A stretch of DNA of 64,000 nucleotides from positions 1-64,000 of the forward strand of contig LSSL01007374.1 in the NCBI GenBank assembly GCA_001953115.1. The letters are read 5' to 3'. Below the pieces are notes generated by a model. The model made no database searches and was not told the origin of the DNA. It saw nothing but the letters and a program-made list of their open reading frames with translations. This document shows positions 1-64,000 of this stretch, in pieces. The stretch comes from Smittium mucronatum. Taxonomy: Eukaryota > Kickxellomycota > Harpellomycetes > Harpellales > Legeriomycetaceae. The stretch's first letter is position 1. Every line of letters starts with the position of its first letter. The position numbers were made by a program, and so were the translations under genes.

Positions 1-139
1 GCAGCCGGTGGTCAGGCAGAGGAGCTTATTGTGGTTAAGATAATAGTCTTTTCTATACGTCTTTTTCTTTTTTTTATATCTTTTTGGTAAAGTTTTTAAT
101 GGCGTTATCTTACAATAAAATTCAGTGATACAAAAAATA
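1..139 (+). mobile_element. SINE-like element, copy 1 (3' end only)
   Basis: This stretch matches the last ~140 bases of the elements at 55138-55761 (same strand) and 18838-19459 (opposite strand). The match runs through the GCAGCCGG and GAGGAGCTTATT motifs, the TCTTTTCTATACG motif and the GTTATCTTA segment, and ends in GATACAAAAAATAA, the A-rich tail typical of the family. The 5' part lies outside the window, so a target duplication cannot be tested here. A 12-base poly-C run follows at 141-152. Confidence 0.85.
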
Positions 140-157
140 ACCCCCCCCCCCCAATAA

Positions 158-286
158 CATACAAAGTCTATTAATCCGATACTAACATTTAATGAAAATG
201 AAAGCCATTTTCTCGCGATCGATCCTGAAGAAGCTAATAAAGTATTGCGCTATTGTAGAGAAAATCCTCGCAGTAGATTAAACTAA
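158..286 (+). pseudogene. Short coding remnant, unidentified
   Basis: An open stretch of about 42 codons ends at a TAA at 284-286. It has clearly higher GC than its surroundings and a coding-like composition, including the segment HFLAIDPEEANKVLRYC. It starts just after the A-rich tail and poly-C of the SINE-like copy and has no start codon at a sensible place. I read it as the 3' end of an exon or gene cut off by the insertion, or as an old remnant. I do not recognise the family, and its position upstream of a gene on the other strand gives no clue. Confidence 0.35.
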
Positions 287-339
287 AAGAAATAGTGCAA
301 TAATAAATTCTTTATTTTTTTAAAAAAAAAAAAAAAAGA

Positions 340-1215
340 TTAATTTTCCCAATTGATTAAAGAGAGGATAGACCCATCCTTGGAGGATACATAGCCATGG
401 GCGATTTCTCCATCCTGGATGGATTGGAACTCGTGGACAGGAGATAGTTGACCATTCTCGGTCCTCAGGAAAGCTGGAGTTATAGTGACATCAGTATTAT
501 TTGAAAAGTATTTTGGCAAATTGGATACTTTTGCGCAAATAACAAGGTTATCATTAGTGTATTTTGATATTTGGATCTGGGCTAGTTCTTCACTGGATAG
601 CTGATAACCCAAATAGCTGGAAAGCTTAGAAAGAGAATCTCGAGTGGACAGGAATAAAGATGAGGTTTCAGGATTTGAAGGTGCGGGAGTACAAGATGTA
701 TCTCTATTAAGAGCGACCCATTTGTCAATATCGTTAAAATATTCTGGGTTAAATAGAGAACTTATGTCAGTGTCCAATTTCAATGAACGGTAAAAATTGC
801 TTCCGATAGAGAGAATGTTGCCTTGGCTGTTGAGAACAATAAGCAAATCGTCGTTAACAGCTTCAAGGCCGGATATGAAATGACCTAGATGAACTTGGTA
901 CCTCATACCCTTATCACATGTCTGGTCAGAACTCTTGACAACAAAACTCTCTTGATCAAGGCCGAATTTTTTTTGTGCATGTGATAGGGCTATTCCCTCT
1001 GCTTCTTTTGGAGTAACAACTAGAGATTCGTGGTTTAGAGTAGAGTTGGAATGTGCACTTTCTGAAGTGCTAGATGACTGTACACCGGGTGGAACGGGAT
1101 CTTCATCTCTTTCGATCAAACCTGCTTCAAGGGGACTCATGGAGGCCTGTTTGGGCAAAGGGCCAAAAGACATTCTCCTCTTTTCGTGAGAGTACGATGC
1201 TGTCTGGTCAATCAT
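340..1215 (-). CDS. Fungalysin (M36 metallopeptidase) propeptide, truncated or stand-alone
   Basis: An ORF of 291 codons from the first ATG; the frame is open two codons further, but only from a TTG. Residues 10-25 (SHEKRRMSFGPLP...) look like the segment that follows the signal peptide in fungalysins. Residues ~65-140 match the FTP domain (fungalysin/thermolysin propeptide), with the pattern FVVKSS..QVHLGHFISGLEAVNDDLLIVLNSQGNILSIGSNFY. The C-terminal ~100 residues match the rest of the M36 prodomain, ending LINWEN where the catalytic domain should follow. Two things are missing: a secretory signal peptide, and the whole peptidase domain with its HEXXH zinc site. The stop lies 3 bases from a long A/T run (319-337). 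An upstream exon is possible, because the minus strand has an AG (GACCAG) just before the conserved part. It is either a decayed protease gene or a free propeptide. The family assignment is firm; the status is not. Confidence 0.7.
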   Translation of the reverse strand: MIDQTASYSHEKRRMSFGPLPKQASMSPLEAGLIERDEDPVPPGVQSSSTSESAHSNSTLNHESLVVTPKEAEGIALSHAQKKFGLDQESFVVKSSDQTCDKGMRYQVHLGHFISGLEAVNDDLLIVLNSQGNILSIGSNFYRSLKLDTDISSLFNPEYFNDIDKWVALNRDTSCTPAPSNPETSSLFLSTRDSLSKLSSYLGYQLSSEELAQIQISKYTNDNLVICAKVSNLPKYFSNNTDVTITPAFLRTENGQLSPVHEFQSIQDGEIAHGYVSSKDGSILSLINWEN

Positions 1216-1221
1216 ATTCAA

Positions 1222-1945
1222 TTATTGTTTCTTGAAATTATTTGTCTATTTTTTGTGTTGTATTTTTAAAAAAAGGTACCACTTTAAGAAAATCGAAAAA
1301 GGGTTAAAGAGGATTATATAGGATTATAGAGAAATTTATCACAAAAGATAGTTTTTTTCTTTGATGGGAGACCTGAATCAAAAATGGAATAGCAAAAGCT
1401 CCTGGTACACGTGTAAGCAGTTCTTTTTACCTCTTAGTATTAAATTCATCAAGAGGAGCGAAACAGCGGTAAAATGAGTAGACAACCCTTGGGATATTTC
1501 CAAACTTTCTGCTTCACTTTTTTATGAGTTTGATGCCTTGAATTTTTTACAAGGAAAATATAATTAATTTGTCGACTGAAACTAAATAATTTGATTTATT
1601 ATAAAAAGAGAAACTTTGAGGATTCAAATATATTTATTTGGCATAAAGTAGATATTTTTAGCAATGATGTGGGATATTTATAGTGGGGAAATTATTGAGC
1701 GTATTTTTCGGATATGCATTTCAGATATCTATTTTTCTATATAAAGGGATCCTCCACGTGCTCACGCTCTCCAGCGCTTTTCTAGACCCCTATTTCATGT
1801 ATAAATAGAAATCCAATGGGTTTAATGTTTTGGTCCCTGATCTCGCAATACCCTATTATTTTGGAGCTTGTACCTTGATTTTTCAAATGGCAAATAGATT
1901 TTCGGATTGTGTTAATTGGTGACTTTGGTGGATTTCAACAAACAC
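1222..1945. other. Upstream region of the fungalysin fragment, no gene seen
   Basis: AT-rich sequence upstream (on the minus strand) of the propeptide ORF. There is no signal-peptide exon that I can identify. On the plus strand a TATATAAAG (1738-1746) is followed by a short GC-richer patch (1750-1790), but no convincing ORF follows. The TATA-like motif may be chance. Confidence 0.4.
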
Positions 1946-2116
1946 TTAACCCTTTCAGGGCCGATGATACAAAAAATGGCAGTCACTTTTTGCTCAATGT
2001 TTTCATTAGACTAATATACATATATGCCATTGGATAAATCTAAAAGTTGGGCCAATTGAAATGGATTATTTACACAAATAGGAGTGAGGCTTAAATTTGG
2101 GCCCGGAAAGGGTTAA
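1946..2116 (+). mobile_element. TTAA-flanked MITE, copy 1 (piggyBac-like)
   Basis: A 171-bp element bounded by TTAA at 1946-1949 and 2113-2116. Its termini are inverted: CCCTTTCAGGGCC at the left and GGGCCCGGAAAGGG at the right. The TTAA target and the CCC-starting inverted repeat are hallmarks of the piggyBac superfamily. The 163 internal bases have no coding capacity. The sequence aligns over its full length with the reverse complement of 3167-3336. This is the best preserved of four copies within 7 kb. Confidence 0.85.
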
Positions 2117-2595
2117 CGCAAATGGGTAAAGATCCAATGAGCACGAGTATCAACTAATCTTAGATTGATGAGATTTCTACGTTTTGTGTTTCAGGTCCAT
2201 ATATTGGGTGGTTTAGGAAATTTTAGATGAAAATCCTTGGCATCTATTGAATTAGGCTGTTAACAAATTCGCTCATCTTTAGCTCAATGGTAAAATCGGA
2301 TTTCTAGCCTGCTACTGGAGCAATTTATACAACCTCCAAAAGATAGATATACAGATAAGATAAGGGTTCGGGTACCTTCAAAATTGATAAAGCTAGACAA
2401 AATTTTCCTTTTTGGAATTTTATATCTTCTATTTCTTGCTAAAAAATACAAAGCAATAATTGGTGGGCCCTGGTTGTGCATCAAATTCATGTATTTATTG
2501 CTTGGTTTTGAAATTGCTATTTGCTGAATATCTGAGCACCCATATCAATAATTAGATTATTAGAGCAGATCAAATACATCGTAGCTGAAGCACCT

Positions 2596-2668
2596 TTAAC
2601 CCATTTCAGGGCCGATTGTAAACGAAAGGCATTCACTTTTTGATCAATACAATCATAAAGAAATAATA
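2596..2668 (+). mobile_element. TTAA-flanked MITE, copy 2 (one end only)
   Basis: TTAA followed by CCCATTTCAGGGCC, then a segment matching the first ~70 bases of the copy at 1946, including the shared TCACTTTTTG motif. Homology fades near 2668 and the other terminus is not found, so this is a truncated copy. Confidence 0.65.
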
Positions 2669-3166
2669 TGTGGTGACGTGACTGAAAATCTACAGATCAT
2701 TTCACCTAATGTTTAAACCTATTAAATCCCTAAATTAACAAACTCCACCCTGTAAAAACAAATTATTTCATTACAGGGGTTTTCGCAGAAATAGACCCTT
2801 TTTTTCTGGACCTGTGGAGTCATTCTTATAACCAATAAGTGACTTTCAGTTTGAACATTAATATATGACATTATTTGTTATAATTTACTTGCTCTTAGGT
2901 ATTATTGGTTTTTTGGTTTTAATAAGTACAAATAATTATTTAATCCAATAATAAAGCTTTTGACATTTTCACCAAAAAAATAATTTCTCAGTTCTAAAAA
3001 ATAGGGTATATTGCTATGAAAAGCCCTGGAAAAAAATGCATATTTTTACAGTTTTTCAATGTTAAATATTAATTGGACAAAAATTAGGTGAAATGTATCG
3101 TAATGAAATTTCCATAGCTCTTCAGTCAAATCACCTATTGAGACATTATCATTGAAGGATTCATCT

Positions 3167-3336
3167 TTAACCCTTTACAGGCCCAAATTTAAGCCTTACC
3201 CCTATTTGTGGCTATAGCTATTTCAATTGGCCTAACTTCTTGGTTTATCCAATAGTATACAAATAATATTAGTCTAATGAAAATATTTAACAAAAAGTGA
3301 ATGCTATTTTTGTGCTATCTGGCCTCAAAGAGTTAA
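3167..3336 (-). mobile_element. TTAA-flanked MITE, copy 3 (piggyBac-like)
   Basis: A 170-bp element bounded by TTAA at 3167-3170 and 3333-3336, with CCCTTTACAGGCCC at the left and GGCCTCAAAG at the right. Its reverse complement aligns end to end with the copy at 1946, sharing the motifs TCATTAGACTAATAT and GGCCAATTGAAAT. It has many point differences, so it is an older insertion. Confidence 0.8.
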
Positions 3337-3800
3337 AGATTAAGAGATTTATACTGCATAAATAATAAATTCTTCCTCCAATTGTTTAGGATAGTTAATG
3401 TACAGCCCTAGACCAAATCCCCATTTTTTAGCATAAAATATCACATTCTTTTGCATGATTATTATTAATCCCATTTTCACTGTCAGAATACCGAACCATT
3501 ACTCAACTGACATCATTTTTAAAGTTAGGTAGATCAAAAATGGTGTGCCAACTAATTCTTTCCTGGTGATTGCGACAGTTTTACTAGCCATCAAATAGTA
3601 CGTTATTGGTTTCTCTGGTATGGGTTTGTAGTATTTTTGGCTAGAAAAAGGACAAAAATAAAAGACGACTTTTTAATGTGTATCACATTTCAATGTTTTT
3701 TCGTAGCCATGGTATGCAAAAAAAGCACTATCTTTCAAAGATGCATATATTATAAATTACTTGATAAACATTTGATTGGTAGTATAGAAGGCAGTACAAT

Positions 3801-4122
3801 AGGTACCATGACATTTCATCAAATAACCTTTCATCCAATTGAAATTTCACCCAATAGACTTTTTACCCAATTTTCTAACTTTCAATTGGAGGGAGGAAAA
3901 AAACTGGGTTTGAGTTTGTTATTGTAGAATTTCGATAAAGTATTGGTTTGGGAAAATAATATTAACAATTTTTTAACCAAAAAGCCTAACACTGTTTGCT
4001 TACCAATTTTGGAGCAAATGGAATTGGGTGAAATGAAACCTGGATGAAATGTAAATTGGGTCAAAAGTCATTTGATGAGATGAGAATTTGATGTAAAAAT
4101 TGGATAAAATGTCCTGATACCT
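3801..4122. mobile_element. MITE with repeated subterminal motifs
   Basis: A 322-bp inverted-repeat element. The left end reads AGGTACCATGACATTTCATC and the right end, reverse-complemented, AGGTATCAGGACATTTTATC. Both arms carry several iterations of a CATTTCA(T/C)CCAAT motif in opposite orientations, as expected of transposase-binding sites. The open frames crossing it (3637-3927 plus, 3882-4064 minus) are by-products of the repeats. The superfamily is not clear, and no target duplication is evident. Confidence 0.65.
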
Positions 4123-4139
4123 TTTTTTGATGAAGACTG

Positions 4140-5640
4140 TATTTTCACAAATCTAATTTCAGTCTTTTATACTCCCAGCATTAAAACTTAATTCAATGAC
4201 CCACTCCAGTCCCACTTTTGACTTCTCTTCCCAGTTTTGCCATACCAACAACAGCTTTCATGAAATGTAAATATTAATTTTTTTTTAATCCTTCCCACCT
4301 TGCACTTCAGTCCCCTGTTTTTCCTGTTATCTGTAATTCACCTCACATTCTTCTAATTCCGTTTAACAATCCCTTTTAGCCTATCTAGTTGTGAAAACGA
4401 TTTATTAATCCCCTCTTCCCAGGGTCAATTAAATATACAGGGTCTTTCTTCGGAATATCCTATAGTATTGGTGTTGATTTACTCTCACGACAATTGCTCT
4501 GATTTGTTGGAATTCTTGCCGCTTCTTCCTCCAAATCTTCTAGATTCATTTTCCTTTAAACATTTTACTTCCATCCATTCCCTACTATCTATTCTCTCCT
4601 GTTGGATACTATCCTCAAAATCTTTGTTTTCTCAAAACTTTCAAAAGCTTCCTTTTTACATTTCAAGAAATTATCTTCCATCTACATCCTCTTCCCATCA
4701 GAAAGGTTACTTCCCTTCCTCTCTCCACTTCCTCTATTCAGCCCCCTTTAAATTTTTCTAAAACACCATTTAGAGGATTCTTCTTTCGATTATCCCGATA
4801 TCTTAATTTTAAGACTGGATCCGTCCCTAATTCCAAGTGATAAAATGTATCCTCCTATTCCCTTAATCTCTACATTCATTTTATATTTATACTTTTTTAA
4901 TTCTTTTAAAATTATCATCTTTCATCCTTTACCCGCACTTTCATCATCCTTCCTATAAAAGCGAATTGAAAATAAACTCTTTACTAGATTATGTTTCATA
5001 CCACATCAATCTAGAAAGAAAAAGGTAATTTTTACCCAAACTATTCCTTTTTCCTCCACGCCGTATTTTTACACTATATTTCTTCCCATATTAAACTCGT
5101 CTCATTTTTTGCGCTTAACATTTATTTCGCCTAAATCTTTCCCAATACATTTTATATTTCCTTTAATAATCATTATTTACCTCATTTATCATCTAGGTTT
5201 GGTCTTATTCCTTGTAAATGTTATCTTCAAATATTAACTTCATTTCCTTATTAGCCAATATTACTCTTCATTAAAAAATCTCTTATGGTGCATTACCTTC
5301 TTGGAAACCCTATTTTTTACCATTAACTACTTCCCTTTATCCCAATAAACTTTAACAATACTGCTGATTTTAATGATCTTGATTGTAATTAAATTCCTGA
5401 TTTTATAAACCTCCCATAATACTACCCAAATAACTCATGAATCTGCTCTATCATAAAATTAGAAAAAATACCTGATCTATACCACTAAACCGCTCTTTTA
5501 TTTCATCATTATCTTAACTTGCTTGTTATTACTACGAACTCCGAACCTTTTTCATTCATCTACCTATTAAACTTAAAAAATCACTTTCTCTTCCTAAAAA
5601 CGATTTTAACTGATTGGGCTGCATTATTTTTATAAAAAAG
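4140..5640. other. Pyrimidine-skewed AT-rich tract, no convincing gene
   Basis: For about 1.5 kb the plus strand is strongly enriched in C and T (runs such as CTTCCCTTCCTCTCTCCACTTCCTC near 4710-4735) and poor in G. An open frame at 4468-4761 encodes a Leu/Ser/Phe-rich peptide, which is what such a skew gives by chance. The complementary purine-rich strand is broken by many stops. The skew ends abruptly at about 5640, just before the next MITE. Confidence 0.5.
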
Positions 5641-5656
5641 CATATTTATGTAGACA

Positions 5657-5789
5657 GCCGGTAAAATAGGTAGATTCATACCAAAGGCTTAAATTTCTGG
5701 GAAATAGGAATAAATTACTAAAAAAGAATCTGCCCATATGAGGGATTCTTATTGAAGAGGTTATTTTATTTCTAACCACTTTTACCGGC
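5657..5789. mobile_element. Short MITE with GCCGGTAAAA termini
   Basis: A 133-bp element whose ends are inverted: GCCGGTAAAATAGGTAG at the left, and CTAACCACTTTTACCGGC at the right (reverse complement GCCGGTAAAAGTGGTTAG). No ORF lies inside. No target duplication can be defined with confidence, so the superfamily is open. Confidence 0.6.
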
Positions 5790-5799
5790 CAACTCATTG

Positions 5800-8537
5800 T
5801 TAAATTTGTCCAATGAATTCTTTTGATTATACTTTGCTGTTTGAAAAAAATACCAAGGATTTTTCATTTTCCTAATATCCTAATTTCGAATTTGAATGGC
5901 ATTTAGTGCAACTTTTTTTTTTTGAATGTAATCTAACTATTCGTAACAAAAAAGGCAATAGATAGAGAAAATCATATTTCTCATTTAATTTATAGAGCAA
6001 GCTATTGATCAAAGTTTCCAAAAAAATCTGTTAAATTACAACATTTAAATTCTTAACAATCGGAGTCTTTTTAAATTAAAGTAAAGCAATATAATCATTC
6101 GATATTCTTGTAGTGTTTTTGATGTAAATTTTCTTTAATCTAAAGATGAATATTTAATATATTAAGACTGAAGGTTTTAAAATATAAGAAAGATAAATTT
6201 ATAAGTGTATGAGATGGTAATGCTTAAAATTACCCAATTTTTTTGAAAAAATATATTTCAAACCCTTAATATTTGTAGTTTGAAAATTAAATTAAGAATC
6301 AACTTTAATAAAGACAACAAACCAAAAAAAAATGTTATAAATTGCTAATATAAAAGATCGAAGACTTATGATAAAGATCTAATCTTTAGTTATTAACTCG
6401 GCAAATTAGATTTTAAATTCATTTATTGTTTACTTTCACCAGTAAAAACTAAACGGGAATATTCAAATATAATTTTATAAAAAACAATTTATCTTCTTAT
6501 TCAACATTTTTTGTAAATTCTTCACTATTTTTGCGGTATTGGTTTGATCATACTCCATAATTTCAAAAAATTAATTATGAAAACAGAAAAAAATCCACCA
6601 AAAATTATACGATATTAGGGTTTTTAAATAAAATTTAAAATTAATCCAGTAATTAAGAAGTGACCAGATGGTTTCTAAGACATCTTAGCCTTGAAGTATG
6701 GAGAGTGTGTAAGTTTTATCTCATAATTAAACTCCTGTTCTCACTAATACTAGAAGCCTCAAAATGAGTCTATTCTTTCCATAATATTTAGAAACTATGG
6801 TTTTAACACACTTTCGCACACAGCCTCTGATGAGATAGGTACTTACATATCATGGAACTAAAAAATCATTAAGTTTATTGGGAGATAAATAGTTATTAAA
6901 ATTATCCATTAGCATCATTTTTTAGAAAATATGATCGAGTGTGTACCATAATTAATGAATTTTAGCCTATTCTAACCGACTATACACTTTTTGGGTCGCA
7001 AGGTCCGCTTTCTTGGATATAAAAACACTAAAATATAACTAATGGTTTAAACTTCTATAAATGAATCTGATTATTTGAAACCCTTAGAGATTAAACCTTA
7101 CCATACATCGAAATTTCTTTGTAAGTGATTTTCAAAAAAAAATTATAAAAACTCAGTCTGATTATTTCTCCGGCAGAGCTTTCCCCATCGTATAGAGAAA
7201 GAAAAATGTTCCTAAAATCAGTATTCAAGCTTCTCCAAATAAAATATATATATATAGGGAGATTATGGAGACCCTGGTGTTTTATAAAGACAGAAAAAGT
7301 CTAGTAGAATCGTGGGAAAAATTTTCATGGGAAAAATTACATTATTATGTCCTATTATTACTGTTAGTTTTTGCTATTAGAAAAAATAAAAAGCCCGATA
7401 TATTCTTTCTATTATATCATACACCAATGGAATCAATTGTACTTCTTTTGATGTTAAAACCATTTTTAAAATAATAAACCAAAATGTAATAATTTTAAAT
7501 AAAATTATCCTCCAAGCCTCTGGATCACGATTTCTGTTTTCTTAACTACATTTCCTAATCCATTTAATACCCATATACCTTAAGTAGTCTTAGCTATTAA
7601 TCAGAGTTTGGTCATAGTTTAGTCGTAGACCAATCCTTGAGATGAACCAAAGCATATTTAAAGACTTTCGGACTTTTATTGCCACTCATAAGTCACACAA
7701 TTCCATTAATTCGGACGGTTTCTTAAAATTTTAGGCTGATAGAGTAAAAATATCTTAATCCCAACTCCAAAACCTGGGTTTTTGATAAAAACTGATGATT
7801 TAAATTGATTTTTGTTTGGTACAAGCATTAGCCTGATTTTCGTAGAATTTTTCTACTGTTACCGTAACTTCCTTTGATCAATGGATGCGGATAGGATCTA
7901 TAGTTTCGTATGTTGTAAAAAAATTAAAAATAATTTGATAAATTGAAGAAATTGAAGAAATTTATTAAGAAAACGTTCTTTGGAAATCTTCTATAGTTTT
8001 CCAATACACACAAACCTTCTATCTATTTGTGATAACTGGATTCCAGGAGAAATCAAACCCAAGGTAAACTAATTGCCATGGTGAATTTTATTTATATACC
8101 ATAGATATAATTATGCACTTCTTTGGCTGAAAGCTGGAAAAAAATCCTCCAATAAAATTTGCTAAAATTGATTTAAATCTTCCTCGTATTGGTATTAAAG
8201 GCAGAATTTATGATATTTACAATATATCACCATTCTTTGGAGTAGAATAAAGTTCACTTAAATACGTATCCTAAATATTTTTTAGACTATTTTCTACCGA
8301 AATTGAAGAAAAAATTTCGACAGTACACTTTTTTCGCCTCTATACAATACAGAAAATAGAGAATACCCACAAAAGTTAAGAGAGAATGATATCTTCATTT
8401 TATATATTTATAAATACAAAAATATATATTAGATCATACAATGAAATAATAAAACAATAAATTACTTGTATTATCATCTTTTTGAAAATTAGGCAGTTTT
8501 TTTAAAATATTTTTTTGGCTAATTTAATTTTAATATG
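5800..8537. other. AT-rich intergenic DNA, nothing recognised
   Basis: About 2.7 kb of very AT-rich sequence. An open frame at 7265-7474 could give a 69-residue peptide with one hydrophobic segment, but it lacks any family resemblance or coding-like composition. A weak inverted pair (about 6703-6725 and 6826-6850) may mark another decayed MITE. Confidence 0.5.
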
Positions 8538-8705
8538 TTAACCTTTTTCGGGCCTAAATTTTTGTCACTCGTATTAGTGTTTATTGATTATTTCAATTGA
8601 CTAGATTATTTGATTTATCCAACGATTTATCAGAATTTTTTTTAATGATAGTGCTGAATAAAAAACGAAAGCCATTGTTTCTAACATCAGCCCAGAAAGG
8701 ATTAA
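8538..8705. mobile_element. TTAA-flanked MITE, copy 4 (piggyBac-like)
   Basis: A 168-bp element bounded by TTAA at 8538-8541 and 8702-8705. The left terminus is CCTTTTTCGGGCC and the right terminus GCCCAGAAAGG. The interior keeps family landmarks such as ATTTCAATTG near the left end and AAAGCCATT near the right. It is the most diverged of the copies. Confidence 0.7.
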
Positions 8706-9602
8706 AAAGATTGACCGATAAGACAAGGATTATATGAGTGAATAAGTGTAATTTTATATCTTTATTACTATATTGGGAGGCGGTAATTTTTAATAATTTA
8801 TATATTATTTCATAACAAATGCTTCAATAAACTGGGTACAAATTTAAATAATCAGAACCATGATGTTTCGCATTACAAAACTCTTGAGTATATCTTTGGA
8901 AAAAGTACTACAGTAAACACAACTGTCAAGTTATGTTTAAATGCACAATTATTTTTCAATGTAAGATTATTTTGTATTGCAATTTGCTTGATTACTACAC
9001 TTTTTTTCTGATATATATATATATAAAGGATAAAGTATAAAATGTAGCTTTTTTATCTTTAATTTTATGACTTTATAAAAAGTGGTATTCTGATATAAGC
9101 AAAAAAGTCCCGTTATTTTTTTTTCTAAAATATAAAAATTCTGAATGCTAAAATTTCATCTAATAAGAGCGCGAAATTTTTTTCTAAAACCTTTTTTATT
9201 TAATTACAAGAAAGTTCTGTAAAAAAAAATTATGTTTTTTGTTGGATTATCGAAGTTCTTATCATAAAAAAGCAAATTTCAATCTATCTCTTTATTTTTT
9301 TCAAAAATTATACTATGCAATTTATAAAAATTAATTTTTACGCGTATTATGCTTTTTTATAATTTTCTAATAATTTTATATTGATGTTTTACCCCCTCAT
9401 CCTCTTCTGATTTTAAAATAAATTACTTATATGATTATTCTTGCAGAGTTTATTTTAGAGAAATAAAAAAGAAAGTTTGGACGTTTGGTAAATTATTATT
9501 AACTAAAAGCGTCAATAAAAATCCGATGAATTATTATACACCAATAATAATCAAAAAAAAAATACCAATCAATAAGAACCCTTAATTATAGCTTTTTATA
9601 TT

Positions 9603-10954
9603 AGGCTAACGGTACAATTGAGGCCTTTAAAAATAGTAAAGACTCTACATATGATATAATAGGCTGAAACGCAATCAAGGCCTTTAAAGGTGCTAAAGAA
9701 TCGACATTGGATATAATTTCAAATAAAAAAAAAAAATTCCAATTATTTCAAATGTTTTAAAAAGCGTTTCAATAATTGTTTATAACGTTTAAAATCCACT
9801 GATAATGTTATTATGGGTTTATTTTGCACTAAAATCGTTTTATTGGATAGTTTAAATATAATTGAAAATAATCCTAATTTTAAATTAAGTGTAAATTTTT
9901 CAATTAAACGCGTTAAATTCAAAATAAATGATTTTTTTCAAATTATCAAATTTATTAACTTTATAATGAATTTCCATCCATTTTCATAAGATTTATCAAA
10001 AATAACTCCAATTAACAAAAACATGGATTTTATCAAAATAATTTTTTTATTTAGATGTTTAAATTTATCTAGTTATTAAAAGAAATTATTGTGTGAAATA
10101 AGAAATAAAGTGAAAATTTATTAGAGATACATCAATATAATAATTACAACTGTGTATTTCTTATAAGTTTTCTCCCCAGCAATTAGAAACCTAAAAGCGT
10201 AAATTTATGTTAGAAAAAATAAAAATTTATATCATTTTTTAGTTTTTTCATAATGCTTATTCATATAAATAGCTTCATAAAACACTGAATAAAAGATAAG
10301 GATAATTTTTTTGTAAAAATATTCTAAAAAAGTATTTTTTTCAATAAAAAGTCCAATAATTGCCCCAAGATTTTTTTTTAAATCAGAGCGTCTTTAATAT
10401 TTTTACATAAAAATTTTGAGCTTAAAACGCACTCAAAATAAAAATTTATGTTTTAGCTCGATTTTTTTTAATAAAGCTTACGGGAATTAGACTCTTAGAC
10501 TCTAGATTAAACTATCAAAAATACGTATTCTTGTAATTTTTTATTATAGATGAATACAAAAAAAAACAGCTTTTAATCAGCATGTTTTAAATTCCAATTT
10601 AGAACTTTTGATACAATTTGATTAAAAAATTAAACATCATTATAGGAATATTGTTAAGTTATTAAATTCGATAATTTTTAAAAAATCATTTATTTTGAAT
10701 TTGACGCGTTTAATTGAAAAATTTACACTTAATTTAAAATTAGGATTATTTTCAAACATATTTAACTATCCAATAAAACGATTTAGCACAAAATAAACCC
10801 ATAAAACATTATTAGTTGATTTTAAACGTTATAACCAATTATTCTGACGCTTTTTAAAACATTTGAAATAATTGGAACTATTTTATTTTATTTGAAATTA
10901 CATCCAAAATAGACTCTTTAATGCCTTTAAGGGCCTCAATTATACTAGTAGCCT
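9603..10954. mobile_element. Foldback element with ~310-bp inverted repeats
   Basis: The left arm (9661-~9968) and the right arm (~10637-10954) are inverted copies of each other at roughly 90% identity, sharing for example GGCCTTTAAAGG, TTCCAATTATTTCAAATG and TTTTCAATTAAACGCG. The left end has a second, tandem copy of the first ~58 bases (9603-9660), beginning AGGCT like the other. The ~670 bp between the arms contains no ORF. A fragment of the terminal motif (CAATTGAGGCCTTTGA) recurs near 52390. This looks like a non-autonomous element, perhaps MULE-derived, but no clear target duplication is seen. Confidence 0.7.
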
Positions 10955-10959
10955 ATTTA

Positions 10960-13900
10960 TAATTTTATCGGTAAAAATCTCTTTTTTGATGATACATATT
11001 AAAATTAGGTACTCTTTAAAATATATTTTCATAAACAATCCTACATTTCTATGCACTCATACCCATGTAATTTTCCGAAAAAGATTTGATTTTTAACTAA
11101 TCTCAAATTAAATTAAATTATTTTTACGGTTTTTAGAATTCCAGTCCAAGTTCTAAATTGGAATTCAAAAACTCTGATTATTTGCAATTTATTTCTAAAA
11201 AATCCCATATTTGCATATTTTACCACAAGTGAAACTAATCTGATCGATAAATAAATTATTTATGCATTGTTTTTTTTCATTAATCGCTCATACCGAATGT
11301 CTCACCACTTTAGCATCCAATGAAAATTAATGTTAAGACTTTAGATTTTAAATCTATTTCATTGTAAACATAACCCCTTAATAAAAATATTTATTCTTCA
11401 AAAGATTATTTTCAGTTTTATTTTTTTTAATTGTAGTTGATTTTAGTCAATAATATTTAAACATATATCTCATGTACTCATATTTTTTATTGGTTTTAGT
11501 TGAAAAATTATTGTAACGATATGAATCAAATTTAAATGACTACTTAGGAGCTCCAGAATTTTTTCTATTACTAATAAATTATATGCGTGTAATAATTCAG
11601 GACAATTTTACCAGGCGAGGATAAATATAGTAACATCATCCCATAAAAATATATTTAATAAAAAAATGAATGATATTTCTAATGTCGGGTATCTTTGTAG
11701 CATTCCATATATTAGTCAAATTTACATATAGTTTCGTTTTATATCCAGCTAATCATTTTTATTATTCATATAATCCTTTAGTTTTATTATAACCCTTGGG
11801 CCAATGCCCTCTAGGTATGGAGCTGCTAGAACAGCAGAGGAGGGTTGGGTGAAAAAAAATTTTCTAAATCTTTTCACTTTTTTAATTTTTTTTAATTATG
11901 GTTTAATAACTTTTTAACAAAATTAAAACAAATTTCCCGTAATATATATATATATATAATAATAAATTCTGCAGATCTCCAAGTTCGCTTTTTAACGCGG
12001 AATTGATTTTCGGGCTGAATATAAATGGTTAAAATCTCTAATATTTTTTTAAATTTTTTTTTGGAAATTTCCCTATATATATCAACTCTAACTTTATAGC
12101 ACCTTTGTACTCGTCGGGGACTGGTTCAGTGGAGATGAAAGCCCATTTTTATATTTCGGTACTGCATATAGTTTGAAATAATTCCATCCAAATTTTTTTT
12201 TGTTACTAGTTCATATATTTAAGTGATATCTTCAGTTTGGAATTTTAAATAAGATTTTTTTAGGCTTGCACCGAGTTATTTTCCATTATGTTTTTACTGA
12301 GCTGAAGCAGGAGAATAAACACCAAAAATCTCTTGGAAATTTATATTTTAGGCGGATAATTGCTCTATTTTATGCACACCGATTTCAATATTTCCGAGAA
12401 TAAATTTCAGCACAATATTGGGGAAAAGGTAATAGGGGTTTGAAAAGAAAAGAAAGTGGATCCATGTCTTTAACTCCATCTATTTTTTTGTTAAGAAAAT
12501 TTCTCGTAAAATTATTTCCTGATAGAATTCCTTGTGAATTATTAAGCTTCATTATATTTCACTAATATTTTATTTTTTTCACTGATTTTCAAATTTTTAT
12601 TGGCCAATTAAATAATACAGATGTTTATTTATCGGTAAAATTGCAAAAATGGCCACAAAAAATTTAACAGCTATTAATGGCTCAATTTAGAAATCCAAAA
12701 CATTGAGGAAAATCAAGAATATTTTCGTTTGTAAATAATTTTATTAGACTTGATTCAAAAATTTAAACAATATAATTTTTTTAAAAATAATATTTTGGAA
12801 CATTTAAACAAATAATCGAGCATCTTTTCAAACTAAATTATGAATCAAGAAACATTCCCTTCAAGTTTAGAAGCGAAGTCTGCATTAAATTCTTGATAAA
12901 TCCTTAATATAATACCATATTACAGTAAAAAAAAGCAGTAAAACTAGATTCAAAGCTTTCCAAGAATTGGTGAAATATCTTTTTTTTATTTTACTTATCT
13001 TTAAGAAAAAAAATTTTCTTTCATATATTTCAGCTTCAGGGACATGATTTTGTAAATTTTATTCAAAAAATTGACAAAAATTATATGGAAGGGTAAGCTA
13101 AAAACTAATCAAGAATGATATATAATCCCATACCAAAAAAAATTAATTTATTAATTAGGGAGGAAAAGAGATCTAAATTAAAATATCATAAATATTGTAG
13201 AGCTTTTGGGGGATAAAAATCTGGATTATTGGATGGGAATGCAATTAATTTGCATGTTTATAAAAAAATTTCTTCAAAGACACAAATAAATTAATCCAGG
13301 GACCAGATTTTATTTTACTGTAAAAAAATGATTTCTTAGTTATTTTTTTGACTTCCGAAATAGCAGCAATTTTTTTAAATTATAATATACCAGTTTTAGA
13401 CTTTTTTTTTTTGATATTATAGATCTAGATCGTGTGTTTGTTACTATATCTTCACTTTGTTTCTTGGAAAAAATTAAAATTAACCGCTATCTATAGGTTT
13501 CTACTGAATTAAAAACAAATAAAAAGTTGGAAATATTTTTACAGAATTTGACATTCTCAATATAAATGATAAATTCAAATAGTAATTTGGTAATTATACC
13601 GAATAGAGATAAAGTAATATTTCTCATAGTTGTAAAAACACTCTCATTAGAAAAGCACTCATATTTTAAACAGAATATTCAAAGAAACTTAACATTTATT
13701 TTCAAGGAAAATTACATTTTTAGGATCAGAGAAGCAGAAAAATCAAAATATTTTAGAATATTTAACCCACAAATGAAGTGAATTTTCGACTTTGACCCGA
13801 AATTTCATATATATATATATATATACTTAAAATAGACCCAAAATATTGGTCCACAGTTTTTTTTACCATTCTAAGATACGAATAATATCTTTGAATAGAG

Positions 13901-16900
13901 CGTAATAAAGTAACCAATGGATTTAAAACAAAATTGAAATACATCTATGTATGCTCTTAAGCAATATAATCTTCAGATTGGAGGAGCTATTTTTAAAAGA
14001 AATCAAAATATAATAAAAAATCAAGGAGTTTAAGCTAAAAAAGTTGCGGAACCTATTGAATTAAATATTATTTAGGCTACTAAAAATGGAATTAAACAAA
14101 TATCAAAAAAAAAAATCTGATTCAAGGTAAATCAGGCAAATATAGAGTTTTTAATATCATTAATATGATTGTACTTTTGGATATTATAAAGAATAAGAAA
14201 AAAAAATTATTTATTTATTTGGAGGTTTTTATTATTTTTAGGAACGTATCCTTACGTTTCAGTAATTTTTAAAAGAAATGTTTCATACTCAAAAACACTT
14301 ATTAAAATCCGTGAAAAATATTAGAACCATATTCATTAATTCCATATTTACATACTGCCTCTTTATTATTTTCAAAGATGGCTGGGAGAATTAAAAGCAT
14401 AATTTAAAGTTCTATTTTTAACAAAAAAAAGGGTTTTAAAGCACTGTAAATCTCTTGAGAATTTAACTGAAAAATGATGAATAAATACTTCTATATATTT
14501 TAATAATGTCTTTATTTGAGTTTTAAAGCATTCTCAATAAAACTGTTTTATATTAAAACTCAAAGCTAATTATGTTTAAAACTTCATAATTATGAATAAT
14601 AATATTTTTTATTTTATAAGATAATGAATTCTGTTAATATTAGTATATTTGATATGCAAAGTAAAGTTTTTATTTATAATTTAAACAAGATTTTATTTGT
14701 ATATTTGAGATGGCTGAGTTCTTAAAAATAGATTCTGATAGAGATCATTTTAAAGATCAGTAAGATTAATTGTTTGAAGATTAAAATTAATTATTATTTA
14801 TTTTTTGGTGACTAAGAGGTTATGAAGAATAAGATTTATGTTCTGAGAGAAAAATATAGCTGGTACCTAATTTTCGGGAAATTTTACAGAAATGGATATC
14901 AAAAATTCAGTAAAAATACAAAATTTCGATATATAAAAATATATATGATGAAAGAGAATATATACTAAAATAAATAGGATTAGGGAGACGTAAAATATTT
15001 GTGAGAATCTAAATTAAATATAAAAGGAAAATGTTAAGGAAAGTCAAAATAACTTTTGGAGAGAGATTTTGGGAAGAAAAATATGAAGGGTAAAAATGAA
15101 ATTTTCGGACGAAAAAAAAATTATGCGCAGGAAAAAGATCCAGGTTATGAAAAAAAAATTTAGAGGAGAAATTTTCGTGCGTGGAAAAACCTTCAGGCGA
15201 AGCAAAAAATTTGTGTAGAGCAAGAGGTTTAAACAAAGTAAAAGGGTTGAATGTTTCAAAAAGTTTAAGCATGGAAAATTTTAATTATGTTTATAGTATT
15301 TTGGCATATCGAGAGGTTTGGGATAGACAAGGGATTTCTGAAAGGAAAAGTTTCTGTATAGTTCAAAATTCCTGGATAGCAAAAAAATCGGTATGAATAA
15401 AAAAATCGATAAATATAGGATGATAGACAGAGAAAAATCCAAAGTTGATCAAAAGAGGGTTTTTATGAAATTTTTTGGCTTCAGTAAAAGATAAATATCA
15501 AACAATCTATTGTAATTGATGCAAAATATCTGATAAAATGGGAATATTTTTTTGATATATATTATTCATATATATTATTTTTTAGATCTAATAGCTTTTT
15601 GCGCTTTAAATTATAATATTTTCATCAATTTAATATTTTTTTGTGGTTATTTTTGCAATTTTTTCTTATTTATCTATTGTTATTCCAGAAACGAATGAAA
15701 CTGAAAACTGGTATCATAATTTTTTGAGTGCACGTTAAATATGAAAAATAAAATATAGTATCATTTCTTACAAGAGGTAATAAAAAAAATTTCCACGATC
15801 ATGAAAATACCGACGAAAAAAAGAATTTAATCCAATAAAAAAGATACAATTTTTTTCAATAAGACATCTGATTTTTTTTTCAGTAATTTTAAAATGATTA
15901 GATCGGTTAAATAAGGTTAAGCGATATATTTCTGCAAATTTGGGGTATTTTCGGTTGGGGTTTAAATTTTTCCCAATCATATATTGTGTATTTTTATGTA
16001 AATTTCTACTAAAATAGAAAAATGAAAAGATTATAAAGTTTGGATCACTTCAATGCGCTTAATAGTATAAAATGAGATTTTTAAAGTGAGTTTTTATAAT
16101 AAATATAATTTACTGGACTAAGAAAGGCTTAAATTTCTGCCATTATATTATATATTTAGATGAGAAAAAATATATTGATCATTGGTGAAATAATAAAGAT
16201 ATCATTTTATTTAATTTTTATTTAGAATAAAACCATAATTAATATAAATAACCATTTGGAATCATACAAATTAAAATTTATATTGCTAATCCGAAAAAAA
16301 TTTCCTTTCTAGAAAATTAGACGGGAACAAATATCTACTTTTATTATATATTTTCACTTTTTCTATTTTTAAATTATAAAAACCTCGATTTATACCACGA
16401 TTTCTGAAAATAAAATTCTCAATTCAATTGTAAACTTTATTAATTTGACGACTCGAAAGAATAGAATACTTGATTTTTTTATTATGTTAAGATTTAAACA
16501 TACAGATAATATTTATTATAAGCACTTAGAATTTCCTAAATAGATGGAAGTTTTCCTGAATGATACCTCTATTTTTGACTTAATATATGATAAGTATTGA
16601 TAACTTATTTTTTATAATTCAAAGAGAATAAAAAATAAACTTTTGAAGGCTATAGATATTTTAATTTGATTTTTTTTTAAAATGACTATTATCATATTTG
16701 AACTTTTCTTTAATAATAACATAACATTATTTAAATAACCGATAAATCCCCTTTAAAAAAAGCAATTAAATATCCTAAGTCAAATCAGGATTTAATATGT
16801 ATAATTTACAAAGAAAAAACCTTTTACTATCGATTGAACAAGATAAATATTATCGATCCAAAGATAGACATTTAAATGCTATTTCTAAATATAGTAAAAT

Positions 16901-18816
16901 TTATTTTTTCACTTCTTCTATAAATAAATAAATAAATAATTTTTTTTTTTAATGCTGAATTATATAAGAACCTTTATTAAGGTACACATGATGGTAAAAA
17001 TTGCTATAAATCTGGCTTCTTTATCTTAAATTTATCACTTAAAAACTTTTAAATTAACAGATATCAAATAACGCAAATAAAAAGCATATTTTTTTCATAA
17101 TAAAAAGAAATTTTTTTTTAATTAATTCATAATAAATGATTAAAAATTAAGATAAAATAAATACAAAACCAAATATTTTTTGTAATAGTATGAAGTAAGT
17201 TTTACGAAGCAATTTTTTGCTCCTCATAATAAATCATATAATAAAATGAATTTTTTTATTCTGGGGCTCCCGGAAATCACCCTGTTTACAATAAAAGATT
17301 TTTCAAATAAATTATTCTAAGATAAAGCAATATAAATAAATAGATTTCTTTTTTTTAACAAAAATTGATCCAGGTATATAATAAATCATTCCAAATCTTA
17401 ATTTTCTTATTAAAAAGTAAGATAAAGTTAACTTTGGAGAAGGAAATTAGACTATAAAATCAGAAAAATACATTATTTTAAATTATTTATCTAATATATT
17501 TTAGCTGATTTTGTTCGACAGGGATTTTAGATGATTTTTATGTATAATATCACCCTCATAATACACATATGAGAATTTATAGTTGCATTTTTTCGACATT
17601 ATGACCCCATTTTAATCTATCTTTTCAAATTTCTAGTTGAGGAATGAGTTGGACTCACTTACTATTATTGTGAAAAGCTCCATAAATTCCAATGTTTTCA
17701 AACTTTCCCAATCCGAAAGTTTGTTTTTCAGAGCATTATTAAATCTTTCAAGATATTTTTTGGTAGAAAATTCAATTTTTATCATAACCTTCGTACCATT
17801 TTTCATTTTTTTTTTCAAAGTGAAGGCGATTTATTCGCTTTATTTTTTCAATTAAACCGGATCATACCACCCATTTTTTAATAGAAAGCTCGGTAAAATC
17901 CCAAAAAGTATGAAATTATCACAAGTTGTATTTCACATATGTCCTCATATATGAGTTGGATAAAGGTGTTTTCCCTTTATTTTACTACATCTTTAATTAT
18001 TTTTGATATACTGAACCAACAGTTTGTTCTTTTTATTTCATTAAAGAGCTAGTTTAAAATTAAGGAGGTTTGATATCTGAATCAACTATCAAGTATTTTT
18101 ATTCTTCAATTAAAGCCCATGATTTCAAGCCCACTTTGCAAAGCTTCGAAATTCCATAGGTATGAATCACTAACATCTCTTCTGCTAATAGTTATTAATA
18201 CAGGAGAAAAAGATTAATTTACATCTGTTAATCCTGTGATTATTTCTGTAAACCACATTTGATTAGTTTAAATTTTGAGTCGGTGTGCATTACGCTTGAT
18301 AAAGATAGTATTCTAATAGAATCTCTAAAAGTAATTATTACATCTGGATTTTCCAATTTAATACTATAATCAACGACATGGAAAAAATTCAATTATGTTT
18401 AATTATAAAACCCAATAAAATTATATTACTATAATGATTAGTATAAAGTTGGATAAATAATAGCTTGCACACCATTTCTTTTCAATGAATTTTAAACTTG
18501 TCACTTATTATTTTCTTTGACCTTTTAATACGTCATCGTTCATTATGATATATATATATTGAATCCTTTTTAAGTTTATTGCAATGCCTTTTCTCTCCGA
18601 TTTTTTTTGGATCCTGCAATATTGTATTCCTTCTTAGGATAAATTAAGGATGATTTTTTTTTGTATTTGGAGATTTTTGTTTGCTGCACTCTGGTGAATA
18701 ATGATCGTAAAAATATGTATTCACTTTTTGGTCATAGAAACTATCAATTCTCACCTCACACATATAAATGAATTTTTATTTGTTGAAACAGAGATATTAA
18801 ATAAAGATATATATTT
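10960..18816. other. Gene-poor AT-rich DNA
   Basis: About 7.9 kb with no recognisable protein gene. Open frames at 13566-13781, 15009-15396, 15768-15980 and 17633-17855 are short, overlap each other on both strands and match no family I know. The segment 14980-15480 is purine-rich on the plus strand, which explains the frames there. AT microsatellites occur at about 11941-11958 and 13806-13826, and an AAAT repeat at about 16917-16938. The one feature with relatives in the window is the GC-richer module at 11795-11853. Confidence 0.5.
11795..11853 (+). repeat. Module shared with the 3' flank of the 5S gene
   Basis: A GC-richer patch of about 60 bp (CCTTGGGCCAATGCCC ... GGTATGGAGC.GCTAGAAC ... 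GGGTGAAAAAAAA) in AT-rich DNA. It aligns at roughly 75% identity with the minus strand immediately downstream of the 5S rRNA gene (about 60529-60468). It ends in an A-run. No 5S sequence precedes it, so it could be the tail of a 5'-truncated short retroelement. Confidence 0.5.
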
Positions 18817-18837
18817 TTAAAATACCTTGTTTTTTTT

Positions 18838-19459
18838 ATTTTTATCTCGGAGTTTTATTGTGAGGTAACGTTATTAAAAACTATACTAAAAAAATATGAA
18901 AAAAAGAAAAATCCGTATAAAAAAGACTATTACCCTAACTAAAATAAGCTCCTCTTCAGACTACCGGCTGCGTACCTACGGGATAAGGGTGCAGTCTACC
19001 AACCGAAAGACCCACCCTGGTATTGCTTCAAATAGGCTGGATGACTGAGGTTACATACAATTACGAATTAAGCTCTATGTCAATAAACAATAGTCCATTG
19101 AAGCTATTGAGCTCCTAGTCAGAACCTACTTCTAACAGGATTAATAAAACTAGGCTCCTACCCAAACTTGGGTTTGATCGACATGGCCCTTCTACAAATA
19201 GCTTTTAGACGCTGAGATCCGCCTGACTGTCGAATGCTGGACTTTTGCACTAAACTATGTCTCAGCTGTGCTAAACAATCGGTTCCTAATGTTTCGAGGT
19301 GGTCATCCTCTGGAATCGCTGACCTCCGAATAGCCGTGCGCTGTGTCTACTGCTCCTAACCAAGAACAGTACAAAGCTGTGTGAAATTTTGTTCTAGTGC
19401 ACTTCGAAAAGTACACTATTAAGCCCCTAAACCACGGCAAGGTATTTCACTTTTAGGGG
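18838..19459 (-). mobile_element. SINE-like element, copy 2 (full length)
   Basis: A 622-bp element whose reverse complement aligns over its whole length with 55138-55761. It is much richer in GC than its flanks. Read 5' to 3' on the minus strand it begins CCCCTAAAAGTG, has TGGTTTAGGGG, an exact fit to the Pol III A-box consensus TRGYNNARNGG, and ends in GATAAAAATAAAAAAA. It is flanked by a 20-base direct repeat with one mismatch (18817-18836 and 19460-19479, TTAAAATAC(C/T)TTG plus a T-run). A long target duplication, an A-rich 3' tail and no ORF indicate LINE-type target-primed retrotransposition. A good B box is not evident. Confidence 0.85.
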
Positions 19460-19479
19460 TTAAAATACTTTGTTTTTTT

Positions 19480-20374
19480 GATCCTTCAACTATCAGTGTG
19501 GTTCGAATAAACAGTGTTGTCAATAAAGATCCATTCAAATATCCTCTTTGTTATTTCCTTGGGCATTAAAAATTTTTTAACGAAAAAGAATCTTTAAAAT
19601 CTTTGTATTTTTATGTAGAAAAGACAAGAAAAAGAAAGTTTGAGATATTCATTCAGTTTTAAGTATCATCCATTTCAAAGAAATTTATACTTATAGAGTT
19701 TAAAAATTTTTTCCTTTTTTTTTTTAAATTATTTAAAATATACTGGATTACATTATTGTTTTTATTTAATATCAATTTTAGTATATAATTATTTAAAAAA
19801 CCGCGCCCTTTTAGGCCTAATTTATTTAGTCGAAAATGAGTTAATTAAGGCGAAATCAGCATATTTTGGTAAAATCAATCAAACAATGATCGTTTTGAAC
19901 ACAAATTAGTCGAAATTTATTAGCTAAACATTAAATAATAAATTTTAGAAGTGAAATTAAAAATCGATTAAAAATTCAATAATGCTTCAGTCATTTTCGA
20001 GCTTCTAAATAAACTCAGTTTAAAAAAATCATTTGCTAATATTAGTTTATTTGCCAATGAACCGACAAAAATATTCATTAGTCAGAAAGCCTAAGTCTTG
20101 AAGTTATTGGTTAATAACATAAATCAAAAATGATCTGTCCAGTGTTGGTCATTAGAAAAAATTAGTCTCGAACTTACCAATAGCAATTATCATAATTTAT
20201 TGTTTATTTTTGCAGTAAAAAATTACGCGAGATTTGTGATCAAGCGGGGCTAACAAACATAGTTTCTTTCAGTTTACAATTAACGAGCTAATTATTCACT
20301 ATCTGAATTACCTTTAGTACAAATAGAAACATATTGATAATCAGCCCTCGATCTTCTTTCGATTTTCAATATCA
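19480..20374 (+). promoter_or_regulatory. Presumed promoter and 5' leader of PRP8
   Basis: About 0.9 kb between the SINE-like copy and the PRP8 start. It holds no ORF. Repeated TTAGTCGAAA / ATTAGTC motifs occur at about 19830-20090, and there is a pyrimidine-rich stretch (CTCGATCTTCTTTCG, 20347-20361) just before the ATG. No TATA box is convincing. The role is inferred from position only. Confidence 0.4.
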
Positions 20375-23300
20375 ATGGAAGGTGTTTGCAATAAGTCATC
20401 CGAAAGGATTTTGCAAGAAAAAGCGAAGAAATGGACCCAATTAAATTCAAAGAAATACTCCGAAAAAAGGAGATTCGGTTTTACTGATCACGAAAAAGCA
20501 CTAATGCCTCCTGAGCATTTACGCAAATTAATCAAAGATCACGGAGATATGACTTCCAGAAAATTCCGCCTTGATAAACGTGTATACTTGGGCGCATTAA
20601 AATATTTGCCTCATGCTGTTTTAAAGCTTTTAGAAAATATACCTATGCCTTGGGAACAGATTAGAGAAGTTCCTGTTCTGTATCATATAACTGGCGCTAT
20701 AACATTTGTCAATCAAATACCCCTTGTAATAGAGCCACTATATATTGCTCAATGGGGAACTATGTGGATAGTAATGCGTAGAGAGAAAAGGGATCGTAGA
20801 CATTTTAAAAGAATGAGATTTCCTCCTTTTGACGATGAAGAACCTCCTCTCGATTTCGGTGACAATCTTTTGGATGTTGAGCCTCTTGAAGCTATACAAA
20901 TGGAACTTGATGATGAAGAAGATTATTCAGTAAAGGAGTGGTTTTATGATAATAAAGCCTTGGTAGAAGATCCAAATCATGTAAGCGGAGATGCCTACAA
21001 ACGCTGGAATCTTACAATACCTATTATGTCTAATCTTCATCGACTGGCTGGTCAGTTATTATCTGATATTGTTGATCCAAATTACTATTATCTATTTGAT
21101 CTTAAATCTTTTATTACTGCTAAATGCCTTGGGATGGCCATTCCTGGTGGTCCCAAATTTGAACCGATGTACAAAGATATTGTTGATCCTGCGGATGAGG
21201 ACTGGAATGAATTTAACGATATTAATAAATTGATTATTAGACAGCCTATTCGCACTGAATATAAGATCGCTTTCCCTTTTCTGTACAACTCGATGCCTCG
21301 TGGAGTTCAAGTTACAAATTATCACTATCCTATGATTGTTTATGTAAAACCCGAAGATCCTGATCTCCCCGCTTTCTATTATGATCCTGTTATTAATCCT
21401 ATATCCTCCCGTAGCTTGGTTGCTGGTGTAGGAAGTTCTAACGAGGACGATCTATTTTCCGAACAAGAATCTGATTTCCAACTACCCATAAATGCCCAAC
21501 CTTTTTTGAATGACATTCCTTTATTTACTGAGAATACTGTAGGAGGTTTAAGTTTATATTGGGCTCCTCATCCTTTCAATACTCGCGCTGGAAGAATGCG
21601 TAGAGCTGAAGATATCCCTTTAGTTAAAGATTGGTATTTGGAACACTGTCCTGCTGGAATGCCAGTTAAAGTTCGCGTCTCCTATCAGAAACTTCTTAAA
21701 TGTTACGTACTAGGATTTCTGCATAAACGCTCACCCCGTGCTCTTAATAAAAAGTATCTATTCAGACAACTGAAAGCCACAAAATTTTTTCAGACTTCAG
21801 AAATCGATTGGGTTGAAGCTGGTCTCCAAGTTTGCCGCCAAGGGTATAACATGCTAAATCTATTAATACACAGAAAAAACCTCAACTATTTACATCTCGA
21901 TTATAACTTCAATCTTAAACCCGTTAAAACTTTGACTACAAAAGAGCGTAAGAAGAGTAGATTTGGTAATGCTTTCCATCTTTGTAGAGAGATACTCCGC
22001 CTTACCAAACTTATTGTAGATGCCCACGTTCAATTTCGTCTGGGGAATGTTGATGCTTTCCAGTTAGCAGATGGACTTCAGTACGCTTTTGCTCACGTAG
22101 GCCAATTAACTGGTATGTATAGGTATAAATATAGACTTATGCGACAGGTCAGAATGTGTTTTGGTCCTGATACACCCGTATTGATGGCATCAGGTCAGAC
22201 CAAATTGATCAAGAATATCAAAGTCGGTGAAACACTGGTTGGAGATGATGGTAATAAACGCATTGTAACTTCTCTTACATCCGGAAAATCTCCCTTATTT
22301 AGAATAAAGCCAGTTTCTTCATTTGGAGTTTCTATAAAGGGGCTGAAGAGATCAGCCATGGATAATGGTTTTGTCGTAAACCCTGCTCATATTCTGGTTG
22401 TCTCTTTCCCTCATTATCCCAAAGTTAGATACACCAGAAACAATCCCGATCTTATCGAAATTCAGTATGTCTCTCTTGAATTCAATGATAAGCTCAAATC
22501 TATTTTGCCAATTATCCATAAAGAGATCCTGACTTTTAAATTTAAAAATGAACTAATCCCTGAAAATCCGGATTCTATTTCTCCTCATCTGTCAAAAGAA
22601 TTAATTTCCTTGAATATTCACTCAGATGCTAATATTAAAAACAGTGCCGAAAATGATTCATATTACTCTACAAATAAAAAAATCGATTGCTCTGAAATTA
22701 GTCACAAAAATTTCAAGCATTCTAGAGCTCAGTTTGCGAGAAAGTGTATTGAAAAGCTTCCTAAGATCGAATGGGAAGTTTCTGTATCTGATTATATTCG
22801 CATATGTGATTTATATCCTGTAATCTCACAAATATCTTTTATTCCAAGAGCTAAACCAAGATTAGTCTCAAATTCCAAAGACTCAACATCAGTAGATAGG
22901 GCATCTAATATTGAGCCTTTACAGTCTTATGAAAAATTTCTTCTTATTGGGTCAATTTTATCACTGTATGTATCTTCAGAGTTTGATAATAGTATTAAAT
23001 TTAGTAACACCGGAGATTCCATCGATATTTTCATTAGTAAATCCACTAGTAATTCAACACCCTCTGTTAACAAAGATAATTATTTGCGCCTTATTTTAAA
23101 GTCACTAAAATCTTTGAACTCGAAGTTCAAGATAAATAAAAGCACAGTTGGCTATTCTTTATCTATTGAAAAATCTAACGAATTTATAAAAGTTTGTAGC
23201 GAGAGCTTTGGAATTGAATTCAATCCTCCTAAGGATTTAGATTTCTCTCTTCTCACATCCTCCCTTCAAAACGAAAGTTCGATAGCAAAAGAGAATTTTA

Positions 23301-26300
23301 TCTCCGGCGTTTTGTCCGTTTTGGGAATTAGATCCCAAACATTTAAAGGAAATGATTGTTTTATTTTGTCGCAAGAGGTCCCCGATCTGAATTCTTGCAC
23401 CACATCCAATACATTCATAGCTACAATCCATTTAATTTCATTGTCTCTTGGTTTAATTTCTGAATTGTTTGAATCAGAATCAGAATCAAATGTGTATGCT
23501 ATAATCAGCAACTTTCAATTCAGCCCCAATAAAAAAATCAGAGGTTATAGATTTGAAATTTCTAAAGAAAGCGATTATGGTAGATATTATGGTGTTTCTA
23601 TTTCAGGTTCCAATGACAAATTCTTACTTGCTGACAGCACAGTAGTCCACAACTGCAAAGACTTGAAACATTTAATTTATTATAGATTTAATACTGGCCC
23701 TGTAGGAAAGGGTCCTGGTTGTGGGTTTTGGGCCCCTTCATGGAGAGTTTGGCTCTTTTTCCTTAGAGGAATAGTCCCATTACTAGAAAGATGGCTTGGA
23801 AATCTTTTAGCTCGGCAGTTTGAAGGACGTCATTCTAAAGGCATAGCCAAAACAGTCACTAAACAACGTGTCGAATCACATTTCGATCTTGAATTGCGTG
23901 CTGCAGTTATGCACGATATAATAGACATGATGCCTGAAGGTATAAAAGCCAACAAAAGCAAAACTATTCTACAGCATTTATCTGAAGCATGGCGCTGCTG
24001 GAAAGCTAATATCCCTTGGAAGGTGCCCGGTATGCCTCAACCTATAGAAAATATGATACTGAGATATGTAAAAGCCAAGGCTGATTGGTGGACATCAGTT
24101 GCATATTACAATAGAGAAAGAATTAGAAGAGGTGCTACTGTAGACAAGGCAGTTGCAAAAAAAAATTTAGGTAGATTAACCAGACTTTACCTCAAGTCAG
24201 AGCAAGAAAGACAACATAATTACCTCAAAGATGGGCCTTATGTAACGGCTGAGGAAGCAGTTGCTGTTTTTACCACCACTGTCCATTGGCTTGAATCTCG
24301 TCGTTTTTCTCCAATTCCCTTCCCACCCTTATCTTACAAACACGATACCAAACTTCTAATTCTATCTCTGGAAAGACTACGCGAAGCTTATTCAGTTCAG
24401 GGCCGACTTAATTCTAGCCAGCGTGAAGAGTTGGGTTTAATAGAACAAGCATACGATAATCCTCACGAAACGTTAAATAGAATTAAAAGGCTTTTATTAA
24501 CCCAAAGAGCTTTTAAAGAGGTGGGTATCGAGTTTATGGACATGTACTCACATTTGATACCAGTTTATGACGTGGAGCCGTTAGAAAAAATAACTGACGC
24601 CTATTTGGATCAATACTTGTGGTACGAGGCCGATAAAAGACGATTATTCCCTGCCTGGATAAAGCCATCCGATTCAGAACCTGCCCCGTTATTAGTGTAT
24701 AAATGGTGTCAGGGAATTAATAATCTTGATTCGGTGTGGTCAACGGAAAATGGAGACTGTACTGTTATGTTTCAAACAAAGCTAAGCAGGGTTTATGAGA
24801 AAATCGACTTGACGCTACTTAATAGGCTCTTAAGGCTCATATTGGATCACAATCTTGCTGATTATATGACTGCTAAAAATAACGTTGGATTATCATTCAA
24901 AGATATGAACCATACCAATGTTTATGGTTTGATTAGAGGCTTGCAATTCGCTTCGTTTATTTTCCAATACTACGGATTGGTTTTGGATCTACTTATTCTT
25001 GGTTTACAAAGGGCAAGTGAGATTGCTGGACCCCCTCAACTTCCTAACTCATTCCTTCAATTTCGTGATGTATCTACTGAAACTCGCCATCCAATTCGTT
25101 TGTATTCCAGGTATATCGACAAAATATATATTCTTCTAAAGTTTGATGGTGAGGAGTCCCGTGATCTTATCCAGAGATATTTGACCGAACATCCAGATCC
25201 AAATAACGAAAACATTGTCGGTTACAACAACAAAAAATGTTGGCCTCGAGATTGTAGAATGAGATTGATGAAGCACGATGTTAACTTAGGCAGAGCTGTA
25301 TTTTGGGATATAAAAAATAGACTTCCTCGATCCATCACTACAATTGAATGGGATGATACGTTTGCTAGCGTTTATTCTATTGATAATCCTAATTTACTAT
25401 TTGATATGAGCGGATTTGAAGTGAGAATTTTACCTAAATCTCGACAGTTAACAGAAGAATTTAGCGTCCAAGATGGGTGTTGGGCCTTGGTTAATGAACA
25501 GACCAAAGAGAGAACTGCTATGGCTTATTTACGAATTGATGATGAATCTATAGCTAAATTTAACAATCGTATCAGGCAGATTTTAATGTCTGCTGGTAGC
25601 ACTACATTTACCAAAATAGCTAATAAATGGAATACTACTCTCATAGGCCTTATGACTTATTACCGTGAGGCTGTTGTTCACACTAGGGAGATCCTTGATT
25701 TGCTAGTTAAGGCTGAAACAAAAATCCAAACTAGAGTTAAGATAGGTCTTAATTCTAAGATGCCTTCCAGATTCCCTCCAGTTTTATTTTACTGTCCAAA
25801 GGAGCTTGGTGGTCTTGGTATGCTTAGTATGGGCCACGTATTGATTCCTCAATCGGATTTGCGCTGGTCTAAACAAACTGAAGTTGAAATTTCACATTTT
25901 AGATCCGGGATGTCTCATGATGACGACCAAATGATACCAAATCTATTTAGGTATATTCAACCATGGGAAAGTGAGTTTATTGATTCTCAGAGAGTTTGGG
26001 CCGAATACGCTTTGAAAAGACAAGAAGCCAATTCCCAAAATAGAAGACTTACGCTCGAAGATTTAGAAGATTCCTGGGATAGAGGCATACCTAGAATTAA
26101 TACATTGTTTTGTTTTGCTTTTGGTACTAAAGTTATGATGTCTGACGGATCTGATAAAAATGTTGAAGATATTGTCAATGGCGATAAAGTAATGCAGGAT
26201 ATTGGATCTGTTCCTAGAACCGTACTCAAAACGTGCGTTGGTCGAGATAGTCTTATTAAGGCGAGCTTCTCTTCCCCAGATATGGGAGGGTTTTACTGCA

Positions 26301-29300
26301 CCGGGAATCATATTTTAGTTTTAATTTCTACTCAAAGCTCGGTCAGCATGGGCCGCATCAGCGGGGAAGAAACTTTTGTGACATATTATGATTCTGAATT
26401 AAATAAGTTTCAACGCACATTTGTTAATAGTGATAAGGCGAGAACATTCATATCTGGTTTAGATCTCGAAGTAGGATCCGTTTTTGAAATTTCAGCTGAG
26501 AACTTTTTGAAGAAATCAAAGCATAATCCTTCTATTAAAGAGGATTTTGTAATGTATACTATTCCGGATGAAAATCATTCAATCAAGACATACGATTTTG
26601 ATCTTTCTGAGAGTACGGAAATGAAATTTTCCGGGTTTGAGGTTGATGGAAATGGAAGATTTGTTCTTGGGGGTGATAACAAAGGCCTTGTTGTTCATAA
26701 TTCTAAAGATAGACATACATTAGCTTATGATAAGGGTTGGCGTGTCAGAACTGAATGGAAGCAATATCAACTCCTAAAAAATAACCCTTTCTGGTGGACC
26801 AACAATAGACACGATGGAAAATTGTGGCAGCTCAACGCTTATAGAACTGACATGATACAAGCTCTTGGAGGGATTGAATGTATTTTGGAACACACCTTAT
26901 TTAAGGGTACAGCCTTCCCTACTTGGGAAGGTTTATTTTGGGAGCAAGCTTGCTTTTCAAGGGGTACACAACTTGTTCTTGAAAGCGGTTGTTTAGTGAC
27001 TGTCGAAGATATAAAGACCGGTGATCTTTTAATGGGTGATGATGGAAAACCCCGTGAAGTGACCGACTGCTGTTCTGGAATAGCACCATTGGTTTCTATA
27101 GAATTCCTAAACTCATCAAGCCTTACTGTGACGTATAACCATATTCTTTGTTTGGCATATACTCCAAGTTCTGTGTCTGATTGCCGCATTTCCAAATTAA
27201 AAGATAATACAATTGTCCTCTCCTCATCCACAAGTGAAGGCACTTTAGTCGCTAATGGAGATATAGTTGAAATAACCGTGAGAAATTATCTCCAATTACC
27301 AAATGTAGTAACTTCATCACTCCACCCATATTTAGTAGATTCCGACTATACCCGAATACTACTGGAATTTAAAAACATCGAGGATTGTGGACCTGGCGAG
27401 TATTTTGGGTTTAAGGTAAAGGGCACCGATCAAAGGTTTTTAAGACACGATAGAATGGTAGTTCATAATTCCGGATTCGAGGAAAGTATGAAATATAAGA
27501 AACTTACAAATGCACAAAGAAGTGGTTTGAACCAGATCCCTAACCGTAGATTTACATTATGGTGGTCACCTACAATCAACCGTGCAAATGTTTATGTTGG
27601 TTTCCAAGTCCAACTTGATTTGACTGGTATTTTCATGCACGGGAAACTCCCTACCCTTAAAATATCTTTAATCCAGCTATTCAGATCCCATCAATGGCAA
27701 AGAATTCACGAATCTCTGGTTATGGATCTATGTCAAATTTTAGACCAAGAACTTGAGGCTCTCCAGATTGAGACCGTCCAAAAGGAGGCTATACATCCCA
27801 GAAAATCTTATAAAATGAACAGCTCATGCTTTGATCCAAATACTCTTGTCAAATTATTCAATGGAGATGTGGTTAAGGCTGTTGATGTAAAATTTGGGGA
27901 TGTACTGTATGGGGATGATGGGTTAGGAAGAAATGTCTTGAAAACTTGGGCTGGGCATTCAAATTTGATGTTTAGCGTGCATCAATCACATGGCGACACT
28001 TATGTAGTGACTCCAAAACACATCCTTGTGTTGGTTTATTCCGGATCATCGCCTAAAATTACTATCATTCGCAAAGACATGGTAATTGCCGAATTTTATG
28101 ACAAAGATCTTGTGAAGCATTCTATAATAGTTAAAATCAACTCTATTTCAAATAGAAGAAAACGATTCAATGCTCATGGTCGAGCTTGTTCTCATAAAAA
28201 TTTTTCTTCTAGGAATTTATATATCAAAACAACTGTTTCCACGTGTATTGGAATGAAAGGGGCAATAAAACTAGCGAAAAAGTGGCTGTCACACCAGTTA
28301 GAAATCTTGCCTCACTTGTCACCCGGTATGGTTGTTGAAATAACAGCTTCTAGATTTTACAATTTGCCTGTGTTTACTCAAAAAACCCTTAAAGGTTTTA
28401 AATCTTTTGACAAGCCTGACCCAATACATCTACTAAATTCCATTAGTGAAATCAGGATTTCCCCTATCAGAAAGCCAAATCAAACTTTTATTGGGATAAC
28501 TACTGATGGTAACCAAAGATTCTTGCTTAAAGACGATACCGTTGTGCATAATTGTGCAGATATACTTCTATTTGCAGCATATAAATGGTCTGTATCTACA
28601 CCTTCCCTGTTGACAGATTCCCGGGATAGAATGGATGCAGCCACAACCCAGAAGTTCTGGATTGATGTTCAGCTGAGATGGGGTGATTTTGATTCACATG
28701 ATATCGAAAGGTATACTAGAGCAAAGTTTTTGGACTACACTACAGATAATATGTCGATATACCCATCTCCCACTGGTGTGATGATTGGTTTTGACCTGGC
28801 ATACAATCTGTATTCTGCATATGGTAATTGGTTCCCTGGAATGAAGCCATTACTGCAACAGGCTATGGCTAAAATAAACAAAGCTAACCCTGCGCTATAT
28901 GTTTTAAGAGAGCGCATCAGAAAAGCTTTGCAGTTATACTCTTCCGATCCAACTGAACCTTACCTTAATTCTCAGAATTACGGAGAACTATTTAGCAATC
29001 AAACAATCTGGTTTATTGATGACACCAATGTTTATAGGGTTACCATCCATAAAACATTTGAAGGAAACCTTACAACAAAACCTATAAATGGTGCTATCTT
29101 CATTTTTAATCCTCGCACCGGTCAATTGTTCCTCAAGGTAATTCACACCTCAGTATGGGCTGGGCAGAAACGTTTGGGCCAGCTTGCTAAATGGAAAACT
29201 GCTGAGGAAGTTGCAGCTTTGATCAGATCATTACCTGCTGAAGAGCAACCTCGCCAGCTAATTGTCACGCGTAAAGGGATGCTTGATCCACTAGAAGTTC

Positions 29301-30802
29301 ATCTTTTAGATTTCCCAAACATTGTGGTAAAAGGATCAGAGCTTCAATTGCCTTTCCAAGCCTGTCTTAAAATCGAAAAATTTGGCGATTTAATTTTAAA
29401 AGCAAATGAACCCCAGATGGTTCTTTTTAACCTTTATGATGACTGGCTCAAGACAATATCATCTTACACCGCGTTTTCAAGACTAGTGTTGATTCTTCGT
29501 TCCCTCCATGTAAACAACGAAAAAACCAAAATAATTCTTAGACCCGATAAAACTACTTACACTGAGCCGCATCATGTTTGGCCCACACTTACAGACGATC
29601 AATGGGTTAGTGTTGAAAATAGCTTAAAAGATTTAATTTTAGGCGATTATGGTAAGAAAAATAATGTTAATGTCGCTAGTTTGACTCAATCTGAGATCAG
29701 AGATATTATTCTCGGTATGGAAATTCAGGCCCCTTCTCTCCAAAGGCAGCAGATAGCTGAAATGGAAAAACAAGCTAAGGAACAGACTCAACTCACCGCA
29801 GTAACAACCAAGACTCATAATATTCACGGAGATGAAATTATTGTCACCACTACTAGTAGTTATGAAACCCAAACTTTCGCCTCTAAATCAGAATGGAGAA
29901 TTCGAGCAATCTCTGCCCAGAACCTCCCTCTTCGTACTAATCATCTCTACGTTATGAGTGATGATATTAGGGAGGAGGGCTTTACTTACGTGCTTTCAAA
30001 AAATCTTTTAAAGCACTTTATAACAATTTCTGATCTTCGTACTCAAGTGTCTGGGTATCTTTTTGGAGTTTCTCCACCCGATAATCCTAGTGTAAAAGAA
30101 ATTCGTGCTGTAGTTATGGTTCCACAGTGGGCTTCTCAACAGGACATTTATTTGCCAAATCAACTTCCTATGCATCCATACTTAGACGATTTGGAGCCAC
30201 TTGGATGGATGCACACCATGCCCAATGAATTACCTATGCTTTCTCCACACGATACCGCTTTACATTCTAAACTTTTGGTAGCATCTACTAATCCTCATTT
30301 TTCTAAGAAAAAATGGGATAGTGACTCTTCAATTGTAATAACATGCGCATTCACTCCAGGCTCCTGCTCTCTAAGTGCTTACAAACTGACCCCATCCGGA
30401 TATGAATGGTCACAGAAGTTAATAGGCGATCTAACTCTTTCGTTAAGCAGTTTTGATCCTGATGCCACCAATTCGTCCACCTCAAACTCATTAAGTCTTA
30501 GCCAAATGGGAATGACCAATTTAGTTGGAGAAGGTGCTAATACTTACACTCCATCCTGCTATGAAAGGGTGCAACTATTGCTGTCGGATAGATTTAACGG
30601 CTTTTTCATGGTACCTAATGATGGTGGAATATGGAATTACAACTTCATGGGCCCTAGCCATAGACCTGATATGACATTCGGTTTATCTCTTGATGTCCCA
30701 TTATCATTCTATGACCAAAGGCACAGGCCAAGCCACTTTTTGAACTTTTCTGAAATCGAATCACCAAACGATGAGGCTGACTTTGAAGATCAGTTTAGCT
30801 GA
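20375..30802 (+). CDS. PRP8: Pre-mRNA-processing-splicing factor 8, with four inteins
   Basis: Prp8 is the central U5 snRNP protein that cradles the catalytic RNA core of the spliceosome in the nucleus. The precursor has 3475 residues; removing four inteins (499, 197, 173 and 242 aa) leaves 2364, close to the usual ~2330-2400. The start is well placed: the conserved N-terminal block (LQEKAKKW ... [16 protein letters not shown]) begins within 15 residues of Met1. The extein keeps the family order: PRO8NT, PROCN, RRM-like, U5- and U6-snRNA-binding regions, the RNase H-like domain IV ([16 protein letters not shown]) and the C-terminal Jab1/MPN domain ([20 protein letters not shown]). A Ser-rich insert of ~30 residues sits inside the MPN domain. 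There are no introns in 10.4 kb. GC is well above the flanks, as expected for a conserved gene. Intein positions relative to the extein are after residues 594, 1413, 1496 and 1615. Confidence 0.97.
22157..23653 (+). other. Intein 1 of PRP8 (499 aa, relic homing endonuclease)
   Basis: Precursor residues 595-1093, inserted between ...LMRQVRM and CKDLKHL. It begins with Cys595 in a typical block A ([14 protein letters not shown]), followed by [10 protein letters not shown], and ends with block F/G ([11 protein letters not shown], His1092-Asn1093) before Cys +1. Block B reads NPAH (669-672): the histidine is kept but the usual Thr of TxxH is Asn. The ~330-residue middle holds two decayed LAGLIDADG motifs, [11 protein letters not shown] (856-866) and [10 protein letters not shown] (975-984). 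Their acidic positions are Leu864 and Ser981, so nuclease activity should be lost. The frame is still open because loss of frame would kill PRP8. Its +1 Cys is a native Prp8 residue in other eukaryotes as I recall the family. Confidence 0.93.
26111..26701 (+). other. Intein 2 of PRP8 (197 aa mini-intein)
   Basis: Precursor residues 1913-2109, inserted between [10 protein letters not shown] and [13 protein letters not shown]. Cys1913 starts block A ([14 protein letters not shown]); block B is TGNH (1976-1979); the end is [10 protein letters not shown] ... GLVVHN (His2108-Asn2109). There is no room for an endonuclease. The +1 residue is Ser2110. In the Prp8 proteins I remember, this position is Gln, which cannot serve as the acceptor nucleophile, so the host gene appears to carry a Gln-to-Ser change at the junction. 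All splicing residues look intact. Confidence 0.93.
26951..27469 (+). other. Intein 3 of PRP8 (173 aa mini-intein, PRP8-a type site)
   Basis: Precursor residues 2193-2365, inserted between EGLFWEQA and [11 protein letters not shown]. From memory this is the site of the well-known PRP8-a inteins of Cryptococcus and Aspergillus. Block A is [14 protein letters not shown] with [12 protein letters not shown]; block B is TYNH (2253-2256); the end is [13 protein letters not shown] ... MVVHN (His2364-Asn2365), with native Ser +1. It lies only 83 extein residues after intein 2. Both splicing centres look intact, and at 173 residues it is close to the practical minimum for a splicing domain. Confidence 0.93.
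27827..28552 (+). other. Intein 4 of PRP8 (242 aa mini-intein)
   Basis: Precursor residues 2485-2726, inserted between RKSYKMNSS and [12 protein letters not shown], 119 extein residues after intein 3. Block A is [14 protein letters not shown] with [12 protein letters not shown]; block B is TPKH (2546-2549); the end is [20 protein letters not shown] (His2725-Asn2726), with native Cys +1. The middle ~90 residues are basic ([18 protein letters not shown]) and show no LAGLIDADG motif. They may be what is left after endonuclease loss. Confidence 0.93.
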
Positions 30803-31109
30803 TTCGATTTATTTTGAATTATTTCTTTATATTCGTTAATCCATTTTTTATCTTTTTTATTTTATGTGAACTATATATTAAATATCTACTTTAATCGCTC
30901 TTTTGCTTCACTGGCCATTTTTTGGAAATTAATAGTCAGAAAACACGAAAAAGTTGTTTTGTCTTCGAGCGTTTTTTTTTAAAAAAAATAGAAAAATCAA
31001 ATAAGATATATCCCACTGACCGATTCGCCAAAAACTAGAGAAATAAGCCCAAAAACATCTTTTGCTTCCCTTAGCCTTTTTTGAAAAAACGAAGCAGAAA
31101 ACACGTCAA
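30803..31109 (+). other. PRP8 3' flank with an imperfect direct repeat
   Basis: AT-rich sequence after the TGA-GATTCG end of PRP8 that must hold its polyadenylation site; no canonical AATAAA is obvious. A ~47-base segment (30901-30948, TTTTGCTTC ... CAGAAAACACG) recurs imperfectly at 31060-31105, right before the LINE fragment. Confidence 0.4.
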
Positions 31110-31690
31110 GCTATATGCCAGGGGCCCTAGATCGCGGAATAAAAAATTCTGGAAGTTGGATAAAACTTCAAGCCCTGTTTCAAAATCAGCGAATAGGCTT
31201 CCAGGAAATCGGAAAAATCCGAATTGGCCAATTTTGGACCGTTCAACGCCTGGCCAACGCCAAAATCATTAATGGAAAATTCAAATTTTTTTGTCCTTTT
31301 TGCAAAAAAAAGACGCCAGAGACAATCGAGCACTTACTTTTAGTGTGCGAAAAATGGGACAACGTCCGTAGGAATACAATGGAGCGATTTTTTTTCCCAA
31401 AGTATAATTTTTGGAGAGAGTGTTAGCGTTTCTTCTTCTGATCCAGCTCAATTGGAGCAGATCTGAAAACTCCTTGGGGGGGGGGGGTCTAAAAAATCTT
31501 TTTGTCAGCTCCGCGATAAATTTGAATTTTTTAAAACCATAAAAGTTAACAGTTAAGCTTTAAACCTCAAAGGTGGACACTTGGTACTAATATACCAGAC
31601 CAAGTGTACTAAATAGCAAAAAACGGCTCTCTTTCGGTTTCCGTGTGGTAAAAATCACGGCTCAAATAGATATATTTTAAGCTATAAAAC
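31110..31690 (+). mobile_element. 5'-truncated LINE (zinc-finger family), copy A
   Basis: The open stretch 31115-31426 encodes the C-terminal end of a non-LTR retrotransposon ORF2. It ends in a reverse-transcriptase zinc-binding motif (CPFCKKKTPETIEHLLLVCEKW), with C..C, H and C at the spacing usual for LINE tails. The same protein segment and the following 3' region, including a poly-G run (31478-31491) and the segment (G/C)GGTAAAAA...CTCAAATAGA, occur again at 36750-37500. The element begins at about 31110, so it is strongly 5' truncated, as is common for LINEs. Confidence 0.8.
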
Positions 31691-31794
31691 GAGAGCCAGT
31701 AAAATACAAGTAAGCAAAGTTTTAAAGATTATCAGTTTTGTCACAAGTGACAATTTTTTTACACCACTAGGATGTGCTCCTGCATCTTCGCGTA

Positions 31795-33980
31795 TTAATA
31801 AAAAAACATCCATACTATTATTATAAACTCTTTGCCAAAGTTTGGGAGAGTTTGGACAAAGCTAACATTTAAAAATTTCAGAGTTTGCAAGTTTGCCAAA
31901 AAACTTGGTAAAATTTCAGTTTTTGAGCCTATAAAAATCTTAGCTGAAAAAGTATAAATTGTCAAATTCGTGCACTTCTGAAAAAAAAAAGGAATAAATC
32001 TATTAATACGAGGTCTTACGATTCTGTGCATTAATTAAAAAAAATTAACAAAGCCAATATTTATTGAGTTATAAAATAGAAAAAGATACTGATACTATAA
32101 GATTAGTTAATTTCTAACTTTATATCCAAACAAGGAGTTTGTCTCTAATCTACAAATTTATTATATCGGATTTGCTTGAATTTAACAATTATTTTGATTA
32201 GAAAACTTTATCTAGTAAAAATAACGATTTCACAAAGCTTATCCAAAAAATACCAAAAAACTTGCAAAAAAACAAAATTCCAGAAAAAAAGAGTGAAAAC
32301 ATTAATACTGCCAACCCGAATCACTAAGAATGCTGGAAAAGCTCCCAAAATATATTATACCAAAAAAGTTGCAATGGCATCAAATTCCCCAAAAAAATCA
32401 TATAATTTTGTACTAATAACAATATCGAAAAAAGAAAATAATTAACAAATTGCCATAAGTATACTAAACTAGACCCAAACCAAAACAAGGAAGCTTCAAT
32501 AAGACACCTCTTTGATGGAGGAACTCATTAAAAGCTTAAAAAGCTTTGCTATAAGGGATCTGATCGCAAAGTTGGGATGTAGTGGCCCCAATTTACAGAA
32601 GAAGGGCATGTGACTGATTAAACCATCAAAGCCATCTCAAAAAAATTTCCAATATATATTTTACATAAAGGAATATTTCAAATAAAGAATTTCATATCTC
32701 ATTTTCCACCCTGATGAAGATGCCCGAAATTTTCTTGATGAATTTATTATTTATGATGGGCAAAGAGTTAAATTTTACCTTACAGTTTGGTAAGAATAAG
32801 AATTGAATATAATTAACATCTACATCTATAGGGATTGTGATATCTTATCACTATAAAAAACGATAAAATATCAATTAGGACCTTTGGGTGGTATTAAAGA
32901 TTTTGGCCAATGAAATTTAAAAGGTACCAACACATTCTTGACATATGAAATAAAAATATTTTCCAGGAAAAAAACCCTCGATACTTCTCTTCCATTGCTC
33001 TTAGTAAATTAGGAAGGAAAAATAAATCTCTTTTACCAGCGATGTATACCCGCTTGTAGTTTTTTCAAATAAGATGTGCATTGGAAATCGGATTGCTACG
33101 AGATAAAGAATAAAAAAATCCTTTAGAAATCAGGAAAAAATATGAATAATAAACCCACCGAAATAAAAAAAAACCAAAAACCCCTATCAAAAAATGAAAA
33201 AATCATAAATTATTAGAGTAAATCCAGATAACCAAAAAATTAAGATCGGTGTTATCAACCTAGAAAACTCGAACTTAAAAAAATGCGATATAAGAGATTA
33301 TGAAAAGTACAAGCACAAGGATATAATTTTATCTGAAAAATTAAAAATTAAAAATATGTTAAAAGCCCAAAACACAGTAGCTGATATCGGCAATAAATAT
33401 ATAAAAAAAACAACTAAAATCTTATGAAAAAATAAAAGTAGGTACATATACATATTTCGTGTCTCTTGAATCATCTGTGGCGAAAAATATGACAATATCA
33501 GAATTAGACGATTATTTTGGCGACGAAAAATCATCCGAGCTGTTTTATTTATAGTTTTTTGGATCGGATCCCGATCAAATAAAAATTAAAAAGGGACCAG
33601 GAATGAGTGAAGATAAAGATTACAGTTAAGTTATCCGATAAATAAAAATTATACTGATGCGGCTAAGAATACCAGCAACGGGGACTATGCAATTGATCAA
33701 TTCATGGGGGGTGGAAAGTGCATTTATTGAAAAATTAAAAAATGGAAGACTCTCGCATCTATCAGATGAGAAAGTGGATCAATGAAGCCCCCTTATCATC
33801 AAAAAATATATTATATTCTAAAAAAAAACAGGATAACGACAAAAAAAATCAATAAAATTATGGTTTTTAATGTTCCCGAACTGAGTGCGGAAACTTTAAA
33901 AAATCACTTTTTAAATCAAACTAAGTTCAAATCCCACGATTTTAAAATCAAAAAAATCAAACAAAAAGAACAAAAACTAT
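31795..33980 (+). mobile_element. Probable 5' part and ORF1 region of LINE copy B
   Basis: A lysine-rich, A-rich stretch with several short frames on the plus strand (32176-32445 and 33782-33982) and a better fragment near 32700-32770 (PDEDARNFLDEFIIYDGQRVKFYL). The position just upstream of an endonuclease-RT relic fits ORF1 of the same LINE. No motif settles this, and the left boundary is unknown. Confidence 0.35.
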
Positions 33981-34154
33981 AGAAATAAAGCTTATTCATC
34001 TAATGGCTCAAGTTTTTAGATTATTAAATCATATATAATACTGATGCGAAAATCCTTAGGAACAAAAATTGGTTAGAAAAATAATAATAAATTCTGGAAA
34101 AAAATAAAATTCAGTGAGAATATAAATATATTAGGGAGTAAGAAATTAAAAGAA

Positions 34155-37100
34155 ATGTCATTTAAAATTCAGGACATTAAATATATAAAAATCAATCATA
34201 TGCTCAAAAAATCTAAACTAGATGTAATGCTAATTCAAAAAGTATTATCAAATAAAAAATCTTACCTATGTAAAATACCACTATACAATACAATCGAATC
34301 TAAAGCCGAGCTGACTAGAGGCAGTAATGAACTTTTGATAGGGGTCAAAAACCAATCAGGGTTGGTTTTAAGTGAATATATAAGCCGCACTATTTAGATT
34401 GCTGGTATTTTACAAGGAAAAAATAAGATAAAGAATTTTAGAACCCTAGCTGTTAACTGTCGTATAACATCCCGGGAAATAAGGAAAAAAAGAACTGTTA
34501 ATGAAATAAATTATTTTTTTAAGAAAAAAATAAACACAAAGGATGCTATTATTTTTTTCAGGCGGCTTCAATATGGATTCCATCAAAAGTGGCCAGTTTT
34601 TGAAAAAAAAAAACTGGTATAAATTTTGAACATCCCGCGTATCCGATTAAATGAGCTCTGGATATAATAAGAATGTTATAGGTAGAATGGTTGAACATAT
34701 ATTTTATCATGTAATCGGTTCAAGAATAAACAAGCGCACTGCTAAAAAGCAAATTGATACGTCTGACCATTTCCCCACCACCACAGAGTGAGATATAAAC
34801 TATATATCAATGTAAATGATTAAAAAAAAATTAGAGAAAAAAAAATCTAATCTGCCAAGGACCGATTAATATCAAGAAACCGATTAGAGATATTTAACAC
34901 CGATAAAATCGACATTAATCAAAGTTCTAAATAATTAGTCTATGTAATATGAGATGAATCGGATATCTAGATGCTGTAAAAAACCCCACCGATCAAAAAA
35001 AAAGGGAAACCTGAATGGGTATCTAACTTCAAATTATCCATGAAAAATGTGGAATGTCATCAAATAATCAACAGGAAAAATTAAAATAGTACTTCATCCG
35101 AACTTGTATTTGATATTAACCAAAAATTAGTAACATATAGCGAGTCAAAACTAAAAATTCGTAAAAATTAATTTAAAAATCTTGCGTTAGATACTTAGAT
35201 AACAGTATATCCTTTGAAATTTTGGAGGGTATACTAAGTTATGATTCTGAAACCTTCCCAGAATGCGAAGAGCCAATAAAATGGGTCGAAAAAATAACTG
35301 CACTAAGATATATACCAAATAAAAAAGCTCCGGGGATAGATAGAATCTCGATTGAGATATCGAAACTGGTCAGTGACGAAAGTTCACCTAATTGAAAAAT
35401 GGATAGACTTATTTTTTAAATTCTTAAAACAATATGGGACACCGGAAAAATTCCTGAAATAATTTCAACGAGTATTTCGGTGCCCGTACCCCTCCAAAAA
35501 AACTAAATCACTTGAACAAATACAGCGGTATATCGCGTATACCCACGTTAATAAAAATTATTTCCAAAGTTTTAGCCAATAAAATTTCTGCAATTAGTCA
35601 AAAATAAATAATAAAATCTAAAAAGCAAGGTGGTTTCAGGAAACATGATGAATGTGACTTTCAAGCTACTATTCTTTATGAAATCGTAAAAAGAAAGAGG
35701 CTGAAGGGAATGGAAATATGGATAGGCTTTATTGAATCTTGAAAATCCTATGAGCTTGTCCCTCATATGCCACTGTTATATAAATTTAGGGGCATGTGGA
35801 TAAGTGGGAAAATTTCAAATTTTATTAAAGAGCTACATGAATCACCAAAAATATTAATAAGGATAGGAAATAAAACAAACAGTAAATTCTAATAATAATG
35901 TGGAGAATGGCAAGGATACCCGGGATTACCAGTATTATTCGATTTTTTTATTTAAGATTTTTTTTAATGGTACGGAGGGGGTATATTTACCTTCTCTAGG
36001 AAAGTAAACACCAGGTCTACTATTCACAGATGATGCTTTAGTAATAGCAAATACACCGGAGACACTTCAAAATCCATTAAACCCCCTTTCTAATTGTGCA
36101 GATACATGGGAAATGAAAATAAACACCTCGAAGAGCGGAATTCTCAGAATCTTCTCAAAAATAAATTACCTATTCAAGGCCCAGGGTCAAAATTTAGAAA
36201 AATTTCAAAAATATGATTATCTTGGATAAATATTTAATGGTGATTGGTCAAAATCAACCAACGTTAAAAAAATTAAAAAAAAGTGAAAAATGCCATTTTT
36301 GGTGGATATAGATTTCTATTTAGGACCGATCTGCCAACATAAATTAAGTTAAAGTTTATAGACTCTATTTTGATTTTCATTGGATGGTAAGGCGGCGAAT
36401 TATTCGGTATGGTTGAGTATCGAGCCAGATCGATAAAAAGTGAAATTGATAAAGCAATAAGGCTAATTTCTAAATTAGAAAAATAAAATTCATTGGAAAG
36501 ACTTAGAAATGAGCTGGGCATAAAATCCGTGTTTTTAAAAACCAGCTTCGCTCTAGAGTAACAATACACAAATGGAAAAAAATTCTAAAACATTAATTTC
36601 CGACTTGATTAAAAATTCCCATCTATCTCGGATGAGTACATTGGTGACGGCAACATCAGAATTTATGAAAAAATATTGTAAAAATGGCGAAATTTTTCAA
36701 ACTTAAAAATCATTGGTTGATCGAAAAATTTAAATGACCGATCCACAATTTACAAATGGGCTCTAGATCGAGAAATAAAAAATTCTGTAAGTTGGATAAT
36801 ACTTCAGGACCTGTTTCCAAATTGCCTAACAAATATTTCAAGAAATCAGAAAAATCCGAATTTGTCAGTTTTGGCTGTTCAACTACTAGCCAATGCAAAA
36901 ATAATCGACGGAAAATTAATTTTTTTCTGCAATTTTTGAAAAAAAAACACGCCAGATACAATCTAGCACTTATATTTAGTGTACGAAGAATCGAAAAACG
37001 TACGTAGTAATTCAATTGAGCAATTTTTCGCACAAAATGTAAATTTTCATGAAAGTATTTGCACTTCTTGTCTCAATTAAGCTCAGATAGAGCAGATAGG

Positions 37101-37500
37101 GAAAAATCTTTTTGAAGGGGGGGGGGGGTTAATAAATCTTTCTTTCAGCTCCCGCAAATGACTCAAGCCAAATAATTGAACTGGGAACAGCGAACTATTT
37201 GGATGGAGTTCGTGTTGAATTTTTTTTATCGCTGAAAGGTATGAATATACCACTAGCCCCACTGAAAAAATTTCTAGTTGGTACTAAGAATTATGAAGGC
37301 TGAGTGGAGTTGGGCAGTCTTTTTTTTTTAGTTTATTTTTTTATTTTTATTTGATTTTGAAGTGAATTATGCGTAAAAGGTGCTTTAAAAAATTGGTGCG
37401 TAAATACCAGGAATAGTTTACTAAATAAAAATAATAAATTCAATCCGATTTCTATGCGGTAAAAAATGCATCTCAAATAGAGTAGCTTTGATTTTTAAAT
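34155..37500 (+). pseudogene. Degenerate LINE ORF2 (endonuclease, RT, zinc finger), copy B
   Basis: Frame-broken remains of a non-LTR retrotransposon, in the expected order. The apurinic-type endonuclease starts at 34155 (LKKSKLDVMLIQKV, later DAIIFF and SDHFP near 34760). RT fragments follow: LRYIPNKKAPGIDRISIEI (about 35302-35358), CGEWQGYPGLPVLF (about 35901-35942) and LFTDDALVIA with WEMKINTSKSGI (about 36020-36142), which corresponds to the FADD catalytic box. Then comes a decayed copy of the C-terminal zinc region (36750-37080) and the shared 3' end with a G-run (37119-37130). Many frameshifts and stops make it dead. The motif style (I/R1/Tad-like) differs from the LINE at the right edge. 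Confidence 0.8.
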
Positions 37501-40500
37501 TTATGCAGTACTTTTTAATAACTTCAAAAAAAAATTACCGTATAAAATAAAAATGAAAATGGATGGGGTAAAATTAAAGAATAATAACTAAATTTAAACG
37601 TTTTCATCATCGAATTCCGAGAAAATAATGCTGTTTTTAAAAAAATTGCAATTAGTTAAAAATATAATAAAGTAGAAGGTATAAAATAGTAAATTTAATT
37701 AGTGGAAAAAAAAGATCAATTTGGGAGAAATTTTTTTTTTAGCATCATTAGTTGAAGATATTAGATAATTTTTTTATTTTTACCCCCCCCCCCTATAACT
37801 AATTTCGAAACTATTGGCTTACTAAATCGGAATTGGTTTAAGGAAAAAGTAAATTTACAAACTCTAAACAGCAAATAAACAAAGTGAATTTTTATTTTTC
37901 TCGTTTTTATTAATTTTTTATTTTTTTTGACTATATATTATAATTTTTCTCAAAAGTTTAAATAAAAAGTGTATCATTTTGATTGAGATATTAATTAATA
38001 ATAAATTAACATCAATTGTTTATCTTAAATCCTCTTTCTGCCCATAGAGACGATTTTAAACTATAACACAATAAATCCAGCTGTATTAAGTTTTTTTTTT
38101 TTCGAAAAAGATATTTATTGATTTTGCTGCAAGCTTGATTTTTTATCCTATTTAATCAAATAGATTCGTGAATTATGAAATTTTATCTTTAATACCTTTA
38201 AATGAAGTTTCAGATTTAGTTTTGATTTACCTAAGAATATTATTAGTTTTTTTACAAGATGTCAAGCGCTTTTTATGTTTTCATAGGATCCATCTGTATT
38301 TTTCATTTATTCAGCTATAATATATTGCAATTAATTGATAATAATTTTTTTGATAATGTAACGATGTCTAAAATTTCACCACGTATTTACATATTGAATT
38401 TTATTTTTTAAAATTACACACCATATTTTATATGTAAATCTAGATGTATACATATTTTTTAAGTAAATTTGGGAGGTTATTTCAAATGCATAAATTTTTA
38501 GAAAATGGTAAATTTCAGTAAAAAATAAGACGATACGTGGTACCAGAGTTGGGCTTAAATTTTCCAAAACAAAATTTAATTTTTTTGTGAATTATTAGAA
38601 TATTTTAAATTTTTATTTTATTTTATTTTCAATTAATTGTACTTTTTTTAAAAATATACTGAATTTTCCGAATTTAGTAGTGAAAAGGTGTATATATGTT
38701 TGGCAAAAGGTGAAATTTATTACAGCAAAAAAAAAAAACAAACTACTATGCCGGCTTAACTTATAGATTAAAAAAATTTGAAAAGCAAAATTATCCCATC
38801 AACAAATTTCGAAAGGAAAAAGAAAAAGAAAAAGAAAGGGATAAATATTTCAAAGTTTTTGCGTTTGTGCGAAAACTTGCAAATATTAAAATTTTAAACC
38901 TACAAAAAATCCTAGATAAAAAAATAAAAATTTAAAAATGTCTACATTTACTTACAAGATGAATCTAAATATATTAATAAAGACTAGATCCCATGATTTT
39001 TTCCATTAATTAAAAATAGCATGAAGAGCCGACATTGACTCTTTAAATTTTTTTTGTGAAGAATACATAATAATTAAATGAAAAGCTAATTACTGAATTT
39101 TTACCCCATAAATAGCTTGGTTATAATTCTCAATTCTAAGCAAATTATCTTTACAGGATTTATATGGTAGGAGATATGAATTGGTTTTTGGTGGCTCATT
39201 ATAACATAATTTTTTACATTTATAAATGCTTTTAAAATCGCCTCATTTCACCTTTAAAGAAAAAATTCTTCATTATTAGATACATTAATTTTAATTTTGA
39301 GGTATATTTTTATATGATTGGGGGGTTATATATTTTTATAGCCGAGAAAAAATTTATTACTTTTTGGGGAGCAATTACAATAAATTTTGCCTTAGGATGA
39401 TTGTATTTTTTTATTAAGTAGTAATCTATATAAAATAAAAATAATATAACCTAAATTATAAAAAAAAAATCGAGAAAAAATATAAAACTATATATAAGAT
39501 TTAATTATCATAATAAATATTTTTTTAAGAGTTATATTTGCCATCACTTCAGATCTTTGAATAACGCCTCAAAGAGTATAAAGTTGGTGAGGGGAAAGGT
39601 TTTTTGTATGAAATATCTTAATTGGTCATATTACTTTCAATAATTGAATCTGGACCGCAAAAATTCTTCTCTTAAGAGATATTTTGATTTTTTTTTTTAA
39701 AAATTTAGATAGCCATTATTTTCACCTAAAAATTACTGTGTGATTCAAATTTATTCGTCCTATTATTTAAAAAAAAAATCTATTCAATATTATTCTTCCA
39801 TAAAAACCTGTTTTATAAATATAATCGGAAAATTTTAAAAGAGGAAAATCAAAATTATTATAAATTTATAAAATATTTTCATATTTATAACTATACAAAC
39901 CTTCAATTATTTAAAAAGATCAAAATTTATCCAGCCTACAGAATATGCCTAACTATAGTCAAAATTAATGATTACAGATATTTACTTTTTTAAAAATTAG
40001 CAGTTATATTAATTTCTTTGTAGTTTTTTTCTTTCGTTTCATAAAAGCCTTTTATATATGTATTGATTATTTCAAAGGATGCTCTAACCTACTATATTGG
40101 GTATTACGTATGAAGCTGGCTGATTTAAGTGGAATAATCATTAGAGATTTCTTATAAATAAAATTCTGATGTTTATTCAAATCACATTAATTATTCCCAA
40201 AAATATGGAAAAAAAGTTATTAACCATGTAAATAGATACCCCCGATCATGGAATATTATTACCCAAAAACTAAAAAGAATATTTCTATTTATCAAATAAT
40301 TTTTCTAAAAATGTGAAATTATTGACCTTCGAAAATCTGTATAAATGTAAAAAATTATCTTGAAACGTGGCTACAAAATCTTAAATTAATTATTCTTAAT
40401 CATGAAAACCACTTGAATTACCAAAATATTTTAATTCCGAAAATTTAGACTCTAAAATAAAATAATTTGTTAGTACTTTTCTAAATAAAAACCAGTTTTT

Positions 40501-42474
40501 TTTTATAAACTAAAAAAAAACAAAAGTAAAGTTTGGAAGCGTTGAAAACGAAAATTTAAACTCGAATATCCATATTTTAAACATAAAAAAGACAGTTATA
40601 GAAAAACAAAAACAAAAACAAAAACAAAAATACATTGAATAATTTATTTTATCCACAAAATATATATTTAATAATAATATTAAAAAAATATATGCCTTAC
40701 TTAATAACTAATCCCAGTATACCAAGCTTTAAGAAAAAAATCCTTACATGGGTTTTTAGAACGTAAATATTAAGCAAAAAAAATAAGGGTAAAAAAAAAT
40801 AGGTATTAATTCAGGATTTAAATAAACAGTTAATCAAGACTGGTAAATCAAGTATAAGATGTTTGTAATACTTTACTTAGTATTAATCAAGCTATTTTTT
40901 ACCTCAAAAGCTAAAAATAAAGCGAATTAGTTTTTATTATCCCTTTTATGCCTCTAATTTTAGCCTCACAACCTTTCAGTGATAGTTTTATAATAAAAAA
41001 TTTAAAGAATCCGTATTCTTGTCACTTAACTCTCTTTAGTAAATTTCCTAACACAAGTACGATAAAAAAATCAAGAATGTATCAATGAAATATCTCTTTG
41101 AATTTGGGTAATATAGTAAATTTATAAAGTATGGATTATTGATAAAGATGATAAATTTGTAATTATTTTACTAATTTTTTCAAAAAAATAGTTATAGAAT
41201 AGGTTCAAAAATCGGCACCATCTCAAAATTATCCCCATTTCTAGAATATAGCTTAAAGAGATATTTTAAAACCAAAAAATATTATCTTATCTTATTTCTC
41301 ATAAAAATTAATATTTTCAGAAATTTACCCATAAATATATATTTTGTAGTGCTGACTTGCTTTATGCATGCCTTACTTCTTTCCGGTTGAATATGATTCT
41401 TAGATGAATATTTTCCTATATACGCTCTTATTGGGCCTTTCCTGTATTTATGTTTGCTAAGTTTCGCTTTAAATTTTTATCTGGGCTTTATGTTTTTTAT
41501 ATTTATATTTTTTATATTTTTTTTAACATGAGAATTTTAGAATTATTATTTTCTTATTAGTTTAGTTTAGTTAAAACTAGTTTTTTTCTAATTATATTTC
41601 AAATTTTGGGATTTTAAACTAAATTTTTGTGTACCAGGAAGTAAAAGAATCTCATAAATTTTGCAAATTGAATTCTTTCGCAAAACACTCGTTTTTTTGG
41701 TAAAAATTATCCCTTTAAATCGATAAAATTGATACAGAATTGCTTCAAAAACCAGGTTGGTCATGAGAAAATCTGTTAATTGATTCGTTTTGATATTATT
41801 CAAATCCACAAATCTATAGGCGTTTCTCTCCCTATCTATTCCACGAAAAAATTATAAGATAATAAAAAGATTAAATGCTCTTTGTAATCAATAAGATTAT
41901 ATAAGGGATTTTTTCTTGTTATTAAAGCTAAAACTTTAGCGGTTGTTATTTCTCAATTTTCAAAATATATATACACGGATGATATAGTATCAATTTATAT
42001 CAAGAATTAAGATACAAAGATAATATAAATATAATTAGTATCTTAAACCAATAGAAGGATGATAAACTCGGAGTTAGAAGAGATGAAATAAATATCATAT
42101 CCGATATTAGAGATAAAACAATCCACAATAGTTAATAATTGAAGCTTTCACTTTTTTACTGTTTTAATTATTATTTTTTGACAAATAACTATTGATACAT
42201 GACACACCTCGCCTTTAATCTACACAGATGAAAAATAGAATATTTTTTATTTATAATTTATAAATGATTGATTCTTCTACAAACTTAGTTTTGTTTTGAT
42301 AGTGGTGAAAAATCAATTTATCATAATAAATATAATTATTGACTAAAATAGAGAAATTATCATGATAAGGTACGTTTAACGAAGTAAAAGATCAAAATAG
42401 ATATTTTTTTGAGTTACATCAAATAAGTGAGTGATAAAATTATATTTTTGACTAATTAAAAAAATGAACACAGA
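37501..42474. other. AT-rich DNA without recognised genes
   Basis: About 5 kb with short random frames only (for example 38376-38567 and 41588-41809 on the minus strand, neither with family resemblance). Low-complexity tracts include poly-C at about 37784-37794, GAAAAA repeats near 38814-38840 and an AAAAAC repeat at about 40603-40630. I see no transposon ends here. Confidence 0.5.
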
Positions 42475-43573
42475 TTAATAAATAGGTAATTTGCAAAAAT
42501 AGTCAAATTTTCGAAATAATGTCTAAAATATTCAAAATAATTATCTTTTCTTGATTTAAGTGAATAAAAAAAAGGTTTTATATTAATTAAAAAGTAACGA
42601 ATATTTTGCACAAACAACTGTTAAAATATTCCTTTGTTTATTTTAATAGGATAATGGCTAATAAATCTGACCCAGATTAAATTTATGAGATGTATATTCG
42701 ATTATTTAAGCTTTGGATGCATATTTAACCCTAAAATAAACACTTTCAAAGGGTAAATGACAAAATGAACAAAGTGATTTTTTTAAAAAAAAATTAAGCA
42801 CAAACCTAGTCCTAATAAAAAAAATAAAAATTAGAGGTTAGAAATGAAATAAATAAAAGATCTAATAAAGCTTATCATTGTATACAAGAACTATCTTAGG
42901 GTTTGTACTGATTACTATTTCTATTCTGACCACGATCCCGATCCCGAACATTAATTCAATTCCAGTTCCAATTAGCGATTTGTGATTTGTGATTTGTGAT
43001 TTTTTAGTAAGCGGTTTTAAGGTAAGCACAATTCAAATTCGTGTAAATAAAAGCTATAGTTCTTTGAATTTCTGGAAGACGATTAATATTTATTTATTTT
43101 ATGAGCTATTATAGAAGTAAACCTATTTCTGAGTCCTAAAAAAAAGACCGAAACCAATAATTTAGACCAGATGATTAAATCCTAGACCTATAAATAAAGG
43201 ATATATTATTTAGAGATCGATATTAGTCAGATTTAATCCGAAACCTCTTAAAGATTATATATATCAGATAATATACTTAAAGTATTCGATCTTTTTTTAT
43301 AAATATGAATTGTAATTTTTTTTTTTTTCAAAATAAAAAAACGCTTTAGCCGAAAGAATCAAATTAATAGCATTATGGATACATATGATAGTTTTATTAG
43401 TTCAAAATATCTGTGCCAAAGAGATATAGATCAGACAGATTTTATTTTAAAAACTAGTGAAAAAAAATTGCTGGATTTTATCTCATTGACCAGGGCATCT
43501 ATATGAATATGTAGTATGAAATAATATATAGTACAAAAAAAATTACTTATTTTTCGGTTTATATTCCCCGAGC

Positions 43574-45076
43574 GTGAGTACAGTTTCAGCTTTTATCTCA
43601 ATATTAGTACTTTTTTTCATTTATTTAAAAAATAAAAGCATATTTGTTATAGAATTGGTCCAAAGTAAAAGAAAAAAAGGTGAAAAAAATAACGATTTCG
43701 ATGCTATAAACTTTTTCGGTGTCAAACCAGCTGATTTAAAAAAATTTGCTTTAAAAAAATATCGATCTGAAATTCTGTATACTATGGTATATCGTAGTTT
43801 ATATTCGATAAAAAATATTAAAGCTTCCGAACATGCTAAGAAAATTGGAAAAATAAAATTTTTAAATCCCGGTAAAGATTTTTATTTTAAAACGATTAAT
43901 GAAAGGCTCCATAGCTGCGGAATTTCCCTTTATCCCTGCGTAGTATACGCAAAAAATATAATACCTATAATATAATTAGATGCCTGTCATTTTCTTTCGG
44001 GATATCTTTGATTATTATTGATCGCTTCATCAATGTCTGGATCTGGAAATATTCTCCCAATATCATTTGGAATATAATTTTCAAGAGTACTCATATTCGC
44101 AGTCGGATTTTATTGTAAATTTTATAAAAAAATAACGGATTTTTATCTAAAAATAGTGGATTGGTCATAATGAGTGACGGTTTAAATGGAATAGAAAATG
44201 ATTACTCAAAATAGTTTGCACTTGTTAAAAATTCTAGGTTTATGGTTTATTTAAATCGAAATATTTTCCGCAAATTTGTGAAGAATCTAAACAAAGAAAT
44301 TTGGTCAGCTTCCAAGGAGCTCGATATAAACTTATTCAAATTTAAAAAGTAAAATCTGATATCTACAGATAAAGTTATATATAATTATCTGGAAAAAGTA
44401 GGATTCAATAAATGGGGCTCATCTCATTTTCCAACTCCAAGATACAGAGTTCTATTCTCAAATATTTCTGAATCTATTAACAGCTGGATTTACAAGGAAA
44501 GAGTGATTACTTACTTGGATCTAATAAAAGTTTGGTTTTGAAAATTTTCGAAGAAATTTATAATAAAATCAAATTTTTCTAGGCTGAGGATTTTAACGTT
44601 TCTCAAAAATCATGGAAAATTCTGCAAAAAAATATAATAGTTGGTAGTAACAAAATATTAAGATATTTTGGTGAATATATGTTTAGCATGGAAAGTAAAA
44701 GAGAGGGAACTAGAATAGTAAATATTTCACGAAATAACTATTTGTGCGGTTATGTAGAGGAGTACAAAATACCTTATACAAATTTAAGTATATTAATTAC
44801 TTATCTGAAAAAATGTCATGAGGAATATATTAGAAAATATATTAAAAAGGACGCACTATTATTAGCTTAAGGTACTGATCTTAATCAACTAGATAATAGT
44901 GAAATTTTGGGTGACAATACTTATCGCCATCTTTAATGAAAAGACTGCTGGTAAGACCAGAAAAGGGGAATATTTGAGTTTTGGAGAGGCTAAAAAAAAA
45001 ACCTAGCGTTAAATGCGGAAAATGTGGAAAATATGGTCATAATAAAATAACATGCAAGAATAGCATCTTAATTTAA
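43574..45076 (+). pseudogene. Broken MULE transposase
   Basis: Disrupted remains of a MuDR/MULE transposase. The first open piece (43574-43975, 133 codons) resembles the N-terminal region before the DDE domain (AHKASEHAKKIGK-like region, then FLNPGKDFYFKTINERLHSCGISLYPCV). A later piece (44219-44540) has the conserved run after the catalytic core, WGSSHFPTPRYRV followed by FSNISESINSWIYKERVITY. The next (44679-44870) is a decayed SWIM-type region (NNYLCGYVEEYKIPY). The end (about 45008-45076) is a CCHC zinc knuckle, CGKCGKYGHNKITC, with spacing C-X2-C-X4-H-X4-C. Stops and frameshifts separate these pieces, and most of the DDE core is missing, so the element cannot mobilise itself. Confidence 0.8.
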
Positions 45077-45784
45077 CTACTTTTTATTTTATGACCAATT
45101 TTATTTATATCCATTTTTAAATATATAATATGAACCTTTGAATTCAGGTATTGCATTTAAGACGATTTTTTCGCGTTTTTATTTATATTGAAAAATTTTA
45201 TATAAAATCCATATCTTTTTATATCTCTAATTTTTTGATGAATTAATTATTGAAAGCTTAGTTTTTTCTTAAATAAAATACCCATTCAATTACGTAAACT
45301 TTGAAATCTTTAAAAACATATCACATCATAATAATTCCTATATATGCCCTTTATTTAAGCTCAATTTTAGAAGATATTACTAATTGATAAAATGGATTAA
45401 TTAAAAGTTTAATGAGAAAAGATTTGAGTTGATTCATAATTTTCATTTTTTTTTATAGATTAGGGATCGTAAAAAAATATATTTAACAATGCAGGTATTA
45501 TAGATAACTCAATGTATATATATATGTGGAAGCTTTATTGAACATAAAGGGAAAAAAATTAAAGAAAATATATGAGCGAATAGGATAGCTTTGGATATTT
45601 TATGGGAATCTGTTCCCGGAAAAAAAAAACTGAAAAAGAAAAAAAAAGAATGAGAAAAAAAAATGAGGTAAATCTTTTACAAAGAAGTTTTAGAAAGAGG
45701 ATAATCTTTCATGAATTTTTAATGTGAAAACACAAAGGAAGATACGCCATTGGGATGAACTTTAACAAACAAAGACCTCACTTG

Positions 45785-46289
45785 TATATAAAAAGCTGCT
45801 CTTGGTTCGGCAAAAAGAAGGACACCGAGAAATTTTATTAAAAAAAAAATAAGTTCTGAGAGTCAAACAATTTACAAAAACAATACTTTTTTTTAGTTAA
45901 AAAATATTCGTTAAAGAAATACCTAACTAAATTCAATAAAAATTTCGCATCTAATTGTCGATTATCTTTTTTTTACTTCTATTAATACAATACAATCACT
46001 AGTTTACCTTTTTTTTTAAACTAGCAAAAAGAAAATAGAATTTACAAAATTATATAAACAAAAAAAAACAAAAGAAATAACAAAAGAAAAAAAAATTGAA
46101 ATAAACCATATAAGTTCATTAGAAGAAGAAAACTCCAGTTCAGTATATAAGATGGTTCAGGAAATTCAGGATACAAAAACTGCTAAAACTGAGAACGAGC
46201 CTCACCAGCCCGCTGAAAGTATAGTCCTAAGAAGGAAAGAGACATCTGAAAAGCAGACCACTCCAGGTATATATCATATGTATCCATAA
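45785..46289 (+). pseudogene. Possible captured host promoter and first exon inside the MULE
   Basis: A TATATAAAA motif (45785-45793) is followed by an A-rich leader and an ATG at 46152. The coding stretch from 46152 has 38 codons of GC-richer, hydrophilic sequence (MVQEIQDTKTAKTENE..., ending KETSEKQTTP). The frame is open without stops back to about 46090. At 46266 it meets CCAG|GTATAT, a good 5' splice site, and only 6 bases later the right inverted repeat begins. Read through, the frame stops at 46287-46289. This is what a Pack-MULE capture of a gene's first exon would look like. The protein is not recognised. Confidence 0.45.
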
Positions 46290-47187
46290 TGCTATTAATT
46301 TGATTCTTTCGGCTAAAGCGTTTTTTTATTTTGAAAAAAAAAATAATTACAATTCATATTTATAAAAAAAGATCGAATACTTTAAGTATATTATCTGATA
46401 TATATAATCTTTAAGAGGTTTCGGATTAAATCTGACTAATATCGATCTCTAAATAATATATCCTTTATTTATAGGTCTAGGATTTAATCATCTGGTCTAA
46501 ATTATTGGTTTCGGTCTTTTTTTTAGGACTCAGAAATAGGTTTACTTCTATAATAGCTCATAAAATAAATAAATATTAATCGTCTTCCAGAAATTCAAAG
46601 AACTATAGCTTTTATTTACACGAATTTGAATTGTGCTTACCTTAAAACCGCTTACTAAAAAATCACAAATCACAAATCACAAATCGCTAATTGGAACTGG
46701 AATTGAATTAATGTTCGGGATCGGGATCGTGGTCAGAATAGAAATAGTAATCAGTACAAACCCTAAGATAGTTCTTGTATACAATGATAAGCTTTATTAG
46801 ATCTTTTATTTATTTCATTTCTAACCTCTAATTTTTATTTTTTTTATTAGGACTAGGTTTGTGCTTAATTTTTTTTTAAAAAAATCACTTTGTTCATTTT
46901 GTCATTTACCCTTTGAAAGTGTTTATTTTAGGGTTAAATATGCATCCAAAGCTTAAATAATCGAATATACATCTCATAAATTTAACCTGGGTCAGATTTA
47001 TTAGCCATTATCCTATTAAAATAAACAAAGGAATATTTTAACAGTTGTTTGTGCAAAAGATTCGTTACTTTTTAATTAATATAAAACCTTTTTTTTATTC
47101 ACTTAAATCAAGAAACGATAATTATTTTGAATATTTTAGACATTATTTCGAAAATTTGACTATTTTTTCAAATACCTCTTAATAAAT

Positions 47188-50100
47188 TAATAGTTTATAA
47201 AATCGTCTTTTCGATTTTATAATAAATTTTGGTTTTAAGGTCTTCGAATGTAAAAATTGCATATTAGTTATATATAAAGCTATAGAATAATTTTTTGAAA
47301 AATTTTCACTTATTAAATAATTGAAGGGGTTATTTTGATATTATTATATCGATTAGGAAATTTGGTCTAGTTTAGTAGAAAAAAAAATCCTATTAGTTAT
47401 TTTATACCAATAATGACTCTTAATCATTAGATTTAAGATGTAGTTGGTTTTTTTTTGTCCTTTTTATCTATTCACTTATAAAGTTTTATACCGCATTCTT
47501 TTTTTATCATCCTTTTGAATTTAAATATCCAAATTTTTCCATTGAATTATATGCTTTATTTTTTTTAAAAAATACAGATTTTGAATCTGTTTACACAAAT
47601 TTCACCATTTAATTCCTTAAAGGTTTTTATATTTGAACGCTTCGAGGTCATAAGATGTATTTATCTTCTATAATTTGATTTTCTCTCACTATTAGAACGT
47701 TTTTACTAATTAAAACAATTATAAGGTGTGTTTTAATAGAGGTTTTAGCTGAATAACAGGAGAAGATTATTATTATATTGATAAATCTTAAATTATTATA
47801 TAATCATTAGTCAATTGCATCATTGACTTTTATTTTAAGATTAATTGGTTCAAAACCTGAACCCAATTGTCCAAAAGTAACATCGACCTAATTTTTTGTA
47901 ATAGTTTTTATTTTTATTGATTTCTCTTCGGTCTTTTATGGTAAAAGTCTCATTATGCCTTGAATAGATGAATATAAAAAACTTCATTTGAGAATTAAAA
48001 ATCAGTAACCAACGGAATATTAACTCGAATTAAAAATTAAACAGAGTAAAATAAATTTAGGTTATTAATTATTACAAAATAAAGCAATAATTTTTTTAAA
48101 AAAGCTAAAAATTGAATAATTTATTTCGGAAATTAGAAAAAAATCTGTAAAATTTTTGTTATTTCATAATAACTGTGTTTTTTCATAAAAAATAGGTTTT
48201 TAGTAAAAACCTGGGGGAATTAAATGAATGCTTTTTTAGTTTTAAAACTAAGTTTTTATCAAAGTGGAATCTGAAATAACAAAGAAAATAGATTTTTTCA
48301 ATTAATCTCTATCATCGAATTAAATTGATGGAAGGCTTTTTACAACCAAAAAATTCAAAATATCTCATAAATAAGTTTTTTTCAAGTAATTTATACGTTA
48401 AGCATAGTTTATTACGACAATTTCTCGTATGAGACTGAAAAAAATTTGGCCTATATTATTCTTGCAACCAATAGTTAAAAAAATCTTTCAGCAAAAAAGG
48501 TCTAGATTTTCAAATGAAGCTAAAACAATTAAAAAATAAAATTTCTTATATATCAAATAAAAAAACTCAGAAAGAAAAAATTAATTATATATATAAGAAT
48601 GAAATTAAGATGAGTATTACATGGCGAAAGTGGCTCGCCATGCTTTGTACTCAGATTTTGAGCCAAAATGATCTGATAAAATTATAAAAATGAATCACTT
48701 TGTTATTTAAAGTTTTTTTTTGTAGCGTAAAATCCTAACAATTCTCTGATTTAGGGATAACAGAGTCTTTAAATTTAGGATATAAATCAAAAAAATAATA
48801 ATAAAAAATATATAGATAAATCTAACTATTGAGTTTCATATAAGAAAAATACAGTGAATATACCGAAAATCACCGAAATAGAGATATAACAATTCATGAA
48901 TTCATGGAGGTAGATAATTCCCTTTTAAATCAATTTATTACTAATAGAATGTCCCATATTTATCGTTAATACATATTGAAAAAAAAAATACTAGTAATTT
49001 TCATGTCAATTTAAATTTAATACACATTATTTTTTCTAAAAAAAAGCACAAAAGAATAAAAATTAAATTCTTTGTTTTTTAATACATCCCAGTTGAATAA
49101 TGACACAGTCATAAAATCATTTTATTTACCGAGTTTATCTTAAAGTAAATAAATATTTCTTTTAAAAAGTTAAAAAAAAAAAGTCATAATATATAAAAAT
49201 TATGATCAAATTAGAGTTTTTAATGTCTATTTTTTTTTCAATTATAGAAAAATATCCCCAAGAAAAGAATCATGTGAAAGAAATCAGAAAATATAGAAAA
49301 TCGCCATAAACCCCCCTGTACCAAGTTTCTAACCATTAGAGGGATTAATAATCATGACTTAAATGATATAAGGAATTAATATCGCTAAGAAAAAGCCATC
49401 ATCAATGTTAGATGACTCATTCATAGAAAAAATATTATTGAGATTTTTTTTAATAAAAAAGCCTTAATATATAAAATCATTTTTTAAGAATCTACTGAAT
49501 CAAGTGTGGGTTTAAACGTTATATGAAATATTATTTCAATGACATTTTTAATAAATAAATAATACCAATTAATTAATATAATAATAATACTTCAGAGTAA
49601 AACAAATTTGTTTGGAAAAATAGACAGTAGTGATATTAATACTACTTATACCACTTATTTAAATGGATCTAGATAAAATATTAAAAAGGGAGGAACTGAA
49701 AAAAATTTCCCGATTTCTAAAGTAAAATAGATATATAATTTTTATTTATCATAGATTGGGGTCTTGATATAGATACGAGAAATTCAGCTCATTTTTTTTA
49801 AAAGATCTGAAATATCTTACTGATTAGATACTAAATATATCATTCAATATTCCAAGGCAGTATAAAGAGATTTTATGTGCCAAATTATATACAGTATTTT
49901 TTACCACATACCTCAAAAAATAACAAAGTAACAAGGAGAAATATATATTTATATTATAGGGCCAAATTTCTCGCACAAATTAGTTTATTATTTTCCATAT
50001 AAAATTTGAACATGACACCCCCCCCTCTATATATACAAAATTAATTGAATCAATCAGATACCAAGTGCTATGATTTATTAGATTAACTTATTCTCACAAT

Positions 50101-52904
50101 GATCAAATAAATATAAATCCAGATTCGAAAATATTTATTTTTTATATACGGCTTGAAAAAGAATAAAATTTTCTTAAAAAAAGTTCCAATAAGCCCAGTC
50201 TATATAAAAAATAAGCAAAAATTGTGTCAAAATAAACATAAAAAAAAATTTCGCATAAAAAGTTGATATTTAAAGAATCAATTTATGAATATATAAGTGA
50301 AAAAACCGTTTCATAAAAAAAAGAGGTGGTATTTTAAAAGGGTTTCAAAAAAAATCTAGATATGATAAATTAGCGCTTCATTACTGATTAGAATAATCTT
50401 TTTTGATAGATAAAATACTCAAAGATGTATCTGAAAAAAAAATAGCTTTGAATAAAATACTGAAAATAAAAACTAAATTCACGTTTAAGTTTATATCACG
50501 AAATTCGGAAAGTATTTTAGAAGTTTAAATACGATCATCGAATTTGCTTTTAAATGGGAGTAAATATTAGATATCAAAAATTTTATCTCATCAAAACCCG
50601 ATGATCCAATATCTACGAATGTAATAAACACATTAGTAATAATATATTTATAAAAAAACCCCAAAAATTGCTATTATACCTAATTAAATATCAGAGTTTA
50701 TTATTAATGGAAAAAATAGATTCCTAGAACTTAGAAAAGTGCGTTTAAAAATTATATCGAGATTTCTTACACTGTAAGGAGTTATTTAAATGATTTTAAT
50801 GTTACATTTATATCTTATAAAAATAAATAAAATATAAAGTACATTCAGCTACAGTAAAATATCTCTTACATCGATGTTTAAAGAAATTAATCAAATAAAT
50901 GAAGAGCATAAAAAAATAAAAATAAATAAATAAATTAGACTAATTACAAAGTAATATTCTCATCAAAATTTAAAATTTATTAGATAAAAATGGGGAAAGA
51001 ACAAAACTGGCACCAAAGTAATCCTTATTTGGATTAAACTTTTTTTCAAAGGTATTAGACTTTGCTTCAAATAATAAATTTAAATTGAATATTTTTATAC
51101 GTGGGAAATGATTTTAAACTACTTTACTTTAATAATTTATTTTAAGGATCAAAAATACAACAGAATGAACTAAAAAACTAAATATACATTTATTTGGGTG
51201 AAAATTAGGGGTTCAAAAATGGTTCCAGACATTGCTTATTAAGATTATTTATTTTTATGCGAAATTATTTGAGATTATGGAAGTTATATGAGCTCTCTCT
51301 AGAAAAATAAAATATTGGACTTCTACTGTCTTAAGATGCTGTTTTAATTTTAATTTCAATCTAATATTTTCAAAAAATTCTAAGCACATTATTTAATTTG
51401 GAAGATAATTCGGAAATAGAAATAAATAAAAATTTATTCTAAATTCATACATTTGATTAAAAAAATAATTGCCTCTTCACTATTAGAAGAAGTTTATGGA
51501 TATTAAAAAAAACCCAGAGTATTTATTTAAAAAATTATTCATAATCATATTTAGCACATAAAATAATAATTCCAATTTCCACAATAAATTTATTAGCCTA
51601 TAAATATTTTTATTTAGAACCGATTCAAAATCTATAATATTAATAAAACATTTTAACTAATTTAACATCACAGTTATCAGCTAAAGTGGTAGAAATATGT
51701 TTACCACTAGGTTTATTTTCAATTGAAGGTTTTATTTATGAATAATGGATGAAGATTTTAGAAGATAATTGCGATTAAAAGGAAATAATTTTTTTAATGA
51801 TTCACTTTTAAGTTTATAATTCTGGAATAATTATCAGAATTTATTATTGTAAGTTGATGTAATTCAATAAAAAAAATTAATTACCTTTTACTGTGTTATA
51901 TTTTGAGTTATTTATTCGTTAACTCTTTAAAATAAATCAAATATTAAAAGATTAAATGTTGTATATTTTGAAATAAATTTTTGAAAGCAAATCAATAAGC
52001 TGGCTTTAATTTTCTTTGTTTATATAATTTATAAATTTGAGAGCGTATTTTTAACTATGTGGCCAAGTTACTGTTATATCTCATGATTCAATCCAAATTC
52101 TGTTCGCTTTTTAAGTCTTCTATATTACCAGTTTAGTAATAATTTTTATTACTTCTTCTTAAGCTTTTTTAGTAAATCTTTTTCATTTTAATTTTAATTT
52201 TAAAGGGTTAACCAATAAATATCCGCTAAATCGACTAATATTAGACTATTTAAAGAAAATAAGCCAAATCGGACTGAATTTGGCTATTTTAAGCGATTTT
52301 ATAGCTATGTAGAAATTTATCCAATAACAACGTTTATTTAGTAAGAGTCCTTCGACTAGTATCTATTAGATTAAGATACCAATGCAATTGAGGCCTTTGA
52401 GTTGAGTGGATGATAAAAATTGGCATTTAATAAATAAGTCAAAATGAACAATTTTTTAAAGTATCTTAAATTTTATAAAAAAAATTTATGTTTGAATCAA
52501 CTTATGAATCTATAAAATCTAATTGTTCCTCTAATGATTCTTATATAATGAATTTTTGGTTTTTTTTAAAAAAATCTAATCCATTAAACAATTAAAATGC
52601 TTCCAATTCATTGTATTTATATAAGAACAAGTTATTTCCTTCGTACTTCGAGAAAGATAATGATATTAAATATTTGAAATGAATTCCAAAATTTAAACCA
52701 AATCAAGTCATATTTATCAGTGTATATTTTGAAAATAACAAACTAAAATGAATATTATTTCAAAACTTAACTTTAAATGGGGGTTTTCCAAAAAATTAAT
52801 CATATTTTTATAATTATCGGGTCTTGGATGCAAAATTCAAGCAATGGAAGTACATGTCAAATTTCATTTGTTCTCTACAACTTTTCAGGACCAAATTCAA
52901 AAAT
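47188..52904. other. AT-rich DNA without recognised genes
   Basis: About 5.7 kb with no ORF above about 60 codons. Possible decayed Tc1/mariner-type ends (ACAGTAAAATATCTC at about 50848 and CGAGATTTCTTACACTGTA at about 50759-50777) lack partners. A hairpin at 48620-48642 and a fragment of the foldback terminal motif near 52390 are the only structured items I see. Confidence 0.45.
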
Positions 52905-54070
52905 AATACACCAATTTTGAATAAAATAAAATTAATTACAAAAAAAGGCAAAATTTATTAGGATTTAGTAAAAAAAATTTCGAAAAAAGCAATAATGTAT
53001 TGGATAAAGTCAAATTAATTAAAAAAAGTAAAATGGATTCGAAAAAAGTAAATCCAATTCGGGAAGAGTTTCTTTTGTTTAATCTTTGTTGGGAATTCGC
53101 GTTAAAATACTTATTTTCAACGCCACTATTTGATGTGTGATTTGATATTAGATAATTGGTTTTATATTTTACCCCTTAATTATATCTTGTAAGAAAAAAA
53201 ATTGCTAAATTAGAATCATTCGGAGGATAGCGGTAATTTTGATTTTTTAAACGGGAAATGAATAAAGTGGATTTATTTTTCGTGATTTTTTCGAAATTTA
53301 TGTTTATGTTTATGAGTAAAAGTTTTTAGCAAAAAGTTCAATAAAAAAATGCACCATTTTGATTAAATTAAAGAAATATTTCTGAAGAAATTATTTAAAA
53401 AAATAAAATGTATAAAAGATACTGTACATTCATAAAATTAAAATATAAGTTATACCATATTTCCACCAGTTATTAGTATTAGGTCTTTCGTAAAAAATAT
53501 ATAAATCAATTTAAATGAAAGCTTAATAAATCAGATATTTTCAGTACAATATATTCAACAAATATAATTTTTTATATTAAAGCCTTCTAAATGAAGATTT
53601 GGTTGTAATTTTAATCTATTTCAGAATATTTTATTCATTTTTTACAAGTCGGTTAGCACTATTTATACCTCCATGGACGCAATAAACCTTTAATTTTATT
53701 CAAATAGAAATGGAAAAGTTGAAATATATTGATGTTACAGGCTTTGAAAAAATCAATCGAAGCCTAAAATTTATACCGTTTATTTACATTTTGTGTTTTA
53801 TTTTCTGAGCGATTAGTCTATATCCTACAGTTAATCTAAATGGAAACGTATTTTTCTAATCTATTTGAAAATCTATTTGAAATAGATATACTTTTAAAAA
53901 CTATTAAATTCCAACTAAATTTGATTTAGTAATTTCTTTCCAATTGGATTTACTTTTTTTTTTAATTAATTGGACTTTTAGCTAATATTATTTTTACTTT
54001 TTTTGAAATAAATTTTACTAAAATCCAATAATATTTTACTTTTTTCGAATTTTGTTTTGAAAAGGTGTAG
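52905..54070. mobile_element. Inverted-repeat element with tandem subterminal motifs
   Basis: The left arm (~52909-53062) and the right arm (~53930-54070) are inverted relatives. Both start TACACC inward from the outer end and carry repeated (T)TCGAAAAAAGTAAA and AGTAAATCCAATT(C/G)GG motifs. The ~0.9 kb between them has no ORF. The arms are diverged, so boundaries are approximate and no target duplication is assigned. Confidence 0.5.
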
Positions 54071-55122
54071 TTTTAGGATGCCTCATATTAGTTAATTCAA
54101 AAATGAAATCATCTAACAGTAAAAATGTATTTCATTTATTCATATATCGCTCTATAAATCCAATGGTAAGATACGGCTTAAATATTTTTTCGAATGAAAT
54201 CAATGTAATCATCATAATTATGTCTATAAATTTAACTAAATATTGGTTTAATTTTTGAACCGTCAATAAAAATTTTATTTCGAGTTTTTTTTCTATAATT
54301 CAAACTTAGAAGGTGCAGAATTAAGCGAGATTTTACTGTAATATGAACAAAAGGAATAATTATTACGATATGAACTACAACTTTTCTCAATTAGAAGTGC
54401 TTTCAATATTTCGGCAGATTATTTCATATTATAATTGGAATTTCATTGAATCATCGTTTGATTTGTTCATTAATATATTGTGTAATGTTTTTTTTTGATT
54501 TTATTAATAGTTATTAGGCATAGAATTATGCATTTATTAAGCCACTTAGTTTCATTTGGGCTAAAAAAACCAAAATAAAAGCCTTAAATAGCTATATATG
54601 GATCCACAAATTCATAATATTTCTTTTTTGAGTTTAATAATATCAAGGTGATAAGTTAAATTCATATCAGAAACATATTTTTTTATATTTCATTTATTCG
54701 AGAAATTATTATCCCAAAAAGAATTGTTTCTTTGATTATAAAAGTGTTTATTTACTTTACTTATTTTTATGATCTTATTTTGAATACGTTTTAATAACTC
54801 TTTTATTACAGTTGTTAATATATCATACTGAAATACTAAGCCGAAATACATATAATCTAAAAAAATTTAAAATTTTAGGTGAAAATTATCAAAGAATATA
54901 CTATTGTGGTAAAGCAGCCCATCCCTTCTTATTTGAAATCGGTTTAAATTATTAAAAATATTCGCCAAATAGCATGATTAAATCGAAATTACTCAATTAT
55001 AAATTGGTGTGTTTATGTATTAATTTACATAATTTTTTGCTGAAATTTTTTTCCTTATTGCTTATTTTGTATCAGGATTCTAATTTTGTATCAATTCAAA
55101 TAATTTTGAATTTAATCGAAAT
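54071..55122. other. AT-rich DNA, possible mariner-type end
   Basis: No gene is seen. The minus strand at about 54345-54300 reads TACAGTAAAATCTCGCTTAATTC, which resembles pogo/Tc1-mariner inverted repeats. A weak partner (ACAGTAAAAATG) lies at about 54117, suggesting a ~230-bp MITE, but the match is short. Confidence 0.35.
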
Positions 55123-55137
55123 ATAGTATTTAGCGGA

Positions 55138-55761
55138 ACCCTAAGAGTGAAATACCTTGCCGTGGTTTAAGGGCTTAATAGTGCACTTTTCGAAGTACAT
55201 TAGACCAAAATTTCACAAAGCGATGTACTATTATTGGTTCGAAATAGTGGAGACAGCGCATAGAGATTCGTAGGACAGCCATTCCAGAGAAGAAACATCT
55301 AGAAACAGGAGGAACCGATCGTTTGAAACAGCTGAGACATATTCTAGTGCACAGGTCCAGGTTCGACAGTCAGGCGGATCTCAGCGTCTAAAAGCTATTT
55401 GTAGAAGGGCCATGTCGATCAATCCCATGTTTGGGTAGGAGCCTAATTTTATTAATTCTGTTAGATGTAGGCTCTGACTAGGAGCTCGGTAGATTCAATG
55501 AACTATTGTTCATTGAAAAAAAGCTTAATTCTTGACTGCACGTAACCTCAGTCATCCAGCCTACTTGAAGCAATACCAGGGGGAGTATTTCTGTTGGTAG
55601 ATTGAACCCTTTTTCCGTAGGTACGTAGCCGGTATTCCGGCAAAGGAGCTTATTATAGCTAGGATAATAGTCTTTTCTATACGGATTTTTCTTTTTTTCA
55701 TATTTTTTTAGTATAGTTTTTAATGACGTTATCTTAAAATAAAATTGCGTGATAAAAAAAA
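55138..55761 (+). mobile_element. SINE-like element, copy 3 (full length)
   Basis: A 624-bp, GC-rich element flanked by a perfect 15-base direct repeat, ATAGTATTTAGCGGA (55123-55137 and 55762-55776). It starts ACCCTAAGAGTGAAATACC, has an A-box match TGGTTTAAGGG at 55163-55173 and ends in GCGTGATAAAAAAAA. B-box candidates (GGTTCGAAATA at 55236 and GGTTCGACAGT at about 55383) are imperfect and not conserved in copy 2. It has no ORF. The long duplication plus the A-tail shows target-primed reverse transcription, presumably by one of the LINEs. The best conserved block between copies is about 55370-55440, including GACAGTCAGGCGGATCTCAG and AAGGGCCATGTCGATCAA. Confidence 0.88.
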
Positions 55762-55776
55762 ATAGTATTTAGCGGA

Positions 55777-58600
55777 CTCTTAGACAAATCAGAAGTTCTT
55801 CTTGTAAGATTTTCTTATGTCTTTTTTAGTTAAAATACTGATTATTAATTATCATTTTTTTATTCTATTAGTCAAATTTCGCTAATGATAATTTGGAAAA
55901 ATATAAATTATGCAAGTTCGTCACAATTTTGAAAACTGCACACAGTTACTAAAACAACAGAAATTTTAGTCCTATGAACGTCTTATGCATAATGTGAGTG
56001 TTTAATGGGCAATAGTTTGAAAAATGTTATAATTAATATTTGAATAAGCTAAACAATCTTTAGGGCCTGTTCAACCTCCAAATATTTGGATATTCTTTAC
56101 TTATGGACCGGATATTTTAATTTATAAATTATTCTACTATTCTATTGACAATTTATGGTTAGCAAAGCTAAAACCCAAATAGTAGTTTTAGATAAGTATA
56201 AAAAGGGCAAAATTATGTCACTGAATAAATTTATCTTGGAAAAGATCAATTTTTAATAAGTAAAATTTATTAATGGCTAAGTTATACTTTTTACACAAAC
56301 AATTTCATTTCTAACAATAATCAGTTTAATCTTAAAATTAATCTACAAGACAGAAGTGATGACAGTATTATGAAGTAAAATCGGAATATAAGATTTGTAA
56401 AAAAAAAATTCTTATCTTCAGAATAATCTCACATTTATTTAAACTCTAGTAATATTATTTTAAATATAAGTCTCATATTTTTTATGATAAACCTTAATAA
56501 AGACAAATAGAAAAAGTGAGAAAATAAAATAAACATTATAATATTAAAGAATTGATATATTAAGCCACAATAAAATAACTAAAAATGGTAATTTCTTTAC
56601 TCTTTCAAGTCATATAATATAAAAATATATTTATTTTCTTTTCATAACGATATCATTCGATTAATTTTTTTATTATTATTGAATAAAATAAGAAAAAAAT
56701 CCTTATGAAATCTTTGATATAACCAAAATATAGCTAAGGAAAATTTTGGATCGAGAAACTTCTAAAAAAGTGACAATTATATAAGAATATAAACAAATGG
56801 GAAATTTCAAGTAGTTTTTGCTGCTGATAATATAATTATAAAATGTAAAATAACTGATCTTTTAGCGGTATATGGTGAAGTTTAACTTATGAAATTCTAG
56901 TAAATTTTAATTTTAGTGACTGAGACACAGCTCCAGTAATTTAAGATTAATTTGGTTTGTAGAGTTGGGTTTCAGAGACTTAATTATGTTATCATTGAAA
57001 TAAAGAAGTCTTCAAAATATGAATCACTCATATACACACTTTAGGTTAAAAAATTTTTGCAGGAAAATATTATTGCAACTGAAATAGAAATTGATTTTTT
57101 TTATTTTTAAATATCATTATTTTTTAATCAAACGCTTTTAATAAAAAAAATCCACTTTTTTTCGTGTCACAGGGTTTTAAAGCAAGTTAGCTCAACGAAG
57201 CTCGCCTATTAGGTCTTATAAAGGAACCTATACTCCTTCTTTCAGGGTTTTTTTGAATTAATAACTAAAAAGATATGATATTTAAAAAAAGAATGAGTGA
57301 AAAATCAACTAGATTAAAAAAATTCCTCTGATTATTTTTTTCTCAGTAATTATATGGGAAATTATTTGGCAATCCAATTGGATTATATCTACCTTTTTTT
57401 GTTTCAAAGGTTTTGAAGACGTTGTATGAATCGATTTGGTTTCTTGCTTATAACTATGTGATAGTATTAATATAGCAGAGCTTATTTTTGAAAAATGTTG
57501 ATATAAAAGTTTTTAAGATAATAAAGACAAGGATAAATCCCACCGTTTAAAAATTATGTATATATAGATTTAGTAGATCAAAGACATAGATAATTAGGAG
57601 GGCAATCTGATTGGCCATATAACCAAAAAAATTGGATAAGAGTTAAAAAGATCTTGAATTAAGAAAAAAACTCTTAATTATTCCAATTGAAATAAGTCAT
57701 TAAAGCTTCATCTACGGGTATGTGTCGAGTTTTAATTAACGTTCCGTTAAAATGACGACCTATGTATTATTTCTACAGTATTAGCTATATTTTAAATTCA
57801 AGTTAAGTCTCTAATAAAGTTAGTCTTGTCTTTATTATATCTGAAAAACGGGGTGGTTTCTATTTTGGATTCCATCACTCTTATATATGCTAATAAATAT
57901 ATAATAGTCACTAAATATAAAATAAAATAAATTCAGTCTTTGTTTGTGGATCTTCGAGCAACGTATAAACAGACCAGAGTCACTCCTAGTTAATCTATAA
58001 TATATTCCTGTTTTTTGTTTATTTAAAACTTGTTATTCACGAGGGCTCCTTATTATACGACATATGAATCATTGGATACTAATACCCAATGACAGAACAT
58101 AAATTTTACTTTAAAATTTCTTACATTCTTTTTAATAAAATATTTGATTTGTAAAATATGTTCTTTATTCGCCTAAAATACTAGAAGTACCAAATTATAA
58201 TTGCGATATATCCAAAATCAGTGTATTTACAGCATTTATAAGTTAATAACACGCTGAAAAAAAAATTAGCTGTAATATTTTGTGAAAAAAAGCATCTGGT
58301 ATGGTTAAGAACTTCCCAAATTTTCTATCTTCTTCTTTGAAGAATGTCAATCAAACTGACCAATAAATAACGTTCTAAATCTTGCGGAATAAATATATCA
58401 AGCCAAGCTAACAAACTAACCCTCAAGCCTAGAGCGATGGAAACTAGTAAAAATAGTTTCAAACAGCTGAACAAGTAAAGTTGGGCGAATTTTGCTGCTA
58501 CCAACCCTAATCCATAATTAGGTGTCACAACGGGCAGATAAAAAAAATTGTTAAGAAATACAAGCCCGTATCGATATTAGATTTGATATCGGGAAAGAAA
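55777..58600. other. AT-rich DNA, little recognised
   Basis: No gene is supported. A GC-richer patch at about 57160-57240 contains GTTAGCTCAACGAAGC, reminiscent of a tRNA D-arm, but no tRNA can be folded around it. The minus-strand frame at 58325-58528 lies opposite what may be the 5' part of the L1-like element. Confidence 0.4.
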
Positions 58601-59930
58601 ACAAAAAATAAAATTATCATGTGAATGGGGGGTACCCCGTTCAAACTCAGATGCATACTATGTAAATTTAACGTTGAAATTGATATTTTCATTGAAAAAA
58701 TAATGGAAAAAATTAACAAAATAAAAACATGCTTAGAAATAGATGCCAGAAGAAAAATTATATTCCCAAAACTTAAAGATAAAGAAAGTATGGAAATAGT
58801 AAAATTTAAATAGATAAAATAAAATAAGAAAAAAATAAAACTCCTGGAGACGCAATCATACAGCGAGAATTACAAATATATAACTATATTATCTTATAAT
58901 GGACTGAATATCTGGGATATTGCCGATAAGCCTATGAAAAATTGAAAATTTTAGGAGAGGTATTGGATATATCAGCCCTAAAAAATACTAAATACAACTC
59001 ATACCAATCAAAAAGTATAAAAATAATAATTTAAACAAAAAATAGAAATTAAACACCTTATAACATATTAGTCAACGATATAAAAGTGTCAATGCTGCTG
59101 AATGGGGCTAAAAATTTATTCAAATACTTTAAATAAATAGCCTACTTGATCAGCTAATTCCCTGAAATAAGGACTAAAGCCGGAAAGAACTTAAAAAAAC
59201 AAGAAACAACATTCCAAAAAGTATAAAAAAATATTTATTGAAGAAATAAATGACAAAACCGATAAAAAATAAAAAAATGACAAAGAAAAAGAAAATTATA
59301 ATATTAACACGAGCAACGCGGATAAGAATTCGAAAAAAATTAGTCTTGAGAAAAGTGACACTATAACTGAACCTTAACTAAGATCTAAAACCACATTTTA
59401 TAAGATATGTCAATCAATAAAAGCTTATTTGTTTAAAATGAAGAAATGGGATATAAAAAACTACAATACTTACCTGAAAGAGACCCCGATCTGTTAAGAA
59501 CACTCTCTGGTGAGTTTGATTATTCATAATCTAATCAAATCTGCTTGAGAAAAACTATATAAAAAAATCCAAATTGGAGAAAAAATATTTAAGAATTCAA
59601 AATAAAAAATAAAATAACTAGAGAAAAAGAAATAGCCAAAGAATTCTCAATAAAAATATAAAAGTAACTGGAGCATCATAATAAGCAAATTAGGAAGAAA
59701 TGTCAATCGATGCACTCTTATCTTTAAATAATACTAATGTATACCTTGACATAGCGAACCTAAATAATTTATCCAAACTTCATTGTGAGACTGAGGAAAA
59801 GGAAATCTTTTCTTTATACAATAAGTATTTTTAATTACTCAAATACATCGGGGAGGACTAGATATAAAATCACAACAAAAAGAGAAAAAATAAAGTTTAA
59901 AAATAAAAAAATTTGAAAAAAAATGCGAAA
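58600..59930 (+). mobile_element. Probable ORF1 region of the L1-like LINE (copy C)
   Basis: An A-rich, Lys/Asn-rich stretch with short plus-strand frames (for example 58625-58813, then fragments to about 59760) immediately upstream of an endonuclease-RT relic on the same strand. Composition and position fit a decayed L1-type ORF1, but no RNA-binding motif or zinc knuckle is visible. The 5' boundary is not defined. Confidence 0.35.
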
Positions 59931-60467
59931 TATGGAAGAAAACAAAAATATCAAAATAAAATCATTTAATATAATAGGAATATCAGATAATTATTTTATC
60001 CACTTGTAAAGATAAGAATTTATATTTCAAAGTATAAATATAAAGTCATTTGGATGTTATTTTACTTATTCTGAAAAAAGAATTATTTATAATTTTAGAA
60101 AGTAAACTACTAAAATTTGAATTTTTAGAAATAAATTTCGTCTATTTTGCAATATAAATAATACTGTGCTTTTATAATCTTTTTCTCGTGAATAAATTAT
60201 TCCTTCAAGTTATTTTGGCTACTAAATTTTCTAATAAATACAACATTTTTATACTGAAAAGCTATTTATTGTATATTTTGCTTTGTTTAAGCTTTGAATA
60301 TTATAACTTGTGATTTAATTTTAGTTAGAATGATTTATATAATTACTTTTTTTTATTTTTTATATTTATAACTTTATTTTATTTTTTTATTGGGAATTTA
60401 TTTATAATATTTAAATACTAGAGAAAAAACTAAAATAAAAATACAATACAAGGAAAAATAATAAAAT

Positions 60468-60529
60468 TTCATCACACTCCCATCTGTCGCTCTAGCTGCT
60501 CCGTACCCACTGGGCATTGGTTCAAGGTA
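60468..60529 (-). repeat. 5S-adjacent module shared with 11795-11853
   Basis: Directly after the 5S gene on the minus strand comes a ~60-base GC-richer segment (CCTTGAACCAATGCCC ... GGTACGGAGCAGCTAGAGC ... GTGATGAAA). It aligns at about 75% identity with 11795-11853. The match starts and ends within a few bases of the same points in both places, which suggests a defined module rather than chance. Confidence 0.55.
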
Positions 60530-60535
60530 TTTTTT

Positions 60536-60654
60536 GACTCACGGCACGCCGTATTCCCGTGCGGTCTCCCACCACAGTACTGACGACGCCATCACCAGCT
60601 TAACTTCAAAGATCGGACGGGATTTGGTGCTTTATGGTGTGAATGGACGTAAGA
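60536..60654 (-). rRNA. 5S ribosomal RNA gene (or 5S-derived retroelement head)
   Basis: The minus strand matches the eukaryotic 5S rRNA pattern over its full ~119 bases. It starts TCTTACGTCCATTCACACC, continues CCCGTCCGATCTTTGAAG TTAAGC, and contains the C-box-like GTCAGTACTGTGGTGGGAGACCGC, then GGGAATACGGCGTGCCGTGAG. The ends can pair (CTTACG with CGTGAG), giving helix I. The internal promoter boxes look conserved. No T-run follows the 3' end: the first TTTT on the minus strand is near 60466, so a Pol III transcript could run about 70 bases beyond the normal 5S end, through the module also found at 11795. It is therefore either a dispersed functional 5S gene or the head of a 5S-derived (SINE3-like) element. 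Confidence 0.85.
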
Positions 60655-63600
60655 TTTTTTTTATTAATAAGCACTATATATTTTCTAAACGCAGTCTTAA
60701 AAATGGTGGCTAATGTTAATGATAGGACCGTCAGGGATTAAACTTACTTTTGAAATAGTATAAGTTTATTTTAAGAAATAATAATAAAGATAGAGATGCT
60801 AAGGCTATAGACGAGATATAATAGATTAAACCACTTGCTTTTTCCATGAAATCTAAAACAGTAGTTTAAATATAGAAATTTTTTTTAGGGAAGCTGAAGA
60901 AGTTATTGGCAAGGATTTGCATAGGTGAAAATAACATGTAAATCCTTATCAAAATTAATATATATTTACATTGTTCAATCGATGAACAATATATGTGTAA
61001 AATTTATTTCTTACAGCTAAAATGAGCAAACATTTTATATTCATATAGAACATCTCACACAGACAAAAAAATAAGAAAAACAGGATTTTGCCATATCTAA
61101 TAAAAAATTTATAATCAGACAGACTTTTCTTACAAGAGATTAATATTAAAGACGCAGATAAATTTTCTTCGTCCGATTGTTGGGGAAACGAGGTTATTTG
61201 GTCTAAATATACAGCCAAAATTTTAAACAACGAAAACTACTCGATTCTATCCAATAATATATATTTCGAGGGTAGGATAAATATTACAGATATTTCCACA
61301 ATTAATAATAAAATAGATAAAAATAGCTAATTTATAATTTACCAATAATGAAAAAGAAAGGAGAATAACTATAGAATTTTTACACGACAAATTAATAAAA
61401 ATTAACAATACCAATAAAGAGATTATTATGCTAGGTGATATGAATATTTTAGAAAATAAATTCAATGACAGATTTCCCGCTATAATAACCAATAAAATGG
61501 AATGTAAACATATTAGGAAAAAAGCTAGACAATAAATATTTATTAATTTAATATCTAAATTATGCTAAATGAATCCACCTTCACTTGGGAAGACTACTCA
61601 GGAAAGAATAAATCTATAACCAAACACATTCTAATCCTTTAAATCCTATCAGAACATAAAAAATCTTAGATATCGAATATAATGAATATTCGGACCATAA
61701 ATATATAAAGATCCAATTAGGTCAAATAAAAAGTGACCACAAAAAATTAAACTATTGGAAACTAAATACAAAACTCTTAGGATTTTTGGATGTATCAAAT
61801 GAAATTGATGGAAAATTAAATTTTTTATGCGCCTCAGTAAACAGCTGGGTTAAACTCAAAAATAACATCAAAAAATTCTCCATAAATTACGCAAAGCTTA
61901 AAATAATAATTCCAAGTTAAAAAACTTAAAGAAAACCAATAAAATGATACTAATAATTCTAAAAGATCCATATGCAATGAATCAAATAAAATGTTATATA
62001 TCCAGAAAACGAAGACAAAATATAATATAATATTTAAAATTAGAAAAGATAATCTATATGGATTAATCTTACACTCTAGAAAAAATTGGATAAAACATAA
62101 TGAAAGATCAAAAAAAAAAATCTACGGGCTACTTAAATCTAAAAAAACAAAGAAATTGGGGAGTTAAAAAAATAAAATGGGAATATAATCGCGTAAAAAA
62201 ATGTCATAGAAAAAAACTGTAAAAGCTTTCTATAGAATATTTTTTCAAAAAATCAACATAACACCACTCATTCAATCAATTATTTTAGCCGGTATATGCA
62301 ATATACTTAATAATGTAGATGCACATATGCTAGAAAAAAAATCGAGGTAATGGAAATATTAAAATTTATAGATGACCCTTCTATTAATAAATATACGGAA
62401 CCTGAAGGATTACCATTTGAATTCTATAAAAAGTTTTAAAAAAATTTATATCCACTTAGAAAATATATTCAATAATAAAAAAGAAATGGAAAAATGGAAC
62501 ACTTTTAATGGAGGATCTACAATATTCCTAATGCCTAAAAGAGGAGACTTATAAAATCTCTAAAACCATAAGGCAACAACCCTATCTAACACAGAATAAA
62601 AGATAAATACTAAAATTATTACTAAGAGATTCCAAAAAGTGAATGGAAAACTAATTGATATTCTCCAATCAGGATAATCAAAAATATAAAAAAAATTGAT
62701 AAAATACCTACAGAAAATTTCCTATTTGACAACAGCTTAATCAATCCCAAAGAAACAAATGGATACCTAATTATTTTTACAAAAAAAAGGCATTTGATAG
62801 AGTTGATTGGAGTTATTTATTTCTGTGCTTAGAAAAATTCGGATTTAGTCGATTATTTATTAAAATGCTGAAGAATATATATTTAGGGTCAAGTAAAAGA
62901 GTTTGCATCAATCGAAAACTCGCCAAGCAATAAAAATTAAACAAGGACTCCGACAAGGGGCTTTTTTCTCACAGTTACTGTATAATTTGATAATCGAGCC
63001 ATTCCTAATAATTCTAAACAATAAAAAAAAGTTATAACAGTGACCAAAGAAAATTTTAAATATCTAGCTTAAATAGATAATTTTCTGATCAGAATTGAAG
63101 ACCAAGAAGATGAAATAAAAATTAATAAGACAATCTATCTCCATTTACTTGCCATAAATGCAAAAATGATTGTAGAAAAAACTATATGTATCAAGATATG
63201 AAATACATATAAGGTTTTTTAGACCAAAATTTCCTTAATTCAACTGAAAAATTTTAATATCTTGGGATTTTCCTCTCTTCCAAGGAATTTTTATTAAAAA
63301 AGAACCAAGAAGAACTTTTTTCTAAAATGAAAATTTAAAAAAAAATTATAAAAAAACAGAAAATTTCCAGTAAAAAGGAGAGTTTTGATATAAAACACTC
63401 TTATACTCTCTAAACTTTGGTACACTGCATATTTAATTCCATTAGAAAATATATTTATCAATAAGGTAAAAAAACCCATAAATTACTTCATATCAAGTGG
63501 TAAAAAAACTCATGTAAAAATAGATACGTTAGAACTTGTTAGAAAGAATGGGAGGTTAGGACTACTAAATATCAAACCACAATAAAAAAATTGTTCTTAA

Positions 63601-64000
63601 AATAGTACAATGTTTTTTTACAAAATAAATTCACAATATGAAGAAATCTAGCAGCCTGAAATTTTGATTCTCTAACTAAAATAAAGAAAAGTTTGAAAGT
63701 ATGCACGAATAATGGCTAATAATACACCCCCAAAATATCACAATATTTTCCCACCAATATGGAGCGAACCAATTAAAACAGAAAAAGACATCTTCAAAAC
63801 AAACTTTAAAGAAATAAATGATTTGCCGTAAAAAAGAGCCAAAATGCTTGATCTGAAAAGAATTAACAAAATAATTGGAAAGATCCTTAATAAAAATTTC
63901 CTACAATGGCTATTAGATAACGAAGTATACAGCTGCGGAAAATAATTTTGAAACCCCTTGCTTATATAGGAAGACCAATCAGAAGCTATATTTAAAATAA

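Follow-up and report, generated by a model that had tools for sequence, protein, structure and literature searches.

Among the closest described counterparts of the locus presented here is Prp8-a of Cryptococcus neoformans (PDB 6mwy, 6mx6), which the excerpted literature treats as a lone Prp8 intein. Several inteins in one conserved gene are described from prokaryotes: the ribonucleotide reductase of Trichodesmium has four (as quoted in the excerpt of PMC1635734) and haloarchaeal MCM presents four intein sites (excerpt of PMC10643990). For eukaryotes, the excerpts of two papers call more than one intein per species rare (PMC10849329, from 2023) and count seven intein sites in Prp8 (PMC6805012, from 2019). 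In the openly licensed literature, we found no paper on a pile-up of Prp8 inteins in Kickxellomycotina.

We analyzed the Prp8 gene in a stretch of 64,000 nucleotides from the gut fungus Smittium mucronatum (Harpellales, Kickxellomycotina; contig LSSL01007374.1), called here the window. The gene resembles the two prokaryotic cases in gathering several inteins in one conserved gene, but those genes, as excerpted, serve replication or nucleotide metabolism, whereas this one encodes a spliceosome protein of a eukaryote and its inteins have no recognisable endonuclease. We conclude that this gene, the sole Prp8 gene found in the assembly, very probably carries four class 1 inteins that are not mutual copies made in the Smittium lineage, that would remove themselves and that are probably inherited vertically now.

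The Prp8 gene and its four in-frame segments

Positions 20375 to 30802 of the forward strand form a single ATG open reading frame of 3475 codons, an uninterrupted Prp8. Human Prp8 aligns to it in six stretches separated by five breaks. Four breaks are the inteins (residues 595-1093, 1913-2109, 2193-2365 and 2485-2726), across whose junctions the extein is continuous in this alignment; the fifth (residues 3348-3384) is a short linker of low similarity near the C-terminus, without intein features. The gene is organized as follows:

20375..22156, + strand: Prp8 extein 1, residues 1-594, with PRO8NT and the first part of PROCN
22157..23653, + strand: intein 1, 499 aa, at extein site 594, preceding the counterpart of human C605; +1 Cys
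23654..26110, + strand: Prp8 extein 2, 819 residues
26111..26701, + strand: intein 2, a mini-intein of 197 aa, at extein site 1413, preceding the counterpart of human Q1424; +1 Ser
26702..26950, + strand: Prp8 extein 3, 83 residues
26951..27469, + strand: intein 3, a mini-intein of 173 aa, at extein site 1496, preceding the counterpart of human S1507; +1 Ser
27470..27826, + strand: Prp8 extein 4, 119 residues
27827..28552, + strand: intein 4, 242 aa, at extein site 1615, preceding the counterpart of human C1626; +1 Cys
28553..30802, + strand: Prp8 extein 5 and stop, 749 residues, with the domain IV core and the C-terminal domain

An earlier note on this DNA had read it as a single intron-free PRP8 with four inteins bearing intact terminal splicing residues, and our analysis agrees: all four have conserved junctions, Cys at position 1 (the class 1 nucleophile) and VVHN at the C-terminus, followed at +1 by C, S, S and C in order. 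Its figure for the intein share also holds (499 + 197 + 173 + 242 = 1111 of 3475 residues), as does the proximity of three of the inteins, except that 202 extein residues, and not 203, separate the second from the fourth. The block-B His of the TxxH type is found in each (NPAH, TGNH, TYNH and TPKH for inteins 1 to 4), with Asn in place of Thr in intein 1. Intein 1 splits Pfam PROCN and intein 3 splits U6-snRNA_bdg. Intein 3 is inserted ahead of the Ser in the ...WE(K/Q)A|SGFEES motif (the bar marks the insertion), the classic position of Prp8-a inteins, within the 1585 loop (excerpt of PMC6805012). Like Prp8-a of C. neoformans, with which it aligns end to end (E 2e-9), intein 3 is a mini-intein with Cys1 and HN at the identical insertion site; the S. 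mucronatum protein holds three more.

All four inteins score above the cut-off of Pfam Hom_end_hint. A profile built from them matches PI-SceI (E 7.5e-18, although the C-terminal end alone is weak at 13.5 bits) and the Cryptococcus Prp8 intein (E 1.4e-16); it also matches two designed proteins (E about 8e-6), which we take as chance. Intein 4 by itself matches known structures weakly (E 0.005). From these profiles, a predicted Hint fold is assigned to all four.

Could the segments be spliceosomal introns taken out of the mRNA? Public gene models of two relatives omit one intein end in an intron-like manner (S. simulii at site 1413, S. megazygosporum at site 594), but in S. mucronatum all four segments encode Hint domains, have lengths that are multiples of three and contain zero stops in the Prp8 frame, against 11 to 62 stops in each of the other two forward frames. 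The composition-based chance of such an absence of stops is 2e-16, 3e-7, 8e-6 and 2e-8 for inteins 1 to 4. Moreover, among GT-AG and GC-AG excisions lying up to 13 bases from the junctions, none at any of the four sites gives back the host protein; the nearest candidate, for intein 1, would turn a conserved Lys into Phe. Introns are ruled out on these grounds, and we give them next to no credence.

Another reading, with which the sequence taken by itself is compatible, is that one or more of the inteins have lost the ability to splice and are tolerated as a part of mature Prp8. Against it stand the intact terminal and block-B residues in all four, and the fact that the splicing ends are more conserved than the middles: between the window inteins and those of S. 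culicis the ends are 55-77% alike and the middles 38-44%, as expected if splicing is selected. The excerpt of PMC6805012 further argues that Prp8 sites cluster around the active site, so that inserts there would presumably disrupt function. We consider retained inserts very improbable.

The best reading is one of four old, fixed and immobile class 1 inteins, all presumably required to splice. The 3475-residue precursor would be translated whole, and each Hint domain would remove itself through an N-S shift at Cys1, transfer to the Cys or Ser at +1, Asn cyclisation and ligation of the peptides, four such removals yielding a Prp8 of 2364 residues. From this anatomy we infer that every spliceosome would rely on four protein-splicing reactions. 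A second or intein-free Prp8 copy is ruled out, each of two extein probes having a single match in the assembly.

As for other inteins, PF05203 found the four Prp8 places in the assembly and no other, and PF14890, PF05204 and TIGR01445 had no matches there; since PF14890 and TIGR01445 also miss the four Prp8 inteins, other intein types may exist in this genome. PF14528 gave two weak matches on contig C2957. Intein 1 alone as query, scored against the 8000 candidates sharing most words, returned itself, S. culicis, Dimargaris cristalligena and a weak RNA-polymerase match (E 0.0075); since the S. simulii intein at this site went undetected, the lack of further matches carries little weight.

Occupancy of the insertion sites in relatives

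Relatives were drawn from the best 120 of 2959 and the best 120 of 2950 matches, the query of the former containing inteins, which favours intein carriers, and that of the latter being intein-free. The first 120 proteins held 225 inserts, of which 3 were dropped before scoring; of the 222 scored, 207 were clean and 15 were not, two of these (P0003 and P0004) looking like gene-model faults. Six unclean inserts at site 1496 whose downstream extein has diverged (five from Coemansia, and P0064) were later accepted, giving a total of 213 inteins. In the final mapping, 198 Prp8 proteins yielded 258 accepted inteins, and 14 inserts lacked a clean junction; one extra protein was not Prp8.

The sites are common to Smittium. 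S. culicis and S. simulii, whose Prp8 exteins are respectively 94.6% and 90.0% identical to that of the window, have inserts at all four (one S. simulii model being clipped, as noted above); S. megazygosporum occupies three of four, the 594 model being clipped and the intein 3 site (1496) empty in the model. In these three species (P0002-P0004), of whose gene models two clip an intein end, the inteins are similar in size to those of the window, and same-site inteins are 35-62% identical to them. Dimargaris xerosporica and D. verticillata (P0007 and P0008) also occupy all four sites and have nine inteins each, against four here; those at the shared sites match the endonuclease profile described below. 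As many Prp8 inserts as in the window gene, or more, are found in Dimargaris, Dispira and many Coemansia, while Linderina pennispora and Coemansia mojavensis have zero.

Four inteins in one protein had been called unusual. Among the matches listed, 20 of 28 species-named Kickxellomycotina Prp8s carry at least four inserts, and the gene is no isolated oddity; one intein per gene as the usual state agrees with the excerpted literature but not with these sampled relatives, where four or more are common. The matches listed also hold 19 insertion sites, versus the seven published (excerpt of PMC6805012). Among them, site 1496 is the commonest, occupied in 117 of the 198 mapped proteins, and empty-site proteins with a continuous extein number 178, 182, 75 and 183 for inteins 1 to 4.

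Origin of the inteins and absence of a recognisable endonuclease

The four inteins have a common fold, and their pairwise identities of 28-37% are close to those between them and same-site Dimargaris inteins (25-38%), which would fit copies of one intein made inside this gene in the Smittium lineage. The earlier note had proposed a tree of the Hint domains to decide this. We built it from 127 of the 213 inteins (P0008 was excluded, and for most hosts with a single intein one in six of those at site 1496 was kept). Each window intein has as its nearest neighbour the S. culicis intein at the same site, and the AU test rejects a single Smittium-only clade (p = 0.002). None of the four is a recent copy of another: within-gene copying in this lineage is ruled out by the tree and the constrained-tree test, and we regard it as extremely improbable.

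At greater depth, inteins may have been exchanged between sites. The best tree does not recover site 594 or site 1496 as monophyletic and gives site 1413 weak support (49/27), and outside Smittium the nearest neighbour of intein 1 is a tie between a site-1307 intein and a same-site one (2.161 and 2.162). Constrained trees were first made by fast search, then rebuilt by full searches and retested; joint monophyly of the four sites was rejected in the former and narrowly not rejected in the latter (p = 0.063).

No Pfam endonuclease matches were found in the four inteins, nor any LAGLIDADG homing endonuclease with acidic residues, such as a mobile intein would carry. A purpose-built endonuclease profile reaches at most 11 bits in them (intein 3), whereas it matches the D. 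xerosporica inteins at 594, 1413, 1496 and 1615 with E from 9e-17 to 6e-38. This profile was iterated four times, with an abrupt rise from 89 to 135 matches in the final iteration; since this points to drift, its weak matches are not trusted. Intein 1 has a degenerate center where the inteins of relatives carry the endonuclease, with no acidic residue at either of two aligned motif positions, which we take to have served the endonuclease. A remnant may remain in intein 1 of S. culicis, which matches the profile at 13.8 bits. With no recognisable homing endonuclease in any of the four, inheritance is probably vertical now.

Persistence of the inteins and its meaning

Why the inteins persist we infer as follows: they would be kept because splicing must keep working and because their precise removal from DNA is presumably rare. 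They could instead act as a conditional switch, stress slowing one or more splicing steps and thereby holding back Prp8 maturation and pre-mRNA splicing. Copper and zinc are reported to inhibit the Prp8 intein of Cryptococcus, which shares its insertion site with intein 3 (excerpt of PMC6805012), and the four sites remain occupied across several Smittium species without a recognisable endonuclease; but rare precise loss would also predict such persistence, and the empty intein 3 site of S. megazygosporum and the insert-free L. pennispora and C. mojavensis indicate that the intein set is dispensable in evolution. We judge the switch unlikely. Still speculative is a ratchet of Prp8 inteins across Kickxellomycotina, in which inteins would enter at many sites, lose the endonuclease and be unable to leave because no intein-free allele is left to copy from, so that maturation, depending on four to nine splicing reactions, might become rate-limiting and sensitive to stress.

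The window gene, and even more the up to nine inteins of its relatives and the 19 sites among the matches listed, change the picture of rare inteins and seven sites given in the excerpted literature. Prp8 here is a natural test of how self-removing segments accumulate and persist: the gradation from no intein to nine, some with an endonuclease and some lacking one, allows intein gain, fixation and loss to be tested, and could also serve to test whether inteins tune RNA splicing. If the ratchet were true, whole lineages would build the core of their spliceosome only via four to nine protein-splicing reactions.

The Prp8 gene and its four inserts

The assembly holding the window spans 73.8 Mb in 2957 contigs and the window has a GC content of 28%; true Smittium genomes, as described in part of one source, measure 71-102 Mb with a GC content of 26-29% and belong to insect-gut commensals, the Harpellales (PMC5954228), which NCBI taxonomy places in Kickxellomycotina. 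The sole closed ORF of at least 300 aa in the window is identified by its sequence as Prp8, with Pfam domains PRO8NT, PROCN, RRM_4, U5_2- and U6-snRNA binding, domain IV and PROCT. Its extein shares 94.6% identity with that of S. culicis, 90.0% with that of S. simulii and 89.2% with that of S. megazygosporum. With these values, the source is most likely of Smittium type within the Harpellales. Human Prp8 aligns to it in six stretches, from near the start through the C-terminus, separated by five breaks: four large inserts and, near the C-terminus, a low-similarity 37-residue linker.

Predicted features of the Prp8 gene (inteins numbered from the N-terminus)
20375-30802, forward strand: Prp8, single ATG ORF of 3475 codons
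22157-23653, forward strand: intein 1 (site 594), residues 595-1093, 499 aa, preceding the match of human 605
26111-26701, forward strand: intein 2 (site 1413), residues 1913-2109, 197 aa, preceding the match of human 1424
26951-27469, forward strand: intein 3 (site 1496), residues 2193-2365, 173 aa, preceding the match of human 1507
27827-28552, forward strand: intein 4 (site 1615), residues 2485-2726, 242 aa, preceding the match of human 1626

Introns were ruled out as an explanation: the length of every insert is divisible by three, the Prp8 frame runs through them with zero stops (the two remaining forward frames of every insert have 11 to 62), and no GT-AG or GC-AG excision restoring the host was found within 13 bases of any of the four junctions, the nearest candidate at intein 1 changing a conserved Lys to Phe. 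GC3 is close in inteins (0.29-0.31) and extein (0.32). All four inserts start with CF, end with VVHN and are followed by C, S, S and C, respectively; their block-B His motifs are NPAH, TGNH, TYNH and TPKH, and their Pfam Hom_end_hint scores (78, 59, 55 and 36 bits) all exceed the cut-off of 32.1. Against solved structures, a profile of the four matched PI-SceI (E 7.5e-18; the N-terminal part aligned well, the C-terminal end at just 13.5 bits) and the Cryptococcus Prp8 intein (E 1.4e-16), to which intein 3 aligned full-length (E 1.9e-9); two designed proteins also matched (E about 8e-6), which we took as chance. Intein 4 alone was the weakest against the PDB (E 0.005); its site holds an intein in at least 11 other mapped proteins among the matches listed. 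Judged by this anatomy, the inserts are inteins, and ORF, human alignment and lengths agree with the earlier note, which had counted four inteins with intact terminal residues (Cys1, terminal HN, +1 Cys/Ser) making up 1111 of 3475 residues.

The self-excision chemistry of class 1 inteins is established, and Prp8 most likely matures by four such reactions: the whole precursor would be made first, each Hint domain would then cut itself out, and the product would be a 2364-aa Prp8. Two extein probes found one Prp8 place each in the assembly, and the PF05203 intein model found these four places only. The last contig (C2957) carries two weak LAGLIDADG_3 matches (L006, L007), which may be mitochondrial intron endonucleases. 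Elsewhere in the window lie a 5S rRNA gene (60536-60654, reverse strand; Rfam RF00001, 92 bits), a 293-aa open frame matching nothing in Pfam (340-1221, reverse strand) and, just downstream of Prp8, a short open frame (31085-31426, forward strand) with a weak zf-RVT match under cut-off, possibly a retroelement remnant.

Lineages of the four inteins

The earlier note had asked whether the inteins are copies of each other or arrived separately. In a tree of the ends of 127 inteins (154 columns), the nearest neighbour of each window intein is the same-site S. culicis intein; outside Smittium, inteins 2, 3 and 4 again lie closest to an intein of their own site, and intein 1 has a site-1307 and a same-site intein tied as nearest. 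Placing all Smittium inteins in one clade was rejected (AU p = 0.002), which excludes copying within Smittium and points to separate lineages there. Monophyly of each of the four sites just escaped rejection (p = 0.063), having been rejected in an earlier fast search; in the best tree, support is low for 1413 (49/27) and good for 1615 (88.5/98), and 594 and 1496 are non-monophyletic. There may have been older exchange between Prp8 sites.

Unrooted within-site trees for 594, 1413 and 1615, which include two partial sequences, gather the Smittium inteins into a single branch at each site and pair the window and S. culicis inteins in all three. A pairing of S. simulii with S. megazygosporum has some support at 1413 (87/90), is unsupported at 1615 (7/34) and is absent at 594. 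This pattern fits inheritance of the three inteins from a Smittium ancestor.

Apparent endonuclease loss and intein persistence

The endonuclease profile, built from central regions of other Prp8 inteins, drifted in its final round and therefore only strong matches were used. It matched the Dimargaris xerosporica inteins at 594, 1413, 1496 and 1615 (E 9e-17, 4e-29, 1e-30 and 6e-38) and gave no match to window inteins 1, 2 and 4; 11 bits for intein 3 were taken as chance, and 13.8 bits for S. culicis intein 1 possibly mark a remnant. Intein 1 has kept its length, but in its centre neither of the two aligned motif positions, whose functional roles we presume, carries an acidic residue. Window and S. 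culicis inteins are 55-77% identical at their ends and 38-44% in their middles, the pattern that selection for splicing would be expected to leave. Taken together, the window inteins appear to have lost their endonucleases. Selection on the endonuclease ends after fixation, and precise loss of an intein can occur via recombination with an intein-free allele, according to part of one source (PMC1654191); persistence without homing fits this homing cycle.

Three sites lie inside 202 extein codons (gaps of 249 and 357 bp), so that the clustering described in the earlier note stands, with its span of 203 corrected. Because two neighbouring haloarchaeal inteins jointly home poorly into an empty gene, as partly consulted work describes (PMC10643990), we infer that the cluster was more likely gained one intein at a time.

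Intein sites in relatives

Three protein searches, one of them with an intein-containing query that favours carriers, provided 198 mapped Prp8 proteins among the matches listed. The 179 near full-length ones, again among the matches listed, hold the following numbers of accepted inteins: 0 in 63, 1 in 86, 2 in 7, 3 in 4, 4 in 8, 5 in 5, 6 in 3, 8 in 1 and 9 in 2. The comparison with relatives' PRP8 proposed earlier found the same sites filled: all four in S. culicis, in S. simulii (counting a clipped model at 1413) and in D. xerosporica, D. verticillata and Dispira simplex. S. megazygosporum differs, with three filled (one clipped) and the intein 3 site empty. Site 594 is also filled in Entrophospora and Cetraspora, and 1615 in Geranomyces and the blastocladiomycete Sorochytrium. 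Public gene models of S. simulii (near residue 1898) and S. megazygosporum (near 1088) lack an intein end and adjoining extein; models clipped in this way could conceal such inteins from surveys.

At least 19 sites are used across the sample (among the matches listed), four of the 19 in single proteins. Part of one source names seven, a to g (PMC6805012): window intein 3 occupies site a, in the 1585 loop, and site 536 is probably g, because an Acytostelium protein carries it. The metamonad Anaeramoeba ignava (P0046) has four clean inteins, three at fungal-used sites (1307, 1496, 1583), which hints at sites shared since ancient times or by transfer. Different-looking inteins at 1662 and 1789 (P0014, P0017, P0034, P0053) start with CFP, soon followed by DH, and end with GN, not HN, before S or T. 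At 1413, the +1 residue of intein carriers is Ser or Cys; among 182 intein-free proteins in the matches listed, 40 have Ser/Cys and 140 Gln, and this Ser/Cys could be a lost-intein scar or a permissive ancestral residue.

Among the matches listed, 28 named Kickxellomycotina proteins (including the window's and four partial ones) show at least four inserts in 20 and three in 6 when inserts without a clean junction are counted; Linderina pennispora and Coemansia mojavensis have zero. At least four accepted inteins occur in 19 of the 28, and in 14 of 21 from the intein-free query alone (both among the matches listed). D. xerosporica (P0007) reaches nine clean-junction inteins, 3658 of 6000 residues, with two of the nine inteins (sites 708 and 1583) departing from the strict block-B pattern; D. 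verticillata has nine and D. cristalligena eight.

Searches confined to open-licence papers other than preprints turned up no description of several inteins in Kickxellomycotina Prp8, and four is more than we found described there for any eukaryotic gene. Four inteins per PRP8, called unusual in the earlier note, are thus so against described eukaryotic counts and not among these relatives. The main claims rest on anatomy and the rejected single Smittium clade. We regard the finding as real and the mechanism as ordinary: with four inteins, the window's gene stands at the low end of an accumulation that runs through the lineage.
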